Positions 1 to 64,000 of a stretch of 64,000 nt of DNA are shown here, one piece after another. Location of the stretch: contig JAAEPF010000023.1 in the NCBI GenBank assembly GCA_024222295.1, positions 310,001 to 374,000 of the forward strand, in the 5' to 3' direction. The translations under genes were made by a program, and so were the position numbers. The stretch comes from Actinomycetes bacterium. GTDB lineage: Bacteria > Actinomycetota > Acidimicrobiia > Acidimicrobiales > Microtrichaceae. The notes below the pieces were generated by a model. That model was not told where the DNA came from. It saw only the letters and a list, made by a program, of their open reading frames with translations, and searched no databases. Position 1 is the stretch's first letter, and the number at the start of each line of letters is the position of its first letter.

Positions 1-61
1 ACGGGTCGAGCTCGATGGAGAAGTCACCTGACGGCTCGCGGCGAATGGGCTGGGGAGGCAT
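1..61 (-). CDS. DUF2017-like protein, N-terminal fragment (runs off window)
   Basis: Only about 20 codons are visible. The ATG at 61-59 overlaps the clpS stop codon by one base (TGATG), so the gene is translationally coupled to clpS. The visible residues start [23 protein letters not shown]2017 gene commonly follows clpS in actinobacteria, and that neighbourhood is the main reason for the name. Function is unknown. Confidence 0.45.
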   Translation of the reverse strand, partial: MPPQPIRREPSGDFSIELDP

Positions 62-351
62 CAGTCCTGCTGCATCGTGGCCCACAGGCCGTGTTCGTGG
101 AGGCGGAACACATCGCGCTCCGCTTCGCTGCGCGAACCCGACGAGACGACAGCCTTGCCCTCGTTGTGCACCTGCAGCATCAGCTTGTGGGCCTTGGACT
201 CGGAGTACCCGAAGAGCTTGCGGAAGACGAACTCCACGTAGCTCATCAGGTTGATCGGGTCGTTCCACACGAGCACGACCCAGGGGGTGGCCACCTGTTC
301 GGCCATGCCCAGGTCGGGCTCGCGGACCTCCTGCGGGGCGGTCGTGCTCAC
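61..351 (-). CDS. clpS: ATP-dependent Clp protease adaptor ClpS
   Basis: A 96-residue ClpS, which docks on the N-terminal domain of the ClpA/ClpC unfoldase and delivers N-degron substrates to ClpP in the cytoplasm. The family core is visible: [17 protein letters not shown] (residues about 23-39), then [19 protein letters not shown] and a C-terminal [12 protein letters not shown] segment. Length is normal. The start ATG overlaps the stop of ctaA (ATGA), and its own stop overlaps the next gene, so the order ctaA-clpS-DUF2017 looks like one coupled operon. Confidence 0.93.
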
Positions 352-1286
352 ACTTCGAGACTACCTGCGGGAGTGCGCTCGGACGCCGGGGTGATCCGCC
401 ACAGCCCCAGCTGGAACCAGGTGGCCGAGATGGCGATGCATGTGGCGCCGACAATGTGGGCGAGCACCAACCAGGCCGGGATGCCGAGTTCGTACTGTGT
501 GTAGCCGATGGCCCCCTGGGCCACGATCACGCCGAGCAGCACCCGCCCCCGCCGCTGTACCGCAGCAGGCGCGCCGTTGCGGTACAGCCCCACCAGCAGC
601 ACCACCACGAGCAGGCAGAACAGCCAGGCACTCAGGCTGTGGATGCGTGCCGCGTCGGGGATGGCCACCGAGAACCGCCGTGCAGAGCCGTCTCCGGCAT
701 GGGGGCCGGAGCCGGTCACCAGAGGCCCCGTGACCGCGAGCACGAGTGCGCCAGCCGCCATCGCAAACCAGCTGAGCCGTACCTCGGCGGGCTTCACCAG
801 TGCTGTCGCACGGCCGTCGTCGGTCGCGCCCGCGCGCCACACCAGCACGGTGGCGTCGACCACGAGGATCATCGACAACAGGAAGTGGCCCGCCACCGAC
901 ACCGGGTGCAGGTGTGTCAGCACGGTCACGCCACCGAGCACGATCTGGGCGACCACGCCGGCGACAAGGCCCCATGACAGCCAGACGAGGTCGCGGCGTC
1001 GGGGAGCCAGCATGTAGGACCCGAGCACCGCCGCGGCCACGCCGATGGACACGAGGCCGGTGAACAGTCGGTTGATCTGCTCGACCGCCTGGTTGGGCGT
1101 CGAGATCTCGATGAACTGGCCCGGCTCGCAGTTGGGCCATTCAGAGCAGCCCATCCCCGAGCCCGTCAGGCGCACCGCTGCGCCGCTGACCACGATCGCG
1201 CACAGCAACAGCAATGCGACCACGGCCACGCGCCTGTAGGCGGCCAGGCTCAGGGTTCGCCGGGGTGTGGGGGCGTCGGGCGACAC
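348..1286 (-). CDS. ctaA: heme A synthase, COX15/CtaA family
   Basis: A 312-residue polytopic membrane protein that converts heme O to heme A for aa3-type cytochrome oxidase. It starts with a short cytoplasmic arm, then a first membrane helix and the motif [15 protein letters not shown] (residues about 39-53), the conserved loop with a cysteine pair typical of CtaA. Further helices carry conserved histidines ([13 protein letters not shown] near 125). The GTG start at 1286 lies six bases after a TACGCT -10 box, so the mRNA is probably leaderless. It faces ctaB divergently, which makes the preceding product (heme O), and both serve the oxidase operon downstream. Confidence 0.93.
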
Positions 1287-1292
1287 GCCTGA

Positions 1293-1298
1293 AGCGTA
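1293..1298 (-). promoter_or_regulatory. -10 box for ctaA, leaderless
   Basis: TACGCT on the minus strand ends six bases before the GTG start of ctaA. No Shine-Dalgarno sequence can fit in that space. Confidence 0.5.
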
Positions 1299-1392
1299 CG
1301 GCCGGCCGTTGCCGCAGGGCCATACGCGCCCGTGTGACGCAGGTCCTGTCGGCTGAGCCCTCCCTGTGCTGGCGCTGTGCGCGGCAACCTCC

Positions 1393-1398
1393 TACTTT
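1393..1398 (+). promoter_or_regulatory. putative -10 box for ctaB
   Basis: TACTTT ends ten bases before the ATG of ctaB, so the 5' leader would be only a few bases long. No good -35 is visible. Confidence 0.35.
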
Positions 1399-1408
1399 TG
1401 TGGCCGTC

Positions 1409-2314
1409 ATGGTCGCCCCGGCACTTCCCGCACGGCAGTCGATCGGCGCCAAGGTCGGTGCGTACATCGCGCTGACCAAGCCGCGGATCATCGAACTGCT
1501 GCTCGTCACAACCGTCCCGGTGATGGTCGTGGCCGAACAGGGCTTCCCGTCGGTCTGGTTGATCGTGGCCACGGTTGTCGGTGGCTCGCTGAGCGCCGGT
1601 GGTGCCAACGCGATCAACATGTACGTCGACCGCGACATAGACGCAGTGATGCAACGCACGCGCAACCGTCCGCTGGTCACCGGCGAGATGACCCCGTCGG
1701 CCGCCCTCGTGTTCGCCATCACGCTCGAGGCAGTTGCCTTCGTGTGGTTGTGGGCGTTCGTGAATCTGCTCTCTGCGGTGCTGGCCCTCGCCGCCTGCCT
1801 CTTCTACGTGTTCATCTACACCCTCTGGCTGAAGCGAACCTCCACCCAGAACATCGTGATCGGGGGAGCGGCAGGCGCCGTGCCCGTGCTCATCGGTTGG
1901 TCCTCGGTGACCAACACCGTGTCGGTGTCGGCGCTGGTGCTGTTCGGGGTCGTGTTCTTCTGGACACCGCCGCACTTCTGGGCACTGGCGATCAAGTACT
2001 CCGACGACTACTCGGCGGCCGACGTGCCGATGATGCCCTCGGTTCGTTCCCTCGAGCACACCACCAACCAGATGCTGGCCTACACGGTGGTCGTGGTGGC
2101 CACCTCGCTCCTGTTCGGCTGGACGGCCTCGATGGGCCTCATCTACTGGGTCTCCGCGGCGGTGCTGGGAGCGGCCTTCCTGCAACTCACATGGGCGGTG
2201 CGTCGCTCATTGCAACCCCAGGACGCAGTTAGGCTGTTCACGTTCTCGATCACATACATCACCCTCCTGTTCGGCCTCATGGCCGTGGACGTCCTGGTTC
2301 GGTACGGGTGGTAG
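1409..2314 (+). CDS. ctaB: protoheme IX farnesyltransferase (heme O synthase)
   Basis: A 301-residue UbiA-superfamily membrane enzyme that farnesylates protoheme to heme O, the substrate of CtaA. The first prenyl-diphosphate site is seen as NMYVDRDIDAVMQRTRNRPL (residues about 71-90, NxxxDxxxD). The second cytoplasmic loop is seen as KYSDDYSAADVPMMPSVR near 195-212. The open frame extends further upstream, but homology begins around the ATG at 1409 (VGAYIALTKPRIIELLL follows); an in-frame GTG at 1400 is an alternative. It is divergent from ctaA and precedes the respiratory cluster. Confidence 0.93.
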   Translation: MVAPALPARQSIGAKVGAYIALTKPRIIELLLVTTVPVMVVAEQGFPSVWLIVATVVGGSLSAGGANAINMYVDRDIDAVMQRTRNRPLVTGEMTPSAALVFAITLEAVAFVWLWAFVNLLSAVLALAACLFYVFIYTLWLKRTSTQNIVIGGAAGAVPVLIGWSSVTNTVSVSALVLFGVVFFWTPPHFWALAIKYSDDYSAADVPMMPSVRSLEHTTNQMLAYTVVVVATSLLFGWTASMGLIYWVSAAVLGAAFLQLTWAVRRSLQPQDAVRLFTFSITYITLLFGLMAVDVLVRYGW

Positions 2315-2442
2315 CAGCGATCGTGGAGCGGGTCCGGTTCCACACGGTTCCTGACGTTTTTCCAAGGTTGCGCGGCGCCGCGGTAGTGTCGCCCCGCACG
2401 CACCGGCCCACTCCTCGGCCGGGCCGAACGAGGTCTTGAGGA

Positions 2443-4017
2443 ATGGCAATCACCGAGACGAAACCCCCTGAGGCGCCCCAGACCGAGGGCGCAAGCGAAT
2501 CGTCCCCCACCGGCAGAAGGCCGGGTGAGCTGGAGAGCCTGATCGGAACTGCCGACCACACAACGATCGGTCGCCTGTACGTAGGGTTCTCGCTGCTGCT
2601 GGTCGTCGCCGGGCTCATCGCACGGGTGCTCATCGGACTCGACGGCGCCACCGACAACGGCATCCTCGGCAGCGTCTGGGCGTTGGTCAACAACAGCTCG
2701 CTGGTGGCGTTGGTGTTCCTGGGGGTCGTTCCACTGCTGGTCGGCATCGCCACGATCATCGTTCCCCTGCAGGTCGGCTCACCCACCATCGCCTTCCCCC
2801 GAGCCGCGGCGCTGGCAATGTGGACCTGGCTGATCTCGGCTGCAGTGTTCATCACCTCCATGGCCCTCGACGGCGGCATCGGCGGCAATGACTTCGATGC
2901 CAGCGTGCTCGGCAACGCGTCCTTCGGAGCCATCGTCGTCTCGCTTGCCCTCGCATCGGTCTGCATCGCAACCACGGTCGTGACCCACCGCCCGGCAGGC
3001 CTCACCCTGGCCCGCACGCCGCTGTTCGCCTGGTCGATGCTGGTCGCCTCGGCGGTGTGGATACTGTCGTTCGGCTCGGCGATCGCCTGGTCGGTCATCG
3101 GCCACCTGGGTGCGGATTCCGCACCGGCGCTGCTCGACAACTTCGCGGTTGGTCTCGGATGGCTGCTTCGGGGTCCGGCTGCCTACATGCTCGCCATCCC
3201 GGTACTCGGCCTCGCCGGCGATGCCATCAGCGCCGCCACCGGTCGCCCGCTGCGCAACTACGGCACTTTCCAGGCGCTCATCGCCTTCTATGGCGTGTTC
3301 TCCTTCGGTGCATGGGCCCAGAGCCCGGAGTCGGTCGACACGCTGCTGTGGGCGCTGTGGGCGCTGGCGATCATGGTTCCGCTGCTCGGCCTGCTCGGCG
3401 GGCTGGCGGAGTCGATGCGCCACGGTCCGGTGAGGATCACCGCTGCCGTCGTCGGCTCCCTGCTGGCGCTGGTCAACCTCCTGCTGGCCGGACTCGTGGG
3501 GCTGCTCATGGCGCTCGACACCGCAGGTTCGGGCAACCTCTTCGACTTCGGGCCCCTGCAGCTCGGCACCGCCCAGACAATCCTGGTGTTCACCGCCGCG
3601 CTGGCGGGCGGCCTCGCGGCCCTGGCGCACTGGTCCCCGCAGGTCTGGGGCACCCAGGTCAACGACCAGATGGCTGCGGCCTCCATCGGTGCGGTCGACG
3701 TGGGCGGCGGCATCGTCGGGCTCACGCTACTGATCGAGGTGCTGGTGCAGGCCGGCGGCAAGGACACCGCCGATGCGATCTTCGGCGGGTTCGAGGCGGC
3801 AGGCGCGGTCATCGCTCTGGCCGGTGTGGTCGCATCGCTGTTCGCCTACCTCGGAGCCTCCCGCGAGGAGTCAGTCGGCGACGGTGACGATGAGCCGGTG
3901 GTCGGCCTCACCCTCGAGTGGCAGGTGCCTTCACCTGCCATCGCCGGGGCCCGCACCGCTGAGCTGCCCGTCATCGACTCCCCATACCCGTTCCACGAGT
4001 CCGAGGAGGACGCCTGA
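2443..4017 (+). CDS. COX1-like membrane protein lacking all heme/copper ligands
   Basis: A 524-residue polytopic protein that aligns along its length with cytochrome oxidase subunit I, including the genuine CtaD at 6702. Shared blocks are PLQVGSPTIAFPRAAALAMW (residues 108-127; CtaD has PLQIGARDVAFPRMNALSLW), GLTLARTPLFAW and GWLLRGPAAYMLAIP. Every catalytic histidine is replaced. The low-spin heme ligand H94 of CtaD corresponds to S86, CuB ligand H272 to G244, the HH pair 321-322 to Q293-S294, and the HFH heme ligands have no counterpart. The cross-link tyrosine position is kept (Y248). It cannot be an oxidase, so a structural or assembly role is inferred. It is coupled to the next gene (stop/start at 4017). 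ATG follows a GAGGTCTTGAGGA ribosome site. Confidence 0.85.
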   Translation: MAITETKPPEAPQTEGASESSPTGRRPGELESLIGTADHTTIGRLYVGFSLLLVVAGLIARVLIGLDGATDNGILGSVWALVNNSSLVALVFLGVVPLLVGIATIIVPLQVGSPTIAFPRAAALAMWTWLISAAVFITSMALDGGIGGNDFDASVLGNASFGAIVVSLALASVCIATTVVTHRPAGLTLARTPLFAWSMLVASAVWILSFGSAIAWSVIGHLGADSAPALLDNFAVGLGWLLRGPAAYMLAIPVLGLAGDAISAATGRPLRNYGTFQALIAFYGVFSFGAWAQSPESVDTLLWALWALAIMVPLLGLLGGLAESMRHGPVRITAAVVGSLLALVNLLLAGLVGLLMALDTAGSGNLFDFGPLQLGTAQTILVFTAALAGGLAALAHWSPQVWGTQVNDQMAAASIGAVDVGGGIVGLTLLIEVLVQAGGKDTADAIFGGFEAAGAVIALAGVVASLFAYLGASREESVGDGDDEPVVGLTLEWQVPSPAIAGARTAELPVIDSPYPFHESEEDA

Positions 4018-4595
4018 TGTCAGAGGCCGCCCTCGCCCTGCCGGCCCCACCCAGAGGCCGCCGCCGCGAGCTTCTCTTCGGCACCGCGTTCGCCACCTCC
4101 GGCGTCGTGATGCTGATGCTCACCCTCGTTGGCGCCTACCTGAGTGCCCGCAACGCGGGCGGAGCCGATTGGCTCTCCCAGAACGAGCTGCCGCTCACCC
4201 AGCCCAACATGCAGTTGTTCGGCCTCGCCCTGTCGGTCATCACCATCCAGTGGGCGGTCTACTCGATCAACAACGATGACCGCACCAGCACGCTCGTGGC
4301 CCTCGCTGCAACGCTCGTGCTCGGAGCTGCGTTCATCAACCAGACGGTCTTCCTGTTCAGCTTGGCCGGTGTAACCGCCGATCAGGCCGAGGGCACCCTG
4401 TTCTATGCGGTGACCGGCGGCCAGCTCGCCATGGCGGTGATCGCGATGGTGTTCGTCGTATTCGTCTCCTTCCGGGCGCTCGGGGGCCAGTACTCGAGCC
4501 GCAACCCCGACGGCATCGCTGCTGCAGCGGTCTTCTGGGACGCCATGGTCGCGGTCTACGCGGTCGTGTGGGTCGCCGTCTACATCATGAAGTGA
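4017..4595 (+). CDS. COX3-like membrane protein, degenerate
   Basis: A 192-residue protein with about five membrane helices resembling cytochrome oxidase subunit III (compare CtaE at 8749). The first helix SGVVMLMLTLVGAYLSARN matches SDALLFGGLISTYLIYKN of CtaE. The last two helices also match in spacing, but the signature WHFVD of CtaE reads FWDAMV here, and the GFHGVHV histidines read TGGQLAM. The ATG overlaps the stop of the COX1-like gene (ATGT/TGATG context), so the two are made together. Probably the partner of the dead COX1-like subunit; no catalytic role is expected. Confidence 0.75.
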   Translation: MSEAALALPAPPRGRRRELLFGTAFATSGVVMLMLTLVGAYLSARNAGGADWLSQNELPLTQPNMQLFGLALSVITIQWAVYSINNDDRTSTLVALAATLVLGAAFINQTVFLFSLAGVTADQAEGTLFYAVTGGQLAMAVIAMVFVVFVSFRALGGQYSSRNPDGIAAAAVFWDAMVAVYAVVWVAVYIMK

Positions 4596-4602
4596 GCTTC
4601 AG

Positions 4603-5448
4603 ATGATCACCCGAGGTTCCAAGTTCTTCTACACAGCCGCAGCCGTGGGGTATCTCTCCGCGCTGGTCTATGGCTTCCTCACGGGCGCCTCCGACCAGGG
4701 CGGCGTCACACAGGTGTTCAGCGACGGCGGCATCGTCGATTCGATCATCGGTCCCCTCAGCTTCGGCTGGAAGGGCTGGGTCGGTGAACACGTCGGCTAC
4801 ACGGTGCTGATGTCGTTCTCCGCCGTGATGCTCGTACTCGGTGGCTTCCACACCGCATTCCGCGATGGCGACGCCGAGGCCCTTGCCGAGGTCGAGGGAG
4901 TCGAGGTCGCCGACCTTCCGGCTCCCACCCCGCCCATGGGTCTGAGCATCTGGCCGCTCACCGTTGCACTTGGCATCGGCGTCGGAATCGTGGGACTCGC
5001 ACTCTCCACCTTCCTGTTCTGGGCCGGCGTGGTGCTCGTGGCCGCTGGAGCCCTCGAGTGGACCGTGCGGGCCTGGTCCGAGCGGGCAAGCGGCGACTCG
5101 GCCGCCAACGCCGGATACCGCACGCAGCTGCTGGCGCCGATGGAGATCCCCATCGCCGCCGTGCTGGTGATCGCGGTCATCGCCGTGGCCGTGTCGAGAG
5201 TGCTCCTCGCGGTTCCGAAGTCAGCTGCCGTCTATGTGATCATCGTGCTCGCAGCCGTGGTGTTCGGCGTCGCCAACCTGCTGGCGCGCCGCCCCGACCT
5301 GCGGGGCAGGGTCGTCGGTGTCGTGACCCTGGTCGGTGTGCTGGTCATCGTCGGAGCAGGCATCGCCGGACACATCAGCGGCGAACGTGAAATCGAAGAG
5401 CATCACGAGGGAGCCCTCGTGGTCCTCGAAAGAGGTGGGAATGCGTAA
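4603..5448 (+). CDS. membrane protein with actinobacterial oxidase subunit IV-like segment
   Basis: A 281-residue membrane protein seven bases after the COX3-like gene. An N-terminal pair of helices precedes an acidic loop and the segment LSIWPLTVALGIGVGIVGLA, then ALEWTVRAWSERASGD (residues about 150-165). That pattern, helix-helix-WTxxAWSERA, is characteristic of actinobacterial cytochrome c oxidase subunit IV (PF12270 type). Two or three more helices follow. Its last codons overlap the start of ctaC, linking the degenerate COX1/COX3 pair to the working oxidase. Subunit IV-like identity is moderate; the C-terminal half is unassigned. Confidence 0.6.
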   Translation: MITRGSKFFYTAAAVGYLSALVYGFLTGASDQGGVTQVFSDGGIVDSIIGPLSFGWKGWVGEHVGYTVLMSFSAVMLVLGGFHTAFRDGDAEALAEVEGVEVADLPAPTPPMGLSIWPLTVALGIGVGIVGLALSTFLFWAGVVLVAAGALEWTVRAWSERASGDSAANAGYRTQLLAPMEIPIAAVLVIAVIAVAVSRVLLAVPKSAAVYVIIVLAAVVFGVANLLARRPDLRGRVVGVVTLVGVLVIVGAGIAGHISGEREIEEHHEGALVVLERGGNA

Positions 5449-6661
5449 CAAGCGCAACGCAGCGATCGCCCTCGTACTGGGGGTAGTGGCTTGTCTGGTC
5501 GGAACATGGCTGCTCCTGCGCGGGGCGACCAGTCTGGTCACCTTCCCGCTGAACACCCTCAACCCGCAGGGCCGCAAGGCCGAGGACATCTACGACCTGG
5601 TGCTCAAGGTGTTCGTGATCGCGGGCGTGATCTTCGTGATCGTCGAGGTCGGCATCCTGTGGATGGTCAACCGGTTCCGCCGCACCGACGGCGACGTCGA
5701 GGGCGTCGACGAGCCGGTGCAGGTGCACGGCAACACCGGCCTCGAGATCGGCTGGACCATCGTGCCGGCGCTCATCCTCGCAGTCCTCGCGGTGTTCAAC
5801 GCCAACACGATCCTGCGGATGGACAACGTCAACGACGACGCCCTCGACGTCACGGTTGTCGGCCAGCAATGGTGGTGGGAGTTCCGCTACGACTTCGACT
5901 CCGATGGAGTAGTCGATGTAATCACAGCCACGCAGTTGGTGATGCCCGAGGGACGCGACGTGGAGCTGTCGATCCAGTCCCGCGACGTGATCCACTCGTT
6001 CTGGATCCCGGCGCTCAACGGCAAGAAAGATGCCGTGCCGGGCCGCACCCAGCCCCTCGTGCTCCAGGCCGACCAACCCGGGATCTACTCGGGGCAGTGC
6101 ACCGAGTTCTGTGGCCTGTCGCACGGAGTGATGCGCATGCAGGTGAAGGTGCTCCCCGAGGACGAGTGGGAGGAGTGGAAGGGCGTCATGCTGGACGTGC
6201 CCGACCAGCCCGCCGCGGACGATACCGATGCGCTCGAAGGCCAGGAACTCTTCGTGCAGCAGTGCACGGGGTGCCACCAGATCGATGGTGTCGCCCCTGG
6301 CGACACGGCACCGCTGGAGTACTCCAAGACTCCTGACCCCGACTACGGCGCGACTGTCGGCACCGGACTCACCGCACAGAACGCCCCCAACCTCACGCAC
6401 CTGATGATGCGCGACACGTTTGCCGGCAGTCTGCTCCCGCTCTACGAGGGCGGGTTGGCAGCAGACGAGACCTCCACCGACCCTTCGGACGTCGCGGCTG
6501 TGCCGGAGAGAGAGCCCAATACAAACAACCTGAAGCGCTGGCTGCGCAACCCGGAGGACATCAAGCCGATGGACCCGGACAACGGCCAGGGCATGCCCAA
6601 TCTCGGTCTTTCCGAGGACCAGATCGACAAGCTTGTCGCCTTCCTCGTGACCCTCAAGTAA
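5441..6661 (+). CDS. ctaC: cytochrome c oxidase subunit II fused to cytochrome c domain
   Basis: A 406-residue caa3-type subunit II. A signal/anchor helix (7-27) and a second helix (53-77) are followed by the CuA cupredoxin domain with WWWEF at 144-148 and CuA ligands H185, C220, E222, C224, H228 and M231 (CTEFCGLSHGVM). A C-terminal cytochrome c domain has the heme site CTGCH (275-279) and a methionine near GMPNLGLS. It takes electrons for the CtaD heme-copper site. The ATG at 5441 is chosen because AGAGGTGGG lies just upstream; it overlaps the preceding gene by eight bases. Confidence 0.93.
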   Translation: MRNKRNAAIALVLGVVACLVGTWLLLRGATSLVTFPLNTLNPQGRKAEDIYDLVLKVFVIAGVIFVIVEVGILWMVNRFRRTDGDVEGVDEPVQVHGNTGLEIGWTIVPALILAVLAVFNANTILRMDNVNDDALDVTVVGQQWWWEFRYDFDSDGVVDVITATQLVMPEGRDVELSIQSRDVIHSFWIPALNGKKDAVPGRTQPLVLQADQPGIYSGQCTEFCGLSHGVMRMQVKVLPEDEWEEWKGVMLDVPDQPAADDTDALEGQELFVQQCTGCHQIDGVAPGDTAPLEYSKTPDPDYGATVGTGLTAQNAPNLTHLMMRDTFAGSLLPLYEGGLAADETSTDPSDVAAVPEREPNTNNLKRWLRNPEDIKPMDPDNGQGMPNLGLSEDQIDKLVAFLVTLK

Positions 6662-6701
6662 GCCCCACGCCAGAACCTGTCAGGCAAAGGATCCCGCACA
6701 G

Positions 6702-8756
6702 ATGAGCACGATCTCACAGCGTTCACCGCTGGCACTGCCCCCCGGGGCCGACCAGCCGAGTGGCAACCCACTGGGCTTGTTCGCACGGCCCACCGCCACC
6801 TCCGGGTGGAAGTCTTGGTTCACCACCGTCGACCACAAGAAGATCGGCATCATGTACGGCGTCGCGGCGCTGTTCTTCTTCCTCGTGGGTGGCTTCGAGG
6901 CGATCCTGATCCGCCTCCAGCTGGCGGTGCCGGGCAACGACCTGCTCTCTGCCGACCTCTACAACCAGGTCTTCACGATGCACGGCCTCACGATGGTGTT
7001 CCTCGTGGTCATGCCGCTCGCCGCAGCATTTGCCAACTACCTGCTGCCACTGCAGATCGGTGCACGTGACGTCGCATTCCCCCGCATGAATGCGCTCTCG
7101 CTGTGGGTGTGGCTACTGGGTGCGATCTTCTTCAACACCTCATGGCTGTTCGGCGGTGGTGCGGACGGCGGTTGGTTCGGTTACGCCCCCAACTCGGGCG
7201 TGGCGTTCACACCTGGCCACGGCATGGACTTCTATGCGGTCGGCCTGCTGATCATGGGCATTGGCTCCACCGTGTCTGCGGTCAACCTGACCGTGACCGT
7301 GCTCAACATGCGCACCCCCGGCATGACACTGATGAAGATGCCGGTGTTCACCTGGATGACCTTCATCGTGCAGGTCCTGTTGGTGTTCGCGCTGCCGGTC
7401 ATCACAGTGGCGCTGTTCCTGCTGATGTTCGACCGCCTATTCGGTGCATCGTTCTTCGACGCATCCAAGGGCGGTGATCCGTTGCTCTGGGAGCACCTGT
7501 TCTGGATCTTCGGTCACCCGGAGGTCTACATCATGATCCTGCCCAGCTTCGGCATAGTTTCCGAGGTCCTACCGGTGTTCTCCCGCAAGCCAATCTTCGG
7601 CTACCCGTTCATGGTGGGTTCCGGCATCGCCATCGGCTTCATGGGCTGGGGTGTTTGGGCGCACCACATGTTCGCTTCCGGTATGGGACCGATTTCGGTG
7701 CTCGCCTTCTCGCTGGCCACGATGTTCATCGCAGTGCCCACGGGCGTGAAGATCCTCAACTGGTGCGCAACGATGTACGGCGGCCGGCTGAAGTTCACCG
7801 TGGCGATGCTGTTTTCGGTTGCGGTGGTAGCGATGTTCACCATCGGTGGTCTCTCCGGCGTGGCACACGCGGTGGCGCCTGCTGACACCCAGCAGCACGA
7901 CACCTACTTCATCGTGGCGCACTTCCACTACGTGCTGTTCGGTGGTGCGCTTCTCGGGCTCTTCTCCGGCATCTACTTCTGGTACCCGAAGATGTTCGGA
8001 ATGTTCCTCAACGAGAAGATCGGCAAGTGGCACTTCTGGCTCATGCTGATCGGCTTCAACGTGACCTTCGCTCCGATGCACATGCTCGGTTTGCAGGGAA
8101 TGATGCGCCGTACGTTCACCTACACCGACAACCAGGGCTTCGACATCTGGAACCTGGTCGCCACCGTCGGTGTGGGAATCCTCACCGTTTCGATCCTGAT
8201 CTTCATCTGGAACGTGATCCACAGCTACCGCGCCCACAAGGCCGACGCCGTCGACCCGGGCCCGGACCCGTGGGATGCCAGGTCGCTGGAGTGGATGATC
8301 CCGTCACCCACGCCCGAGTACAACTTTGACGAACTGATCGTCGTCGAGGAGTTCGACGAGTTCTGGCACCGCAAGTACGGCCACGACGAAGACGGCCGCC
8401 TCGTACGCATCGCCAAGACCGAAGACGTCGTTCAGAAGCCGGGCGCCACGGGTGTCCACCTGCCGTCGCCGTCGTACTGGCCCCTGGTCATGTCCGTGGG
8501 CCTGCCGCTGGTGGGCTACGGACTCATCTTCAACCTCTGGTGGTGCGTGCCGGGCGCACTCCTGTTGATCCTGGGCATCTTCGGATGGGTGCTGGAGCCT
8601 GCGGATGACCCGCACGGTGGCCACGAGCACCACGACGAGCCCGAGCCCGACCGCGACGCCGGCTCGGCCGGCGAGCTCGTCGAGGGCGACGCGGAGGCCG
8701 GTGATGCCGCCGAGGAAGCCGCGGCGCCCGAGACCGAGGAGGCCCCCGTTGGCTGA
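6702..8756 (+). CDS. ctaD: cytochrome c oxidase subunit I, with C-terminal extension
   Basis: The catalytic heme-copper subunit of the aa3 oxidase, 684 residues. All ligands are present: low-spin heme a H94 and H409, CuB H272 with cross-linked Y276 (GHPEVY), H321-H322, and high-spin heme a3 H407 (VAHFHYV). The core ends near 520. The remainder includes an extra pair of hydrophobic helices (about 590-635) and a charged tail rich in His, Glu and Asp, making it roughly 100 residues longer than usual. AAAGGA lies upstream of the ATG. It follows ctaC by 40 bases in a single operon and is the intact counterpart of the degenerate gene at 2443. Confidence 0.96.
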   Translation: MSTISQRSPLALPPGADQPSGNPLGLFARPTATSGWKSWFTTVDHKKIGIMYGVAALFFFLVGGFEAILIRLQLAVPGNDLLSADLYNQVFTMHGLTMVFLVVMPLAAAFANYLLPLQIGARDVAFPRMNALSLWVWLLGAIFFNTSWLFGGGADGGWFGYAPNSGVAFTPGHGMDFYAVGLLIMGIGSTVSAVNLTVTVLNMRTPGMTLMKMPVFTWMTFIVQVLLVFALPVITVALFLLMFDRLFGASFFDASKGGDPLLWEHLFWIFGHPEVYIMILPSFGIVSEVLPVFSRKPIFGYPFMVGSGIAIGFMGWGVWAHHMFASGMGPISVLAFSLATMFIAVPTGVKILNWCATMYGGRLKFTVAMLFSVAVVAMFTIGGLSGVAHAVAPADTQQHDTYFIVAHFHYVLFGGALLGLFSGIYFWYPKMFGMFLNEKIGKWHFWLMLIGFNVTFAPMHMLGLQGMMRRTFTYTDNQGFDIWNLVATVGVGILTVSILIFIWNVIHSYRAHKADAVDPGPDPWDARSLEWMIPSPTPEYNFDELIVVEEFDEFWHRKYGHDEDGRLVRIAKTEDVVQKPGATGVHLPSPSYWPLVMSVGLPLVGYGLIFNLWWCVPGALLLILGIFGWVLEPADDPHGGHEHHDEPEPDRDAGSAGELVEGDAEAGDAAEEAAAPETEEAPVG

Positions 8757-9387
8757 CGTGCCCGAAGTAGCACTCGAGCCTGTCGAGGACGTCGAGTTCC
8801 CCGACGACTCCCACGCCACGTCGACCGGCATCTCCAACCCGAAGCTGGCGATGTGGGTCTACCTGTCGTCGGACGCCCTCCTGTTCGGCGGGCTCATCTC
8901 CACCTACCTGATCTACAAGAACCGTGCCGGGGAGATCCCCGGCTTGTCCGGCAGCTCGACGCGGATCTCGGAGCTTTTCGACATCCCGTTCACGTCGATG
9001 ACGTCGTTCATCCTGTTGATGTCATCGCTCACGATGGTGCTCTCGGTCACCTCCACGATGCGCGGTGACCACACCCGCATGAGGCTGTGGCTCGGGGCAA
9101 CGGCGCTGCTCGGCTCGCTGTTCCTGGGTGGGCAGATCTACGAGTTCACCGTGTTCGTGAGGGAAGGCCTCGGCTTCACCACCAACGTGTCGTCGTCGGC
9201 CTTCTTCACGCTGACCGGGTTCCACGGCGTGCACGTCCTGATCGGCATCCTCATGTTGGTGTCGATGATCGGCATGAGCTTCAGACAGAAGATGCAGGCC
9301 GAAGCCGTCGAGGTTCTGGGCCTGTACTGGCACTTCGTCGATATCGTCTGGGTCGTGATCTTCACGATCGTGTACCTGATTCCCTGA
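8749..9387 (+). CDS. ctaE: cytochrome c oxidase subunit III
   Basis: A 212-residue five-helix subunit III that stabilises subunit I. Visible signatures are SDALLFGGLISTYL in the first helix, GFHGVHVLIG near the fourth, and YWHFVDIVWVVIF at the C-terminus. The start is taken as TTG 8749 because GAGGAGG sits seven bases before it; GTG 8758 is an alternative. The start lies inside the end of ctaD (8-base overlap), so translation is coupled. Confidence 0.92.
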   Translation: MADVPEVALEPVEDVEFPDDSHATSTGISNPKLAMWVYLSSDALLFGGLISTYLIYKNRAGEIPGLSGSSTRISELFDIPFTSMTSFILLMSSLTMVLSVTSTMRGDHTRMRLWLGATALLGSLFLGGQIYEFTVFVREGLGFTTNVSSSAFFTLTGFHGVHVLIGILMLVSMIGMSFRQKMQAEAVEVLGLYWHFVDIVWVVIFTIVYLIP

Positions 9388-9397
9388 GGAGCACCCT

Positions 9398-9832
9398 GTG
9401 AGCACAGATACCACAGACACAGGCGTCGAAGACGACCGCCACATGGGCCACCTCGACGAGGGCCACACCCATGGCCCGACGGACGGCCAGTACTTCGGCA
9501 TCTTCTGGGTGCTGTTCGCAATCACGGCCCTCGAGGTCTCCACGTACTTCTGGGAAAGCTGGTTCGGCGAGGGCGACAGCGTGCGCCGCTTCGGCGTGGC
9601 GGTGCTCCTGATCCTCATGCTCGTGAAGTTCTTGCTGATCGCCGGCTACTTCATGCACCTGAAGTTCGACGCGGCTCTGCTGCGTCGCACTTTCGTGTTC
9701 GGTTTGATCATCGCTGTGGCCGTCTACACGGTCGCCCTCACGGTGATGAACATCTGGACCGACAATGGCAACCCGTGGTTCGACGATCCGCCGCCCGCGA
9801 TCACGACCACCACGGTCGCCGAGGGCAGCTGA
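9398..9832 (+). CDS. ctaF: cytochrome c oxidase subunit IV-type protein (COX4_pro-like)
   Basis: A 144-residue protein with a His/Asp-rich N-terminal arm and three membrane helices (about 31-55, 66-90 and 100-120). The second helix carries KFLLIAGYFMHLKFD, a signature of the small prokaryotic oxidase subunit IV. GTG start with GAGGAG just upstream, overlapping the ctaE stop; last gene of the oxidase operon. The symbol follows operon position. Confidence 0.8.
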   Translation: MSTDTTDTGVEDDRHMGHLDEGHTHGPTDGQYFGIFWVLFAITALEVSTYFWESWFGEGDSVRRFGVAVLLILMLVKFLLIAGYFMHLKFDAALLRRTFVFGLIIAVAVYTVALTVMNIWTDNGNPWFDDPPPAITTTTVAEGS

Positions 9833-9843
9833 GCGCCGGCCGG

Positions 9844-10572
9844 TCAGGCTTCCCAGCGAAAGAGGCTCGCCGCCGCGACCGGCGCGGCGACTGCCCAGAG
9901 AGCAAGCGTGGGCCACGCCCACGTGGCCACCGATGCACCCTCGATGAGTGAGCCGGTGATCACCTCGGTCAGTGGGGCCGCCGGGAACAAGCGCGCCACG
10001 GCCGCCACCCCTGACGGCAGTTCATCGAGGGGCACCACCATTCCGCCCGTGAGCAGCAGCACCAGGTAGAGCCCGTTGGCCCCGGCCAGGGTGGCCAGGC
10101 CGGGCAGTGTGCCGGCCATGAGCAGCCCGAGGCCACCGAACGCGGCCGTACCCAGCAGGGCCCCGGCGACTGCAGGCAGCCATCCACTCCCGGGTGGCGA
10201 CCAGCCGATGAGCACCGCGACGGCGATGAGGACCACCCACTGGATCACCTCGGTGACGAGCACACTCGCGATCTTGGCGGCCACCCACCGGCCACGACCC
10301 AGCGGCGAGGCGCCGAGGCGCTTCAGCACGCCGTACTGCCGCTCGAAGCCGGTGCCGATCCCCAGAGACACCATGGCGGTCGACATGACCGCCAATGCCA
10401 GCACCGCAGGAGCCAGGTAGTCGACCGGCTCGTCGGTTCCCGTGGGTAGCACGTCGACGCTCGAGAAGAACAGGAGCACCAGCAGTGGGATGCCGAGGCT
10501 GACGAGCAGCTGCTCACCCTGTCGCGACGAGAGCGCCAACTCGGTGCGGAGCTGGCCTGCGAACGCCTTCAC
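9844..10572 (-). CDS. ABC-2 type transporter permease
   Basis: A 242-residue membrane protein with about six helices, typical of ABC-2 export permeases. It starts with a cytoplasmic segment (MKAFAGQLRTELALSSRQGE), then TM1 (LLVSLGIPLLVLLFF) and a GFERQYGVLKRLGASPLGR loop that contacts the ATPase. The ATG overlaps the stop of the ATPase gene at 10569 (ATGA). It is convergent with ctaF, twelve bases away. Since the heme/oxidase genes are adjacent, a role in oxidase biogenesis is possible, but the substrate cannot be read from the sequence. Confidence 0.85.
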   Translation of the reverse strand: MKAFAGQLRTELALSSRQGEQLLVSLGIPLLVLLFFSSVDVLPTGTDEPVDYLAPAVLALAVMSTAMVSLGIGTGFERQYGVLKRLGASPLGRGRWVAAKIASVLVTEVIQWVVLIAVAVLIGWSPPGSGWLPAVAGALLGTAAFGGLGLLMAGTLPGLATLAGANGLYLVLLLTGGMVVPLDELPSGVAAVARLFPAAPLTEVITGSLIEGASVATWAWPTLALWAVAAPVAAASLFRWEA

Positions 10573-11522
10573 CGTCGCTTCCCCCGTACACGACCGGTGC
10601 CCCTGACGTCCGGGCGTTCGGTAAGCCTGCGGAACACGTCCTCCAGGCGTTGCCGACCCGCGCGCAGGTCGGCGAGGGGCTGGTCCTGTTCGGCGAGCCA
10701 GTTGGTGACCGCGGCCACGACCTCGGGGCTCGGCACCGCTTGCACCCGGTACTCGCCTGGCGCGACCTCGGTGACGGCGGCGCCGACGGCGTCACTCATT
10801 GAGGCGGTGTCGAGACCACGCGCCGCCCCGAAAAGCAGGTCCTCGCCGGTGGCGGCACCCATCAGCTCCGAGGGTGTGCCGTTGGCGACCAGGCGACCAT
10901 GGTCGATGATCAGGACCCGGTCAGCGAGTTGTTCCGCCTCGGCCAGGTCGTGGGTGCTCAGCACGATGGTGGTGCCGGCACCGCAAAGGTCGTGGATCAG
11001 CCCCCGGATCAGGTCGCGACCCTGCAGGTCGACGCCGGCGGTGGGCTCGTCGAGGAACAACAACTCGGGTCTGCCCACCAGGGCGAGCGCCAGCGACAGG
11101 CGTTGCTGCTCGCCGCCGGACAGCCGCCGGTACGGCGTGCGGGCACGCTCTGTCAGCCCGACCATGTCGAGCAGCTCGCCGGGTGCGACCGGGTCCGCGA
11201 AGAACGACGCGTACTGGGCCAGCACCTCATGTGGTCGGATGGCGGTCTGGATGCCGCCGTCTTGGAGCATGAGCCCGACCCGGTCTGCCAGCCGTCGCTG
11301 ATCGCGGGCTGGGTCGAACCCCAGGACCGTCGCCGTGCCCCCCTGGCGCGCGAGGTAGCCCTCGAGGTGCTCGATGGTGCTGGTCTTGCCGGCCCCGTTG
11401 GGCCCGAGCAGCACGGTGGTCTCACCACGAGCCGCGGTGAAGGAGATCCCGTCCACCGCCGTGACCGACCCCCGTTCGATTACGAGTCCGTCGACTGCGA
11501 CGGCTGGGGTGCTCGGATCCAC
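10569..11522 (-). CDS. ABC transporter ATP-binding protein
   Basis: A 317-residue cytoplasmic ATPase partnered with the permease at 9844. Walker A is GPNGAGKTS, the Q-loop is near LMLQDGG, the signature is RLSGGEQQRLSLA, Walker B is LLFLDEP and the switch is STHD. A C-terminal extension of about 100 residues follows, as in drug- or polysaccharide-type ABC-2 exporters. An ATG at 11594 exists in frame, but the GTG at 11522 is preferred: homology begins just after it and TATCTT lies six bases before it (leaderless). Confidence 0.87.
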   Translation of the reverse strand: MDPSTPAVAVDGLVIERGSVTAVDGISFTAARGETTVLLGPNGAGKTSTIEHLEGYLARQGGTATVLGFDPARDQRRLADRVGLMLQDGGIQTAIRPHEVLAQYASFFADPVAPGELLDMVGLTERARTPYRRLSGGEQQRLSLALALVGRPELLFLDEPTAGVDLQGRDLIRGLIHDLCGAGTTIVLSTHDLAEAEQLADRVLIIDHGRLVANGTPSELMGAATGEDLLFGAARGLDTASMSDAVGAAVTEVAPGEYRVQAVPSPEVVAAVTNWLAEQDQPLADLRAGRQRLEDVFRRLTERPDVRGTGRVRGKRR

Positions 11523-11528
11523 GCAGAG

Positions 11529-11534
11529 AAGATA
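11529..11534 (-). promoter_or_regulatory. -10 box for the ABC ATPase gene, leaderless
   Basis: TATCTT on the minus strand ends six bases before GTG 11522 and decides between that start and the upstream ATG. Confidence 0.5.
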
Positions 11535-11602
11535 CCCGGAGGCCCGCTCGCATCGACCAACCGACCGGGCGAATGGATGGCGCCGGCGCGGCACGCGATC
11601 GC

Positions 11603-11608
11603 TACCGT
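11603..11608 (+). promoter_or_regulatory. -10 box for serS, leaderless
   Basis: TACCGT ends six bases before the ATG of serS. Confidence 0.5.
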
Positions 11609-11614
11609 GGCGCC

Positions 11615-12895
11615 ATGCTCGATGTGCGAACGATCCGCGCCGATGTCGACGCCGTGCGGGCCGCGGTGGCCCGCCGTGGTGACGACACGTCCCCGGTCGA
11701 CCGGGCTGCCGAGCTGGACTCGGAGATCAGGGAGCTGACCACCCGGCGCGATTCCTTGCGTGCCGAGGTGCGAGCGATTTCCAACGAGGTCGGCCAACTG
11801 TTCCGTGACAAGCGCCAGGACGAGGCCAAGGAGCTCCAGGAAGCCTCGAAGGCACTCGGCCAGGAGGAGAAGGAATTCGACGCCCGCGCGGCGGAGCTCG
11901 AGTCGGAACTCCGCGCGATCATGCTCCGGATTCCCAACGAGCCCGCGCCCGACTGCCCCGACGGGGACTCGGAAGCCGACAACGTCGTGACGCGGGTCGA
12001 GCAGTACCTGCCCGACTCCTACGCGGAGCACCAGCGGGTTCCCCATTGGGAGGTCGCCGAGCAGCTCGGCATCCTCGATGTGGAGCGGGCGGTGAAGCTG
12101 TCCGGGTCGATGTTCGTCATGTACCGCGGTCAGGGTGCCGCCCTGGTGCGGGCCCTGTGCCAGCTGGCCCTTGACCGCAACGTGGATCTCTACGAGGAGA
12201 TCAGGCCGCCCACCCTCGTGCGCACCGACACGATGGTGGCCACCGGCCACTTGCCGAAGTTCGTCGACGAGGCGTACCACATCGAGCGTGACGACCTGTG
12301 GGCCATCCCCACCGCGGAGGTGCCACTCACCTCGTTGGGCCGCGACGAGATTGCCGAGGAAGCCGAGCTGCCGCTGCGCATGTGCGCGCACACGTCGTGC
12401 TTCCGCCGCGAGGCCGGTTCGGCCGGCAAGGACACGCGGGGGCTGCTGCGGGTTCACGAGTTCGACAAGGTCGAGCTCCTGGCCTACTGCACGCCCGACC
12501 AGGCCGAGGACCTGCATGCCGAGATCCTCCAGCGTGCCGAGTCGCTGATTGCAGATCTGGGCCTGGCCTACCGGATCCTGGACCTGTGTGCGGGTGACAT
12601 CGGAGCATCGGCGCGGCGCACGTTCGACATCGAGGTCTATGCGCCGGGTGTCGACAACTGGCTCGAGGTGTCGTCGGTGTCATGGTTCGGTGACTACCAG
12701 GCGCGGCGCGCCAACCTGCGCTACCGCCCTGATGGTGGCAAGGGCACGGAGGTCATGCACACGCTCAACGGGTCAGCCCTTGCGGTGCCGCGCGTGTGGG
12801 CTGCGATCGTGGAGACGTGGCGGCGACCCGACGGCACCGTGGAGATTCCGGATCCGCTGCGGCCCTACATGCGTGGAGCCGAAGCGATCGGCTGA
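11615..12895 (+). CDS. serS: seryl-tRNA synthetase
   Basis: A 426-residue class II aminoacyl-tRNA synthetase that charges tRNA-Ser. An N-terminal helical arm (residues about 1-105, coiled coil with RREELRAE-like heptads) contacts the long variable arm of the tRNA. The catalytic domain shows motif 2 as CFRREAGSAGKDTRGLLRVH and motif 3 as LNGSALAVPRVWAAIVE. The frame opens earlier, but the ATG at 11615 (MLDVRTIRAD) matches the usual start. Confidence 0.97.
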   Translation: MLDVRTIRADVDAVRAAVARRGDDTSPVDRAAELDSEIRELTTRRDSLRAEVRAISNEVGQLFRDKRQDEAKELQEASKALGQEEKEFDARAAELESELRAIMLRIPNEPAPDCPDGDSEADNVVTRVEQYLPDSYAEHQRVPHWEVAEQLGILDVERAVKLSGSMFVMYRGQGAALVRALCQLALDRNVDLYEEIRPPTLVRTDTMVATGHLPKFVDEAYHIERDDLWAIPTAEVPLTSLGRDEIAEEAELPLRMCAHTSCFRREAGSAGKDTRGLLRVHEFDKVELLAYCTPDQAEDLHAEILQRAESLIADLGLAYRILDLCAGDIGASARRTFDIEVYAPGVDNWLEVSSVSWFGDYQARRANLRYRPDGGKGTEVMHTLNGSALAVPRVWAAIVETWRRPDGTVEIPDPLRPYMRGAEAIG

Positions 12896-12915
12896 CCCCC
12901 GCTGAGGCGGTCGCT

Positions 12916-13248
12916 TCAGGTGCCCAGTCCCGCGACCGCGGCGCCGACTGCGCCGATCGTGGTTGCAGCGACGTAGGCGCCGCAGCGCAGGGGCGACTTC
13001 CCTGCGAGGGCGACCACCTCGACCGCGAATGTCGAGAACGTGGTCAGGGCCCCGAGCGCCGCGATGCCGACGATGGTCGACCAGGACTGCGGTGCCTGTG
13101 CCACCACGACGCCTGCTGCCAGCGATCCGACGGTGTTGACCGCGAGGGTGCCCCATGGCCAGTCGGGTTGGTTGAGCCAGGAGATCACCGAGCTGCGCAG
13201 GAGGGCGAAGGCACCAGCGGCGACCACGAAGCCCGCTGCCGCGATCAC
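12916..13248 (-). CDS. crcB: fluoride channel subunit FluC/CrcB (second)
   Basis: A 110-residue, four-helix fluoride exporter subunit. Conserved marks are the pore/sodium motif TTFSTFAVE (near residues 74-82) and VNTVGSLAAG in TM2. The GTG start overlaps the stop of the other crcB gene (GTGA), and both are needed for the usual actinobacterial heterodimer. This copy keeps the canonical TTFSTF phenylalanine motif. Confidence 0.88.
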   Translation of the reverse strand: MIAAAGFVVAAGAFALLRSSVISWLNQPDWPWGTLAVNTVGSLAAGVVVAQAPQSWSTIVGIAALGALTTFSTFAVEVVALAGKSPLRCGAYVAATTIGAVGAAVAGLGT

Positions 13249-13631
13249 GGCGTCGATCCCCAGCGCTGAACGCCCAGTGAACGTCCCGCGAGTGCTGCGC
13301 CCACACCGATCAACAGGTTGGCTGCCAGCCACGCACCGGCGGCCAGCCAGGCTCCCGCACGGATGTCGGTCGCGCTCTGCAGGGCAAGGCTCGACCAGGT
13401 CGTGAGCGTGCCGGCGAGGCCGGCACCCAACATGTGTTGGACCGGGCCCAACCGTGGCGGCAGTTGCGACACCAACCCGAGCAGGAGGCACCCGGCGACG
13501 TTGACGGCCAGCAGTACCTCGTCGATGGCTGAGTCGCCGAACAGACGTATGGCCGCCCAACGGATGACTGCCCCGACGACGGCACCGAGCGAGACGACTG
13601 CGGCTTGTCGGGGATCCCACTGGTCGAGCAC
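13245..13631 (-). CDS. crcB: fluoride channel subunit FluC/CrcB (first)
   Basis: A 128-residue partner of the crcB gene just downstream. TM2 has VNVAGCLLLG and the pore motif region reads TTWSSLALQ, so the phenylalanines of TTFSTF are partly replaced. That is compatible with a heterodimer in which the two subunits have specialised. GTG start six bases after a TAGGCT box. Confidence 0.85.
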   Translation of the reverse strand: MLDQWDPRQAAVVSLGAVVGAVIRWAAIRLFGDSAIDEVLLAVNVAGCLLLGLVSQLPPRLGPVQHMLGAGLAGTLTTWSSLALQSATDIRAGAWLAAGAWLAANLLIGVGAALAGRSLGVQRWGSTP

Positions 13632-13637
13632 CGGATG

Positions 13638-13643
13638 AGCCTA
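13638..13643 (-). promoter_or_regulatory. -10 box for the crcB pair, leaderless
   Basis: TAGGCT on the minus strand ends six bases before GTG 13631. Confidence 0.45.
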
Positions 13644-13666
13644 CGGCGCGTGGTTGACTTGGGGGC

Positions 13667-14320
13667 GTGGCAGAGTCATACCCGGACCTCAACGAGCGGT
13701 TTGACTACGAGTGGGGCACGCTCGCGGACGGAGAGCTCGACAGTGATCCGATCGTGGCCCTCGGTGACTGGCTCCACCATGCTGCGAGCAGCGACGTTCA
13801 TGACTTCAACGCGATGGTGCTCGCAACTGTGGATGCAGAGGGCCGGCCGTCCTCGCGCAATGTGCTCCTGCGCGGCGTCGAGAACGGCCGACTCCAGTTC
13901 TTCACCAACCGCTCGAGCCGCAAGGGCCTCGACATCGAGGCGAACCCGAGGGTCAGCCTGCTGTTCAGCTGGCTTCCGGTTCACCGACAGCTGCGCGTTG
14001 ACGGAACTGCAGTGAAGCTGAGTGATGCCACTAGCGACGAGTACTTCGACAGCCGGCCCCGCGACAGTCGCATCGCCGCCTGGGCGAGCGCGCAGTCCGA
14101 GGTGCTCGCATCGCGTGACGCGCTGGATGCCGCGATGCTCGACCAGGTCGCCCGCTTCGGAGACGGCCCGATCCCCAGGCCCGACTTCTGGGGCGGCTAC
14201 GCGGTGGTGCCGACGATCGTCGAGTTCTGGCAGGGCCGCCCCAGCCGCCTGCACGACCGGATCCGTTACCACCGCGACGCGCCCGATGCCCCGTGGGTCA
14301 TCGAGCGCCTCGCTCCGTAG
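13667..14320 (+). CDS. pdxH: pyridoxamine 5'-phosphate oxidase
   Basis: A 217-residue FMN enzyme that oxidises pyridoxamine/pyridoxine 5'-phosphate to pyridoxal phosphate. Family blocks are visible: NAMVLATVDAEGRPSSRNVL (residues about 48-67), FFTNRSSRKG, QLRVDGTAVKL, and a C-terminal FWGGYAVVPTIVEFWQGR followed by RLHDRIRY. Length is normal. GTG start; no clear ribosome site. Confidence 0.95.
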   Translation: MAESYPDLNERFDYEWGTLADGELDSDPIVALGDWLHHAASSDVHDFNAMVLATVDAEGRPSSRNVLLRGVENGRLQFFTNRSSRKGLDIEANPRVSLLFSWLPVHRQLRVDGTAVKLSDATSDEYFDSRPRDSRIAAWASAQSEVLASRDALDAAMLDQVARFGDGPIPRPDFWGGYAVVPTIVEFWQGRPSRLHDRIRYHRDAPDAPWVIERLAP

Positions 14321-15025
14321 TCAGCCGATCTCGAGTTCCGCCACCTCGTCGGGGCCCGTGCGGTACTGACCGCCCACGGGCAGGACCAGGTCGCCTCCTG
14401 GTGCGTGCACCTGCACCCCGCCGAGCAGGGCCACGTCCATGGAGTCCCACGGGGAAGCGGCCTCGACCTGGCGCCGGGCCTCGGTGAGAGCGGCCGCGGC
14501 AATGGCCATGGTGAGTTCCACGATGCTCCCTGGCGCTTCGTCGGCTCCTTGCTCGACCAGCGAGCGCAGCATCGCGGCCTCGTTGTCCTCATGTGCCGCA
14601 GGCTGCGCCCCCGCATCGGCCCAGCCGGCCAGCAGGGCAGCGGCCGCGCCGCACGTGGCGCTAGCCCGGCGCTGGCCCGGCCTGACGAACAGGCCGGCCT
14701 CGGGCTCCACGCCGATGTGAGCCAGGCAGATCACCAGCAGCTTCCCTCGGTCGACCTCGGTGGGCACGTGTGCGAGGCAGGCGCCCCACCCGGTGCGGCC
14801 GAGGGTGGGGATGCCGCCGAGCCCGCCGAGCGAGAAGGGTGCTCCCCAACGTCGGGCCACGGCTCCCGAGAGGTGCTGCGTGAGTTCGTCGCGGCAGATC
14901 GACACAGCGGCGAGCGTGGCATCAGGGGTGAAGCCGAAGGGGTCGAGCGCGCTCTGCACGGCGCTGAGGTAGTCGTCGAGTGGGAGCGAGTCGGTCAGTT
15001 CGGCGGGAAGGTCAGTGGTGGTCAC
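14321..15025 (-). CDS. LCIB/LCIC-type (theta-class) carbonic anhydrase candidate
   Basis: A 234-residue cytoplasmic protein. The blocks CRDEL (44-48), FSLGGLGGIPTLGRTGWGA (64-82), HIGVEPEAG (103-111) and SATCGAAAALLAG (122-134) follow the order and spacing of the LCIB/C family. In that family a Cys-His-Cys zinc site and an Arg-Asp dyad catalyse CO2 hydration. C44, H103 and C125 would be the zinc ligands and R45-D46 the dyad. The algal blocks GKTG and S-x-CGAL are recognisable. It stands alone between pdxH and ccdA and has its own leaderless promoter. Family assignment is from motif memory, without an alignment; activity is inferred. Confidence 0.72.
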   Translation of the reverse strand: MTTTDLPAELTDSLPLDDYLSAVQSALDPFGFTPDATLAAVSICRDELTQHLSGAVARRWGAPFSLGGLGGIPTLGRTGWGACLAHVPTEVDRGKLLVICLAHIGVEPEAGLFVRPGQRRASATCGAAAALLAGWADAGAQPAAHEDNEAAMLRSLVEQGADEAPGSIVELTMAIAAAALTEARRQVEAASPWDSMDVALLGGVQVHAPGGDLVLPVGGQYRTGPDEVAELEIG

Positions 15026-15031
15026 GCCGGG

Positions 15032-15037
15032 ATTCTA
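15032..15037 (-). promoter_or_regulatory. -10 box for the LCIB-type gene, leaderless
   Basis: TAGAAT on the minus strand ends six bases before GTG 15025, among the closest matches to the consensus in the window. Confidence 0.55.
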
Positions 15038-16003
15038 CGGGTGCTCCGCGCCCGCCTTCTCACCACTGCCAGCCGTCTCGTCCGCCTGCGTCCCAGCCGT
15101 GCCGGCCGTCTCGTCCGCCTGCGTCCCGGCTATCCGGCTTCGGTGGCGGCGCAGGATGACCGAGATGGCGACCGCTCCGCCGATGATCACCAGTGCCGCC
15201 AGCGCCAGCCGGGCCGCGCCGAGGTCTTCTGCCCAACGCTGCAGGGCGCTTTGGATGTCGCGCACCCAGTCGACGACTGCCGAGGATCCGGTGCCGTTGA
15301 GCTCCTGGACCTCCACCCACGCGTAGTAGGCCACGAACAGGCCCGCGAGGATGAGCAGCACTCCCGAGATCGTGTGCATGTGGGGCAGAAGCTTGCGGAA
15401 CCTGGCCACCAGCCCCTGCTTGGCAAGGGCCACGGCGATCGTGAGAACGGCCAGCGTGGCGCCCATTCCGAGCCCGTAGGCGACGAACGTGCTCACCCCA
15501 CCGAGGAAGCTCGACTCGGTGAGGGTGGTGGAGGTGACGGCGATGAACACGCCGATCGTGCAACTCAGCGACGCGATCGCGTACGACACGCCGTAGAGGA
15601 ACATGGAGGAAAGCTGCCGGCGGCGTTCCGAGAGCTGGAGCTTGGGGAGGTTGATGACCGGCTCGAACCCGCGCAGCATCGCGATGCCGAGCCCCACGAG
15701 CACCACTCCGATCGCCATCGTGAAGTAGGGCAGACGACCGCCGAGCCAGCTCGACACAGAGGACCAGATGATTCCCATGACGCCGAACACGACGACGAAG
15801 CCGAGCGTCACCGCCGCGCTCACCGCCAGAGCCCTGGTGACGGGGTTGGGTCGTTCGGCACCGGGTTCGCCGCTGCCGGCGTCGCCCGCGGTGTCCAGCC
15901 CGAGGAAGTAGCTCAGGTAGGCCGGCAGCAGCGCGAAGCCGCAAGGGTTGACCGTCGCGACAGCGCCCGCGATGAACGCAAGGGTCAGCGCACTGGTGTT
16001 CAC
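15035..16003 (-). CDS. ccdA: cytochrome c biogenesis protein CcdA
   Basis: A 322-residue membrane protein with six core helices that carries reducing equivalents across the membrane to periplasmic-side thioredoxins. The first redox cysteine is in VNPCGFALLPAYLSYFLG (C21) and the second in SLSCTIGVF (near 170). The C-terminal tail has two copies of an 11-residue unit containing GTQADETAG. The ATG overlaps the stop of the tlpA-like gene, its likely partner; together they would keep the CtaC cytochrome c thiols reduced. Confidence 0.9.
   Translation of the reverse strand: MNTSALTLAFIAGAVATVNPCGFALLPAYLSYFLGLDTAGDAGSGEPGAERPNPVTRALAVSAAVTLGFVVVFGVMGIIWSSVSSWLGGRLPYFTMAIGVVLVGLGIAMLRGFEPVINLPKLQLSERRRQLSSMFLYGVSYAIASLSCTIGVFIAVTSTTLTESSFLGGVSTFVAYGLGMGATLAVLTIAVALAKQGLVARFRKLLPHMHTISGVLLILAGLFVAYYAWVEVQELNGTGSSAVVDWVRDIQSALQRWAEDLGAARLALAALVIIGGAVAISVILRRHRSRIAGTQADETAGTAGTQADETAGSGEKAGAEHP
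15072..15127. repeat. tandem repeat in the 3' end of ccdA
   Basis: Two copies of a 23-base core, starting at 15072 and 15105, lie 33 bases apart and encode the repeated GTQADETAG unit of the CcdA tail. Confidence 0.75.
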
Positions 16004-16629
16004 GTGAGGCCGCCGTCCTCGAGCGCTTCGCGCAGTTCCTCTGCGCTCATCTGGCCGTTGTGGGTGTCGATCACAATGCCGTCAGCGCTCACGAGCACAG
16101 TCCGGGGCAGGCTGATCCCACCGAAGGCCCCCAGCACCTCGGCACGCGGATCGCGTGCATTCGGGTAGGTCACGCCGGTCTGCTCGACCATGTCGAGCCC
16201 GGCCTGCTCGGTGTCGGTGACGTCGACGCCGAGAAAGGCCACGGCGCCGTCCAGCTCGGAATGGACCGACTCGAAGTCGGGCATCTCGGCCAGGCAAGGA
16301 GCGCACGTGGATGACCAGAAGTTGACCACCAGGGGTGTGCCGCCGTAGTCGGCGATGCTCCCTTCTCCGCCGCCGAGTATCTCGAAGGTCACATCCGGCG
16401 CGGGCTCGCCGACCTCGAAGCTGCCACTGGACCCCTCGTCGGACTCTATGGCGTCGGTGACGTCGACGGCGTTGCTGTCGTCCTCGGATCCGAACACCTT
16501 GAGGATCACGAGGGTGGCGAAGATGGCGATGGCCAGTGACACCGCGGTGAGGGCGGCGAGGGACAGCGGGTCCAGCTTCGGGCGGCGCGAGCCGGGCTCT
16601 TCGGAATCGGGGGTACGTGGAGGGCCCAA
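16000..16629 (-). CDS. membrane-anchored thioredoxin-fold protein, TlpA/ResA family
   Basis: A 209-residue protein with a cytoplasmic N-terminus, one membrane helix (about 24-46), an acidic linker and an extracytoplasmic thioredoxin domain. The active site is FWSSTCAPC (C109, C112) and the cis-proline segment is GGISLPRTVLV. It probably receives electrons from CcdA, whose start overlaps its stop, and reduces apocytochrome c (CtaC) or other thiols. Confidence 0.87.
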   Translation of the reverse strand: MGPPRTPDSEEPGSRRPKLDPLSLAALTAVSLAIAIFATLVILKVFGSEDDSNAVDVTDAIESDEGSSGSFEVGEPAPDVTFEILGGGEGSIADYGGTPLVVNFWSSTCAPCLAEMPDFESVHSELDGAVAFLGVDVTDTEQAGLDMVEQTGVTYPNARDPRAEVLGAFGGISLPRTVLVSADGIVIDTHNGQMSAEELREALEDGGLT

Positions 16630-16715
16630 GGCCCTCCACGGTACCCATGGGGTCCCCAGCGGTCAGGTCGAGCAGGCGCCTGGTGGCACCGTCGTTGCTG
16701 TCCGCCGGCCCTCTG

Positions 16716-16752
16716 GGCGGCCCCACCCCCGGGGGAAAGGGGCGGGGCCGCC
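16716..16752 (-). terminator. GC-rich hairpin downstream of whiB
   Basis: A nine-base-pair stem (GGCGGCCCC with GGGGCCGCC) about 30 bases past the whiB stop, in whiB direction. No T tract follows. Confidence 0.45.
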
Positions 16753-16784
16753 GGGCAGTCGGGACCAGATCAGTGGCCGGCTGC

Positions 16785-17150
16785 TCAGGCCACCGGAGCG
16801 GCCACGAGCCGACGGTACGGGGCCGGCACCTCGACCTCAGGCAGGGTGTCCTGGGGTCTCGGGACCTTCGGGGGCCGGCCCCTGCGCCGCTTCGACAACA
16901 CGATCTTGCCGGCGACGAACAGGTGGCCACCCCACACTCCGTACTGTTCGCGCCGCCCGACGGCGGCGTCCAAGCAGGTGGCGCGGACCTCGCATGACAG
17001 GCACACGAGCTTCGCCCGGGCGACGTCGTCGAGGTCGTCGGAGAAGAACGCACCGGTGGCAAGGTCGCGGCAGGCCGCAGCGTCCTCCCAGCCGGTGGGG
17101 AGTTCGGCTGTGGGGTCGGTGCCCGGCTGTGCGGGTGCGATGGTGCTCAT
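16785..17150 (-). CDS. WhiB-family iron-sulfur transcriptional regulator
   Basis: A 121-residue Wbl protein, a family restricted to Actinomycetota and its phages. The four cluster-binding cysteines are C27, C50, C53 and C59 (CLSC then ATC). The GVWGG turn is at 71-75, followed by a basic tail with KRRRGRPPK, an AT-hook-like DNA contact. The ATG at 17150 is preferred over upstream in-frame codons because AGAAGGACTG precedes it. Its leader contains an intrinsic terminator hairpin, so expression may be attenuated. Which Wbl class it belongs to cannot be said. Confidence 0.9.
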   Translation of the reverse strand: MSTIAPAQPGTDPTAELPTGWEDAAACRDLATGAFFSDDLDDVARAKLVCLSCEVRATCLDAAVGRREQYGVWGGHLFVAGKIVLSKRRRGRPPKVPRPQDTLPEVEVPAPYRRLVAAPVA

Positions 17151-17203
17151 GGTCAGTCCTTCTCGTGGGTATGTGGTTGTGAGGGTGTTTGGCGGGCGTG
17201 GGC

Positions 17204-17241
17204 GAAAAACGAAGAAGCCGCCGGGTTTGTCACCCGACGGC
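17204..17241 (-). terminator. intrinsic terminator in the whiB leader
   Basis: On the minus strand a ten-base-pair stem with one G-T pair (17241-17217, GCCGTCGGGT with ACCCGGCGGC) is followed by TTCTTCGTTTTTC. It lies 28 bases after the small ORF ending at 17269 and 54 bases before the whiB start. Confidence 0.7.
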
Positions 17242-17268
17242 TCTGCGGAACTTTGTCTGCACTGTGTG

Positions 17269-17436
17269 TCAGTGCTGAAGAGCTCCCCGTCGGGTTGGCC
17301 GGCCATTCAGGGCCTTTGCGAACTTCGGGTCGATGGAGATGTGCATCATCGTGCCGGTCTCGCAGGCGTAGCTGGCCGCGCCAGTCACCACGTGTCGCCA
17401 CGTGCGGGCGGAGGTGGTGGTGGGGCTCGTGAACAT
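17269..17436 (-). CDS. possible small protein or leader peptide upstream of whiB (55 aa)
   Basis: An open frame starting MFTSPTTTSARTW and ending GRPTRRGALQH. It is supported only by context: TTGACG (17472-17467), a 17-base spacer and TTTCGT lie seven bases before its ATG, and an intrinsic terminator follows its stop. No recognised domain. It may instead be untranslated whiB leader. Confidence 0.3.
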   Translation of the reverse strand: MFTSPTTTSARTWRHVVTGAASYACETGTMMHISIDPKFAKALNGRPTRRGALQH

Positions 17437-17505
17437 CGGCTCTACGAAACAGCACCCTGATGGATGCGTCAAGTGATTAACGGCGGATGCTGTGGAATCC
17501 GTATG

Positions 17506-18669
17506 TCAGGCGGTGTGTGGCCTGTAGACCAACCGGCCTTCGGCATCGGTGCTGCGGTCCATCTTCCCGAGCAGCCGCAGGTGCTCCAGGTGGGCGTAGG
17601 TCTCCGACTCGGCCATCGGTCCCCAGTTGCGCTCCTCGAACAGCTCGTGGCTGTACGGGCGCACGCCGGCGAGGCCGATTCCGTCGCCGATCGCAATGAG
17701 TCGCTCGAGGCGCTCGTCGTGGTGTTCGATGATGTCGGCCACCCGACCGGCGAGGTCCGAGAACGGAAGTCCGTGGGCGGGCAGCACGGTGGTCACATTC
17801 GGCAGCGCAGCCACCCGTCCGAGGGCGGTGAAGAAGTCGCTGAGGGCGTCGTCGCTGGGAGTCAGCCCCGAGATGTGCGGGGTGATGGTGGGCAGCACAT
17901 GGTCACCGGAGAGCAACAACCCACTGGCCGGGTCCCACAGGCAGAGGTGGTCGCCGGTGTGGCCGGGTGTGTGCAGCGCCTGCCATTCGCGCCCGCCTAT
18001 GGTCATCCATTCGCAGTCGGACACCCTGGTGGTGGGCGCGAGCTGAAGCAGCCCCTTCTTGGACAGGTCGTCCCAGGAGCGCATGAACTCCAGCTCCTCT
18101 GCGGGCAGCCTGAATCCGTCCTCGCCGTAGGGGGTCTCCCGCACAGGAAAGTCTGGGATGTCGCCGGTGCCGAACAGCACCGATGCAAACCTGCGGTTGA
18201 CCGGACCGTCCATGTCGGGGAGTTCGACATCGGCTCCGGCGTCGGCCAGCCCCTCGGTGGCGGGCCCGTCGGTGGCGATCGGGATCTCGGTCAGTTCGAG
18301 GTCGACCGGCTGGGGGTCGAACGGTGTGGCGAAGCTGTCATGTGCCACCACATCGCAGTGGTGCTCGGCGCGCAGTCGTCCCGCCCCACCGAAGTGGTCG
18401 GGATGCGAGTGAGTCACCAGCACCGTGTGCACCCGCTCCGGTGCGATGCCGACCGAGCCCAACCGTTCCACGAGGGTGGCGTTGGACATCGGGTCGGGCA
18501 GGCCCGGGTCGACGAGCGTTACGCCCCTTTCGTCGGGCAGCACGTAGCAGTTCACGTGGCCCAGGCCGGGCAGCATGATCGGGATCTGGATGCGCAGCAC
18601 GTCGGGTGCCATCTCGTCCACCTGATCGGACGCAGCCAGGCGCTCCTGTCTTTCCACGATTCCCCCCAA
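17506..18669 (-). CDS. MBL-fold metallo-hydrolase
   Basis: A metallo-beta-lactamase-fold hydrolase with the metal motif THSHPDHFGG (about residues 86-95 from the first start), later HTPGHTGDH, SGDH and a final LPAHG. The C-terminal 80 residues (ERLERLIAIGD onwards) form a winged-helix-like tail as in the LACTB2/RNase-like branch. The farthest start is TTG 18669; GTG 18657 or ATG 18612 (AGGTGG five bases upstream) may be the real one. It lies nine bases or more after orn in the same direction. Substrate unknown. Confidence 0.85.
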   Translation of the reverse strand: MGGIVERQERLAASDQVDEMAPDVLRIQIPIMLPGLGHVNCYVLPDERGVTLVDPGLPDPMSNATLVERLGSVGIAPERVHTVLVTHSHPDHFGGAGRLRAEHHCDVVAHDSFATPFDPQPVDLELTEIPIATDGPATEGLADAGADVELPDMDGPVNRRFASVLFGTGDIPDFPVRETPYGEDGFRLPAEELEFMRSWDDLSKKGLLQLAPTTRVSDCEWMTIGGREWQALHTPGHTGDHLCLWDPASGLLLSGDHVLPTITPHISGLTPSDDALSDFFTALGRVAALPNVTTVLPAHGLPFSDLAGRVADIIEHHDERLERLIAIGDGIGLAGVRPYSHELFEERNWGPMAESETYAHLEHLRLLGKMDRSTDAEGRLVYRPHTA

Positions 18670-18678
18670 CCGGCCGGC

Positions 18679-19224
18679 TCAGCCGGCCTCCGGCGCGCGG
18701 AAGACCTTCTCGCGCCAGTACTTCAGCTCCGCCACCGACTCCTTGATGTCGTCCATCGCACGGTGAGCCGACGGTCCCTTGGCCAGCCCGCCCATTTCTT
18801 CGGGGTACCAACGCCGGGCCAGTTCCTTGATTGTCGAAACGTCGATGGAGCGGTAGTGAAGGAACTCCTCGATGTCGTTGAGGTGCACGCTGAGGAAGCG
18901 GCGATCCATGCCGATCGAGTTGCCGCACAGCGGCACCGTGCGGGGCTGGGAGATGTGTTCGGTGAGGAAGTCGAGCGTGGCCTTGCCGGCCTCCTCGAGG
19001 GTGATCTCCGAGGCACGGATCGAGTCGAGCAGCCCGCTCGAGGTGTGCATCTTGGTCACGACCTCGTCCATTCGGGCGAGCGCGTCCTCTGGTTGGTGGA
19101 TCACGAGGTCGGGGCCTTCGGCGATGATCTCGAGGTCGTCGTCGGTGATGAGGGTGGCAATCTCGACGATGGAGTCCCGGTTGGCATCCAGGCCGGTCAT
19201 CTCGAGATCCATCCAGGCGAGCAT
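18679..19224 (-). CDS. orn: oligoribonuclease
   Basis: A 181-residue DEDDh 3'-5' exonuclease that degrades di- and short oligoribonucleotides, including pGpG from c-di-GMP breakdown. Exo I is [10 protein letters not shown], Exo II is [11 protein letters not shown] and Exo III is [11 protein letters not shown]. Full length. ATG six bases after TAGCCT (leaderless) and divergent from dut. The pGpG link fits the c-di-GMP sensor RsiG homologue at 52314. Confidence 0.95.
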
Positions 19225-19230
19225 CTGCCA

Positions 19231-19257
19231 AGGCTACGGCACTGGCGCCGGTAGTCT
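19231..19257. promoter_or_regulatory. interleaved divergent leaderless promoters of orn and dut
   Basis: The minus-strand -10 of orn (TAGCCT, 19236-19231) is six bases from its ATG. The plus-strand -10 of dut (TAGTCT, 19252-19257) is seven bases from its GTG. With a 17-base spacer, each -35 position falls on the other gene's -10 box. Confidence 0.5.
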
Positions 19258-19264
19258 CGCTGCC

Positions 19265-19702
19265 GTGTTGGAGATACCCGTCACACGTTCCGAACCCGAC
19301 CTGGAGCTGCCTGCGCACGCAAAGCCGGGCGACGCCGGGGTCGACCTGCGGTCATCGGAGACCCTCACGATCCGCGCAGGCGGCCACCGGGTGCTCGTGC
19401 CCACAGGGCTGTCGATCGCCATCCCGCGCGGCTACGCGGGCTTCGTGCAGCCCCGGAGTGGGTTGGCGCTGAAGCACGGGGTCACCTGTCTCAACACTCC
19501 CGGCCTGATCGACTCCGACTACCGGGGCGAGCTGAAGGTGCTGCTGATCAACACCGATCCCGCGGAGGACTTCGAGATCCAGCGCGGTGACCGCATCGCA
19601 CAGCTGGTCATCCAGGCGGTCGAGCACCCCGAGTTCGTGGAAGTCGAGTCGCTGGACGACACCGAGCGCGGCGCCGGTGGTTTCGGTCACACAGGGATCT
19701 GA
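19265..19702 (+). CDS. dut: deoxyuridine 5'-triphosphate nucleotidohydrolase (dUTPase)
   Basis: A 145-residue trimeric dUTPase that hydrolyses dUTP to dUMP. All five motifs are readable: motif 1 [10 protein letters not shown] (23-32), motif 2 PRSGLA, motif 3 [13 protein letters not shown], motif 4 [11 protein letters not shown] and motif 5 at the C-terminus, [13 protein letters not shown] start, leaderless. Confidence 0.96.
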
Positions 19703-19798
19703 GGTCACGCGCGGCACCGGTTCACCTACGCTCCGCCGGAGCGACGGAATCGACATCGGGGGACCCATGACCGTTGCGTGGCTGCTGGAGCCGAGGTG

Positions 19799-19906
19799 AT
19801 GCTCGAGCCTGAATCCCCCGAGTACGACCCCGAGGGACTGGTGTTCACCGTGGTCGACGCCGAGGGCAACCTCTGGTCGTTCGGCACCTACGCGGGCGAG
19901 GACTGA
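19799..19906 (+). pseudogene. C-terminal remnant of a VOC/glyoxalase-type protein (35 codons)
   Basis: The 35 residues begin MLEPESPEYDPEGL and end VVDAEGNLWSFGTYAGED, which resembles the last strand of VOC-superfamily proteins (typically DPEGNxWSFGTY). No upstream part of such a domain is visible before 19799. A GGAG and a GAGG stand just before the ATG, so translation as a microprotein is possible, but a broken gene is more likely. Confidence 0.4.
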
Positions 19907-19911
19907 CCGGG

Positions 19912-20967
19912 TCAGCGAACGGCGTCGCCGAGCGGGTGCAGGATGTCGAGATACATCGCTGAAGCCGAGATGGTCACCAGCACCGCGACCACCGCCACGG
20001 CCACGGGCGTGAACTTGTTGGGATCGAGCCGCAGGTCGCGCTTGCGGCGGATCCGCGCCCATGCGCTTTCCACGACGATCAGCGCCGCGTGGCCGCCATC
20101 CAGTGGCAGCAGCGGCAGCAGGTTGAGCAGCGCCAGTGATGCCGAGAAGATCGCGGCGAGCAGCCAAAGTCGCGATGCGTCGCCCTCCATCAAGCCGTCC
20201 GCGATCTGGGCGCCGCCGATGGGCGAGACCAGCCGGTTCTCGGGAACCTCGCCGGACGCCACCGACTTCGCATAGTCGTCGGCTCCGAACACCAGGGTGC
20301 CGAGGCCGTCGAGTGTGCCGGTTGCTACCTGGGTGGTGCGACTGACGCCGACGCCCGCAGCCTCGACCGGTCCGGCGTCGGCCTCGACGGCCGCATAGCC
20401 GGCGAACAGGGCCACCGCGATCAGGAAGTTCACCGCCACGCCGGCGAGGATCACCAGCATGCGGTTGCGGCGCGACGCGGCGCGGTAGGTGTAGGGCTCG
20501 AGGGATGCTTCGACTTCCTCGCGGGGCCCCATTCCGGGGAGCTTCACGTAGCCACCCGCAGGGATCAGCTTCACCCCGTAGCGGAGTCCATTGGAGGCGG
20601 TTCGGGCCCATACCGTGGGCCCGAAGCCGATGAAGAACTCGGTGGGCCTCATGCCCACGCGCCGGGCGACGGCGTAGTGGCCGAGTTCGTGCAGGAACAC
20701 GAGCACGGAGAGGATCCCGATGAAGGCGACGGCTCCGGGTGCCCACTGCCAGATGAGGCCTATCGCGATCGCGAGTCCGCAGGCCCGGAACAGGTTGAAC
20801 TCGTTCCTCGTGCCTTCGGAGCGGCCGGCGCGTCGCCAGGCCGTGAGGGCGCGCACCGGGGCGGGGTCGTCGCGCAGCACGACGGGGTCGGGATGTCCCT
20901 TGTCGCCCTGCTGCTCGACGGGTGGCCGTTCGCCCAGCCGGTCTGTTTCCGTCGCATCGCTCGCCAT
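19912..20967 (-). CDS. site-2 protease family (M50) membrane metalloprotease
   Basis: A 351-residue intramembrane zinc protease. A cytoplasmic arm of about 60 residues precedes the first helix; the zinc site is FLHELGHYAVARR (HExxH, about residues 92-96) and the third ligand lies in LLPLLPLDGGHAAL. The loop GFGPTVWARTASNGLRYGVKLIPAGGYVKLPGMG is typical of the RseP/Rip1 group, but a PDZ domain is not evident. It probably cleaves anti-sigma factors or other membrane proteins. Confidence 0.87.
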   Translation of the reverse strand: MASDATETDRLGERPPVEQQGDKGHPDPVVLRDDPAPVRALTAWRRAGRSEGTRNEFNLFRACGLAIAIGLIWQWAPGAVAFIGILSVLVFLHELGHYAVARRVGMRPTEFFIGFGPTVWARTASNGLRYGVKLIPAGGYVKLPGMGPREEVEASLEPYTYRAASRRNRMLVILAGVAVNFLIAVALFAGYAAVEADAGPVEAAGVGVSRTTQVATGTLDGLGTLVFGADDYAKSVASGEVPENRLVSPIGGAQIADGLMEGDASRLWLLAAIFSASLALLNLLPLLPLDGGHAALIVVESAWARIRRKRDLRLDPNKFTPVAVAVVAVLVTISASAMYLDILHPLGDAVR

Positions 20968-21075
20968 GTCTCAACAGAGTCTTTCACGGAGTCTCATGCG
21001 ATGCCAGAACCTGATGGGGGCAGTTGTGACCGCTTTCAGCACTTTACGTGGGCAGCCGCTCACCGGTATTGGCGG

Positions 21076-22485
21076 TCAGGTGGGGATGTCTGCGACGCGG
21101 GCGACCGCGAGGGTGTTCCCGTCGGCCTCCATCTCGTAACGGCACAGGCCGTCACCATCCTCGCGCCAGATCACCAGGCCGACCGGATCCGCCCGCGACG
21201 GCTCCCACTCGATTGCCGAGACAGCCGCGTCGAGCACACCCGTGCCCGAGTTGGCGTACAACGTGGGCTCGCCGTGCTCGTCGACCGGTCGCAGCATCGG
21301 GTAGTGCGTGTGGCCGAACAGCAGCCAGGGCCACCCATCAGCCGGTGCATCTGCCGCCAACGCAGCGAAGAGAAGCTCCTCATCCAGGCTGTCGAATCGG
21401 CGGTTGCCGCCGAAGCGCGGGTCGAGGCTCACCAGCCGGTTGCGTCCCCGCCCATCGAGCAGCCGCTCCACGGCCTCCTCGTCCGCCAGCCCCTCGCCGG
21501 CACCGGGGGTGGGCAACTCCTCGAGGCCGAGCCCGAGCCATGTGATGGCCCTTCCGAGTGCGCTGAAGCCCGGGCCGTTCCAGGAGTCGGTGAGGTGTCC
21601 GTGCGCCACCACAGCCATCACGTCGGCCGCATCGCTCACGCTGTCAGCATCCCGACCGACTCCGGGGTCAACCAACACAAGACTGTCGACCGGTTCCACG
21701 CCGGGAAGGTGCGCCCCCAGCCGCCGGGCGACCTCGTCGTCCGCCAATGCCTCGTCATGGTTGCCGACCGTGCGGTGGTACCTGCCCTCGGCGGCGAACC
21801 GATCGCGGATCGTCCGGTAGATCAGTGCGTTGTTGTCGACGATGCGGTCGAGTTGTTCACCGAGCAGCTCCACCTCCAGTGTGCGGTCCAACGGCGACGC
21901 GACGCTCCCGGCCATCCGGGCGATGTCGTAGAAGGCACCCCACGTGGTGCCCCCGACCATCCAGAAGTCCTCGACGTCGCCGTTCTCGATCAGGCCCCAG
22001 CCGCGGTCCGCATACCGTCCGAGCATGCGCGCGTAGAGGTCCTTGGTGCGTTGCCTGCGCGGCCAGTCGACGCGGCCCGGAATGCAACGGTGGAGATCGG
22101 ATGTGATGAGCCACCGTTGGCGGCCGTCGATCCGCTTGGTCGACCGGGCGGGCAGTGGGCTCGGCGCGCCGGCCATCACTGCGCGCAAGTGGTCTCCGAA
22201 CGCGGCGGTGCGCTCGCGGGACAGCGCCGCGGTTCGTCGCGCGGCCACCGCGAGCGTGGGCGCGCTCACCGGTGCGGAGGCGAGCACCCCTGCGGTGCGC
22301 GCCAACGCCCAGGCGCTCGCGGCAATGCCCACCCCGCCGTCTTCGGTGCCCGCAGGCGGTACCCGTTCCAGCGAATCCACGGTGTCGGCCGCTGCGCCCA
22401 CCCGGCCGAGTACAGCCCTCACAGCAGAGCTGACCAGTTGCCTGGCCGGCGGCAACGAGTCGGTCCGTTCATCCGGTTCGCTCAA
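21076..22485 (-). CDS. calcineurin-like metallophosphoesterase
   Basis: A 469-residue protein. The first 120 residues are helical and Ala-rich with no known domain. The phosphoesterase motifs follow: WLITSDLHR, ENGDVEDFW, TVGNHDE, VVAHGH and FGHTHYP. The order DxH-GDxxD-GNHD-GH-GHxH is complete, so a two-metal active site is expected. Substrate unknown. It is divergent from the nitroreductase gene. Confidence 0.8.
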   Translation of the reverse strand: MSEPDERTDSLPPARQLVSSAVRAVLGRVGAAADTVDSLERVPPAGTEDGGVGIAASAWALARTAGVLASAPVSAPTLAVAARRTAALSRERTAAFGDHLRAVMAGAPSPLPARSTKRIDGRQRWLITSDLHRCIPGRVDWPRRQRTKDLYARMLGRYADRGWGLIENGDVEDFWMVGGTTWGAFYDIARMAGSVASPLDRTLEVELLGEQLDRIVDNNALIYRTIRDRFAAEGRYHRTVGNHDEALADDEVARRLGAHLPGVEPVDSLVLVDPGVGRDADSVSDAADVMAVVAHGHLTDSWNGPGFSALGRAITWLGLGLEELPTPGAGEGLADEEAVERLLDGRGRNRLVSLDPRFGGNRRFDSLDEELLFAALAADAPADGWPWLLFGHTHYPMLRPVDEHGEPTLYANSGTGVLDAAVSAIEWEPSRADPVGLVIWREDGDGLCRYEMEADGNTLAVARVADIPT

Positions 22486-22562
22486 CCGGCCTTCCTTTCA
22501 CACGATGCGTTGGTTGCCCGTAGCATCGCAGCCACGACGACGATCCGGGGAACACCGCAGCG

Positions 22563-23306
22563 ATGGCCGACAACACCGACTCCGCAACCGATGGCTCCGC
22601 CACCATCAACGAACGTGCCCCCGAGGGCGACCGCTCCTACGCCGCCGTCGCCGACCGGCTGTCGATGCCGCTCGACGAGGCGATGCTCACGCAGCGCGCC
22701 GTGCGCAGGGTGCTGCCGGACGACGTCGATGACGACATCGTGCTGCGCTGCATCGAACTGGCGCTGAAGGCGCCGACCGGTTCCAACGGCCAGAACTGGG
22801 AGTTCCTGGTCGTGAAGGACCGTGCCACGAAAGCCGCCTTCGCGGAGCAGTACCGCCGTGCCTGGAAGCTCTACGGAGGGCTCGGCGAGAAGGTGGTGGC
22901 CAGGGATGCCGACATGGCGAAGATCCTGCGCGCCGTGCAGTGGCAGGTCGACAACTTCGAGGACATCCCCGTGATTGTGGTGCCGTGCCTCGTGGGCCCC
23001 ATGCGCCTCGCTCCGATCCATCTGTCCCAGTCCAGCCACTACGGCTCGGTGTACCCGAGCGTGCAGAACCTTCTGCTGGCCGCTCGCGCGATGGGGCTGG
23101 GCGCCTCGCTGATCACCTTGCCCCTCTGGGGCCTGACCAAGGCCCGAAAGCTCCTCGGGCTCCCGTTCAACACCCAGCCGGTGTGCATGGTGCCGCTCGG
23201 TTGGCCACGCGGCCGCTACGGCCCCACCACGCGCAAGCCGGTCGGCGAGGTCGTACACCTGGACCGCTTCGGCAACAGGGCCTGGCAGGGTCACGAGCCG
23301 GGCTGA
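22563..23306 (+). CDS. nitroreductase family flavoprotein
   Basis: A 247-residue FMN-dependent NAD(P)H oxidoreductase. After an Asp/Thr-rich arm of about 35 residues come QRAVRRVLPDDVDDD and ALKAPTGSNGQNWEFLVVKD, the FMN-binding start of the fold. Later SVYPSVQNLLLAARAMGLGASLITL binds the flavin phosphate side. Substrate not predictable. The next gene begins nine bases after its stop. Confidence 0.88.
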   Translation: MADNTDSATDGSATINERAPEGDRSYAAVADRLSMPLDEAMLTQRAVRRVLPDDVDDDIVLRCIELALKAPTGSNGQNWEFLVVKDRATKAAFAEQYRRAWKLYGGLGEKVVARDADMAKILRAVQWQVDNFEDIPVIVVPCLVGPMRLAPIHLSQSSHYGSVYPSVQNLLLAARAMGLGASLITLPLWGLTKARKLLGLPFNTQPVCMVPLGWPRGRYGPTTRKPVGEVVHLDRFGNRAWQGHEPG

Positions 23307-23315
23307 CGGACACCC

Positions 23316-24386
23316 ATGCACCTGGCGGTCTACACGGACGCAGATGAGCGCGGCGGCGCGGAGTCGGCGATGGGCAACTTCATCGAGCGGTTCTCCGACG
23401 ACATGGCAGTGACCGTCCTCGGTCCCGATGAGGCAGTGGTTCGCTGGCTCGCCTCCAGGCGCCCCGGCGCGCGCTACAGCGTCCTTCCACCAGTGCGCGA
23501 CCGAAGAGACGTCGTGGGGATGTGGCAGACGCGCAAGGCGTTCCGTGCGCTCGACGCCGACATCATCCACTTCAATCTGTCGTCGATGTCATCGTGCCAG
23601 TGGGCGATCGTGGCCGCGATGTCGATCCCCGGCCAGCGTTACGTGGTCATGGAGCATTCTCCGGTGGGTACCTGGTCTGCGATGTCCCAGCGTCTCAAAC
23701 TGGTCACCTCCCGTCGTGCGGCCGCGCATGTGACCGTGGGTCACCGCGCGGCCGAGCTGATCGAGCTGCTGGGTGATCTGCCGCCCGGGTCGCTCCGGGT
23801 CATCCATTCGGGCGTCCCGGTGGTCGAGCTTGACCCTCCGCCACGGTCGACGGAGGACTTCACGGTCGGCATGCTCAGCCGGCACGACCCGGTGAAGGGG
23901 ATCGACCTGGCGATCCGCATGGTGGGCCAACTCGGCGACGGCTACCGACTGGTGGTTATCGGCGAGGGCTGGGAGACCGCCAACCTCGAAGCGCTGATCG
24001 AGGATCTCGAAGTAGGAGACCGGGTCGAGCTGCGACCCTTCTCAGAGGGTGCGCGCGACCTGTATCCGACCTTCGACGTGTACCTGCTGCCCTCACGACT
24101 GGAGGCGTTTCCGGTGACCATCCAGGAAGCCATGCAGGCAGGTGTACCCGTTGTTGCCACCGAGGTGGGCAGCGTGCGCGAGGCGATCGACGACGGCGAG
24201 ACGGGTTTCGTGGTGCCCGTGGAGGACGTCGACGCGCTCGCCGACGCCGTTCGCCGGCTGCACGACGAACCCGAGCTGCGCCGGCGCATGGGCGTCCGAG
24301 CCGCAGAGATCGGGCTGGAGCGTTTCGACATGGCCGCAGGCGTCGCCGCCTGGGAGGCTCTGTACCGCGAGGTTCTCGAGTCCTGA
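23316..24386 (+). CDS. glycosyltransferase family 4 (GT-B) protein
   Basis: A 356-residue GT-B enzyme. The N-terminal acceptor domain opens MHLAVYTDADERGGAESAMG. The donor domain has GMLSRHDPVKGIDLAIRM, VVIGEGWE and the EX7E-like stretch LPSRLEAFPVTIQEAMQAG, then PVVATEVGSVREAIDDGETG. It would transfer a sugar from a nucleotide donor at the membrane or in the cytoplasm; acceptor unknown. Confidence 0.87.
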   Translation: MHLAVYTDADERGGAESAMGNFIERFSDDMAVTVLGPDEAVVRWLASRRPGARYSVLPPVRDRRDVVGMWQTRKAFRALDADIIHFNLSSMSSCQWAIVAAMSIPGQRYVVMEHSPVGTWSAMSQRLKLVTSRRAAAHVTVGHRAAELIELLGDLPPGSLRVIHSGVPVVELDPPPRSTEDFTVGMLSRHDPVKGIDLAIRMVGQLGDGYRLVVIGEGWETANLEALIEDLEVGDRVELRPFSEGARDLYPTFDVYLLPSRLEAFPVTIQEAMQAGVPVVATEVGSVREAIDDGETGFVVPVEDVDALADAVRRLHDEPELRRRMGVRAAEIGLERFDMAAGVAAWEALYREVLES

Positions 24387-24413
24387 CCTGCCAGTGAGGT
24401 GCGGGGTGGTGGC

Positions 24414-25106
24414 TCAGCCGACCTCGACAGAGCCGCTCGCAGTGGCGATGCGTTCGATGCCCTCGCCGTCAGCCGGAGAGCAGCCATCGCCGAATCCGGA
24501 CACGATCTCCACGGTCACGTCGTAGGTGCCGTTCGGCAGTGTGTCACCGGGCAGGATCGTGAACTCGCTGCTTGCATCCAGCGTGGAGGCCCCGCCTTGC
24601 TGTTCACGCACCGCGATCGCGGCGCATCCGATCCGTGGGTCACCCGGCGAGCTGAGTCGGAGCTCGCTGTCACCGGCGATGGTGGGGTCGACGCAGCCGA
24701 ACGCCTCCAGGTTGGCAGGCCCGTCCAGGGTGACCAGCGCGCAATGGCGCGTGTCCGACTCACTCGACACCGGGGTCGACGGATCGGCCACCTGAAGGGC
24801 CAGCACCCCGTCGCCTGTTTCCCTGAGCACTACGTCGAAGTCGCCCGCCGTGCTGTCGTGAACAACGTTGTCCGGATCGTCGTCGGCAATGTCGACCCCG
24901 CCGGCCACATCAGGCTCGTCGGCGGTCTCGGTGTTGCTTGCGGCCGAGACCGACACGATCACCACTGCTGCGATTAGGCCCACCGCCACTGCTGCGATGG
25001 CGAGCGCCGCCCGTCCACGGAGTAGGCCGGGAGCAACGGGCGGTCCAGTTTGCTCGTCCACCATGGACAGCGCTTCGTCGTCTTTGGTGGGCCTGTCTGA
25101 GGCCAC
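24414..25106 (-). CDS. membrane-anchored hypothetical protein
   Basis: A 230-residue protein: cytoplasmic arm (1-30), one membrane helix (about 31-55, ALAIAAVAVGLIAAVVIVSV), an Asp-rich linker and a beta-rich extracytoplasmic domain with four or more cysteines (HCALVT, FGCVDP, IGCAAI, DGCSPA), which could form two disulfides. No domain is recognised. Divergent from the MauE-like gene. Confidence 0.65.
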   Translation of the reverse strand: MASDRPTKDDEALSMVDEQTGPPVAPGLLRGRAALAIAAVAVGLIAAVVIVSVSAASNTETADEPDVAGGVDIADDDPDNVVHDSTAGDFDVVLRETGDGVLALQVADPSTPVSSESDTRHCALVTLDGPANLEAFGCVDPTIAGDSELRLSSPGDPRIGCAAIAVREQQGGASTLDASSEFTILPGDTLPNGTYDVTVEIVSGFGDGCSPADGEGIERIATASGSVEVG

Positions 25107-25160
25107 GGTGACCCCCTGGTGTCACGTTACCGAGACGATACCCACCATCGCGCCCGTGGG

Positions 25161-25166
25161 TACGAT
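25161..25166 (+). promoter_or_regulatory. -10 box for the MauE-like gene, leaderless
   Basis: TACGAT ends seven bases before the ATG at 25174. Confidence 0.45.
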
Positions 25167-25173
25167 TCGCCCG

Positions 25174-25662
25174 ATGTCGGTGCTGGATGCTGCCTACTGG
25201 GTGACGTGCCTCGTGCTTGTCGTGTCGGGTGTGGCGAAGCTGGCAGACCCGCGCGCGACGCAGGCCACGATGCTTGCGCTCGAACTGCCCTTGCCCAACG
25301 CGGGTGCTCGTGTGCTCGCCGTGGTCGAGGTGTTGCTGGGAGCCGCAGGACTGATGGCGGTCGGACCGGTGGCACGCGCGGTCGCGGCGCTGGTGGCGGC
25401 CACCTTCGCCGCATTCGCGCTCGTCGTGCTGGCCGCCCGGCGAAGGGGCCTCGATGACTGCGGCTGCATCGGGGTGCGCCCGAGCGCACCGAGCGTCGGC
25501 CACGCAGTCATGAACCTGGTGTTGGGCGCCGTGGCAGCAGCCGCTGCACTGGCCGGCCCGGTGGACCTGGCAGGTGGGCTCGGGGCACTCCACAGTGCTG
25601 TGGCCGTGCTGGTGGGAGCCGGCGTGGCCGCGGGCGCCGGACTGGTGGTGGCTCGCCTCTAG
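25174..25662 (+). CDS. MauE/DoxX-like integral membrane protein
   Basis: A 162-residue four-helix protein. SGVAKLADPRATQATMLALE after the first helix and the cysteine motif DDCGCIGV after the third are typical of MauE-like proteins, which assist disulfide formation in methylamine dehydrogenase and related systems. No such dehydrogenase is present here, so the client is unknown. ATG 25174 is chosen for the adjacent -10 box. Confidence 0.72.
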   Translation: MSVLDAAYWVTCLVLVVSGVAKLADPRATQATMLALELPLPNAGARVLAVVEVLLGAAGLMAVGPVARAVAALVAATFAAFALVVLAARRRGLDDCGCIGVRPSAPSVGHAVMNLVLGAVAAAAALAGPVDLAGGLGALHSAVAVLVGAGVAAGAGLVVARL

Positions 25663-25678
25663 CCCCGTGTGTGCCGTC

Positions 25679-25684
25679 TATGGT
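25679..25684 (+). promoter_or_regulatory. -10 box for the ABC-2 exporter operon, leaderless
   Basis: TATGGT ends six bases before GTG 25691. Confidence 0.4.
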
Positions 25685-25690
25685 CGCGGC

Positions 25691-26626
25691 GTGGATGTGC
25701 TCGTAGCCGAAGGACTTCACCGGTCATTCGGGGAGCGCCGGGCGGTCGATGACGTCAGCTTCGTGATCGAGGCAGGCGAGACCTATGGCTTGCTCGGCCC
25801 CAACGGTGCGGGCAAGACCACCACCATCTCGATGGCGTGTGGTCTCCTGGCTCCGGACTCGGGCACGGTCACGGTGCTCGGTGAGCCCATGAGGACTGAC
25901 CGCTGTGTGGCCAAGTCACACCTGGGCCTGGTGCCACAGGAGCTGGCGCTCTACGGCGACCTGTCGGGAAGGGAGAACCTCGACTTCTTCGGCCGGCTCC
26001 AGGGATTGTCCTCAGAGCACCTTGGTAAGCGGGTCGATGAGGTGCTGGAGCTGATCGGGTTGACCGATCGTGCCGGTGAGCGGGTCGAGGCCTATTCGGG
26101 AGGCATGAAGCGGCGCTGCAACATCGGCGCAGCCCTGTTGCACCAACCCGATGTGCTGATCCTCGATGAGCCGACCGTCGGTGTCGACCCACAGTCGCGC
26201 AACGCCATTCTCACCGGCATTGCCGAATTGCAGTCCTCAGGCATGGCTGTGCTCTACACGACCCACTACATGGAGGAAGCCGAGCGGCTCTGTGACCGCA
26301 TCGGAATCATGGACGAAGGGTGCCTGGTGGCCGAGGGAACTGCATCAGAGCTGGTTGCCCTGGTGGGCGAACACCCGGTGGTGCGCATCTCGGGCGACGG
26401 TGACCTGGCGGGGCTCGGCGACTCGGTCGAGGCACTGCCCGGAGTCGTCGCTGTGACCCCATGTGACGACCGGGTGGACGTGGTGGTGCAGTCGGCCGGA
26501 AGCGTGCTTGGTGAGGTGCTGCGCAAGGCCGACGATGCAGGCGTGAGGGTGGGCGGCGTGGCGGTCGAGGAACCCGACCTCGAGGACGTCTTCCTGCATC
26601 TCACGGGCAAGGCCCTTAGGGACTGA
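25691..26626 (+). CDS. ABC transporter ATP-binding protein (ABC-2 exporter)
   Basis: A 311-residue ATPase of the DrrA/CcmA type. Walker A GPNGAGKTTT, Q-loop VPQELALY, signature YSGGMKRRCNIGAA, Walker B LILDEPTVGVDPQSR and switch TTHYMEEAERLC are all present. The C-terminal 90 residues resemble the DUF4162 tail of drug exporters. First gene of a three-gene operon with two permeases; substrate unknown. Confidence 0.9.
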   Translation: MDVLVAEGLHRSFGERRAVDDVSFVIEAGETYGLLGPNGAGKTTTISMACGLLAPDSGTVTVLGEPMRTDRCVAKSHLGLVPQELALYGDLSGRENLDFFGRLQGLSSEHLGKRVDEVLELIGLTDRAGERVEAYSGGMKRRCNIGAALLHQPDVLILDEPTVGVDPQSRNAILTGIAELQSSGMAVLYTTHYMEEAERLCDRIGIMDEGCLVAEGTASELVALVGEHPVVRISGDGDLAGLGDSVEALPGVVAVTPCDDRVDVVVQSAGSVLGEVLRKADDAGVRVGGVAVEEPDLEDVFLHLTGKALRD

Positions 26627-26629
26627 CGG

Positions 26630-27784
26630 ATGCCGGCGACGCTCACGCTCGCGCGCAATGGCGTGCGCCGCGGACTGCGCAACCGTTCGGTGTTGCTGCT
26701 CGGCATCGTCGGACCCCTGGCCCTTGGGTTCGTGCTCGCACTGGCGTTCGGTGGGAGTGGGCCGACCATCAAGGTGGCCCTGGTCGACCTCGACGGGTCC
26801 GATCTGTCAGCGGGCATAGCCAGTGGTCTCTCCGACGGCCTGGCAGGGAGTCCTATCGAGATGGAGCTGATCGACGCTCCAGAAGACGGGGACCTGTCAG
26901 GGCTCGAGAAGATGGTGGAGGACGGCGCCCAGGGCGCGGTCATGGTCATCCCGCCTGGATACGGCGACTCCGTGGTGGGGGTTCCGGAATCGTTGGTCGT
27001 GCTCGCCGCCGGTGACAACGCCATCGCCGGTTCGGTCGCCGAGGGGCTTGCGGACTCGGTTGCAGGGACCACCGACCTGCAACGTGCGGTGGCGATCGCG
27101 CTGGACCGAGCCGGTCTCGACCCCGGCGCTGCGCTGGGTGGCGACCCGGTCGAGCCGGTCGTGTCCGTGCGCGAGGCCGAGTTCTCCGAGTCGTTCGATG
27201 CGCCGACCTACTTCGGCCCGTTCGCGGTGTTCCTGTTCCTGGGGCTGGGGGTCACGGCCCGCTCGCTGCTGCGCGACGAATCCGACGGGATCCTCGACCG
27301 GGTGCGCGCATCGCCGGTGTCGATGCGCGAGGTGGTCGGGGGAGCGGCAACGACTGTGATGGTTCAGGGAGCACTCGCCGCGGTGGCTGTGGTCGGCGTC
27401 TCCACGTTGGCGTTCGGTGCCTACTGGGGAGATCCCGTCAACGTGGTGGTCGTCGTGTCGGTCTTCATCGTGTCGGTCGCAGGGATGCTCGGGATAGTCG
27501 TCGGAGTTGCTTCCAGCGAACTCCAGGCCGAGTCGTGGACGAACGTCCTGGCGTTCAGCTTCGCGATCATCGGAGGATCGTTCTTCGGAGGCGCGCTGTT
27601 GCCGGGAGTATTGGGTGTGATCGGCACCATGACGCCCAACGGGGCGGCGATGCGGGCGCTGATCGAGCTCGGTCCGGGCGGCCAGAGCCTCGGCGACGTG
27701 TGGTATCTGCTCGCGTGGATGCTGGTGATCGGAATCGGTGGGATGCTGCTGGGTGGGCGGCTGCTGCGGAGGCGGCTGAGGTGA
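26630..27784 (+). CDS. ABC-2 type transporter permease (first)
   Basis: A 384-residue permease: TM1 near residues 22-42, a large extracytoplasmic loop (about 45-190) and five helices in the C-terminal half, the YhgE/ABC2_membrane_3 layout. The motif LLRDESDGILDRVRASPVSM contacts the ATPase. The last codon overlaps the start of the next permease (GTGA). Three bases separate it from the ATPase gene. Confidence 0.87.
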   Translation: MPATLTLARNGVRRGLRNRSVLLLGIVGPLALGFVLALAFGGSGPTIKVALVDLDGSDLSAGIASGLSDGLAGSPIEMELIDAPEDGDLSGLEKMVEDGAQGAVMVIPPGYGDSVVGVPESLVVLAAGDNAIAGSVAEGLADSVAGTTDLQRAVAIALDRAGLDPGAALGGDPVEPVVSVREAEFSESFDAPTYFGPFAVFLFLGLGVTARSLLRDESDGILDRVRASPVSMREVVGGAATTVMVQGALAAVAVVGVSTLAFGAYWGDPVNVVVVVSVFIVSVAGMLGIVVGVASSELQAESWTNVLAFSFAIIGGSFFGGALLPGVLGVIGTMTPNGAAMRALIELGPGGQSLGDVWYLLAWMLVIGIGGMLLGGRLLRRRLR

Positions 27785-29001
27785 GCGTGCAGGTCGAGGA
27801 ACCGTCCGAGACTGCCCGCAGAGGGTCTGTTCCGAGCAGGGCGCGGGTTGTGCGGGTGGTCGTTGCCAACGACCTTCGCCGGCTGTCGAGGGACCGGCTG
27901 GCGCTGTTCTTCGTGGCCGTGCTGCCGTTCGTCCTGATCGTCGCGATCGGGTCGTTCATTCCGTCCGATGATGTCGACGTGATCCTGGCGGTTGTGGACA
28001 ACGACCGCACCGAGGCGTCACAACGGTTGCTCTCTGCGCTCGGCGACACCGACGGGTTCGCGCTCCGCGATGGCGGCGACCGTCGCGAGGCCGAACGCGA
28101 CGTGCGGATCGACGAGGTCAGCGCCGCCATCGTTGTCCCGGCGGGTTTTGCCGAGGCGCTCGAGGCGGGTGGCGCAGACGTGGAGTTGTTGTTGGAGCCG
28201 ACCAGCTCCACTTCGACCCTGGTCCGTTCCGCGGTGTCGGAGGCCATCGACGCCCAGGCGGCGCGCCTCACCGTGGAGCGCGAACTCGAGGCTGCTGGCT
28301 CAGAGGGAGCCGATGAGCTCGCCGGCGACGTGGTGGATGGTCTCTCCCCATCGGAGGTCGACTACCGGATCGTCGGCGCCGAGTCAGGGGGATCCAACTA
28401 TGCGTTCACCGCCGGCGGCCAGATGATCCTGTTCATGTTCATCAACTCGCTCACCGCCGGTGCGGGCTTCATCGAGATGCGCCGCCAGGGGATCCTCGGC
28501 CGCGCCGTCGCAGGCCCGGTCAGCGCGAGTGACATGTTGCTGGGGATGGGCGCCAGCAGGTTCCTGGTGGCCTCGACCCTTGCCGTGGTGATCACGGTCA
28601 TGGCCGTGCTCGCGTACGGGGTGGACTGGGGGAGCCTCTGGGTGATGGGCATCGTGATCGTGATGTTCGGCATCGTCTCCGCTGCGGCCAGCACGCTGAT
28701 CGGAGCGCTGCTGAGCCAACCCGACGCGGCTGTGAGCGTCGGCGTGCCGCTGGGGATCGGAATGGCCGCGCTCGGCGGCTGCATGTTTCCGTTGTTTCTG
28801 GCACCGACCGGCATGCAGGTGGTCGCGAAGATCCTCACTCCACACGCGTGGGCGGTCGACGCGATCCTGTCGTCGGCCTACGACGGTGACGGTGTGGCAG
28901 ACCTGTGGCCCAACTTCGCCATGCTGGCGCTGTGGGCCGTGGTGCTGCTCTCGCTGGCCTGGGTGTTCGCCGGCCGTTCTGTTCGCGCTGGATCACGCTG
29001 A
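27781..29001 (+). CDS. ABC-2 type transporter permease (second)
   Basis: A 406-residue paralogue of the preceding permease with the same layout: TM1 near residues 37-58, a long extracytoplasmic loop with a negatively charged region, then helices containing EMRRQGILGRAVAGPVSASD. The GTG start overlaps the preceding stop. The two permeases probably form the heterodimer driven by the ATPase at 25691. The stop codon sits in the loop of a strong hairpin. Confidence 0.87.
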   Translation: MSVQVEEPSETARRGSVPSRARVVRVVVANDLRRLSRDRLALFFVAVLPFVLIVAIGSFIPSDDVDVILAVVDNDRTEASQRLLSALGDTDGFALRDGGDRREAERDVRIDEVSAAIVVPAGFAEALEAGGADVELLLEPTSSTSTLVRSAVSEAIDAQAARLTVERELEAAGSEGADELAGDVVDGLSPSEVDYRIVGAESGGSNYAFTAGGQMILFMFINSLTAGAGFIEMRRQGILGRAVAGPVSASDMLLGMGASRFLVASTLAVVITVMAVLAYGVDWGSLWVMGIVIVMFGIVSAAASTLIGALLSQPDAAVSVGVPLGIGMAALGGCMFPLFLAPTGMQVVAKILTPHAWAVDAILSSAYDGDGVADLWPNFAMLALWAVVLLSLAWVFAGRSVRAGSR

Positions 29002-29013
29002 GCGTGATCCAGC
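28987..29013 (+). terminator. perfect 12-bp hairpin whose loop is the stop codon
   Basis: GCTGGATCACGC pairs exactly with GCGTGATCCAGC, and the three unpaired loop bases (28999-29001) are the TGA of the permease gene. There is no T tract after it. Confidence 0.65.
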
Positions 29014-29038
29014 AACAACGAAACCGCCGGGCAGGGCT

Positions 29039-29404
29039 CTAGAGGTTGCCGAAGTCGATCACGAGCAGAGCCAGGAGAAGCCCGATGACCGAGAGGTTGA
29101 TCACGGTGATCGGCCACTTCCAGCGGTGATCCGCTATCCAGAAGCGCCTGATCGAGGCGATGTTGAAGCTGATGGCCACAACGCCGATCACGATGCCTAT
29201 CCACGGGCCCACACCCCCGGCGACTCCCAGCGCCGGCAGCACCCACGGGAAGATCACGTACGCGAGCACGCAGCGGATGCCGGAGATGACCACCGACTGG
29301 CTGAAGACGCGGGTGGCGGTTTCCTCAGATGCGGCTTCCTGCGCCTCGGCCGTTTGACCGGCGGCGGGGGCAGGGGACGGGTTCGCGAGGGGCGTGTCGG
29401 TCAT
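29039..29404 (-). CDS. small polytopic membrane protein
   Basis: A 121-residue protein with a Pro/Ala/Glu-rich arm and three membrane helices separated by GIVIGVVAISFNIASIRRFWIADHRWKWP. No known domain. The ATG at 29404 is chosen over an upstream in-frame codon at 29437 because GGTGGGG lies just before it. Convergent with the ABC exporter operon. Confidence 0.6.
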   Translation of the reverse strand: MTDTPLANPSPAPAAGQTAEAQEAASEETATRVFSQSVVISGIRCVLAYVIFPWVLPALGVAGGVGPWIGIVIGVVAISFNIASIRRFWIADHRWKWPITVINLSVIGLLLALLVIDFGNL

Positions 29405-29468
29405 GACCCCACCAGTTTCGCGTCTGGCGGACCGCAATGGGTAACGGAACCCCTGAACCGCCGCACCA

Positions 29469-31712
29469 TCACGGTTCCTGGCCGCCGGCGCGGGCCTGCA
29501 GTTCGGCTGAGGGCTCGATGTTGAGCAGCGGCGAATCCTCTGACACCCACATCGGCAGCTTGCCGAGTGGGGCTTCGACGGTCAGTTCGACAGGGCCCTC
29601 CACGCTCGATTCGCGGTCCCAGAAGTCCACCCAGTCGCCCGGCGGCACCCAAACGGTCCGCTCGCGGGTGCCGGACTCCCACGCCGGGGCCACCAGGAGG
29701 TCATCGCCAAGCATCCACTGGTCCCAGCGATCGATCGCTCCGGGCTCGTCGGGCCACATGAACACCAGCGGTCGAGCCATGGGCATGCCCTCGTTGACGG
29801 CCTGCTCTGCAGTGGACGCCAGATACGAATTCATGTCGTGGCGCAGCACGATGTAGCCGCGGTAGATGTCCATCAGCTCCTGGCTGAAGGAGCCATCGGG
29901 GGGCACGTTCCAAGGGGAGCCGTCTCGGCCGTGGAAACGCATGATCGGACTGGCGAAGCCCACCTCGATCCATCGGGCGTACACATCGGGGTCGAGCCAG
30001 CCGTTGTAGCCGCCGATGTCGCTGCCCCAGAACGGGGTGCCCATGAAAGCCGCGCGCTGCACCGAGATGAGCACCGAGCGCAGACCCTTGTCGGTCGAGG
30101 GTGACTCCTCGGGCGTGAACTCCACCTCGGGAATCGCGAATCCGTCGCGTCCGTGGGTGTCGCCGCCCCAGCGCATCACGTCGGCATGCGAACCGGTGTA
30201 GCCGGCCCGCATGAGCAGGTAACCGTCGTCGGGTCGCTCCGAGTCGATGATGTCGCGGTAGATCTCCGCGTACTCGGTCGGATACCAGTTGTGCACCTGG
30301 CGGCCGTTGCGTCCGTCGTGCCAGATGTCGGTCACCTCGCTGGACACGTCGGCCTCGTCGCCACGGTCCATCACGAACCCGTCGATGTAACGACCCTCGT
30401 TGCCGTCGAGGAAGTCGATGACATTGTCCCGGTACCACTCGACCGCCTCCGGATTGGTGAAGTCGACCGACACGCCAACGAGCTCCGAGCCGCCGCTCGG
30501 GTCGCTGTTGGGTGCCAGGAAGCCGAGCTCGCGCGCTTCTTCACCGAGGCTGCCCATTGCCCAAGGTGCTGTGAATACGTGCATCTTCCAGCCGCGGTCG
30601 GAGAACACATCCAGCATGTCCTCGGCGTTGGGGAAGCGCTCCGGGTCGAACTCCCACTCCGCGAACCCGACCGCCCCCGAGGTCCATGGCCGGTCGAATC
30701 GGTACAGACCGGCGGGTATCTCGTACTCCTCGTAGATCGAGAGGTCCTCGGCTGCGGTCGCGTTCATCTCGACGCCGTCGATTGCGACCGGCTCTGCGAC
30801 CGGGTGCTCGTCACGGCCACGCCAGTGCAGGAACACATGGTCGGGCGGCTCCGGTGGCCGTCCGGTCAGGGCGTGGTAGGCGTCGTTGACCTGCTGGTGG
30901 CCCGGCCCGGAGAACAGGTGGAAGCTCGCCGCATCCGAATCCGGATCCCACTCGAACTCGATGTCGAGCACTCCGGGCGTCGTCGCCGCCAGGTCGTACA
31001 CGCCCGGCATGTAACCGTCGACGAGCATGCCGTAGCCGGCGGAGCTCTGGAAGAACGGCGCATATCCGGAGATGGTCGGCTCGATCCACATGTCGATTCG
31101 CTCGCCACGCCGGTTGAGGGAGCCGACCGCAGCGGGGAACACCTCGGAGTCGCGGTAGTCCTCCGAGATCCGCTCGGTGAGGCCGTAGATGAGCTCCCCC
31201 TCGGGAGAGGCCAAGCTCTCGCCCCACCCGGTCACACCGGTGAGGTCGTCAGGTGTCAGCGACACGTTGACGGTGTCGTTGCGCTGATCGGTCCGTTCAG
31301 TCCTGCCTACCGTCACGGTTCCTGTCGAGCCGTCGGTGAAGGCGACCTCGAAGGCTGCGGAGTCGTCGCTCGTCTTCACGGCTGTGGCCGACTCGATCGT
31401 GAGCCGCTCGCCGTCGCGCAGGATGAACAGGCCGCCGGACTCGGTGACGAATGGCGAAGGATCCTCGGGGCGCTTCGCCGTGATCAAGAACGGTTCGTCG
31501 GTAACCGTGAGCTCCATCTCGCCCGTGTCGATGACCGTCTTGCCTTCACGCTCCTCGATCGACCATTCGATCCGAGGCGACGGCTCCAGCCCTTCGGCTT
31601 GCGTGGTGGTCGTGGAACCATCCGAGTTGTCGGTGCAGGCAGCGGCCAGGAGCGCAGCCGCGGCAAGGGCGGCGAGGAACCCGCTCGTCGGGCGGGTAGA
31701 TCGGTATCGCAT
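29469..31712 (-). CDS. glycoside hydrolase family 31 lipoprotein
   Basis: A 747-residue secreted, lipid-anchored alpha-glycosidase. The signal peptide ends in the lipobox LLAAAC (Cys about residue 26). The (beta/alpha)8 catalytic part shows IDGFVMDRGDEADV as the probable nucleophile region, LLMRAGYTGSHADVMRWGGD as the acid/base region and FWGSDIGGYNG. These features also occur in sulfoquinovosidase-like members, but the substrate is not certain. An open frame runs upstream through a tRNA gene and is not used. The ATG at 31712 shares its A with the encoded 3' CCA of tRNA-Lys. Confidence 0.87.
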   Translation of the reverse strand: MRYRSTRPTSGFLAALAAAALLAAACTDNSDGSTTTTQAEGLEPSPRIEWSIEEREGKTVIDTGEMELTVTDEPFLITAKRPEDPSPFVTESGGLFILRDGERLTIESATAVKTSDDSAAFEVAFTDGSTGTVTVGRTERTDQRNDTVNVSLTPDDLTGVTGWGESLASPEGELIYGLTERISEDYRDSEVFPAAVGSLNRRGERIDMWIEPTISGYAPFFQSSAGYGMLVDGYMPGVYDLAATTPGVLDIEFEWDPDSDAASFHLFSGPGHQQVNDAYHALTGRPPEPPDHVFLHWRGRDEHPVAEPVAIDGVEMNATAAEDLSIYEEYEIPAGLYRFDRPWTSGAVGFAEWEFDPERFPNAEDMLDVFSDRGWKMHVFTAPWAMGSLGEEARELGFLAPNSDPSGGSELVGVSVDFTNPEAVEWYRDNVIDFLDGNEGRYIDGFVMDRGDEADVSSEVTDIWHDGRNGRQVHNWYPTEYAEIYRDIIDSERPDDGYLLMRAGYTGSHADVMRWGGDTHGRDGFAIPEVEFTPEESPSTDKGLRSVLISVQRAAFMGTPFWGSDIGGYNGWLDPDVYARWIEVGFASPIMRFHGRDGSPWNVPPDGSFSQELMDIYRGYIVLRHDMNSYLASTAEQAVNEGMPMARPLVFMWPDEPGAIDRWDQWMLGDDLLVAPAWESGTRERTVWVPPGDWVDFWDRESSVEGPVELTVEAPLGKLPMWVSEDSPLLNIEPSAELQARAGGQEP

Positions 31713-31787
31713 GGTGGGCCCCGTGGGGATCGAACCCACGACCGATGGATTAAAAGTCCACTGCTCTACCAACTGAGCTAGAGGCCC
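31712..31787 (-). tRNA. tRNA-Lys (UUU), CCA encoded
   Basis: A complete cloverleaf on the minus strand. The acceptor stem pairs GGGCCTC with GGGGCCC, the D-arm is AGCTCAGTTGGTAGAGC, the anticodon loop is CTTTTAA with anticodon TTT, and the T-arm is GTGGGTTCGATCCCCAC. Discriminator A is 31715 and CCA is 31714-31712, the last A being the first base of the GH31 start codon. Confidence 0.95.
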
Positions 31788-31828
31788 GGGACTGCGAGAT
31801 TATCCGCGAGAAAACGCGCAAGAGAATG
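31780..31828 (+). repeat. 49-bp direct repeat, copy 1 (tRNA-Lys leader)
   Basis: Starts agaggcccggg and ends cgcaagagaatg. It holds the first seven bases of the tRNA (gaggccc on the plus strand) and its promoter region. An identical copy lies at 33874-33922 in the same orientation, 2,094 bp away. Confidence 0.95.
31799..31804 (-). promoter_or_regulatory. -10 box of tRNA-Lys
   Basis: GATAAT on the minus strand, 11 bases before the tRNA 5' end. It is inside the 49-bp direct repeat, so an orphan copy exists at 33898-33893. Confidence 0.45.
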
Positions 31829-32015
31829 GGGGTGGGACCAGCACCCGCCGCTGAGCGTGCCCTGCGGGTGTTGGCGGTCAAGCAGGTCCACGAATCTTGA
31901 GCTGGTTCGGCTGTTGCATTCCGCATCGTCTTGGGCAGCCTCGTTCCGCACGTCCCCACTCCGGCTCACCCACGAGATGGGCAAAGTCCGCCGTCACCGC
32001 ACCGCCTTGAACCCG

Positions 32016-32540
32016 TCAGCTGCGTTCGAGGCTCCTCGCGAACTGCATGGCTTCCTCGCTTGCCAGGGTGCCGGCAACGACGGCTGCGGTTTCGTGGAGC
32101 GCGCACGGGTTGTCGTGAGCGATCGAAACGATGCAGGTCCCGAGCGCGTGGTCCACACCGATCGCAGCGCTGGCACCCGACACCGACACGTTGGCCGTCT
32201 CCAGCCCCCGCAGCAACTGTTCGATGAGCACCGGACCGAGTTGGGACGTCACCACGATTCGCTCGCCTCCGGCAGCCCGCTCGCGGTGCAGCCCGCCCCC
32301 GATCGGTTCAAGGGAGCCGCCAATGCTCAGTCCTGCGATGTACTCCAGCGGATCCGGCTCACCGACGGTCGGCTTGGCGAGCACCACACGCCGGAACTGG
32401 CAAGCCGTCACCTCTGCGCTTGGTCCGGATCCCACCAGAAGGCCTGCTCCCGCGGTGGACTCGACGTGCAACGTCGCCCCCGGAGTGCTGTGGACCAGCG
32501 CGGCAGCGATTCGGATCAGTTCTCTGGTGGGTCTCGCCAT
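32016..32540 (-). CDS. hypothetical protein in the repeat-bounded segment
   Basis: A 174-residue protein starting MARPTRELIRIAAALVHSTPG. Composition is soluble, Ala/Gly-rich, without a recognised domain, signal peptide or membrane helix. It has its own leaderless promoter with a good -35. It sits between the two 49-bp repeats, so it may be part of a transferred segment. Confidence 0.55.
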   Translation of the reverse strand: MARPTRELIRIAAALVHSTPGATLHVESTAGAGLLVGSGPSAEVTACQFRRVVLAKPTVGEPDPLEYIAGLSIGGSLEPIGGGLHRERAAGGERIVVTSQLGPVLIEQLLRGLETANVSVSGASAAIGVDHALGTCIVSIAHDNPCALHETAAVVAGTLASEEAMQFARSLERS

Positions 32541-32546
32541 CCGGCG

Positions 32547-32576
32547 ATGTTAGGCATCCTTAATGTTGTATAGCAA
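32547..32576 (-). promoter_or_regulatory. promoter of the 174-residue hypothetical gene, leaderless
   Basis: TTGCTA (32576-32571), an 18-base spacer and TAACAT (32552-32547), which ends six bases before the ATG. Confidence 0.6.
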
Positions 32577-32586
32577 GTGCTCTGAC

Positions 32587-32697
32587 TCATCCCACCACCT
32601 CGAGTGACTCGGCGAGGTCGCTGATCTCCTGACCGAGGAGGGGCGTGACTAGCACCCGGAAGCCCAGGGTGCCCTGCAGCCGACCAGCGTCAACCAC
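32587..32697 (-). pseudogene. possible 3' remnant of a gene
   Basis: A short frame on the minus strand ends LGQEISDLAESLEVVG and stops at 32589-32587; it has coding-like composition but an in-frame stop just upstream. No family recognised. Confidence 0.2.
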
Positions 32698-32737
32698 ACC
32701 CAGTTAGTGTCTCTGCACCGCCGACCGGGGATGTGCG

Positions 32738-33580
32738 ATGAGTGATTCGAGCGTCAACGATGCCCAGGCCCAGTTCTGGACCGCTGCAGGAACGACCTGG
32801 ACCGAACAACGTGACAACTTCGACCAGCAGGCAAACGACCATGGCCTTGCTGCCGTGGATGCGCTCGCACCCACCAAGGGGGAGTTCATCATCGACATCG
32901 GTTGCGGGGCCGGCACCAGCAGCGTTCAGCTGGCAAAGCGTGTTGGCGACTCCGGCCGGGTGTCCGCTCTTGACATCAGTCCAACCATGATCGAGGGAGC
33001 CGAGACGTTCGCGGCCGGCCACGGCATCGACAACATCACTTTCGCAGTTGCCGATGCGATGTTCGATGACATGGGCCCCGATGCCGATTGCGTCTACTCC
33101 CGCTTCGGTGTCATGTTCTTCGCGGATGCTACGGCGGGGCTTGCCAACATGCGGCGAGCATTGCGTGACGGTGGCCGCTTGTCGTTCGTGTGCTGGCAGT
33201 CGCCGAAGGAGAACCCATGGGCGTCGGTACCCCTGAGCATCGCCTCCAACCACGTAGAGATGCCCTTCGGCACAGATCCCACAGCACCAGGTCCCTTCTC
33301 GCTCGGCGATCCAGACCGTCTCAACGCCGTCCTCGACGATGCCGAATGGTCCGATGTCGTACTGACGTCACGACAGGCCGATCTAAACCTCGGCGACGAC
33401 CTCGACGAAGCGATCGCGTTCATGACCAATCTCATGCCGCCGCTGCAGGCACTGGCCAAGACCCATGCAGAGAAGTTCGCAACGTTTCGGTCTGAGCTCA
33501 GCGAAGCGCTTTCGACCTGGACCACGTCAGAGGGTGTGATCTGCCCGTCCGCAACTTGGATCGTCACTGCCAACAAGTGA
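32738..33580 (+). CDS. class I SAM-dependent methyltransferase
   Basis: A 280-residue methyltransferase. Motif I is IIDIGCGAGTSSVQLAKRVG (residues about 50-69), motif II is SALDISPTMIEGA, then DCVYSRFGVMFFADATAGLANM and LSFVCWQSPKENPW. This arrangement is common in UbiE/COQ5-like enzymes. Substrate unknown. GGGGA lies before the ATG. It is the larger gene inside the repeat-bounded segment. Confidence 0.85.
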   Translation: MSDSSVNDAQAQFWTAAGTTWTEQRDNFDQQANDHGLAAVDALAPTKGEFIIDIGCGAGTSSVQLAKRVGDSGRVSALDISPTMIEGAETFAAGHGIDNITFAVADAMFDDMGPDADCVYSRFGVMFFADATAGLANMRRALRDGGRLSFVCWQSPKENPWASVPLSIASNHVEMPFGTDPTAPGPFSLGDPDRLNAVLDDAEWSDVVLTSRQADLNLGDDLDEAIAFMTNLMPPLQALAKTHAEKFATFRSELSEALSTWTTSEGVICPSATWIVTANK

Positions 33581-33997
33581 CCCAGACGGTTCGACAAGAT
33601 CCGCCGACCCCCCCGTGCGATTGTCTACTGTCACGGCGAGAGCGGCCCGTTTGCAGGGACCGATGACCATCGAATAGTTGACACCTTTTCAGCTGTGCGG
33701 ACGGTCTCGAACGGAGTCCGACATGGGCGCTCGGCGACGACAACCAGCTGGCGGTGGCCTGACCCGCCAAGCCGCCGGTTCCAACAAGCAACCGACTCCG
33801 TTCCAGATAGCCGGACCCGACACCCCGAAGGGGGCGCTTTGGCGCGCGCTGGGGCTTGATTTCTTGCAGCTCCAGAGGCCCGGGACTGCGAGATTATCCG
33901 CGAGAAAACGCGCAAGAGAATGAGCCGTGGTGAGGGGCTCGTCATCGATGACGGTGCTTGATCTGGCAAATCCGCAAGAGGGGTCGAGGGCTGCGCC
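33581..33997. other. non-coding stretch containing repeat copy 2 and an orphan tRNA promoter
   Basis: No convincing gene. A 246-base open frame crossing it (33678-33923) reads through the repeat and has no family features. The 49-bp repeat at 33874-33922 carries the tRNA-Lys -10 box and seven acceptor-stem bases with no tRNA body. A G/C-rich hairpin (cgccccc/gggggcg type) lies near 33826-33841. Confidence 0.6.
33874..33922 (+). repeat. 49-bp direct repeat, copy 2 (orphan tRNA-Lys leader)
   Basis: Identical to 31780-31828. After the seven tRNA bases the sequence departs from the tRNA. Confidence 0.95.
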
Positions 33998-34321
33998 TCA
34001 CGGGCCGTGGCGCTGGGTCGTCTGGTCGCCGTCATTCGTTGTGTCGGTGCCGCGCGGGTAGCCCGGCAATCGCTCCCGGGTGACTCCGAGGAAGCTCCGC
34101 AATGGTCTGATCGGGCGGATCACCAGCTCGATGAATGCAATCAGCAGCACGAACGACATTGCGGCCACAACCGTTCCGAGAGCGAGAGGTGAGATGGAGT
34201 AGAGATCCCAGAAGATGTCTGCGGTGAAGTCGTTCGCACTTGCCGCCTCCTCGTCGTCCCAGTCGAGGACCATCCGGAGCGTGGCTGCGATTGCGGGCGC
34301 GTGGAGCACGTAGAAGGCCAC
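33998..34321 (-). CDS. small membrane protein downstream of the UGSC gene
   Basis: A 107-residue protein from GTG 34321. Helices are AFYVLHAPAIAATLRMVL and LGTVVAAMSFVLLIAFIELVI, joined by an acidic loop (DWDDEEAASANDFTAD), and the tail is basic. The frame stays open upstream to about 34455 with plausible residues (DPLGQRFWNQRSKPLAYGLG) but no ATG/GTG/TTG, so the true start is uncertain. It lies on the same strand as the selenoprotein locus. Function unknown. Confidence 0.5.
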   Translation of the reverse strand: MAFYVLHAPAIAATLRMVLDWDDEEAASANDFTADIFWDLYSISPLALGTVVAAMSFVLLIAFIELVIRPIRPLRSFLGVTRERLPGYPRGTDTTNDGDQTTQRHGP

Positions 34322-34406
34322 GATGATGCCGAGGCCGTAGGCCAGCGGCTTGCTTCGTTGGTTCCAGAACCGCTGGCCGAGGGGATCTGTTCCCGCCGAC
34401 GGCGGT

Positions 34407-34919
34407 TCAGCGGGTGATTGCCGCCACGACCTCGTCGATCACCTGGTCGGCGAGGGCTTCCATCTCTTCGTCGGTGCGGTCCTGGATCGGATGGGGCACG
34501 AACACCCGCGCCGCGTCGATGCCGAGGGCCTTGGCCTGCGTGTCGGCCGCGTCGATGAACTCGGAGGAGGCAATGAACATCGAGGGCACTCCTCGCCGTT
34601 CCAGATCTGCGATGTCATGCAAACTGCACGACGTGCAGCTGCCTCAATCGGCGAGCGCCTCGATCACGGCCTCGCACTGCTGGGCGATGTCGCGGCGCAG
34701 ATCGTCGGGGGCCGGCTTGGTGAACGTCGGCTTGGAGAAGCGCAGGACCTTCGCCCCGCGATCCACGAGGTGACCCTCGATGCGGTCCAGAAGGACGTTG
34801 CCGCGGGCCTTTGTGATGTCGAGCAGGCCCACCGTGCGGCCACTCAGTGACGGCAATCGATCTGACAGTGGCCGATCGGCAGGATTCAGTTCACCTGTGG
34901 GGTCCAGGATCACGTTCAC
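34407..34919 (-). CDS. UGSC-family selenoprotein (in-frame UGA = Sec)
   Basis: A 170-residue protein if the TGA at 34646-34644 is read as selenocysteine. The first 91 residues (starting MNVILDPTGELNPADR, ending CEAVIEALAD) are followed by U92, then GSCTSCSLHDIADLERRG, which is exactly the U-G-S-C motif of the UGSC (seleno)protein family. The frame, spacing and fold-like sequence continue without a break to the stop at 34407. A hairpin lies immediately after the UGA. GTG start overlaps the stop of the thioredoxin-domain gene. A redox role through U92/C95 is inferred; the substrate is unknown. Confidence 0.85.
34624..34638 (-). promoter_or_regulatory. putative bacterial SECIS hairpin
   Basis: Beginning five bases after the UGA, CTGCAC pairs with GTGCAG around a GTC loop (or a wider ACGTCGT loop). 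A short stem with a G-U-containing apical loop just 3' of UGA is the layout of bacterial SECIS elements. The gap between UGA and the loop is on the short side. Confidence 0.55.
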
Positions 34920-36370
34920 TGTCCGACCTCCCTGGTCACTGGTTCGCTGCCGGTCTGTCCCGACACCCAGCCCCCGATGATGCCAGAGAACATGCCCGCT
35001 CCGCCGCCGGCGTGCACGATGAGCAGGCCGGCGGGTCGGAACTTCGGCAGGTCCGCACCCGCGAATTCCGGTGGCATCCCCTCGGCGATTCCATCGGCCC
35101 CCCGAGCCAGTTCGGCTCCGCTGATCGAGAGCAGTGAGTCAAGCTCCTCGCGCAGGCGGGCCTTGCTCCACCCGGCCTCTGCGAATACGCGGGCGTGCTC
35201 GGGCGAAATGACGAGAACAGCGTCGAAAGCGATCGCCAGTTTGGGGTGACCCACCGACCGCAGGCACGCGGCGAAGCTGCGGGCCAGCGACTCGGGCTCG
35301 CGCGAGATCTGGTCGACGATGCCTTGCACGCCGGTGCCTGCGAACAGGGTGACGGCCGAGGTGTCCGGGTCGATGCCCCGCTCGACGGAAAGGGGCTCCC
35401 AAGGAGAGCCTTCCTCGTCCTCCGCGAAGCAGAACGTGAGCTTGCCCGGGTTGCCCATCGCGGCCCGGTCGATACCTCCGGGCAGTCCGCCGCCCACGTT
35501 TCGGATGGTCAACTGCAGCGCCCGCCCGATCGTGGCATTGGCGCGGTTGCCCTGGCCGAGCGCGTTGATGCCGCTGTTCATGTCGAGTTCCCTGCGAGCG
35601 GGGCCGTTGACCACCACGACCGGGCCGGCGAAGTATGTCGTTGCCAGCAAGCCGTGCATGTTGAAGTCGCTGGTGCACGCTGCTTCGAGCGCGGCCAGCA
35701 CAACCGGCATGTACTCGGGCCGACACCCGGCCATGACGGCGTTGATGGCGATCTTCTCGACCGTGCAGTCCACGAGGTCGGGCGGTGCCTGCACGACGAC
35801 GTCGGAGGGGTTGCGTTCGGTTCCGTCGAGCATGGCGAGAACGCGTTCGGGGGTCGGCGGTACCAGCGGCAGGCCATCTGACCAACCCCGGTCGTAAAGG
35901 GCCTCGATGGGGTCCTCGAGCTCCGCTATCTCTACCCGACGGCTGGCGAGACGGTCCCCTTCGTGGCGGACCCTCAGCTCGCCGACACGGGTCGGGTCGA
36001 CCGACATCGACCCACAGCCGGGCCGGAACTCGGGAAGGTCCGCTCCCAGAACCGACAACCCCGTGAACGACTCCCATTCCGGACGGCTCCATCCCGCGAT
36101 CCGGCCTTCCTCGACCCCGTCGACGAACTTGATCAGGGTCGGCACGGTCTCGATGCCGAGCAGGTACGAGTTGTCGAGGTCGGTGTCATCGAGCACGCCG
36201 TCGACCGAGCCTGGGAACAACGGATCGTCCTGGCTCAGCGTGACCAACGAACGCGAACCGGAGATCTCACCGAGAACCGGTTCGACCATCACACAGGTCG
36301 GGCAGTCACGCTTCACCACGGCCACGAACCCGTCCCGGATCAGCTCCGGGTTTGTAGACAAGGTGTTCAC
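34916..36370 (-). CDS. thioredoxin-domain protein, partner of the UGSC selenoprotein
   Basis: A 484-residue cytoplasmic protein. Residues 1-105 form a thioredoxin-like domain with the redox motif KRDCPTCVMVEPVL (C23, C26) and the cis-proline loop GIETVPTLIKF. The remaining 370 residues belong to a conserved domain with DGLPLVPPTPERVLAML, EKIAINAVMAGCRPEYMPVV and a Gly-rich VVVNGPARRELDMNSG. GTG 36370 is preferred as start since the upstream codons have unlike composition. Its stop overlaps the UGSC start, so both proteins are made in step. Probably a dithiol reductant or partner of the Sec residue; the large domain's chemistry is unknown. Confidence 0.7.
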   Translation of the reverse strand: MNTLSTNPELIRDGFVAVVKRDCPTCVMVEPVLGEISGSRSLVTLSQDDPLFPGSVDGVLDDTDLDNSYLLGIETVPTLIKFVDGVEEGRIAGWSRPEWESFTGLSVLGADLPEFRPGCGSMSVDPTRVGELRVRHEGDRLASRRVEIAELEDPIEALYDRGWSDGLPLVPPTPERVLAMLDGTERNPSDVVVQAPPDLVDCTVEKIAINAVMAGCRPEYMPVVLAALEAACTSDFNMHGLLATTYFAGPVVVVNGPARRELDMNSGINALGQGNRANATIGRALQLTIRNVGGGLPGGIDRAAMGNPGKLTFCFAEDEEGSPWEPLSVERGIDPDTSAVTLFAGTGVQGIVDQISREPESLARSFAACLRSVGHPKLAIAFDAVLVISPEHARVFAEAGWSKARLREELDSLLSISGAELARGADGIAEGMPPEFAGADLPKFRPAGLLIVHAGGGAGMFSGIIGGWVSGQTGSEPVTREVGQ

Positions 36371-36603
36371 CGGCGTGATGCTAACGGCCGTTCTGGTCGC
36401 CGCAGTGCGTGCCCGTCCGACCTCGGGCGCGTCTTCCTTGCTTGCCTGCGCGGCAAGTCGTGGACCCTTCACCGTCCGTACCCACCAACCTCTCGAGTTG
36501 GCAGGTGGCCAAGCCCGCCTATTGATTGTGGTGGCAACAAATAGAATGGGGTTTGGAGGGGGGCATCCCCCGGCTCCCCTCCGACGAGCAAGGGAGGCGT
36601 GTC

Positions 36604-37080
36604 ATGAGACGAACTATCAGATCGACAGTCCTTCTGGCGTTGCTGGCCACTGGGGCCCTGTTTGCCGCGGCCTGCCAACCGGTCAGTTGGCCCCCTGACG
36701 TCGGGGAGGTCAACCCGACCGGTGTGCTCGACTCCGTGTCGGGAGGCGAGGGAAAGGTCCGGGTCACGGGATGGGTCACCGAGTTCGCGAACTTCGGAGT
36801 CGACTGGCCGCCTACGAAGGTGGTGCTGATGATCAACGGTGAGTGGGTCGCGCAGGTGTTCGTCGCCAACGCAGCCAGGCCTGACGTCACCGCTGCCCTG
36901 TACGCGCTGAGCCTGGACGGTTACGTGCACCCGGGTCATCCCTATGGCTTCGACATCACGGTGCCGGTCGAGGCCGGCGAGGTGACCGTCTGCGTCGTGG
37001 CACTCAATCAGTTCCGCGACGAGATCAACACCAGAGACGAACACGTGCTGCTCGGGTGCGGGAAGGTCACGGTGACGTAG
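36604..37080 (+). CDS. lipoprotein with one GW-repeat-type beta domain
   Basis: A 158-residue secreted lipoprotein: signal peptide with lipobox LFAAAC (Cys about 24), then a single beta-rich domain. The pattern GVLDSVSGGEGKVRVTGWV...ARPDV...HPYGFDITVPVEAGEVTVCVVALN matches the repeated module (usually FGSFD...GWALDPD...RPDV...GFD) found many times in large surface proteins of actinobacteria. Here it occurs once. AGGGAGG precedes the ATG. A GC-rich hairpin lies in the leader (36557-36591). Confidence 0.65.
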   Translation: MRRTIRSTVLLALLATGALFAAACQPVSWPPDVGEVNPTGVLDSVSGGEGKVRVTGWVTEFANFGVDWPPTKVVLMINGEWVAQVFVANAARPDVTAALYALSLDGYVHPGHPYGFDITVPVEAGEVTVCVVALNQFRDEINTRDEHVLLGCGKVTVT

Positions 37081-37151
37081 CGGCCTGTCGGCACGCACAT
37101 CGCGGAGGTGCATGGCATGGAGGTCGGTCACCTCACCTTGGTGCCGGCAGG

Positions 37152-38015
37152 TCAGGCCTGGACGCCCACCACCGGCTCCGGTTCGACGATCACGAACCCG
37201 CCAGGGGAATACTCGAGCTGGAAGGCCTCACCTGATCCGCGGCCGATCAGAGCACCGGCACTCATGGTCGAACGGACGGTCACCTTCAGGTGCGCAGACC
37301 ACGCAACTGCAGCGTTGGGGTCGACGAGGGTGCGGGCCTCGGTGGTGTCGAGCACCAGTGGCCAGTCCGTGGCGAGGATCAACGTGCCCGGGCCGGTCAG
37401 CCGCACGTTGAACAAGCCGCCGGCCACCATCGCGCCTGCGCCCGCCTTGATGACCTCGATGTCCCAGGTCATCGTCGCATCGAAGCCGAGAAGCGACCGT
37501 GAGTTGATCGACATCGCCTCGCCCTCACCCAGTGAGAGGAAGTGCAGCTTCTCCCCGCCATGGGACACGAACAGTTCGCCAGCCCCCTCGCAGCGCATCA
37601 GCTTGATCCCCTCACTCGTCGCCATGGCCTTCAGCTTGCGCTTCACGCCGGTGGACTCGTACGAGAACGACACATCCCCCTGGTAGGCGATCATCGCTCC
37701 GCGCCTCACCAACAGGGGGGTGGCCGCGAGCCCTGTCACCTTGGCGACGGCGCGGTTCTGTGTGGTGAACCGGCCCGAGGTCTCGGTCTCCTGGTTGTCC
37801 TTGAATAGCGACGACGTCCTGATCGACTCGGGCAGAGTGGAGCTGCCGGCAGCCGATGCGCCTGGCGTTTGGCCGGTCTGGGAAGCCGCATCCGGGGTTC
37901 CTGACACGGAGACACCGTCGCCGGCAGCTGCGTGGGTGTGCTCAGTCCACTGGTTGCCATCCCACCAGCGCAGCATCGACGGATCGTTGGGGTCGGGGTA
38001 CCAGTTGGGCTCCAT
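37152..38015 (-). CDS. DUF2510 plus AIM24-family protein
   Basis: A 287-residue protein. The first 30 residues are a DUF2510 motif (NWYPDPNDPSMLRWWDGNQW); a Ser/Gly/Thr-rich linker follows; the rest is an AIM24-like beta fold (AMIAYQGDVSFSYES, LILATDWPLVLDTTEARTLV, QLEYSPGGFVIVEPEP). The start ATG 38015 is the first residue of the DUF2510 motif. Function unknown; AIM24 proteins are often near membranes. Confidence 0.85.
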   Translation of the reverse strand: MEPNWYPDPNDPSMLRWWDGNQWTEHTHAAAGDGVSVSGTPDAASQTGQTPGASAAGSSTLPESIRTSSLFKDNQETETSGRFTTQNRAVAKVTGLAATPLLVRRGAMIAYQGDVSFSYESTGVKRKLKAMATSEGIKLMRCEGAGELFVSHGGEKLHFLSLGEGEAMSINSRSLLGFDATMTWDIEVIKAGAGAMVAGGLFNVRLTGPGTLILATDWPLVLDTTEARTLVDPNAAVAWSAHLKVTVRSTMSAGALIGRGSGEAFQLEYSPGGFVIVEPEPVVGVQA

Positions 38016-38043
38016 GGCCCAAGTCAACCAGCGATGCGAGGAT

Positions 38044-38937
38044 TCACAACCTGTTGGGCTGGCGACCATTCGTTCCGGCACGCACCCGGGCCATCTCGAA
38101 AGTCGTGCGCGGGCGTTCGCCGAACAACTCCCGGTAGTACCGCGCGAAGTTGCCGGCGTGGTGGAAGCCCTGCCCCTGCGCCGCTTCGGCGACCGGTGTG
38201 AGGTTGCGCAGTATGTCCACGCGCGCCCGGTTGAGTCGCTTGATGGTCATCCACCGCGAGGGCGATATCTCGAGCACGTCGCTGAACGCCTTGTAGAGAG
38301 TCGACCTGGACACGCCCAGGGCTTCCCAGACCGCCTCAGCTGACGTCGGCTCGTGGTCGTTGATGAAGAACAGCGCCTGTTCCACCAACTCGGCTGTTGC
38401 CTGGCCTTCGCGCTTGGGATGCCCCTGCAGCAGCAACCGCTCGACCATCTCGCGTAGTTCTGCCGAGTCGACTTCGACCCTGGCTGTCTGCGAGGCGTCC
38501 AACCGGTCAACACACCACTGGCGGATCTCGTCGAGCGTGTCGAGGTTGCACTCGAGGATCTCGCGCCCGGGTACGGCGCCGAGACCGATCTTCGCGGTGG
38601 AGGTCTCGGTGATCACGATCTCGTCGGTGTGGCCGCGGACCAGGGTGAACCCACGCGCCCCTTTCGGGCACACCACGGCGTCGGAATTGGTAATCGGGAA
38701 TCCGCCCGCCACCGGGACGCAATCGAGGATGCAGGGCAAGCTCAGGCTTCCCTGGGCGGTCACAGTCCACTCCGTGACCACGTTGGCCGTACGGCGGACG
38801 CGCCCGATCGTGAAGTCGGGATGCGCAGCCCAGGTCCACAGCTCGCGAGGCTCGTCGGGTCCGAGCATGCTGACCTCGGAATCGCGGTTGTCGACGTCCT
38901 CGTGGGCGATAGCGCTCTGCACCAGATAGCTGCCCAT
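38044..38937 (-). CDS. AraC-family transcriptional regulator
   Basis: A 297-residue regulator. Residues about 1-190 form a sensor domain of unknown ligand; the C-terminal 100 residues are a double helix-turn-helix (SAEAVWEALGVSRSTLYKAF, then TPVAEAAQGQGFHHAGNFAR YYRELFGERP). The start ATG 38937 lies seven bases after TACCGT (leaderless), which excludes the longer upstream frame. Divergent from the glutathione peroxidase gene, a possible target. Confidence 0.85.
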   Translation of the reverse strand: MGSYLVQSAIAHEDVDNRDSEVSMLGPDEPRELWTWAAHPDFTIGRVRRTANVVTEWTVTAQGSLSLPCILDCVPVAGGFPITNSDAVVCPKGARGFTLVRGHTDEIVITETSTAKIGLGAVPGREILECNLDTLDEIRQWCVDRLDASQTARVEVDSAELREMVERLLLQGHPKREGQATAELVEQALFFINDHEPTSAEAVWEALGVSRSTLYKAFSDVLEISPSRWMTIKRLNRARVDILRNLTPVAEAAQGQGFHHAGNFARYYRELFGERPRTTFEMARVRAGTNGRQPNRL

Positions 38938-38944
38938 GATCGAG

Positions 38945-38950
38945 ACGGTA
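38945..38950 (-). promoter_or_regulatory. -10 box for the AraC-type gene, leaderless
   Basis: TACCGT on the minus strand ends seven bases before ATG 38937. Confidence 0.45.
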
Positions 38951-39017
38951 GTTGCGGCATCTACGGTTTGGCTGTCGCCTCCGTTGAGGTCGCGCCGCAC
39001 GCCCGGCAGGGCGGCAC

Positions 39018-39023
39018 TACCCT
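39018..39023 (+). promoter_or_regulatory. -10 box for the glutathione peroxidase gene, leaderless
   Basis: TACCCT ends eight bases before ATG 39032. Confidence 0.45.
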
Positions 39024-39031
39024 CCGGGACC

Positions 39032-39517
39032 ATGACCGCATATGACGTGGACCTGAAGGCGCTCGATGGCTCGGCCGATGTGATGGCCAACGCGAGAGGC
39101 AAGGTGACGTTGCTCGTCAACGTCGCCTCGAAGTGCGGGCTCACGCCGCAGTACGAGCAGCTCGAGCAGCTCCAGAAGGACTTCGGCGGCGACAAGTTCA
39201 CCGTGCTCGGCGTGCCGTGCAACCAGTTCCTGGAACAGGAGCCCGGCTCCGCCGACGAGATCGCCACCTTCTGTTCCACCACCTACGGAGTCACCTTCCC
39301 GCTGAGCGAGAAGGTAGAGGTCAACGGCGAAGGCCGTCACGCGCTCTACGAGCAGCTGGTGGACACAGCCGACGCCGAGGGCCACACCGGCGACATCAGG
39401 TGGAACTTCGAGAAGTTCCTGATCGGCTCTGACGGCAGCGTCATCACACGCTTCGACCCGACCACTGTGCCCGACGATCCGTCCGTGGTTTCCGCGATCG
39501 AGGCCGCCATCGACTGA
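39032..39517 (+). CDS. glutathione peroxidase family protein (Cys type)
   Basis: A 161-residue thioredoxin-fold peroxidase. The catalytic site is LLVNVASKCGLTPQY (Cys about 35; selenium is not used here), the glutamine motif is GVPCNQFLEQEPG and the tryptophan motif is WNFEKFLIG. Since the organism makes mycothiol, the actual reductant is probably thioredoxin or mycoredoxin. Full length. Confidence 0.93.
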   Translation: MTAYDVDLKALDGSADVMANARGKVTLLVNVASKCGLTPQYEQLEQLQKDFGGDKFTVLGVPCNQFLEQEPGSADEIATFCSTTYGVTFPLSEKVEVNGEGRHALYEQLVDTADAEGHTGDIRWNFEKFLIGSDGSVITRFDPTTVPDDPSVVSAIEAAID

Positions 39518-39533
39518 GGCGCTCCGTCGCGAG

Positions 39534-39554
39534 CGTCGGTCGTCCCGGCCGACG
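39534..39554. terminator. hairpin between convergent genes
   Basis: CGTCGG and CCGACG (six base pairs, nine-base loop) lie between the glutathione peroxidase stop and the RNase III-like stop. No T tract. Confidence 0.3.
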
Positions 39555-39575
39555 GACCCTCAACCGAGCAACGGC

Positions 39576-40316
39576 CTACGCGGCGTTCACGTGAAGGGCC
39601 GACAGCACTGCGGTGCGACAGTCCCAACCCGAGTCGAGATAGGAGCGTGCCGCTGCGCGCTCGAAGCGATCGACCAGGCGCTTCCAGTCGTGCTCCCCCG
39701 GGCGCTCGTCTCCCTGGCTCGTGGCCAGCAGGGCGGCAACGCGCTGGCGCTCGAGCAGGCTGTGTCGTGTCTCGCTGTACCACCGCTGGCTGCGACGGGG
39801 TTCGGTGGTGCACAGATGGTCAGCGACCACGGCTGACATGACGGCCGCGCCGATGAAGGTGAGCCCGCTTCGGTCGATCAGCGCGGCGGCCTCGCGGCTG
39901 GCCTCGTCGCCTCCCGTCACCGGCGACACGTCGGGGAGGCACTGTTGCACTGCCCAGCGCGCGGCGAAGGTGAATCCGCACGACAGGTGGATCGCGCCGA
40001 TGAGGGTCTCGATGACGTCACCGGTGGGCGCCGAGGTGAGTTGGTCGAATGACTTGTCCTTGAGTGCCCGCAGGGCGTCGTTGGACACGGCCTTGAGCAG
40101 CGTGGGTCTCTTGCGTCCGGCCGCCTCGCCGGATGCGAAGACAGCCAGGCCGAGCACTGCGTCGCCAAGGAACTCGAGTCGGCTGAACCCGCGCACCGAG
40201 GGGTCGAGCGCGGCGCGCACCAGGTCGCGGTCCGCGCCCTGCGGGAGCACGGCCATCGCTGCCTCGAGGTCGGTCCTGATCGCCAACGCATTCCTCCGTG
40301 CCCGGCCGGCTGCCAT
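39576..40316 (-). CDS. protein with two RNase III-like domains, no dsRBD
   Basis: A 246-residue protein. Domain 1 (about residues 10-130) has the RNase III signature FSRLEFLGDAVLGLAV with E48 and D52 and the second metal site GDVIETLIGAIHLSCG with D100 and E103, so all four acidic ligands are present. Domain 2 (about 138-243) repeats the pattern in LTFIGAAVMSAVVADHL, but E and D are replaced by T153 and A157. It keeps the distal motif VDRFERAAARSYLDSGW (D216, E219). A dsRNA-binding domain, normal in RNase III, is absent. This resembles a Dicer-like tandem on one chain. The first E-D spacing is short, as in mini-III enzymes. It is not the housekeeping Rnc. Confidence 0.7.
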   Translation of the reverse strand: MAAGRARRNALAIRTDLEAAMAVLPQGADRDLVRAALDPSVRGFSRLEFLGDAVLGLAVFASGEAAGRKRPTLLKAVSNDALRALKDKSFDQLTSAPTGDVIETLIGAIHLSCGFTFAARWAVQQCLPDVSPVTGGDEASREAAALIDRSGLTFIGAAVMSAVVADHLCTTEPRRSQRWYSETRHSLLERQRVAALLATSQGDERPGEHDWKRLVDRFERAAARSYLDSGWDCRTAVLSALHVNAA

Positions 40317-40370
40317 TGTTATCACCGTTGGGCAACCCGCCTGATGGACGACGGTGTCGGCCGAAGCTGG

Positions 40371-40376
40371 TAGACC
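40371..40376 (+). promoter_or_regulatory. weak -10 box for the sulfatase gene
   Basis: TAGACC ends seven bases before GTG 40384 and favours that start over GTG 40354. Confidence 0.25.
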
Positions 40377-40383
40377 ACGCGAT

Positions 40384-41832
40384 GTGGCGGATCGACCCAA
40401 CATCTTGATGTTCATGCCCGACCAGCTCCGTGCGGACTGTGTTGGTGCATTCGGCAACAGCGTCGCATCGACCCCCAACATCGACGCGCTGGCTGCCGTG
40501 GGGGCACGCTTCGACAACGCCTGGTCGCAGGCTTCGGTGTGCACCCAGAGCCGGATCTCCATGTTCACGGGGTGGTACCCGCACTCGAGCGGGCACCGGA
40601 CCCTGAACAACCTGCTCTCACCGACGGAGCCAAACGTCTTCGGGTCACTGCGCGACGCCGGGTACCACGTGGCACTGGCCGGTTCGCGCGGCGACATGAT
40701 GGCTCCCGGTGTCACCGAGGCCAGTTGTGATCGGTTCGGCTACACGGTCAGGCCCGCCCTGGCCGATGTGGGCGCGTGGCATGCGGGGGTCGTCCCGCAG
40801 GACTCGCCCATGCGGGCGGCCTTCTACGGTGGTGGCCTGGCCCATGACCTGCTCGACCTCGACGAGGCGCAGACGCGCACGGCGGTCGACTGGCTCACCG
40901 AAGGCCTGCCGGAGCCCTGGTGCCTGCTGGTGGCACTGGTGTACCCACACCCGCCCTTCACAGTCGGCGAGCCGTGGTTCTCCATGCACGACAGGGCAGC
41001 GGTGCCGTCTCCGCTGGCACCGGCGGCAGGCAAGCCCCGCTACCACGAGGCGATACGCGACTCCTACCGGTTGGACCGGTTGACCGACGCCGACTGGGCT
41101 GAACTGATCGCCACGTACTACGGAATGGTGAGCCGGGTGGATGACCAGCTGGGTCGTGTGATGACGGCCCTGGATGACTCGGGCCATGACGAGCGCACGG
41201 CGGTGTTCTTCTTCACTGATCATGGCGAATGGCTCGGCGACTTCGGTCTGGTGGAGAAATGGCCCGCCGCCCTCGACGACTCGCTGGTGCGCAACCCGTT
41301 GTTGGTGCGTCTGCCTGGCGCGCCCGCGGGCCGGGTCGTCGACTCCATGGCCGAGATGGTCGACGTGAGCGCCACCGTGCACGACCTTGCCGGTATCGAG
41401 GCCGGCTACACCTGCTTCGGCCGGTCACTCGTGCCGGTGGCATCGGGCGAGACCGACAGGCACCGAGACCTGGCCTTCAGCGAAGGCGGCTTCGATCCCG
41501 GCGAGGAGCCGGTACTCGAGGAGCGCATCGACGGCGACTACGAGCGCAAGGTCTCGCTGATGCACGACGACATCACCTTGTGCGGCAAGGCGGTGGCTGT
41601 CCGCTCGAAGGACTGGACCTATGTACTGCGCCGCCACGACACCGACGAGCTGTATGACCGTGCGACCGATCCGGCGGAGACCACCAACCTCATCGACGCC
41701 GCCGATCACCAGGACGTGGTCACCTCTATGCGCGGCCACATCCTCGACTGGCTGCTGGAGACCTCGGGTGTCGTGCCCTGGGACAAGGACTCCCGCTTCG
41801 ACGATGCCCTCACGGCAACCTGGTTGGGCTGA
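40384..41832 (+). CDS. sulfatase-family hydrolase
   Basis: A 482-residue alkaline phosphatase-superfamily enzyme. The first metal site is PNILMFMPDQLRAD (D13). The formylglycine region is SVCTQSRISMFTG with C53 and R57; the usual proline of CxPxR is Q55 here. The distal metal site is FFFTDHGEWLGDFGLVEKWP. Formylglycine maturation at C53 is expected if an FGE is present. No signal peptide, so cytoplasmic. It may hydrolyse a sulfate or phosphonate ester; in-frame GTG 40354 is an alternative start. Confidence 0.82.
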   Translation: MADRPNILMFMPDQLRADCVGAFGNSVASTPNIDALAAVGARFDNAWSQASVCTQSRISMFTGWYPHSSGHRTLNNLLSPTEPNVFGSLRDAGYHVALAGSRGDMMAPGVTEASCDRFGYTVRPALADVGAWHAGVVPQDSPMRAAFYGGGLAHDLLDLDEAQTRTAVDWLTEGLPEPWCLLVALVYPHPPFTVGEPWFSMHDRAAVPSPLAPAAGKPRYHEAIRDSYRLDRLTDADWAELIATYYGMVSRVDDQLGRVMTALDDSGHDERTAVFFFTDHGEWLGDFGLVEKWPAALDDSLVRNPLLVRLPGAPAGRVVDSMAEMVDVSATVHDLAGIEAGYTCFGRSLVPVASGETDRHRDLAFSEGGFDPGEEPVLEERIDGDYERKVSLMHDDITLCGKAVAVRSKDWTYVLRRHDTDELYDRATDPAETTNLIDAADHQDVVTSMRGHILDWLLETSGVVPWDKDSRFDDALTATWLG

Positions 41833-41859
41833 ACCCCGGCGCGGCGACCCAGGGTCTGA

Positions 41860-43020
41860 TCAGGTCTGGTCGACGACGATCGGCTGGAGGCGGAAGTAGG
41901 TGGCAGTGCGCCAGAGCCACTCCACGGGACCGAAACGGAAACGCTCGAGCCAGGCAGTTGACCACCAGAGTTCGAGCGCCCACACCACCACCACGAACGC
42001 GAGGGCTGTGGTGCGCGATGCATCGAACGCACCCAGCGCAACGCTGAACACCGCCAGGCCCAGCCCGGTCTGCGCCAGGTAGTTGGTCAGTGCCATTCGC
42101 CCGACCGCCCTGATCCGCAGGCGCGCGGGCGAGTCCGGCGCTGCGTTCCACAGCGTGATCACGCCCAGGTAGCCGAGCACCATCGGAATGGTGGCCAGGG
42201 AGTTGGGAACGCTGCCCACCAATGCGACGTCGATCGACCAGCCGTCGACAGCCATCCATGCCGCACCGGCGACCGCCAGTGGGATGCCGATGCCCAGCCC
42301 CCACCCCGCGAGGCGCCGGTAGAAGGCTGCCGGCCTGGTGCCGTTGAGCACCCCGAGTCGGTACAGGGCCGCGCCAATGAGCATCATGCCGAGCGCCCGG
42401 GCGAAGAAGTCGACGAGCAATGCCAGCCCGACCTCGTCGGACGGCTCCGCCTCCGGGTCCGCGGCCTGCACCCACACGTTGGCCAGGTCCGAGGGTTCGT
42501 CGACAGTCGCCTGTGCGATCGTGTTGGCGATGGGCGCTACCAGGAAGACGGCCGCACCCGTCAGCACCAGTAGTGCGGGGGGCAGCTTGCGCACGAGTAT
42601 GAGGATCGGGGCGCACAGCGCGTAGACGATCAGCACGTCGCCTTCCCACAGCCAGGCGTGGAACAGGCCGATGCCGAGCAACAGCACATTGCGCCAGATG
42701 CTCAGCAGCACCGGGTGCACCCGCTTGGCGGCGGCCCGGTCGGCGAACAGGACGATCCCTGCGCCGAACAGCATGGAGAAAAGACCCATGAACTTCTGGT
42801 CGACGAACACTTCGCCGAGCAGCCCGATCGCCCGGTCGAGGGCGTTGTTGGAACCAGCCGAGTCGACGTTGAAGTAGGCGGGATCGACCAGCGCGTAGCT
42901 GACCACGTTCATCGGCAGGATGCCGAGCACGGCCACCCCCCGAACGGCATCGAGGTTGGTGATGCGTGCCCCGGGCTGTGTGGGGCCGCGTCCCCGCGGC
43001 GTGCTGGAGGGGAGCGACAT
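41860..43020 (-). CDS. DUF418 domain membrane protein
   Basis: A 386-residue protein with about nine helices. The N-terminal block ITNLDAVRGVAVLGILPMNV (residues about 20-39) and the DUF418 C-terminal half (RIRAVGRMALTNYLAQTG, then LWRTATYF at the end) are clear. Members are predicted transporters or acyltransferase relatives, but no reaction is established. Confidence 0.85.
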   Translation of the reverse strand: MSLPSSTPRGRGPTQPGARITNLDAVRGVAVLGILPMNVVSYALVDPAYFNVDSAGSNNALDRAIGLLGEVFVDQKFMGLFSMLFGAGIVLFADRAAAKRVHPVLLSIWRNVLLLGIGLFHAWLWEGDVLIVYALCAPILILVRKLPPALLVLTGAAVFLVAPIANTIAQATVDEPSDLANVWVQAADPEAEPSDEVGLALLVDFFARALGMMLIGAALYRLGVLNGTRPAAFYRRLAGWGLGIGIPLAVAGAAWMAVDGWSIDVALVGSVPNSLATIPMVLGYLGVITLWNAAPDSPARLRIRAVGRMALTNYLAQTGLGLAVFSVALGAFDASRTTALAFVVVVWALELWWSTAWLERFRFGPVEWLWRTATYFRLQPIVVDQT

Positions 43021-43040
43021 GTGTCCCAGTGTGGCGTCGA

Positions 43041-43538
43041 TCAGGGTAGGGGCGGTGCGGCTTCCCGGATCATGTCCGCGAACTGGCCGCCGACGATGTA
43101 CTTGGTGTGCTCGATGCGCTCGGCGAACAGCCAGCGGTCAGTCGAGCGCACGTAGCGGTCCTGGTACACCGCGCCCACGTCGACGATCTCGGGTTTGCCC
43201 TCCCACTCCACGCCGTTGCGGTTGAACACGTGCACGCGTCCTGTGGCGTTGTCGTCATCGGCGAAGTCGATCTCATGGGTCGAGATGGAATGCAGGCACC
43301 ACCTGAACGCCGCCATGGCATCGGGCATCCATGCCGCCAGCTCGGCCGGGTTGCCGGCAATGCCGCCGGCTGACACGTAGTCGATCCGCGCGTCGGCGGT
43401 GAACAGCGCCTCCCACCGTGCCCAGTCGCGGTCGTCGACCGAGTGTGCGTAGGCGGCCACAAGTCCCTGGATCGCGATGGTGTCCACGAGGCGGGCTGGA
43501 CCTGGAACCTGTCCGTCTGAGTGCTGGGTGTCGGCCAT
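43041..43538 (-). CDS. SnoaL/NTF2-like protein
   Basis: A 165-residue single-domain alpha+beta barrel: IQGLVAAYAHSVDDRDWARWEALFTADARIDY is the typical N-terminal helix pair and strand, then STHEIDFADDDNATGRVHVFN and a C-terminal RWLFAERIEHTKYIVG. Such proteins are dehydratase/isomerase-like or ligand binding; activity not predictable. Confidence 0.82.
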   Translation of the reverse strand: MADTQHSDGQVPGPARLVDTIAIQGLVAAYAHSVDDRDWARWEALFTADARIDYVSAGGIAGNPAELAAWMPDAMAAFRWCLHSISTHEIDFADDDNATGRVHVFNRNGVEWEGKPEIVDVGAVYQDRYVRSTDRWLFAERIEHTKYIVGGQFADMIREAAPPLP

Positions 43539-43678
43539 CTGTCATCCCCCGGTGTGGCTTGCCGGCCTCTGCATTCGGCAGGCAGCTGGTGCAGCGATCC
43601 TAGGCAGCCCTGCGCCGCCCGAGTTCCACGCGATGCCCCAGGTGAGGTCCATGCGAGATCGCCGTGGGGTCGCCTCAC

Positions 43679-43684
43679 TACCGT
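43679..43684 (+). promoter_or_regulatory. -10 box for the GGCT-like gene, leaderless
   Basis: TACCGT ends six bases before GTG 43691. Confidence 0.45.
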
Positions 43685-43690
43685 GTCGGC

Positions 43691-44197
43691 GTGCACGACC
43701 TTGTCTGGTATGTCGCCTACGGCTCCAACAAGGTGGCCGGCCGGCTCGCCTGCTACCTGGAAGGTGGCCGTCCGGAGGGCTCACGACGGACCTACCGCGG
43801 AGCGCGCGACCGAAGCCTGCCGCGGCGCTCACTGAACCTGCAGATCACGCACCGCATGTTCTTCGCAGGTGAGAGCCCGGTGTGGGGTGGCGGCGTCGCG
43901 TTCATCGACATCGCGCCCGATCCCGGTGCCGACACCGACTGCGTGTCGTGGCTGATCACACTCGAGCAGCTGAGCGATCTCGTGGCCCAGGAGTGTGGCG
44001 GAGAGGCGCCCGGCCCCGACCTGGCGCGGCTGCCCGACCCGGGTGAGGCGATGGTGGTGGCGCAGGGCCGCTACGACACACTGCTCGGCCTGGGCCCGAT
44101 CGATGGGGTGGCTGCTGTGCTGGTGACATCCTCCGATCCGCCGGCGCTGAGTGACCCGTCGCCTGCATACCTGGAACTGGTCGAGCGCAGCGCCTGA
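43691..44197 (+). CDS. gamma-glutamylcyclotransferase-like protein
   Basis: A 168-residue protein whose N-terminus WYVAYGSNKVAGRLACYL carries the YGSN phosphate-binding loop of the GGCT/AIG2 fold. A catalytic glutamate near EQLSDLVAQECGG is possible but not proven. It begins at GTG 43691, six bases after a -10 box. Substrate unknown. Confidence 0.65.
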   Translation: MHDLVWYVAYGSNKVAGRLACYLEGGRPEGSRRTYRGARDRSLPRRSLNLQITHRMFFAGESPVWGGGVAFIDIAPDPGADTDCVSWLITLEQLSDLVAQECGGEAPGPDLARLPDPGEAMVVAQGRYDTLLGLGPIDGVAAVLVTSSDPPALSDPSPAYLELVERSA

Positions 44198-44239
44198 CTT
44201 GCCGTCGTGACGGGTCGCCCGGTCTGACAGACTCCCCCG

Positions 44240-45070
44240 ATGCGATCGGTGGTGGTCACAGGTGCGGCCGGAGGTCTCGGCTCTGCAACTGCGCGGCAGC
44301 TGGCCAACAACGGGTGGTCGGTGTTCGCCGCCGACCTCGAATCCGACGTCCTCGAACGGCTCGGCCACCGGCGCGGGATCGAAGCCGTTGTCACCGATGT
44401 GACCGACCAGGCATCCGTCGCCGCTCTCGCCGATACGGTGCTGGTTGCCACCGGCGGGCACCTCGATGCGGTGGTCAACTTCGCGGGCGTGCTCGAGATC
44501 GGCTCGATGGCCGAGATGCCCGAGGCGCCGCTGCGGCGAGTGGTCGACATCAACGTCTTCGGCACCTGGCGTGTCAACCGGACCTTGTTCGACCAGCTCG
44601 TCGCGGCCCGCGGGCGCATCGTCAACATCTCATCGGAGACCGGTTGGCAGAGCGGCGGACCATTCAACGGTGCGTACGCCCTGAGCAAGCACGCGATAGA
44701 GGCCTACAGCGACTCACTGCGCCGGGAGGCCTCGTTGGTGGGGGTCCGTGTCGTGAAGGTACAACCCGGTCCGTTTCGCACGTCCATGGTCGAGTCGGTC
44801 GAACGCCGATTTGCCGCTGCCTCGGCTGCTTCGCGCTGGTTCGGTGCGGAGCTGCGTCGCACGGGCGAGTTGGCGGCGGGTGAAGAGGGCCGGGCCCATC
44901 CGCCCGTCGAGTTGGCCGAGGTCGTGTACGAAGCTCTGACCGCACGCCGCCCGAAAGTGGCCTATTCGGTGTACCCGGCGCGCAGCCGGGTGTGGCTCGA
45001 ACGCATGCCGACCCGGCTCGCTGATGCAGCGATCAAGGCGGCGCTGACCGGTCGCAGGCGGCGTCGTTGA
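44240..45070 (+). CDS. short-chain dehydrogenase/reductase
   Basis: A 276-residue classical SDR. Cofactor loop TGAAGGLGSA (residues 7-16), NFAGV, catalytic serine in NISSETGW and YALSK with Tyr and Lys; then KVQPGPFRTSMVES. The Asp after the second strand (ADLESD) suggests NAD(H). Substrate unknown. Confidence 0.9.
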   Translation: MRSVVVTGAAGGLGSATARQLANNGWSVFAADLESDVLERLGHRRGIEAVVTDVTDQASVAALADTVLVATGGHLDAVVNFAGVLEIGSMAEMPEAPLRRVVDINVFGTWRVNRTLFDQLVAARGRIVNISSETGWQSGGPFNGAYALSKHAIEAYSDSLRREASLVGVRVVKVQPGPFRTSMVESVERRFAAASAASRWFGAELRRTGELAAGEEGRAHPPVELAEVVYEALTARRPKVAYSVYPARSRVWLERMPTRLADAAIKAALTGRRRRR

Positions 45071-45146
45071 CTTGATGCGGCGCATTCGGGAGACCGTCGG
45101 CGGTGCAGCCGCCCGACACAGTTGTTGAGAACCAGAGGTGAATGAG

Positions 45147-45986
45147 ATGTCCGAGACCGAGGGTGCAGTACTGGTCGATGATCCGGCGCCGGGAGTGCGG
45201 CGGATCACACTGAACCGCCCAGACAAGCGCAACGCGCTCAACCATGCCGTGCGCGGTGGTGTGATCGACGCGCTGCGGGAAGCCGACGACGATCCCGAGG
45301 TGTCGGTGAGCATCATCCGGGGAGCGGGCGACTGCTTCTCGGCGGGCTACGAACTCGGCGACGGCAACGAGGGCCTCGAGATGCCGCACTTCACCCCAGG
45401 AGGGGAAGGGCAGTGGCCCCGCCATGTCACCGACGCCTGGATGGGAATCTGGGACTTGGCCAAGCCGGTGATCGCCCAGGTGCACGGTTGGTGCCTGGCG
45501 GGAGGAAGCGAACTCGCGACCGGATGCGACCTGGTCTACGTGGCCGACGATGCGCGCATCGGGTATCCCGCGGTGCGTTTCGGGGTTCCCGACATGCAGT
45601 TCCACGCATGGTTCATGGGCATGCGTGCCGCAATGGAGATGATGCTGACCGGCGACTGGGTGTCGGGTGACGAGGCGGTGCGCCTCGGTTGGGCCAACCG
45701 TGCCTTTCCCGAGGCGTCACTCGATGACGAGGTCCTGGCCGTGGCCGGGCGGATCACCAACGTGCCCTCCGATGTGGCGCAGCTCAACAAGCGCACTGTG
45801 CACAGGGCGATGGAGGTGATGGGGCTGCGCACGGCGATCCGCGCCGGCACGGAGATCTGTGCGCTCGGTATCCACACCGAGACGATGGCGGACTTCATCG
45901 GGCGTGCGCGCGGCGGCGAGGGCCTTACCGGGGCCTTGACCGAGCGCGACGAACCGTTCGGCGACTACCGCGCCGGGGAGGCGTAG
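45147..45986 (+). CDS. enoyl-CoA hydratase/isomerase (crotonase) family protein
   Basis: A 279-residue crotonase-fold enzyme. The oxyanion-hole segments are RGAGDCFSAGYELGDG and HGWCLAGGSELATGCDLVYV; WMGIWDLAKPVIAQV lies between. The usual catalytic glutamates of enoyl-CoA hydratase are not evident at the expected sites, so another crotonase activity is possible. ATG 45147 is preferred to ATG 45138, because AGAGGTG then has normal spacing. Confidence 0.87.
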   Translation: MSETEGAVLVDDPAPGVRRITLNRPDKRNALNHAVRGGVIDALREADDDPEVSVSIIRGAGDCFSAGYELGDGNEGLEMPHFTPGGEGQWPRHVTDAWMGIWDLAKPVIAQVHGWCLAGGSELATGCDLVYVADDARIGYPAVRFGVPDMQFHAWFMGMRAAMEMMLTGDWVSGDEAVRLGWANRAFPEASLDDEVLAVAGRITNVPSDVAQLNKRTVHRAMEVMGLRTAIRAGTEICALGIHTETMADFIGRARGGEGLTGALTERDEPFGDYRAGEA

Positions 45987-45991
45987 GACCA

Positions 45992-46804
45992 ATGGGCAGC
46001 CGTCCGGTCGCGCTGGTCACGGGCGCCGGCCGCGGGATCGGCCGCGGAATCTGCGCCGAGTTCGCGGCCCGGGGTTACGAGGTGCTCGGCGGCATCCGCC
46101 GTGAGCCCGACGAGCCGCTGCCCGATGGCGTGTCGGCAGTGCGCCTCGACGTCACGGATCCCGACCCGGGCGTGATCCCGCGGCGGTTGGACGCGCTCGT
46201 CAACAACGCCGGTGTCGATCCGGACAACCTTCCGCTCGAGATGGTGCAGGCCGCGCAGTGGCGCCAGGTGCTGGAGACCAACGTGGTCGGGCTGGCGGAG
46301 GTGACGCGCATGGCGTTGCCCTCGCTGCGCGCCGGCGATGACTCAGTTGTGTGCAACATCACCTCCGCGGGCCTGGCGGTGCCGATGCCCTTCTTCTCGC
46401 TGTACCGCGCATCGAAGGCTGCGGTTGCGGCGATCTCGGAGTCACTGGCCATCGAGCTAGCGCCGCAGGGCATCCGCGTGATCGAGGTGCTGCCCGGACC
46501 GGTCGAGACCGACATGCTCGCCGGATCGGCGACTGACCCGGCGAGGATCGGCGAGGGTGACTATGCCGCGCTGGCCGAAGTCGTGGCCCGGTTGCGGCCT
46601 GCGACCGACGACCGCGCGGTGCCCGTTGCGTCCGCCGCAGCGTCGATCGTGGATGCCATCGAGGAGGCTCGCGCGCAGCGGCCCGGCGGCGTGCCCCTGC
46701 GCCACACCTGTGACGACGTGGGTGCCGAGGTCGTTCGTCCCTGGCAGCAGGCCCCCGACGAGGACCACATCGCGGCCTACCGAGGTGTGTTCACGATCGA
46801 CTGA
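45992..46804 (+). CDS. short-chain dehydrogenase/reductase
   Basis: A 270-residue classical SDR, five bases after the crotonase gene and so in its operon. Motifs are TGAGRGIGRG, VNNAGVDPDNLPLEM, NITSAGLAVPMPFFSLYRASK (Ser, Tyr, Lys) and LPGPVETDML. With the crotonase and the SDR at 44240 it suggests a small acyl-CoA or hydroxy-acid pathway. Confidence 0.9.
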   Translation: MGSRPVALVTGAGRGIGRGICAEFAARGYEVLGGIRREPDEPLPDGVSAVRLDVTDPDPGVIPRRLDALVNNAGVDPDNLPLEMVQAAQWRQVLETNVVGLAEVTRMALPSLRAGDDSVVCNITSAGLAVPMPFFSLYRASKAAVAAISESLAIELAPQGIRVIEVLPGPVETDMLAGSATDPARIGEGDYAALAEVVARLRPATDDRAVPVASAAASIVDAIEEARAQRPGGVPLRHTCDDVGAEVVRPWQQAPDEDHIAAYRGVFTID

Positions 46805-46810
46805 CGTCGT

Positions 46811-48301
46811 TCAGTTGCCGGCGGGCTCCGGGTCGGCTGCCATGTCGGAGGTATCTGCCGTCTCGGAGTCGTCGTCGCCATCGGGGTCGGGCTCACCCCC
46901 GGTGAACTCGTCGTACAGCTCCGGTGGGAACACATCACCGTCGGTCAGCTTGGCGAGGATGTACCGGCCGTACTCCTTGCCGGTGGCGATGATCGGCACG
47001 ACCAGCACCGCACCCACCAGGCCGCCCACCTGCACGCCTACCAGCAGCCCGATTATCACAGTGGCCGGCGACAGCTTCACTGCCCGCCCCGTGATGAACG
47101 GAGCCACCAGGTTGGACTGCAACTGAACGACGATCAGGTAGAGCGCCACGATCAGCAGGGCGAAGGTGAGGTTGCTCCAGTCGAGCTTCGAAGAGCCGAG
47201 CGCCAGCGCGGCGATCACCGCGGGTATCGCGGCGAGGATCGGTCCGAAAGTGGGGATCATGTTGAGCACGCCGAGTATGAGCGCGAACACGAACGCGCCC
47301 GGCAGGCCCACCAACCACAACACGAGCCACATCAACAGGCCGACTATGAGGCTGTTGAGCAATTGCCCGTAGAGGTAGCCACGCCAGATGCTCAGGGTTC
47401 TCTGGCCGAGGCGCTGGGCGTCACCGACGTAGCTGTCGGGCAACGAGCGGAACAGGGAGTTGCGGAACTTGGTGCTGTCGGCATTGAGGTATATGGCCAC
47501 GAGCACCGTGATCACACCGGACATGAATGCGGCGAGCAGGCTGGAGCCGAGTGCTCCGACCGATGAGGTCAGCCCACCGAACAGGCTCTGCAACTGGTCC
47601 GAGTCGAGCGCGAAACGCTTGCTGTCCTCCTCCTTGGAGCTGTCGTCGCTCCCGGATCCCGAGTTGTCCGAGGACCCCGAGTCGTTGGATGAACCCGAAT
47701 CGGAAGAACCGGAACCGGAGTCCGACGACTTGTCGCCGTCCTGGTTCAGGTCCTCGAGTAGCGGATCCACGGTCTCGGACAAGTCGATCGTGTAGCCGGC
47801 GATCTTGATCTCGCGGACGTCGTTCAGGAAGTCCTCGGCTGTGGATCGCAGCGACTGCTCGGCCTCGTCGATGTCGATCTCGGACACTGCGCCGACGATG
47901 CCGTCGACCACGAGGAAGCTCATTGCCGAGATGCCGATGAACACGGCGAAGTAGGTGACCAACAGAGCGAGGACCCGCGGCACCTTCAGCCGGAAGTGCA
48001 GGAAGCGGATGGCGGGCGCGATGAGGAACGCGATCAGGCCGGCGAGTGCAGCCACGGCCAGCACGTTGCGGCTGATGTAGACCACCAGCAACACCACGAC
48101 GGCGAATGACACCGCCACGATGTTCTTGGTCTGGGGGCTCCACCGCGGTGACTCCGGCTCCAGATGGCCGGGCGGATGACGTCGCTGCTGGAGCCCGGTC
48201 AGCAGCGTCTGCGGTTGCTCCTCGTTGTGGACCTCTCCCGGTCCTGCATCGTCATTTCCGGAGCCTTCGGTCGGCGTGGGCTCGTTCTCGTCGTCGGCCA
48301 T
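46811..48301 (-). CDS. AI-2E family transporter with acidic Ser-rich insert
   Basis: A 496-residue membrane protein with the eight-helix PerM/AI-2E layout. The helix pairs are VVLLVVYISRNVLAVAALAG at the N-terminus and GLPGAFVFALILGVLNMIPTFGP and VGVQVGGLVGAVLVVP at the C-terminus. The extracytoplasmic loop holds a low-complexity stretch of about 35 residues built of Ser, Asp, Gly and Asn. ATG 48301 is chosen over GTG 48310 because GAGGTG stands six bases upstream. Convergent with the second SDR gene. Substrate unknown. Confidence 0.83.
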   Translation of the reverse strand: MADDENEPTPTEGSGNDDAGPGEVHNEEQPQTLLTGLQQRRHPPGHLEPESPRWSPQTKNIVAVSFAVVVLLVVYISRNVLAVAALAGLIAFLIAPAIRFLHFRLKVPRVLALLVTYFAVFIGISAMSFLVVDGIVGAVSEIDIDEAEQSLRSTAEDFLNDVREIKIAGYTIDLSETVDPLLEDLNQDGDKSSDSGSGSSDSGSSNDSGSSDNSGSGSDDSSKEEDSKRFALDSDQLQSLFGGLTSSVGALGSSLLAAFMSGVITVLVAIYLNADSTKFRNSLFRSLPDSYVGDAQRLGQRTLSIWRGYLYGQLLNSLIVGLLMWLVLWLVGLPGAFVFALILGVLNMIPTFGPILAAIPAVIAALALGSSKLDWSNLTFALLIVALYLIVVQLQSNLVAPFITGRAVKLSPATVIIGLLVGVQVGGLVGAVLVVPIIATGKEYGRYILAKLTDGDVFPPELYDEFTGGEPDPDGDDDSETADTSDMAADPEPAGN

Positions 48302-48505
48302 TGGCGTCACCTCGCTGCGCTGGTACCCCTAAACGCTGCCCGCTGGGGGGCCGAAACGGGTGGACCGTCAGGGCATCGGGCGGCCGGTGCTGCGGTGCCG
48401 GCCGTGGACTCCACGGCGATCGCGACCTAGTCTCACTTGCGGAACGCTGTTCCGCTGACCGATACACGCCCGGTACGGGCGTCACCGAGCACCAGGGGTA
48501 AGGCA

Positions 48506-49276
48506 ATGGCCGGCATGCAGAACTACATCGGACACCGGGCCAAGATCGGCGTGATCATCCCGTCCACCAACACTGCGGTCGAGTACGACCTGCAGAAGCT
48601 GGCCGCAGCGGGCCTGCGCGGAGTCACATGGCATCCCGGCCGGTTCTACGTCGAGCACCAGGACCTGTCCGATGACGACAACTTCCTGCACTTCCTCGAC
48701 CTGATCCGCCAGACCATCCCGCTGTCGGTGCGCGACGTGATGACCTGCAACCCCACCCACGTGATGATGGGCATGTCAGCGGAGACTTTCTGGGGAGGCA
48801 TCGAGGGAAACGAAGCGTTCATCCAGCGTGTCCAGGAACAGATAGGCGACCTCGGGCTCACCATGGGAGCCAACGCCGTGCTCGAGGCGCTCGACAAGCT
48901 CGGAGACATCAAGAAGATCAGCGTGCTCACGCCCTACCAGCCGGTGGGCGACGAGAACGTCGTTAAGTTCTTCACCGAATCGGGATACGACATAGGTGAG
49001 GTCTACGGGCTGCGGTGTGAGAACACCACTGATGCGATCGCCGGTACCCCGTTCTCCGATGTGTTCGAGGCAGTCCAGAAGATCGACGGCCCAGACGTGG
49101 ACGCGATCGTGCAGGTGGGCACCAACCTGTCCACCGCCGACGTGTTCCCGACGATCGAGAAGATGCTCGAGAAGCCAGTGCTGCCGATCAACCTCGCGAC
49201 CTCGTGGCAGGCGCTGCGCTCGAGTGGCGTGGATGACCAGTTCGACGGCCTGGGCCGCCTCTTCGAAGAGTTCTGA
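48506..49276 (+). CDS. Asp/Glu racemase-superfamily protein (maleate isomerase / arylmalonate decarboxylase-like)
   Basis: A 256-residue enzyme: VIIPSTNTAVEYDLQKLA (substrate loop), NPTHVMMGMSAETFWGG (first half-site) and VDAIVQVGTNLSTADVFP (second half-site), then LPINLATSWQALR. The fold is clear, but the catalytic cysteines usual in these places appear as Met (MGMS) and Gly (VGTN). It may be a decarboxylase or an altered isomerase. ATG 48506 has AGGGGTAAGG upstream. Confidence 0.72.
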   Translation: MAGMQNYIGHRAKIGVIIPSTNTAVEYDLQKLAAAGLRGVTWHPGRFYVEHQDLSDDDNFLHFLDLIRQTIPLSVRDVMTCNPTHVMMGMSAETFWGGIEGNEAFIQRVQEQIGDLGLTMGANAVLEALDKLGDIKKISVLTPYQPVGDENVVKFFTESGYDIGEVYGLRCENTTDAIAGTPFSDVFEAVQKIDGPDVDAIVQVGTNLSTADVFPTIEKMLEKPVLPINLATSWQALRSSGVDDQFDGLGRLFEEF

Positions 49277-49285
49277 GCGGCCGGC

Positions 49286-49591
49286 TCAGGTACGCGGGGT
49301 CTCGCCGAGGTCGTCGTTGAAGTTGCGGTACATCTCGTAGATGTCCTTGCACTTCTGACACATGGGTAGCCGCTTGGGGTCGCGGCTCGGCACCCATACG
49401 TGACCGCACAGTGCCTCCAGCGGTGTGCCTTCGACGCGTGCGCCCAGCACCTTCGCCGTTGCATCCTCGCCACGCTTGGTCTTCACGATGTGCGCCACCG
49501 GTCCGTCCTCGGTTTCGGTGGTTTCCTCGGTGATCGTGGTCGTCGCCGGCGGAGCCATCGTGGGCTCGGCCGTGGGCGCTTCAGTGGTCAT
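49286..49591 (-). CDS. DUF3039 domain protein (zinc-ribbon-like)
   Basis: A 101-residue protein. After a Thr/Pro/Ala-rich arm comes VAHIVKTKRGEDATAKVLG, then ALCGHVWVPSRDPKRLPMCQKCKDIYEM with Cys-Gly and CxxC, the DUF3039 zinc-ribbon pattern of actinobacteria. Function unknown. Confidence 0.85.
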   Translation of the reverse strand: MTTEAPTAEPTMAPPATTTITEETTETEDGPVAHIVKTKRGEDATAKVLGARVEGTPLEALCGHVWVPSRDPKRLPMCQKCKDIYEMYRNFNDDLGETPRT

Positions 49592-49654
49592 CGTCGGTAT
49601 CCCCTTCGGGTCGCACGCACAGTTTCGCGCCCGCGGTGCCGCAGGAACAGCCGC

Positions 49655-50113
49655 TCAGTGAAGTTGGCACCGGTAGACCGTCGCATCGGCCTGCCGGTCC
49701 ACCGACACGACCTGCAGCCCGTGGCGGGCGATGGAGTCGCGCAACAACACGTCGATGAGCGGGGGATCGGCGGCCTGGCCGTCGATCGTGAGCCCGCCCG
49801 CCGCCGTGAAGCTCGCCGAGTCGCCGGGTGCCATGCCGTGCACGGTCGAGGCGATCGACTCCATGAGCGCTTCGAGGCTGTTGTCGTCGCCCTGATCGCG
49901 TGGGCCGGCCACTTCGGTCCCATCGGCGGTTTCGGCTCGGGCTGCCGCGCGGGCCTGCTTGATCCGACGCCACTGCCAGGCGGCGACCGGCGCCATTATC
50001 AACAGGGCGATGACGAATGACCGCACGAGCACTCCGGAGTTGGCCTGGTCGGTCCCAGTGGCGTTTCCGAGTGCCGCCAGGATCGTCGCCGGCTGTGCAG
50101 GCAGGGTCGTCAT
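49655..50113 (-). CDS. membrane-anchored hypothetical protein
   Basis: A 152-residue protein: extracytoplasmic N-terminus, one membrane helix (about 31-46, SFVIALLIMAPVAAW), then a basic cytoplasmic stretch (QWRRIKQARAAARAE) and a folded C-terminal part (LEALMESIASTVHGMAPGDSA...RDSIARHGLQVVSVDRQADATVY). No domain recognised. Confidence 0.6.
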   Translation of the reverse strand: MTTLPAQPATILAALGNATGTDQANSGVLVRSFVIALLIMAPVAAWQWRRIKQARAAARAETADGTEVAGPRDQGDDNSLEALMESIASTVHGMAPGDSASFTAAGGLTIDGQAADPPLIDVLLRDSIARHGLQVVSVDRQADATVYRCQLH

Positions 50114-50142
50114 CGAGCACAAGCTATGGCGCGCCGTGCGGC

Positions 50143-50148
50143 TACCGT
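50143..50148 (+). promoter_or_regulatory. -10 box for the gene at 50156, leaderless
   Basis: TACCGT ends seven bases before ATG 50156. Confidence 0.4.
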
Positions 50149-50155
50149 GATTCCG

Positions 50156-50419
50156 ATGGACACCCAGGATGCAGCCCGCCTCGAGGAGTTCGAGTCCGAC
50201 ATCGCCGCTGTCGCCTCGGCGATGGAGACGGTCGATCGCATCGTCGCGGAATCCGACGGGGGTGAGTCCGCCGCGGCCGAGATCCGCGCCGTCGTGTCGA
50301 CTGAGCGCTTCCCGATCGAGTCCGACGCCCAACTGGAACTCCAGCCACAATCCCACCCGGAGCAGGCGCCACACCCGGAGCAGGCGCCCGGGCCGCGGGT
50401 GCAGCCGGACACGCCCTAG
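50156..50419 (+). CDS. small helical hypothetical protein
   Basis: An 87-residue protein: a long amphipathic helix (EEFESDIAAVASAMETVDRIV) and RAVVSTERFPI, then a Pro/Gln tail with two copies of HPEQAP. The helix resembles the N-terminal coiled coil of DksA/TraR-type proteins, but there is no zinc finger. The stop codon overlaps the convergent histidine phosphatase stop on the opposite strand (ctag, 50416-50419). Confidence 0.5.
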   Translation: MDTQDAARLEEFESDIAAVASAMETVDRIVAESDGGESAAAEIRAVVSTERFPIESDAQLELQPQSHPEQAPHPEQAPGPRVQPDTP

Positions 50420-51000
50420 AGCTGGTCGGGGATCGTCTCCTCGATCAGCAGGTGGACGCGCTCGCCCAGCATCCAGCCGCCGTCGTCGCGAACCAGCCAC
50501 CGGCCCCCCAGGTTCGCTAGCCGTTCCCACTCGGCACCCAGGGTGCGCTCGATCGCGTACACGATCCCGGCGTGGGCCACGGCGAGCACGTGGTCCCCGG
50601 CTCCGCTGAGTGCGATGGCATCGAGGGCAGCAAAGGCGCGCTGTTCGACCAGCGAGTCGTCCTCCCATCCCGGCGGCCGCTTCTCGGCGGCCAGGAAGCC
50701 CGGGAACGCCTCCTCGATCTCTGCGCGCGTGAGGCCTTGCCACTCCCCGGCGTGGCGTTCCATCAGCCCGTCCACGACCACGACCGGGCCGATCCCGATG
50801 TCGTCCGCGATGATCGCCGCGGTCGTCGCGGCACGACGAAGCGGCGATGCGAAGATCGCGTCCACGGCTCCCACGGCTCGGGCAGCCTGGCCCGCCTGTT
50901 GCCGGCCGAGGTCGGTCAACTCTGGGTCGGCCTGGCCCTGCCATCGGCCCGCCGCGTTCCATTCAGATTGGCCGTGCCTGACCAGCAGGACGTTCGTCAC
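50416..51000 (-). CDS. histidine phosphatase family protein
   Basis: A 194-residue phosphoglycerate-mutase-like phosphatase. The catalytic motif is LLVRHGQSEWN with the phospho-acceptor His, followed by SPLRRAATTA, the acidic ERHAGEWQGL and the second His in VAHAGIVYA. The GTG start at 51000 is the first in-frame start near the motif. Substrate unknown. Confidence 0.88.
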   Translation of the reverse strand: MTNVLLVRHGQSEWNAAGRWQGQADPELTDLGRQQAGQAARAVGAVDAIFASPLRRAATTAAIIADDIGIGPVVVVDGLMERHAGEWQGLTRAEIEEAFPGFLAAEKRPPGWEDDSLVEQRAFAALDAIALSGAGDHVLAVAHAGIVYAIERTLGAEWERLANLGGRWLVRDDGGWMLGERVHLLIEETIPDQL

Positions 51001-51072
51001 GGCGAGCACCCTACAGGTGAGCCCGGCGGAACCACAGGTGCGACGGACGCCTTTACGAGCGCCACGATCCTC

Positions 51073-51078
51073 TAACCT
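51073..51078 (+). promoter_or_regulatory. -10 box for the moaD-like gene, leaderless
   Basis: TAACCT ends six bases before GTG 51085. Confidence 0.45.
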
Positions 51079-51084
51079 CCGCGC

Positions 51085-51321
51085 GTGCCCGTAGTGCTGC
51101 TGTTCGCCCAGGCCCGCGAGGCCGCTGGATCCGCGTCGGTCCGGGTCGAGGGTTCGACTGTCCGGGAGGTCACCTCCGCCCTCGCCGCGCGGTACGGCAC
51201 GGAGATGGAACAGGTCGTGGCCGCAAGCAGGATCTGGCGCAACGGAGATCCTGTTGCCCCCGACGACGAGGTTGCCGACGACGACGAGGTTGCCGTCCTG
51301 CCGCCGGTGTCGGGGGGCTGA
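51085..51321 (+). CDS. MoaD/ThiS-family ubiquitin-like sulfur carrier
   Basis: A 78-residue beta-grasp protein beginning PVVLLFAQAREAAGSASV and ending VAVLPPVSGG. The C-terminal Gly-Gly is the thiocarboxylation site of sulfur carriers for molybdopterin synthase and related systems. No MoaE is seen in the window. Confidence 0.87.
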   Translation: MPVVLLFAQAREAAGSASVRVEGSTVREVTSALAARYGTEMEQVVAASRIWRNGDPVAPDDEVADDDEVAVLPPVSGG

Positions 51322-51322
51322 G

Positions 51323-52303
51323 GTGGCATCGCGCGAGGGCGGGTCCGGTTCCAGGCAGCCCGTCGCCGAGGGGTCGGGCAAGTCCAGGGCGAAGAAGAAG
51401 CCCGTCAAGTCAAAGAAGAAGCCCGTCAAGGAGAAGAAGAAGTCGTCGAAGCCGGCCAGGTCGGCCGGGGGTTCCAACGGCGGTGAGGCACAGGCCGCCG
51501 ACGCCGGCAACGCCAAGGTGGTCAGGCGCAACCGCGGCGACCAGGAAGTGCGGCGGCTGCTCGCCCGGCCCGACATCCAGGGGCCACGGGTGAAGTTGGG
51601 CGTGCTGTGGTTCGTTGCCGCGGTGGCATCGGTCCTCCTGGGGCGCTGGACCGTGCTCGGCCTGTGGTCGGTTGCTGCCGCCGTGGCTGCCTGGCAGGTC
51701 ACCAAGGTCTGGGCCGGGCAACCCCGCGCATCGAAGCTGCCCGGTTGGGGACCTGCTGCATCGGCGGTGACCGCCGTCGTGTGCGTAGCCGGCGCCGGAC
51801 TGGGCACCGCCTTGGGCGGCATCGCGCTGATGACGGCGCCGCTGCTGCTGGTGATCGTGGTCACGGTTTCGGGGCGCAAGCCGGCCGCTGCCGGGGCAGC
51901 GGTGATCGGCGCCGTGCTCGCCGCAATACCAGCGATGTCCATCGTGCTTGTGGCCCGCGACGAGCAGTGGGCGGCGCTGTTCCTCGTGGTGGCGGTGTCG
52001 TTCTACGACGCCGGCTACTTCATCGGTGCGGCCGAGTCATCGAGCCGGCTCGAGGGTCCGGTGACGGGAGCGATCGGCCTTCTGGCGGTGACTTTCGCCG
52101 CATCCGCGTTCGAGGCCCAGCCATTCGACCGGGCGACCGCGTGGATAGTGGGCGCAGTGATGGTGCTGGCATGCCCGCTCGGCCAGATGCTGGTGTCGGC
52201 CGAGTTGCCGGCCGCCACCTCCCGGGCAGGGGCGATGAGGCGCCTCGACGCCTACCTCGTGTCTGGTCCGCTGATGCTGGCCGCCGTGTGGGCGGTGACC
52301 TGA
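51323..52303 (+). CDS. CdsA-like membrane protein with Lys-repeat arm
   Basis: A 326-residue protein starting at GTG 51323, just after moaD. The arm (1-70) is extremely basic and contains the repeat KKKPVKSKKKPVKEKKK. About eight membrane helices follow. SFYDAGYFIGAAE and the C-terminal RRLDAYLVSGPLMLA recall phosphatidate cytidylyltransferase, but the canonical KDxxxxxxGHGGxxDRxD signature is not intact. Function uncertain; possibly an inactive or altered CDP-alcohol enzyme. Confidence 0.55.
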   Translation: MASREGGSGSRQPVAEGSGKSRAKKKPVKSKKKPVKEKKKSSKPARSAGGSNGGEAQAADAGNAKVVRRNRGDQEVRRLLARPDIQGPRVKLGVLWFVAAVASVLLGRWTVLGLWSVAAAVAAWQVTKVWAGQPRASKLPGWGPAASAVTAVVCVAGAGLGTALGGIALMTAPLLLVIVVTVSGRKPAAAGAAVIGAVLAAIPAMSIVLVARDEQWAALFLVVAVSFYDAGYFIGAAESSSRLEGPVTGAIGLLAVTFAASAFEAQPFDRATAWIVGAVMVLACPLGQMLVSAELPAATSRAGAMRRLDAYLVSGPLMLAAVWAVT

Positions 52304-52313
52304 GGTCGCCGGG

Positions 52314-52832
52314 TCAGGTCAGCAGGTCTTCGACGCCGGCGCCCTGGCGATAGCGCGAGATCAGCTCCGCCTGGACCCGCTCGATGCGCATGTGCAGCCC
52401 GGAGCGCGTCTCGCTCAGTTGCCGTTCGATGCCCGAGATGGTCTCGGCGAGGTCGGCCAGCACGTCGGTGTCCATGTCGGCCAGGTTCGACAGGTCCTCC
52501 AGTGAGACGGCGTCGTTGAGCTCGGTCAGCAGGTCATCGGCCCATTCCGGTGGCTCGAGGCCGCGGGTTGGCCGTGGCAGGCCCGGCCCCTTGATCCGGT
52601 TGCCCAGCGTTTCGGGCATCTCGAGGATCGGGTCGCTGCCCTGGTCGCCCTGGTTCTTGTGCTCGAGCACACCGAGAACGGTGTCGAGCCTGCCCTGCAC
52701 CACGCGGCGCGCATAGGAGTAGCCGTACTCGACTTCCTGTAGTTGTTCGCGGACCGAGCGCAGGTTGGACATCTCCAACTGGCCCAGGTCCTGGGGCTCG
52801 GGATTGTCGATGAGGCTGTCGGGTTCGATCAT
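52314..52832 (-). CDS. rsiG: RsiG-like c-di-GMP-responsive anti-sigma factor
   Basis: A 172-residue helical protein. Helix 1 carries the c-di-GMP signature E(X)3S(X)2R(X)3Q(X)3D exactly: E35, S39, R42, Q46 and D50 (EYGYSYARRVVQGRLD). Helix 2 carries the same spacing but altered ends: E136, S140, R143, H147 and E151 (ERQLSETRSGLHMRIE). In Streptomyces RsiG sequesters sigma-WhiG when bound to c-di-GMP; the family is also called aerial mycelium formation protein. A sigma-WhiG homologue is the expected partner but is not in the window. Adjacent to the XRE regulator gene, divergent. Confidence 0.82.
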   Translation of the reverse strand: MIEPDSLIDNPEPQDLGQLEMSNLRSVREQLQEVEYGYSYARRVVQGRLDTVLGVLEHKNQGDQGSDPILEMPETLGNRIKGPGLPRPTRGLEPPEWADDLLTELNDAVSLEDLSNLADMDTDVLADLAETISGIERQLSETRSGLHMRIERVQAELISRYRQGAGVEDLLT

Positions 52833-53002
52833 TTGCGGGCCGTACCTCCGTCGGAACCGGCTGCGGCGGCCGGCTGGAGCGCCGTGCCTGACCCCCCGAG
52901 GTTATCGAGCGGTGACGCCGTTGCATCGATGTGGCCCGAATGTCGCTTCGGGCGCCCCCAGGGTCAGTGCGCCGGTCGGCCCTGGTTGTGGGTCCAGGGC
53001 GG

Positions 53003-53008
53003 TACCCT
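53003..53008 (+). promoter_or_regulatory. -10 box for the XRE regulator gene, leaderless
   Basis: TACCCT ends eight bases before ATG 53017, but only two before ATG 53011, so the second ATG is favoured. Confidence 0.4.
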
Positions 53009-53016
53009 CGATGGTG

Positions 53017-53508
53017 ATGCCCGACGTGAAGGATGACATCGACCGCCGCTGGAACGACCTCGGCGAGTTCATCAGGGAGCAGCGCGCGATCGGTGAGCTG
53101 TCGCTGCGGAAGTTGTCCGAGCGCGCCGGTGTGTCCAATCCGTACCTCTCGCAGATCGAACGCGGCCTGCGCCGCCCGTCTGCGGAGATACTCCAGCAGA
53201 TCGCGCGGGCGCTCGAGATCTCCTCCGAGACCCTCTACGTGCGCGCGGGCATCCTCGACGAGCCGACGGACATCGTCGACCCGGTGGCCGAGATCCGCCG
53301 CGACACCCGGATCACCGAGGACCAGAAGAAGACCCTCATCCACATCTACGAGTCGTTCCTGCGCGAGAACGACCTCGAGGAAGCCAGTGCGGTCGATGAG
53401 GACCCCGCCGAAGACGTGACGACCCGAACGGGCCGGGAACACGTCGATGCCGCGTCGGACGAGGTAGCCGATCCCGCTGCCGACGACCTCGACGCCGCTG
53501 ACGACTGA
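53017..53508 (+). CDS. XRE-family helix-turn-helix transcriptional regulator
   Basis: A 163-residue protein. Residues about 11-70 form an HTH_3 domain: LGEFIREQRAIGELSLRKLSERAGVSNPYLSQIERGLRRP with the recognition helix at NPYLSQIE. The C-terminal half is acidic with DPVAEIRRDTRITEDQKKTLIHIYESFL, which is typical of actinobacterial XRE proteins. In-frame ATG 53011 is an alternative start. Confidence 0.87.
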   Translation: MPDVKDDIDRRWNDLGEFIREQRAIGELSLRKLSERAGVSNPYLSQIERGLRRPSAEILQQIARALEISSETLYVRAGILDEPTDIVDPVAEIRRDTRITEDQKKTLIHIYESFLRENDLEEASAVDEDPAEDVTTRTGREHVDAASDEVADPAADDLDAADD

Positions 53509-53641
53509 CTGGCGGCTTCCTTCGGATCCTGCTGCGAAGCCTCTTCTGGTTGCTTTCCGCTGTTCCTGCGACGTGGCGTACCCTGTGAAACCTGACTACC
53601 TCGATCGGGAATAGTCCGGCCTTCCAGGAGTTGGAGCCTTT

Positions 53642-54850
53642 GTGGGTTCTGTAGCGGTCCTTTCCATGCATACGTCGCCCCTCGTCCAACCGGGCACTGG
53701 CGATTCCGGCGGCATGAACGTCTACGTGCGCGAACTGGCGGGTTCACTGGCCCGTGCGGGCGTACCGGTGAAGGTCTACGTGCGCCGGTGGGCTGCCGAC
53801 CTGCCCGAGCGGATCACCGTCGAGCCGGGCCTCGAGGTCGTGCATGTCGACGCAGGTCCCGTCGATGCACCCAAGGAAGACCTGGCGGACTGGGTCGAGG
53901 AGTTCGCCGACGGCGTCGAGGCCGACCTGATCGGCTCCGATGTCGAAGTGCTGCACGCCAACTACTGGCTGTCCGCTGTGGCCGGCCACCGCCTCAAGCA
54001 CCGGATGTCACTGCCGCTGGTAGCCACCTTCCACACACTCGCCCGGGTCAAGGCAGAGGCCGGTGACATCGAGCCGCTCGCACGTGCGCGCGCAGAGGCG
54101 GAGACGATCGGCTGTTGTGACTCGATCTGCGCGTCCAACCCGGTCGAGGCCGACCAGCTCCTCCAGTTCTACGGCGCGGACCCGGCCCGCATCGAGCTCG
54201 TACCCCCCGGCGTCGATCATGCGTTCTTCTCCCCTGGTGACCGCGCCGGCGCGAGGGCCGGCCTCGGCCTCGATGACAGGCCGACCATGTTGTTCGTCGG
54301 CCGCATCCAGCCGCTCAAGGGACTCACGGTGGCCGTAGAGGCGCTGTCAATGGTCGAGCGGGACGACGCACGACTCGTCGTGGTCGGCGGGCCGTCCGGT
54401 CCCGGTGGCGAGGCCGAGGCCGACCGCGTGGAGAAGCTCGTGGCCGAACGCGGCCTCACCGACCGGGTCACCTTCGTGGACCCGCAGCCACATCACGCAC
54501 TGTCGACCTGGTACCGGTCCGCCGACGTCGTCGTGGTGCCCAGCAGGTCAGAGTCGTTCGGACTGGTGGCACTCGAAGCCGCTGCTTGCGGCGTGCCCGT
54601 GGTCGCGGCCGCCGTGGGCGGCCTGCGGACGCTCGTGCGTGACGGCGAGACGGGCTTCCTCGTCGACGGCGCCGACCCCGCGGCGATGGCCGCGGGCGTC
54701 GACGAGCTCTTTGCCGACCCCGCCCTGGCGATCCGCATGGGCGAGGCCGCCTCCCGGGATGCATCGCGCTACTCGTGGGCCGGCACAGCGGGCCGCTTGC
54801 GCAGGCTCTATGCCGATCTGGCGAGCAACGCCCTGGTGCAGTGCAGCTGA
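53642..54850 (+). CDS. mshA: D-inositol-3-phosphate glycosyltransferase (mycothiol)
   Basis: A 402-residue GT-B enzyme that transfers N-acetylglucosamine from UDP-GlcNAc to L-myo-inositol-1-phosphate, the first step of mycothiol synthesis. The MshA hallmark HTSPLVQPGTGDSGGMNVYV is at residues about 10-29; the donor site includes FVGRIQPLKG and VPSRSESFGLVALEAAACGVP. GTG start with GGAGTTGGAG upstream; a TACCCT -10 about 57 bases before the start would give a leadered mRNA. Confidence 0.93.
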   Translation: MGSVAVLSMHTSPLVQPGTGDSGGMNVYVRELAGSLARAGVPVKVYVRRWAADLPERITVEPGLEVVHVDAGPVDAPKEDLADWVEEFADGVEADLIGSDVEVLHANYWLSAVAGHRLKHRMSLPLVATFHTLARVKAEAGDIEPLARARAEAETIGCCDSICASNPVEADQLLQFYGADPARIELVPPGVDHAFFSPGDRAGARAGLGLDDRPTMLFVGRIQPLKGLTVAVEALSMVERDDARLVVVGGPSGPGGEAEADRVEKLVAERGLTDRVTFVDPQPHHALSTWYRSADVVVVPSRSESFGLVALEAAACGVPVVAAAVGGLRTLVRDGETGFLVDGADPAAMAAGVDELFADPALAIRMGEAASRDASRYSWAGTAGRLRRLYADLASNALVQCS

Positions 54851-55311
54851 GCAGGCCCCCGAGCCCCGAGGAGTACGAGGCTGCCGCAGCAACGATCGAG
54901 CAGTGGCTGGACGGCGAGCTCGACGGCAACCCCGCCGTAGCCGCGGCTCAGCGCGACCCGGACCCCGACGCCCGCCGGTGGATGGTGCGCCTCAACGGCG
55001 AGGAGAAGGAGGTCTTCACCGTCTGGCTCGACCTCCGACAACGCTCGCTTCACGCCGAGACCCAACTCGTTCCCGCACCGTTGGAGCCGCCCGAGGCGCT
55101 GTGGGAGTACCTGCTGCGCTCGGTCGACCGCCTCCGGTCCGTGGCGCTGTCCATCGGTGCCGAGGAGGCCGTGTACGCACGTATGGAGCTGCCGATCGAG
55201 TTCATCGACGCCGCGCAGCTCGACCGTGTGCTCGGATCCCTGCACCAGAGCACCGAGCAGTTGTTCGTGCCCGCCATGCGCCTCGGCTTCGGCGACCGAT
55301 TCAAGCGCTGA
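54841..55311 (+). CDS. YbjN-domain protein
   Basis: A 156-residue single-domain protein, starting GTG 54841 inside the last ten bases of mshA. It has ATIEQWLDGEL, RWMVRLNGEEKEVFTVWLDLRQRSLHAETQLVPAP and YARMELPIEFIDAAQLDRVLGSLH, typical of the YbjN/type III secretion chaperone-like fold. Coupling with mshA is common in actinobacteria; the role is unknown. Confidence 0.82.
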   Translation: MQLSRPPSPEEYEAAAATIEQWLDGELDGNPAVAAAQRDPDPDARRWMVRLNGEEKEVFTVWLDLRQRSLHAETQLVPAPLEPPEALWEYLLRSVDRLRSVALSIGAEEAVYARMELPIEFIDAAQLDRVLGSLHQSTEQLFVPAMRLGFGDRFKR

Positions 55312-55475
55312 CTCCGCGTGTCGCGCCCGGGCTGGGCGCAGCGCCGGGCCGCCGCGCTGTGCGAGGCCTGTCAACGGGCCGCGCGACCCGGTGACAGATG
55401 GCGCCCGCGGGCGTACGTTGGCCGACATCGGGGTGCGGGTCCGGCGCCGGGGAAGCAGTCGGACCCGTCCCCCGG

Positions 55476-55481
55476 TAGCCT
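55476..55481 (+). promoter_or_regulatory. -10 box for proC, leaderless
   Basis: TAGCCT ends seven bases before GTG 55489. An inverted repeat (gggtccg/cggaccc, 55437-55466) precedes it. Confidence 0.45.
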
Positions 55482-55488
55482 CTGGGCC

Positions 55489-56274
55489 GTGATCCCCCTT
55501 CAGTTCATCGGCGGCGGTCGCATGGCGGAGGCACTCGTGAAGGGCCTGGTCGACCATGGCGTTCACGAGCCGGCAGAGATCCGCGTGGTCGAGGTGCTGG
55601 ACGCGCGCCGCATCGAACTGGAACACCTCCTTCCCGGCGTGCAGGTGGCCGACTCGGCCGTTGCATGCGAGGGACTGGTGCTGGCGACCAAACCGGCTGA
55701 TGCCCTACACGCACTCGAGAAGGCAGCCGCAGCGGGGGTGCACCGGGTGCTGTCCATCGCAGCCGGGGTGAGGCTCGAACCGCTCGAGGCTGCAGCCGGT
55801 CACGGAATCGCCGTCATCCGGGCCATGCCCAACACCGCCGCGCTGGTTGGCGCTGCTGCGTCGGCGATCTGTGCCGGCCGCGACGTCGGTGAGGCAGACA
55901 TCGCTTGGGCCACCGAGACCCTGGGGGCGGTGGGCATCGTGGAGCAGGTGCCGGAGAAGTCGATGGACGCCGTCACCGGCCTCTCCGGCTCCGGCCCGGC
56001 CTACATGTTCATGGTCGCCGAGGCACTCGTGGAGGGTGGAGTGCTCGCCGGTCTTGCACGGGACGTCGCAGATCGCCTCGCCCGCCAGACCCTGCTCGGC
56101 GCCGCGCGCCTGCTCGAGGATCCCCGGGTCACCCCCGAGCAACTCCGAGCAGCCGTCACCTCACCGGGCGGAACCACGGCTGCCGGCCTGCGTGCACTCG
56201 AGGACCGCGCGGTGCGCGCAGCGTTGATCGATGCGGTCGATGCCGCGGCGACGCGATCGACCGAGTTGGGTTGA
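55489..56274 (+). CDS. proC: pyrroline-5-carboxylate reductase
   Basis: A 261-residue NAD(P)H enzyme for the last step of proline synthesis. The Rossmann loop is FIGGGRMAEA, then IRAMPNTAALVGAAASAI, the catalytic region GLSGSGPAYMFMVAEAL and TSPGGTTAAGLRALE. The GTG at 55489 is chosen since the -10 box is next to it; the open frame upstream (with a CxxC) has no family match. Confidence 0.95.
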   Translation: MIPLQFIGGGRMAEALVKGLVDHGVHEPAEIRVVEVLDARRIELEHLLPGVQVADSAVACEGLVLATKPADALHALEKAAAAGVHRVLSIAAGVRLEPLEAAAGHGIAVIRAMPNTAALVGAAASAICAGRDVGEADIAWATETLGAVGIVEQVPEKSMDAVTGLSGSGPAYMFMVAEALVEGGVLAGLARDVADRLARQTLLGAARLLEDPRVTPEQLRAAVTSPGGTTAAGLRALEDRAVRAALIDAVDAAATRSTELG

Positions 56275-56276
56275 CG

Positions 56277-57158
56277 GTGGCCGGGTCCGAACTCCGATAC
56301 GACACGGTCTCGTTCCTGTCCGACTACGGGCGTGCCGATGAGTTCGTCGGGATCGTGCATTCCGTACTGCGCGCGCTTGCACCCGGTGTGGGAGTGGTCG
56401 ACGTCACCCACGACATCGCCCCGTTCGACGTGAGCGCAGGAGCCTTGACCCTGGCCCGCAGCGCGCAGTACCTGTGCCCAGGTGTGGTGCTGGCCGTGGT
56501 CGACCCGGGAGTCGGCACGAGCCGTCGCGGCGTCGCCATCGAAGTGGGCGACGGTGCGTCTGTGCTGGTCGGACCCGACAACGGGCTGCTTGCGCCGGCC
56601 GTGTCGATGGTCGGCGGGGCCGGGACCGCCGTGGAGCTCGACAACGCCGAGTACCACCTGCCCGGCGGCGGCAACACCTTCGACGGCCGCGATGTGTTCG
56701 CCCCCGCCGTCGCGGCACTCTGCCGGGGGGTCGGGTTGGCGGACCTCGGGACCGAGGTCGACCCGGCCTCGCTGCTGCCGGCCACCCTGCCTCTGTCGCG
56801 GCAGGAACCGGATGGCCTGCACACCGAGGTGCTGTGGGTGGACCGCTTCGGCAACGCCCAGCTCAACCTCGACCCCGACGACCTGCCGGAGGGCGCCACC
56901 GCGTTCACGCTGTCCGCGGCGGGCCGCACCCACGTCGCACAGCGAGCTGGCACCTTCGATGATGTGCCACCGGGCTCGTTCGGACTCGTGGTCGACAGCT
57001 ACGGGCTGGTGGCAGCGGTGCTCGCCAGGGCTTCGGCGGTCGAAGCCCTGGGCGTGGCCGCCGGCGAAGAAGTGGTGTTGTCGCCGACGGACGCTCCAGC
57101 CGGTGTCGAGGTCGAGGTCGAGCTCGGTGTCCATCCCGACCGCCGCGGTGCGCCATGA
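56277..57158 (+). CDS. SAM hydroxide adenosyltransferase (DUF62 family)
   Basis: A 293-residue enzyme that hydrolyses S-adenosylmethionine to adenosine and methionine with hydroxide. The N-terminal SAM site SFLSDYGRADEFVGIVHSVL and VVDPGVGTSRRGVAIE, then VGPDNGLLAPA and FDGRDVFAPAVAAL, form the conserved D-R-H catalytic set. The C-terminal beta domain has VLWVDRFGNAQLN. TTG 56271 is an alternative start, overlapping the proC stop. Confidence 0.92.
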   Translation: MAGSELRYDTVSFLSDYGRADEFVGIVHSVLRALAPGVGVVDVTHDIAPFDVSAGALTLARSAQYLCPGVVLAVVDPGVGTSRRGVAIEVGDGASVLVGPDNGLLAPAVSMVGGAGTAVELDNAEYHLPGGGNTFDGRDVFAPAVAALCRGVGLADLGTEVDPASLLPATLPLSRQEPDGLHTEVLWVDRFGNAQLNLDPDDLPEGATAFTLSAAGRTHVAQRAGTFDDVPPGSFGLVVDSYGLVAAVLARASAVEALGVAAGEEVVLSPTDAPAGVEVEVELGVHPDRRGAP

Positions 57159-57171
57159 TCGTGGGCGGGCC

Positions 57172-57261
57172 ATGAGACGCAACACAACGATCGCGATCGT
57201 CATTCTGCTCCTGTTGCTGGTGGGTGCTTCCTTCCTGCAACTGGTGGTGCTGAGGCAGTAG
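57172..57261 (+). CDS. 29-residue single-helix membrane microprotein
   Basis: Begins MRRNTTIAIVI; a basic N-terminus, then a hydrophobic stretch of about 20 residues and a short VVLRQ tail. It starts 13 bases after the SAM hydroxide adenosyltransferase gene and ends at the -10 box of the acyl-CoA ligase. No ribosome site is obvious. Confidence 0.35.
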   Translation: MRRNTTIAIVILLLLLVGASFLQLVVLRQ

Positions 57262-57264
57262 GTT
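57259..57264 (+). promoter_or_regulatory. -10 box for the acyl-CoA ligase gene, leaderless
   Basis: TAGGTT, overlapping the microprotein stop, ends nine bases before GTG 57274. Confidence 0.4.
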
Positions 57265-57273
57265 GCCCGCGCC

Positions 57274-58782
57274 GTGAACTACGCCGCACTCATCGAGGAC
57301 CATGCCGATGACGCAGTCGCGTTGATCAGCAGGGGCCAGAGGACCACATATGGCACACTGCGCGCCCAGGTGGCAGGCCTTCGCGGCGGCTTCACGGGCC
57401 TCGGGGTGCAGCCCGGTGACCGGGTGGCGATCATCGCCAACAACAACTGGTACTTCGTGGTCAGCTACCTCGCTGCGATAGGCATGGGCGCGGTGGCGGT
57501 GCCGCTCAACCCCCAGGCTCCACCGGCCGAGCTCAAGCGGGAGCTGGTGGCCATCGGCGCCGTTGCCGCGGTCATCGGCCCGGCCGCACGTGTGTCCTTC
57601 GAGCAGATCGACGCCGACGCGGTTCCCGGACTGCGGTTCCGCGTAGGCGCCGGCTTCTGCCCCGATGGCGGGACCGAGCTCGATGACCTGGTCGCCTCGG
57701 ATCCCGTGGCGCTCGTCGACCGCGCGGGGGACGACCTCGCGGTGCTCTGCTTCACTTCCGGCACTGCGGGGGCTCCGCGCGCAGCCCGGCTCACCCACGA
57801 GAACCTCTCGATCAACCTGCGCCAGGTCTTCGCCGCGGCCGAGGAGGCCGCGCCGGTCCCCGGCGACGTGGCCTTCGGCCTGTTGCCGCTGTTTCACATC
57901 TTCGGGCTCAACGTGGTTCTCGGGACTGCGCTCAGCGTCGGCTCCGCGATCCTGCTCGTGGAGCGCTTCGACCCGGTGACCGCCCTCGAGGCGATCTCGA
58001 AGCACCGGGTCACCACCGTTTCGGGTCCCCCCAACATGTGGGCGGCATTCGCGGGGCTGACCGGTGTGGAACCGGGTCTCATGTCCACCGTGCGCCTCGC
58101 CACCTCCGGAGCGGCCAAGCTCGCACCCGAGGTCGCGGAAGCGGTCGAGGGCCGTTACGGCATCGAGCTCACCGAGGGCTACGGCCTTACCGAGGCTTCA
58201 CCGGTGGTCACCTCGGCAGCGGGGCTCGGAGCCCCCCGCGGATCGGTCGGCCGCCCCGTGCCCGGCCTCGAGATGCGGTTGGTCGACCTCGAGGGCTCGG
58301 ACGTTCTGATCGGTGACACCGGTGAGATCTGGGTGCGCGGCCCCAACGTGTTCGATGGCTACTGGGAGGACCAGGAAGCCACCGACCGCATCCTCGACAG
58401 CGACGGCTGGCTGCACACCGGCGACCTCGCCGTGGTAGACGACGACGGGTTCATCTTCCTGGTCGACCGGATCAAGGACCTGATCATCGTGTCGGGGTTC
58501 AACGTCTTTCCCGCTGAGGTCGAAGAGGTCCTGCATGAGCACCCGGCGATCGAGCGGGCTGCGGTGCTTGGCGTGCCGCACCCCTACACCGGTGAGGCGG
58601 TGAAGGCCTACGTGGTCACCCGCGCGGGGATGTCGGTCGAGGAAGACGACGTCATCGACTTCGTGGCCGAGCGGCTCGCCCGCTACAAGTGCCCCAACAA
58701 GGTGGTGTTCGTCGAAGACATCCCGGTGGGCCTCGGCGGCAAGGTGATCCGCAGGGTGCTTCGCGAAGCCGACAACGACTGA
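57274..58782 (+). CDS. AMP-dependent acyl-CoA synthetase/ligase
   Basis: A 502-residue adenylate-forming enzyme that activates a carboxylic acid as acyl-CoA via acyl-AMP. Motif 1 is CFTSGTAGAPRAARLTHENL, then GYGLTEASPVV, GWLHTGDLAVVDDDGF, DRIKDLIIVSGFNVFPAEVEE, and the C-terminal lysine motif GKVIRRVL. Substrate chain length is not readable; probably medium- or long-chain fatty acid. A hairpin follows its stop. Confidence 0.92.
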   Translation: MNYAALIEDHADDAVALISRGQRTTYGTLRAQVAGLRGGFTGLGVQPGDRVAIIANNNWYFVVSYLAAIGMGAVAVPLNPQAPPAELKRELVAIGAVAAVIGPAARVSFEQIDADAVPGLRFRVGAGFCPDGGTELDDLVASDPVALVDRAGDDLAVLCFTSGTAGAPRAARLTHENLSINLRQVFAAAEEAAPVPGDVAFGLLPLFHIFGLNVVLGTALSVGSAILLVERFDPVTALEAISKHRVTTVSGPPNMWAAFAGLTGVEPGLMSTVRLATSGAAKLAPEVAEAVEGRYGIELTEGYGLTEASPVVTSAAGLGAPRGSVGRPVPGLEMRLVDLEGSDVLIGDTGEIWVRGPNVFDGYWEDQEATDRILDSDGWLHTGDLAVVDDDGFIFLVDRIKDLIIVSGFNVFPAEVEEVLHEHPAIERAAVLGVPHPYTGEAVKAYVVTRAGMSVEEDDVIDFVAERLARYKCPNKVVFVEDIPVGLGGKVIRRVLREADND

Positions 58783-58786
58783 TGGA

Positions 58787-58803
58787 GGCCGGTCGGGCCG
58801 GCC
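58787..58803 (+). terminator. hairpin after the acyl-CoA ligase gene
   Basis: GGCCGG and CCGGCC around TCGGG, five bases after the stop; no T tract. Confidence 0.4.
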
Positions 58804-58811
58804 ACGCGACT

Positions 58812-58841
58812 TTGTGAAGAAATGCACGAGCCGGGTAGGTT
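58812..58841 (+). promoter_or_regulatory. rex promoter with Rex operator overlapping the -35
   Basis: TTGTGA (-35, 58812-58817), 18-base spacer and TAGGTT (-10, 58836-58841), six bases before the rex ATG. The -35 is part of TTGTGAAGAAATGCACGA (58812-58829), which fits the Rex site TTGTGAANNNNTTCACAA in the left half and five of seven bases on the right. Autoregulation by Rex/NADH is expected, as in Streptomyces. Confidence 0.65.
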
Positions 58842-58847
58842 GCAACC

Positions 58848-59522
58848 ATGTCCAGTGGCAACCGGCAGGGCGCGGACGACCGTGACATCCCCGACGCAAC
58901 AGTCGCACGGCTGCCCCTGTACCACCGGGCACTGCTGGGTCTGAGTCGGACGGGAACCACCAAGGTGTCCTCCGAGCAGATCGCAGAGATGGCCGGCGTG
59001 AACGCCGCCAAGGTCCGCAAGGACCTGTCCTACTTCGGCAGCTACGGCACCCGCGGTGTCGGTTACGAGGTCGACCAGCTCCTCGAAGAGATCCGCAACG
59101 ACCTGGGCCTCCAGCGTGGCTGGAACTGCGTGGTGGTCGGCGTCGGCAACCTCGGATCTGCGCTCATCTCGTTCGCAGGCTTCCGCGACAGGGGATTCGA
59201 CGTGGTTGCCGCGGTCGACGTGGACCCCAACCGGATCGGCACGACCATCGCAGGTGTGACCGTGTCACACCAGGACGACCTCGGCACCGTGATCGCTGAT
59301 TCCGAGGTGGCAATCGGCATCCTCACCACGCCTCCCGACGCGGCACAGCAGGTGGCCGACGCGCTGGTTGGTGCCGGGGTGCGTTCGATCCTGAGCTTCG
59401 CTCCGACCGTCATCGAGGTTCCCGAGGACGTGGTCGTTCGTCACGTCGACGTTGCTTCGGAGCTTGAGATACTCGCCTTCCACGAGGGACGGCGCGGTGA
59501 ACCGCTGGGCAACGCGGGTTGA
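58848..59522 (+). CDS. rex: redox-sensing transcriptional repressor Rex
   Basis: A 224-residue NADH/NAD+ sensor. The winged helix is LPLYHRALLGLSRTGTTKVSSEQIAEMAGVNAAKVRKDLSYFGS in two halves (residues about 22-65), with YGTRGVGYEVDQLL. The Rossmann part has VVVGVGNLGSALISFAGF. It heads the operon rex-hemA-hemC-cobA/hemD and probably also regulates respiratory genes. Low NADH keeps it on DNA; high NADH releases it. Confidence 0.95.
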   Translation: MSSGNRQGADDRDIPDATVARLPLYHRALLGLSRTGTTKVSSEQIAEMAGVNAAKVRKDLSYFGSYGTRGVGYEVDQLLEEIRNDLGLQRGWNCVVVGVGNLGSALISFAGFRDRGFDVVAAVDVDPNRIGTTIAGVTVSHQDDLGTVIADSEVAIGILTTPPDAAQQVADALVGAGVRSILSFAPTVIEVPEDVVVRHVDVASELEILAFHEGRRGEPLGNAG

Positions 59523-59550
59523 CGCTGGACCCCGCCCCGGGTGCTGGCAG

Positions 59551-59556
59551 TAGCAT
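59551..59556 (+). promoter_or_regulatory. possible internal -10 box for hemA
   Basis: TAGCAT ends nine bases before ATG 59566, so hemA may have its own start in addition to rex read-through. Confidence 0.35.
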
Positions 59557-59565
59557 TGGAAGCAG

Positions 59566-60828
59566 ATGTCGATTGTCGTCGTAGGAGCAAATCACCGCAC
59601 GGCACCGCTCGAGCTCCTCGAGCGCATGTCGGTGCGCGGCGACGCGCTTCCGAAGCTGCTGCACCATCTCGAGGAGGGTGAGCACACCTCCGAGGCAGTG
59701 GTGCTGGCGACCTGCAACCGCACCGAGGTCTACCTCGTTGCAGAGCGTTTCCACGGCGCTTTCGGCGAGGTGCGTGACTTCTTCTCCGACCTCACCTACC
59801 TGCCGCCCGACCGGTTCGCGGACAGCCTCTACGTGCACTACGACGAGCAGGCCGTCTCCCACCTGTTCGAGGTGGCCGCCGGACTCGACTCCGCGGTTCC
59901 CGGCGAGCACGAGATCCAGGGTCAGGTTCGCTCGGCGTGGGAGGTGGCCCGTTCCGAGGGCACTGCCCGCCGCGGGCTCAACCTGCTGTTTCGCCATGCC
60001 CTCGAGGTCGGCAAGCGGGCGCGCACCGAAACCTCGATCGGTGAGCACACCACCTCGGTGTCGCAGGCGGCCGTGCAGATCGCATCCGAGCGGCTCGGAT
60101 CACTCGCGGGTCGCAACGTGGTGGTTCTCGGCGCCGGCGCGATGGGTCGTGGAATGGCCGACTTCGTCGCGGCTGAGGACGTCAACGCCCTGGTGCTTGC
60201 CAACCGCGGCGCCGAGAGGGCCGCAGAGCTTGCAGCCGAGCTCGATGCCGACGCATCGGTTGTCGGTATCGGTGACATCGGCGACCACCTGCGCGATGCC
60301 GACGTGGTGCTGGCCGCAACCGGCGCGCCAGAGGTGTTGCTTGATGCCCGCACCGTGGCCGAGGCGGTCCGTGGCCGCAGCACACCGCTGCTCGTCGTCG
60401 ACGTGGCGGTTCCCCGTGACGTCGACCCCGCCGTTGCCGACATCGATGGCGTCGAGGTGCTCGACATGTCTGCGGTGGCGGAGATCACCGAGTCCGCCCT
60501 CGACGAGCGCCGCCGCGAGGCCACAGCCGTGCGCCGGATCGTGGATCACGAGGTGCAGCGGTTCACCGCAGCATCGTCGGCACGCGAGGTCGCACCACTC
60601 GTCTCGGGGATGCACCGTCGCGCCGAGGAGATCCGCAACACCGAACTGGAACGCTTCGCCCAGAAGCTCGCAGGTCTGCAGGAGTCAGAGCGAGAGGTCG
60701 TCGAAGCCCTCACCAAGGGCATAGTGGCGAAGCTGCTGCACGACCCCACGGTTCGCCTGAAGGACGCCGCGGGCTCGTCGCGGGGTGATCGTCTGGCCGC
60801 CTCGCTCGCAGAGCTGTTCGACCTCTGA
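59566..60828 (+). CDS. hemA: glutamyl-tRNA reductase
   Basis: A 420-residue NADPH enzyme that reduces glutamyl-tRNA-Glu to glutamate-1-semialdehyde, the first committed step of tetrapyrrole synthesis by the C5 pathway. The N-terminal GANHRTAPLELLERM and the catalytic cysteine C50 (VVLATCNRTEVYLV) are present. The NADPH domain has VVLGAGAMGRGMADF, and the C-terminal dimerisation helix is long. Second gene of the rex operon; supplies heme to the oxidase. Confidence 0.96.
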   Translation: MSIVVVGANHRTAPLELLERMSVRGDALPKLLHHLEEGEHTSEAVVLATCNRTEVYLVAERFHGAFGEVRDFFSDLTYLPPDRFADSLYVHYDEQAVSHLFEVAAGLDSAVPGEHEIQGQVRSAWEVARSEGTARRGLNLLFRHALEVGKRARTETSIGEHTTSVSQAAVQIASERLGSLAGRNVVVLGAGAMGRGMADFVAAEDVNALVLANRGAERAAELAAELDADASVVGIGDIGDHLRDADVVLAATGAPEVLLDARTVAEAVRGRSTPLLVVDVAVPRDVDPAVADIDGVEVLDMSAVAEITESALDERRREATAVRRIVDHEVQRFTAASSAREVAPLVSGMHRRAEEIRNTELERFAQKLAGLQESEREVVEALTKGIVAKLLHDPTVRLKDAAGSSRGDRLAASLAELFDL

Positions 60829-60833
60829 GCCAC

Positions 60834-61751
60834 TTGTCCGCCGCCAAGGAGCCGCTGCGGATTGCCACACGGGCCTCCGCGCTGGCGCGCTGGCAGGCCG
60901 ACCACGTAGCGGCGCTGCTGGCCGGGGCGCACCCTGGCCTCGGCGTCGAGATCGTGCCGCTGAGCACCGAGGGCGACCGCCGCACCGACGTGCCGCTCTC
61001 GGTCATCGGCGGCAAGGGAGTGTTCGCGAAGGAGGTCCAGGCGGCAGTGCTCGATGGACGCGCCGACATCGCCGTGCACTCGGCAAAGGACCTACCCGCG
61101 CTCACACCCGACGGCCTCGTGATCGCGGCGGTACCCGAGCGGGGCGATCCACGCGACGCACTGGTGGGATCCACCCTCTCCGCGTTGGGTGATGGTGCGG
61201 TGGTGGCCACCGGTTCGGCGCGCCGCCGGGTGCAGCTGGCGGAGGCTGTGGCGGGGCTCGGGTTCGCCGAGTTGCGGGGCAACATGGCCACCCGCCTCGA
61301 GCGCGCCCCGGAGTACTCGGCGATCGTGGTGGCAGCGGTGGCGCTCGAGCGGTTGGGCCTGCGCCGGCGGATCACCGAGGTGCTGGACGCCGAGGTGATG
61401 GTGCCCCAGGTCGGCCAGGGTGCTCTGGCGGTGGAGTGCCGCGCTGATGACGAGAGGGCCATCGCGCTGCTGGGTGGTATCGAACACTCCGCCAGTCGCC
61501 GGGTCCTCGACTGTGAGCGAGCGTTCCTCCTCGAGCTCGGTGGCGACTGTTCGCTGCCGGCGGGGGCGCATGCAACGCTCGACGGCGGCACCCTGCACCT
61601 TTCGGCCGTGCTGGCCCCCGAGGTCACCGATGGCTCTGCTGTCGTACGGGTCGAGCGCGCCCGGGCCAGCGGTGAGGATGGCGAGGTTCTGGGGCGACGA
61701 ATGGCCGCCGAGCTGCGAAACCGGGTCGAGGGTGACGGGTCCGACTCGTAG
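60834..61751 (+). CDS. hemC: porphobilinogen deaminase (hydroxymethylbilane synthase)
   Basis: A 305-residue enzyme joining four porphobilinogens. N-terminal RIATRASALARWQADHVAALL, the domain 2 motif GVFAKEVQAAVLDGRADIAVHSAKDL, and the cofactor cysteine in LGGDCSLPAGAHA (about residue 242), where dipyrromethane is attached, are all readable. TTG start five bases after hemA. Between hemA and cobA/hemD. Confidence 0.95.
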   Translation: MSAAKEPLRIATRASALARWQADHVAALLAGAHPGLGVEIVPLSTEGDRRTDVPLSVIGGKGVFAKEVQAAVLDGRADIAVHSAKDLPALTPDGLVIAAVPERGDPRDALVGSTLSALGDGAVVATGSARRRVQLAEAVAGLGFAELRGNMATRLERAPEYSAIVVAAVALERLGLRRRITEVLDAEVMVPQVGQGALAVECRADDERAIALLGGIEHSASRRVLDCERAFLLELGGDCSLPAGAHATLDGGTLHLSAVLAPEVTDGSAVVRVERARASGEDGEVLGRRMAAELRNRVEGDGSDS

Positions 61752-61760
61752 GCTGAGCCC

Positions 61761-63233
61761 GTGACGGTCCACCTCGTAGGCGCTGGTCCCGGTGACCCGG
61801 GTCTCGTAACGGTCCGCGGCGCGCAACTGCTCGCGATCGCCGATGTGGTGGTGTTTGACCGGCTGACCGCAGCCGAGCTGCTCGAAATGGCTCCGCCCGG
61901 ATGCGAGATGGTCAACGTCGGCAAGGATCCTTCGGGCTCGTCTGTCTCCCAGGACCGGATCAACGAGCTGCTCGTCGCGCACGGCCGCGCGGGGCGTTGC
62001 GTGGTGCGCCTGAAGGGCGGCGACCCGTTCGTGTTCGCTCGTGGCGCCGAGGAGGCGGCTGCGCTGGAGGCGGCGGGTGTCGACTACGAGGTCGTGCCCG
62101 GCATCACGTCTGCCTTCGCCGCTCCGGCCTATGCGGGCATCCCGGTGACGTTGCGCTACTCGTCGACCCACGTGACTGTCGTGACCGGCCACGAGGATCT
62201 GTCGAAGGGTCGCACGGATGTCGACTGGGAGGCCATCGCATCCGGCGGCGGCACCATCGTGATCCTGATGGGTGTCGGCCGCTGGCAGTCGATCCGCCAG
62301 AGGTTGCTGTCGGGCGGCTTGGATCCGCTCACGCCCGCGGCGGCGGTGCAGTGGGGGACCACACCTCGCCAGCGCACCGTACGCGCCACGCTGTCGACCC
62401 TCGAGCAGGCCGACATGGCCCCGCCGGCCACGATCGTGGTCGGCAACGTGGCAGGCGAAGAGCTCGACTGGTTCGAGCGGCGCCCGTTGTTCGGGCGCAG
62501 CGTCGTGGTCACCCGGGCGAAGGCCCAGGCCGGTGGGCTGGCCGACCTGCTGTCGCGCCGCGGGGCCGACGTGATCGTGGCGCCGACGATCGAAGTGGTC
62601 GACGCGGACGACGGGGGCGCTTCACTCCGGGCGGCGATCGACGGGATCGCCACCGCCAACTGGGTCGTGGTCACCTCCCCCAACGGGGCTGAACGACTCG
62701 CCGACTCGCTGCGCGACGCGCGTGACCTGGCCGGGGTTTCGGTGGCAGCGATCGGTCCGGGCACCGCGTCGGCGCTGGCTGAACACAGGCTGGTCGCCGA
62801 CCTCGTACCCGGTCGCCATGTGGCCGAGTCGTTGCTCGAGGAGTTCCCCGATCCGCCTGCCGGCGGAGGCCGGGTGGTGATCCTGCGCGCCCAGGAGGGC
62901 CGCGACGTCCTGCCCGACGGTCTGGCCGAGCGGGGCTGGACCGTGGAGCTGGTGCCGGCCTACCGCACGGTGCCCGCGGTGCCCGCCGACTCACTACGCG
63001 AGCGGATCGAGGCCGCCGACGCGGTGTTGTTCGCGTCGTCGTCCGCCGTGCGCAACTGGGTTGCCGCCATGGGCGGCACCTGCCCACCGGTGGTCGGGGC
63101 GATCGGGCCCATAACTGCACAGACGGCGAGCGACGCAGGGATGCCCGTCGGGGTGCAGCCCGAGCAGTCGACACTCGACGACTTCGTGGACGCGCTGTGC
63201 GCCCACTTCGCAGCACAGGGCGGTACCGGTTGA
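61761..63233 (+). CDS. cobA-hemD: uroporphyrinogen-III C-methyltransferase / uroporphyrinogen-III synthase fusion
   Basis: A 490-residue bifunctional protein. Residues 1-235 are a SUMT domain (VHLVGAGPGDPGLVTVRG, VRLKGGDPFVFARGAEE, PGITSAFAAPAYAGIPVT) that makes precorrin-2 for siroheme and cobalamin. Residues 245-490 are a HemD domain (RSVVVTRAKAQAGGLADLL, NWVVVTSPNGAERL, RVVILRAQEGRDVLPDGL) that closes the macrocycle. This fusion sits in the same position in other actinobacterial rex-hem operons. GTG start. Confidence 0.95.
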   Translation: MTVHLVGAGPGDPGLVTVRGAQLLAIADVVVFDRLTAAELLEMAPPGCEMVNVGKDPSGSSVSQDRINELLVAHGRAGRCVVRLKGGDPFVFARGAEEAAALEAAGVDYEVVPGITSAFAAPAYAGIPVTLRYSSTHVTVVTGHEDLSKGRTDVDWEAIASGGGTIVILMGVGRWQSIRQRLLSGGLDPLTPAAAVQWGTTPRQRTVRATLSTLEQADMAPPATIVVGNVAGEELDWFERRPLFGRSVVVTRAKAQAGGLADLLSRRGADVIVAPTIEVVDADDGGASLRAAIDGIATANWVVVTSPNGAERLADSLRDARDLAGVSVAAIGPGTASALAEHRLVADLVPGRHVAESLLEEFPDPPAGGGRVVILRAQEGRDVLPDGLAERGWTVELVPAYRTVPAVPADSLRERIEAADAVLFASSSAVRNWVAAMGGTCPPVVGAIGPITAQTASDAGMPVGVQPEQSTLDDFVDALCAHFAAQGGTG

Positions 63234-63928
63234 CGGCCGTCGGCCGGGGGTGTCTGCCCGACGCCGTCGTGTTCGACTTCGACGGCCTGATGCTCGACAC
63301 GGAGTGGACCGGCTACGAGAGCACCAACGAGGTGTTCCGTGCCCACGGTGAGGAGCTGAGCCTCGAGCTGTGGACGTCTTTCATCGGAACCACCGACCAC
63401 CCGCACTGGAGCGAGATCCTCGGCGAGCAGTTGGGGGAGCAGGTCGACATCGAGCGGTGGCAGCCATGGAGGAACGCCGACGGACTCGAGCGCGCGAGGC
63501 GACTGGAGTTGCTCGAGGGAGTGGGAGAGTTGATGGACGCACTCATGGCTGAGCAAGTGCCGATGGCGGTGGCGTCGAGCTCGCGGGGGAGCTGGGTGCG
63601 CACCCACCTGGGTGATCGCGCATTGCTGGATCGGTTCGCAGTGGTCTGCACCGGCGACGACGTGGAGCGCACCAAGCCCGACCCGGCGCTCTACACCCTG
63701 GCGTGCGAACGCCTCGGTGTGGATCCCACACGGTCGGTGGCGCTCGAGGACTCCGTGATCGGGGTGAGGGCGGCGAAGGCCGCGGGCATGGTGGCTGTCG
63801 CCGTGCCGGGGCACATGACTGCGCACATGGACTTCGGCGAAGCGGACAGGGTCGTGTCCAGTTGCTCCGAGCTCACGCCCGCCGGCCTCTGTCCGACAGG
63901 CCCCCTGCGGGACGGCCTCGACTCCTAA
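63230..63928 (+). CDS. HAD-superfamily hydrolase (beta-phosphoglucomutase-like)
   Basis: A 232-residue HAD phosphatase. Motif I is VVFDFDGLMLDTE (Asp, Asp), motif II is VASSSRG, motif III is TKPDPALYTLACERLGV and motif IV is ALEDSVIGVRAA. The cap is inserted after motif I. TTG 63230 overlaps the cobA/hemD stop (TTGA), so it is coupled to the hem operon, but its substrate is unknown. Confidence 0.85.
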   Translation: MTAVGRGCLPDAVVFDFDGLMLDTEWTGYESTNEVFRAHGEELSLELWTSFIGTTDHPHWSEILGEQLGEQVDIERWQPWRNADGLERARRLELLEGVGELMDALMAEQVPMAVASSSRGSWVRTHLGDRALLDRFAVVCTGDDVERTKPDPALYTLACERLGVDPTRSVALEDSVIGVRAAKAAGMVAVAVPGHMTAHMDFGEADRVVSSCSELTPAGLCPTGPLRDGLDS

Positions 63929-63939
63929 CGCAATTCGGG

Positions 63940-63968
63940 TTGTATTAAGTGCCCGACTCCTGCATACT
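63940..63968 (+). promoter_or_regulatory. strong sigma-A-type promoter at the window end
   Basis: TTGTAT (63940-63945), a 17-base spacer and CATACT (63963-63968). The transcript would begin near 63975, inside the palindrome, and run off the window. Confidence 0.65.
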
Positions 63969-63969
63969 G

Positions 63970-63999
63970 GCAGTAACGCAACATGTGTTGCATTACTGC
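63970..63999. promoter_or_regulatory. 30-bp palindromic operator
   Basis: The left arm gcagtaacgcaaca (63970-63983) and the right arm tgttgcattactgc (63986-63999) are inverted repeats with one mismatch, separated by TG. The site covers the start of the promoter at 63940, so a dimeric repressor would block initiation. The regulator is not in the window. Confidence 0.7.
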
Positions 64000-64000
64000 A

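Follow-up and report, generated by a model that had tools for sequence, protein, structure and literature searches.

The UGSC family of bacterial selenoproteins has been known since 2008, when it was found among the most abundant selenoproteins of an ocean survey that also described a fusion of UGSC to another conserved domain, Unknown_1 (PMC2398784, Figure S1A). A thioredoxin (Trx)-like fold was suggested for the family at that time, but a 2026 review still places UGSC among the selenoproteins of largely unknown function, and our literature searches for such a function found nothing. The motif around its selenocysteine (Sec) conforms to the pattern UxxCxxC that has been stated for glycine reductase GrdB (PMC13188914). 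What kind of reaction might a protein of this family carry out, and with which partner? The locus considered here lies on contig C23 of a 3.76-Mb assembly (97% completeness), in a stretch of 64,000 nucleotides that we call the window. Our computational analysis finds in this genome a UGSC gene with its Sec codon, the machinery for Sec incorporation, a SECIS candidate and a gene pair whose members occur fused in related genomes (Table 1). New here is a partner gene: in nearly all of the homologous loci compared, UGSC is coupled to an unclassified gene with a thioredoxin-like domain, and most likely the two together form a two-subunit selenothiol reductase.

Table 1. Features of the UGSC locus, in positions of the window
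Feature	Position	Strand	Remarks
UGSC-family selenoprotein gene	34407..34919	-	170 aa; Sec = residue 92
UGSC start codon GTG	34919-34917	-	
UGSC terminal stop TGA	34409-34407	-	
In-frame TGA, read as selenocysteine 92	34644..34646	-	TGA in 80/80 best homologues
Predicted bacterial SECIS hairpin GTCGTGCA-GTT-TGCATGAC	34614..34632	-	8 pairs; -9.1 kcal/mol
Hairpin CTGCAC/GTGCAG of the preliminary description	34624..34638	-	present, not favoured; -6.5 kcal/mol
Upstream partner gene	34916..36472	-	at most 518 aa (uncertain start codon); homologue in 79/80 loci
Codon of partner Cys153	36014..36016	-	TGT in the window; coordinates computed from the residue number
AIM24-domain protein with DUF2510	37152-38081	-	upstream of partner; not recurring beside UGSC elsewhere
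AraC-type regulator frame	38044-39282	-	upstream of partner; not recurring beside UGSC elsewhere

Read from 34919 to 34407 on the minus strand, the frame contains a sole internal TGA, at 34646-34644, which is followed immediately by GSCTSCSLHD and separated by 78 residues from the terminal stop, exactly as the preliminary description had it; the frame is intact on both sides of this codon, and AGGGAGGT lies a few bases 5' of the GTG start. The assignment to the UGSC family made in that description also holds over the full length of the read-through protein. PF24696 covers residues 4-169 (E=1e-45; 156.4 bits against a cut-off of 25) and NF041046 matches with 162.6 bits against a curated cut-off of 125, both spanning the two sides of the TGA, and these matches place the gene squarely in the catalogued bacterial family. 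It is the one strong UGSC copy of its genome. Sec92 is the first residue of the motif UGSCTSC, in which position 92, C95 and C98 are invariant among 44 UGSC sequences. A UGSC profile had no significant match among PDB sequences, and no UGSC homologue was found in phage records.

Could the TGA nevertheless be a real stop in a pseudogene, or a miscalled Cys codon? It is only one base away from TGC or TGT, and UGSC copies that lack a TGA do exist. Yet the best 80 homologues, drawn from one-genome-per-species contigs at 58-69% identity and thus related rather than independent sequences, all carry TGA at the Sec92 codon, with no difference in frame, in assemblies that are mostly actinobacterial MAGs but also bear labels of Myxococcota, Gammaproteobacteria, Acidobacteria and Chloroflexi. 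An accident shared by 80 independent assemblies under the labels of several phyla, with the frame unbroken and Sec machinery in the genome, is vanishingly improbable, and we regard a pseudogene or sequencing error as refuted because the TGA is conserved. Nor is the codon in frame by chance, since the PF24696 match spans it and all 80 homologues share it. Three contigs titled Bifidobacterium breve (L056, L062 and L063) carry UGSC and partner genes near-identical to those of lake-water actinobacterial MAGs, and look like mislabelled MAGs.

The prediction that selA, selB, selC and selD would be found elsewhere in the genome was borne out by a single cluster on contig C17, where tRNA-Sec (66 bits; called tRNA-SeC by ARAGORN as well), selD (375 bits), selA (419 bits) and selB (273 bits) stand side by side. 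The accompanying statement that the window itself holds no Sec machinery stands as far as it was followed: the single tRNA that ARAGORN calls there is a tRNA-Lys, and in genome-wide searches the only strong matches to selB, selD and tRNA-Sec are those on C17, with selA between them. Two counter-findings had been named beforehand, namely an assembly devoid of Sec genes and homologues that end at the UGA or shift frame; both were looked for and neither turned up. Among 148 genomes of the order, UGSC occurs in 68, selA in 88 and both in 64 (Fisher p ~1e-16, kinship ignored). Four genomes have UGSC without selA: G053, which is 98% complete and whose two UGSC copies are both free of TGA; G001 and G063, whose UGSC copies contain TGA and which are 84% and 78% complete; and G018, in which the UGSC match is weak. 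The family is expanded in places, some genomes (G012, G059, G100 and G119) having 5-10 copies, mostly with TGA. The source genome also has, some 600 bases upstream of selC, a PrdB-like gene (L154 / L009:5774-6268; G000:C17:245897-246463, plus strand) with one in-frame TGA (PVUPLCSRTVC), which is likely a second selenoprotein of this genome and has relatives with in-frame TGA across the order.

The element that would direct Sec insertion has two candidates, and they are mutually exclusive. The bacterial SECIS model calls for a loop of 3-9 nt, a stem of 4-16 bp, a distance of 16-37 nt from the UGA, a G as first or second base of the loop and an MFE of at most -7.5 (PMC13188914). The stem CTGCAC/GTGCAG that the preliminary description placed five bases past the UGA does exist (with columns numbered from the UGA, 9-14 pair with 18-23). 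As a SECIS candidate, however, we have placed it second: its loop lies 11 bases from the UGA, outside the 16-37 of the model, its outer pair is lost in 20 of 67 distinct homologues and none of them shows a two-sided change. The hairpin at 34632-34614, in which columns 15-22 pair with 26-33, lies within all limits of the model, with eight pairs at -9.1 kcal/mol, 19 bases from the UGA to the loop, and a loop that starts with G (GUU here, GUU or GUG across homologues). Its pair 18-30 is G-C in 45, G-U in 13 and A-U in 8 of the 67 distinct sequences and broken in one; this compensatory pair (G-C/A-U) is the only one in the helix that covaries, the stem being mostly invariant, so that constraint on the protein is not fully separable from conservation of the stem. 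Of the eight pairs, the outermost two are broken in 9 and 23 of these sequences, which leaves a secure core of six. When the window sequence is folded by itself, neither of the two stems is firmly preferred (pair probabilities ~0.48 and 0.30), and it is the comparison of homologues, rather than single-sequence folding, that decides in favour of 34632-34614 as the predicted element. The codons of C98 (TGC), S99 (AGT) and D102 (GAC) are identical in 81/81 sequences, in which Val, where it occupies position 100, is always GTG; conserved residues elsewhere in UGSC have a mean synonymous entropy of 1.45 bits, with a minimum of 0.74. The homologues were sought with degenerate back-translations, and we do not think that these search patterns are the source of the codon invariance. 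Rfam contained no family matching the hairpin.

The partner gene, on which the preliminary description was silent, lies immediately upstream, its stop overlapping the UGSC start by four bases (GTGA). It encodes an N-terminal thioredoxin-like domain with CPTC (C57, C60), a linker with PGCGS (C153) and a C-terminal domain of ~330 aa that begins near WSDGLPLVPPT, for which no covering Pfam or NCBIfam model was found. The N-terminus qualifies as thioredoxin-like by its CxxC and its similarity to thioredoxins: its best PDB matches are thioredoxin chains (E=2e-4), TIGR01068 matches 31 of 40 members at E<=0.1, and C57 and C60 are conserved in 71/71. The homologue stands beside UGSC in all but one of the 80 loci, mostly overlapping it or a few tens of bases upstream, and the other neighbours tested from the window do not recur across loci. 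Two ORFs antiparallel to the partner were also matched across loci, and these we take to be its shadows. There is no conserved third gene, flavin reductase, hexapeptide and beta-lactamase-fold proteins being present in at most 17 of 57 loci, and no pathway is therefore indicated. The association extends to 41 further stretches, a few of them overlapping, from UGSC-bearing genomes of the order, distant paralogues included: in 40 of these the C-terminal domain is either next to the UGSC domain or fused with it, and in the distant paralogues the thioredoxin part is not detectable. L132 contains a 710-aa frame with CGSC and DGLP domains and no stop, a Cys fusion without TGA, whereas the fused frame of L131 has a single TGA, located in its UGSC motif. 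In the paralogues L131-L135 a long frame at the UGSC domain is followed directly by the partner C-terminal domain, a shared frame having been checked for L131 and L132. The Unknown_1 of the 2008 survey may be this same domain. The best Foldseek hit of the partner, Class I fumarate hydratase (PDB 7xky, E=9e-4), is unusable as a fold assignment (TM 0.2-0.3, rmsd 15), and a fumarase-like fold was rejected as too weak. Very probably, then, the UGA is decoded as Sec and UGSC and its partner are a functional gene pair; a partner so nearly universal offers a testable handle on UGSC function, through the complex, the thioredoxin domain and the fusions.

Does the partner, too, make use of Sec? At the position of Cys153 (PG-C-GS), 74 partner genes have TGA in 15 cases and TGC or TGT in 59, and no other residue occurs. 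In the 15 genes with TGA (L028:3886, L030:3892, L032-L037, L039, L040, L042-L044, L060 and L075; motif PGUGS) the matched stretch is otherwise free of stops. The TGA is followed by a SECIS-like hairpin of uneven quality, GTCGAYCC-CGGGC-GGRTCGAC, which stands 20 bases from the UGA and has G as the second base of its loop. Over these 15 related rows 92.5% of its cells are paired and one pair changes on both sides, a degree of pairing that shuffling does not set apart; a single mismatched pair occurs in nine rows (at columns 21-31 in five of them, at 17-35 in four), and the energies are only -4.7 kcal/mol for L030, but -11.6 for L036 and -13.6 for L028. A tree of the 74 proteins needs two changes between Sec and Cys, most simply read as Sec gained once, in a clade of 18 (support 100/99), and reverted once, in three rows. 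The partner appears to have become a selenoprotein itself in one lineage. Neither the 119-entry selenoprotein table of the 2026 review nor our literature searches for PGUGS yielded a match, and we consider it on balance probable that the partner represents an undescribed Sec/Cys family which makes up, with UGSC, a two-subunit enzyme that carries its own thioredoxin domain and a pair of catalytic Sec/Cys sites, Sec having been gained in one actinobacterial clade inside an already Sec-dependent pair and one subclade having returned to Cys, the state of the window copy. If true, this would add a selenoprotein to that table. A gene caller for which UGA is only a stop would truncate UGSC as well as the partner in its Sec form.

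An AlphaFold2 model of the UGSC protein, built from 44 sequences with Cys in place of Sec, reaches a pLDDT of 90 and consists of alternating strands and helices, with Sec92 between strand 84-90 and helix 93-108. In the PDB it resembles flavodoxin-like, lumazine synthase, ArsH and B12-binding folds (TM at most ~0.5), and the best 50 matches include no thioredoxin; as modelled, the domain is Rossmann/flavodoxin-like, at odds with the Trx-like fold suggested in 2008. That earlier proposal would make UGSC a stand-alone redox protein of thioredoxin fold, its neighbour being merely co-transcribed, which we consider improbable in view of this model and of the linkage to, and fusions with, the partner. 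The Sec region has a weak match to GrdB (E=6.6e-4; 18.7 bits, below the family cut-off of 602), and in a profile alignment with PrdB-like proteins Sec falls on Sec, although the comparison by itself is not significant (E=0.057, probability 1%). Together with the UxxCxxC motif, these likenesses suggest a reductase of the general kind of GrdB and PrdB. A narrower version of this explanation, in which the pair is a distant GrdB/PrdB-type enzyme acting on a small molecule by cleavage of a C-N or C-X bond, draws on the same motif and alignments, but no known reductase subunit is recognised beside UGSC, and we hold it as a tentative and rather doubtful possibility.

For the broader reading, a two-gene operon encoding a selenothiol reductase, we propose the following course of events. 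Under the direction of the predicted hairpin at 34632-34614, the SelA, SelB, SelC and SelD encoded on another contig very probably decode the UGA as Sec. In the modelled Rossmann/flavodoxin-like domain Sec92, within the UxxCxxC motif, follows a strand and opens a helix. Its selenolate might attack the substrate, whose class is a guess on our part, and the resulting selenenyl-sulphide could be resolved by C95 or C98. The CPTC domain of the partner would then re-reduce the UGSC protein, an electron path that is likewise a guess and to which we give about an even chance, and the partner C-terminal domain with Cys153 may help to bind or process the substrate.

How, then, does this locus compare with what has been described? 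The window gene resembles the UGSC family in its full-length match (NF041046/PF24696), in the UGSC motif at Sec, in size and in a downstream bacterial SECIS-like hairpin (PMC2398784, PMC13188914), and nothing sets it apart from that family, although the fold modelled here is unlike the Trx-like one suggested in 2008. UGSC/Unknown_1 has a conserved domain fused to UGSC, as do L131 and L132 (PMC2398784). With glycine reductase GrdB and D-proline reductase PrdB, UGSC shares the UxxC(xxC) motif and a weak profile similarity around Sec, but it falls far below the cut-offs of these families and has a Trx-containing partner where those enzymes have their known reductase subunits.
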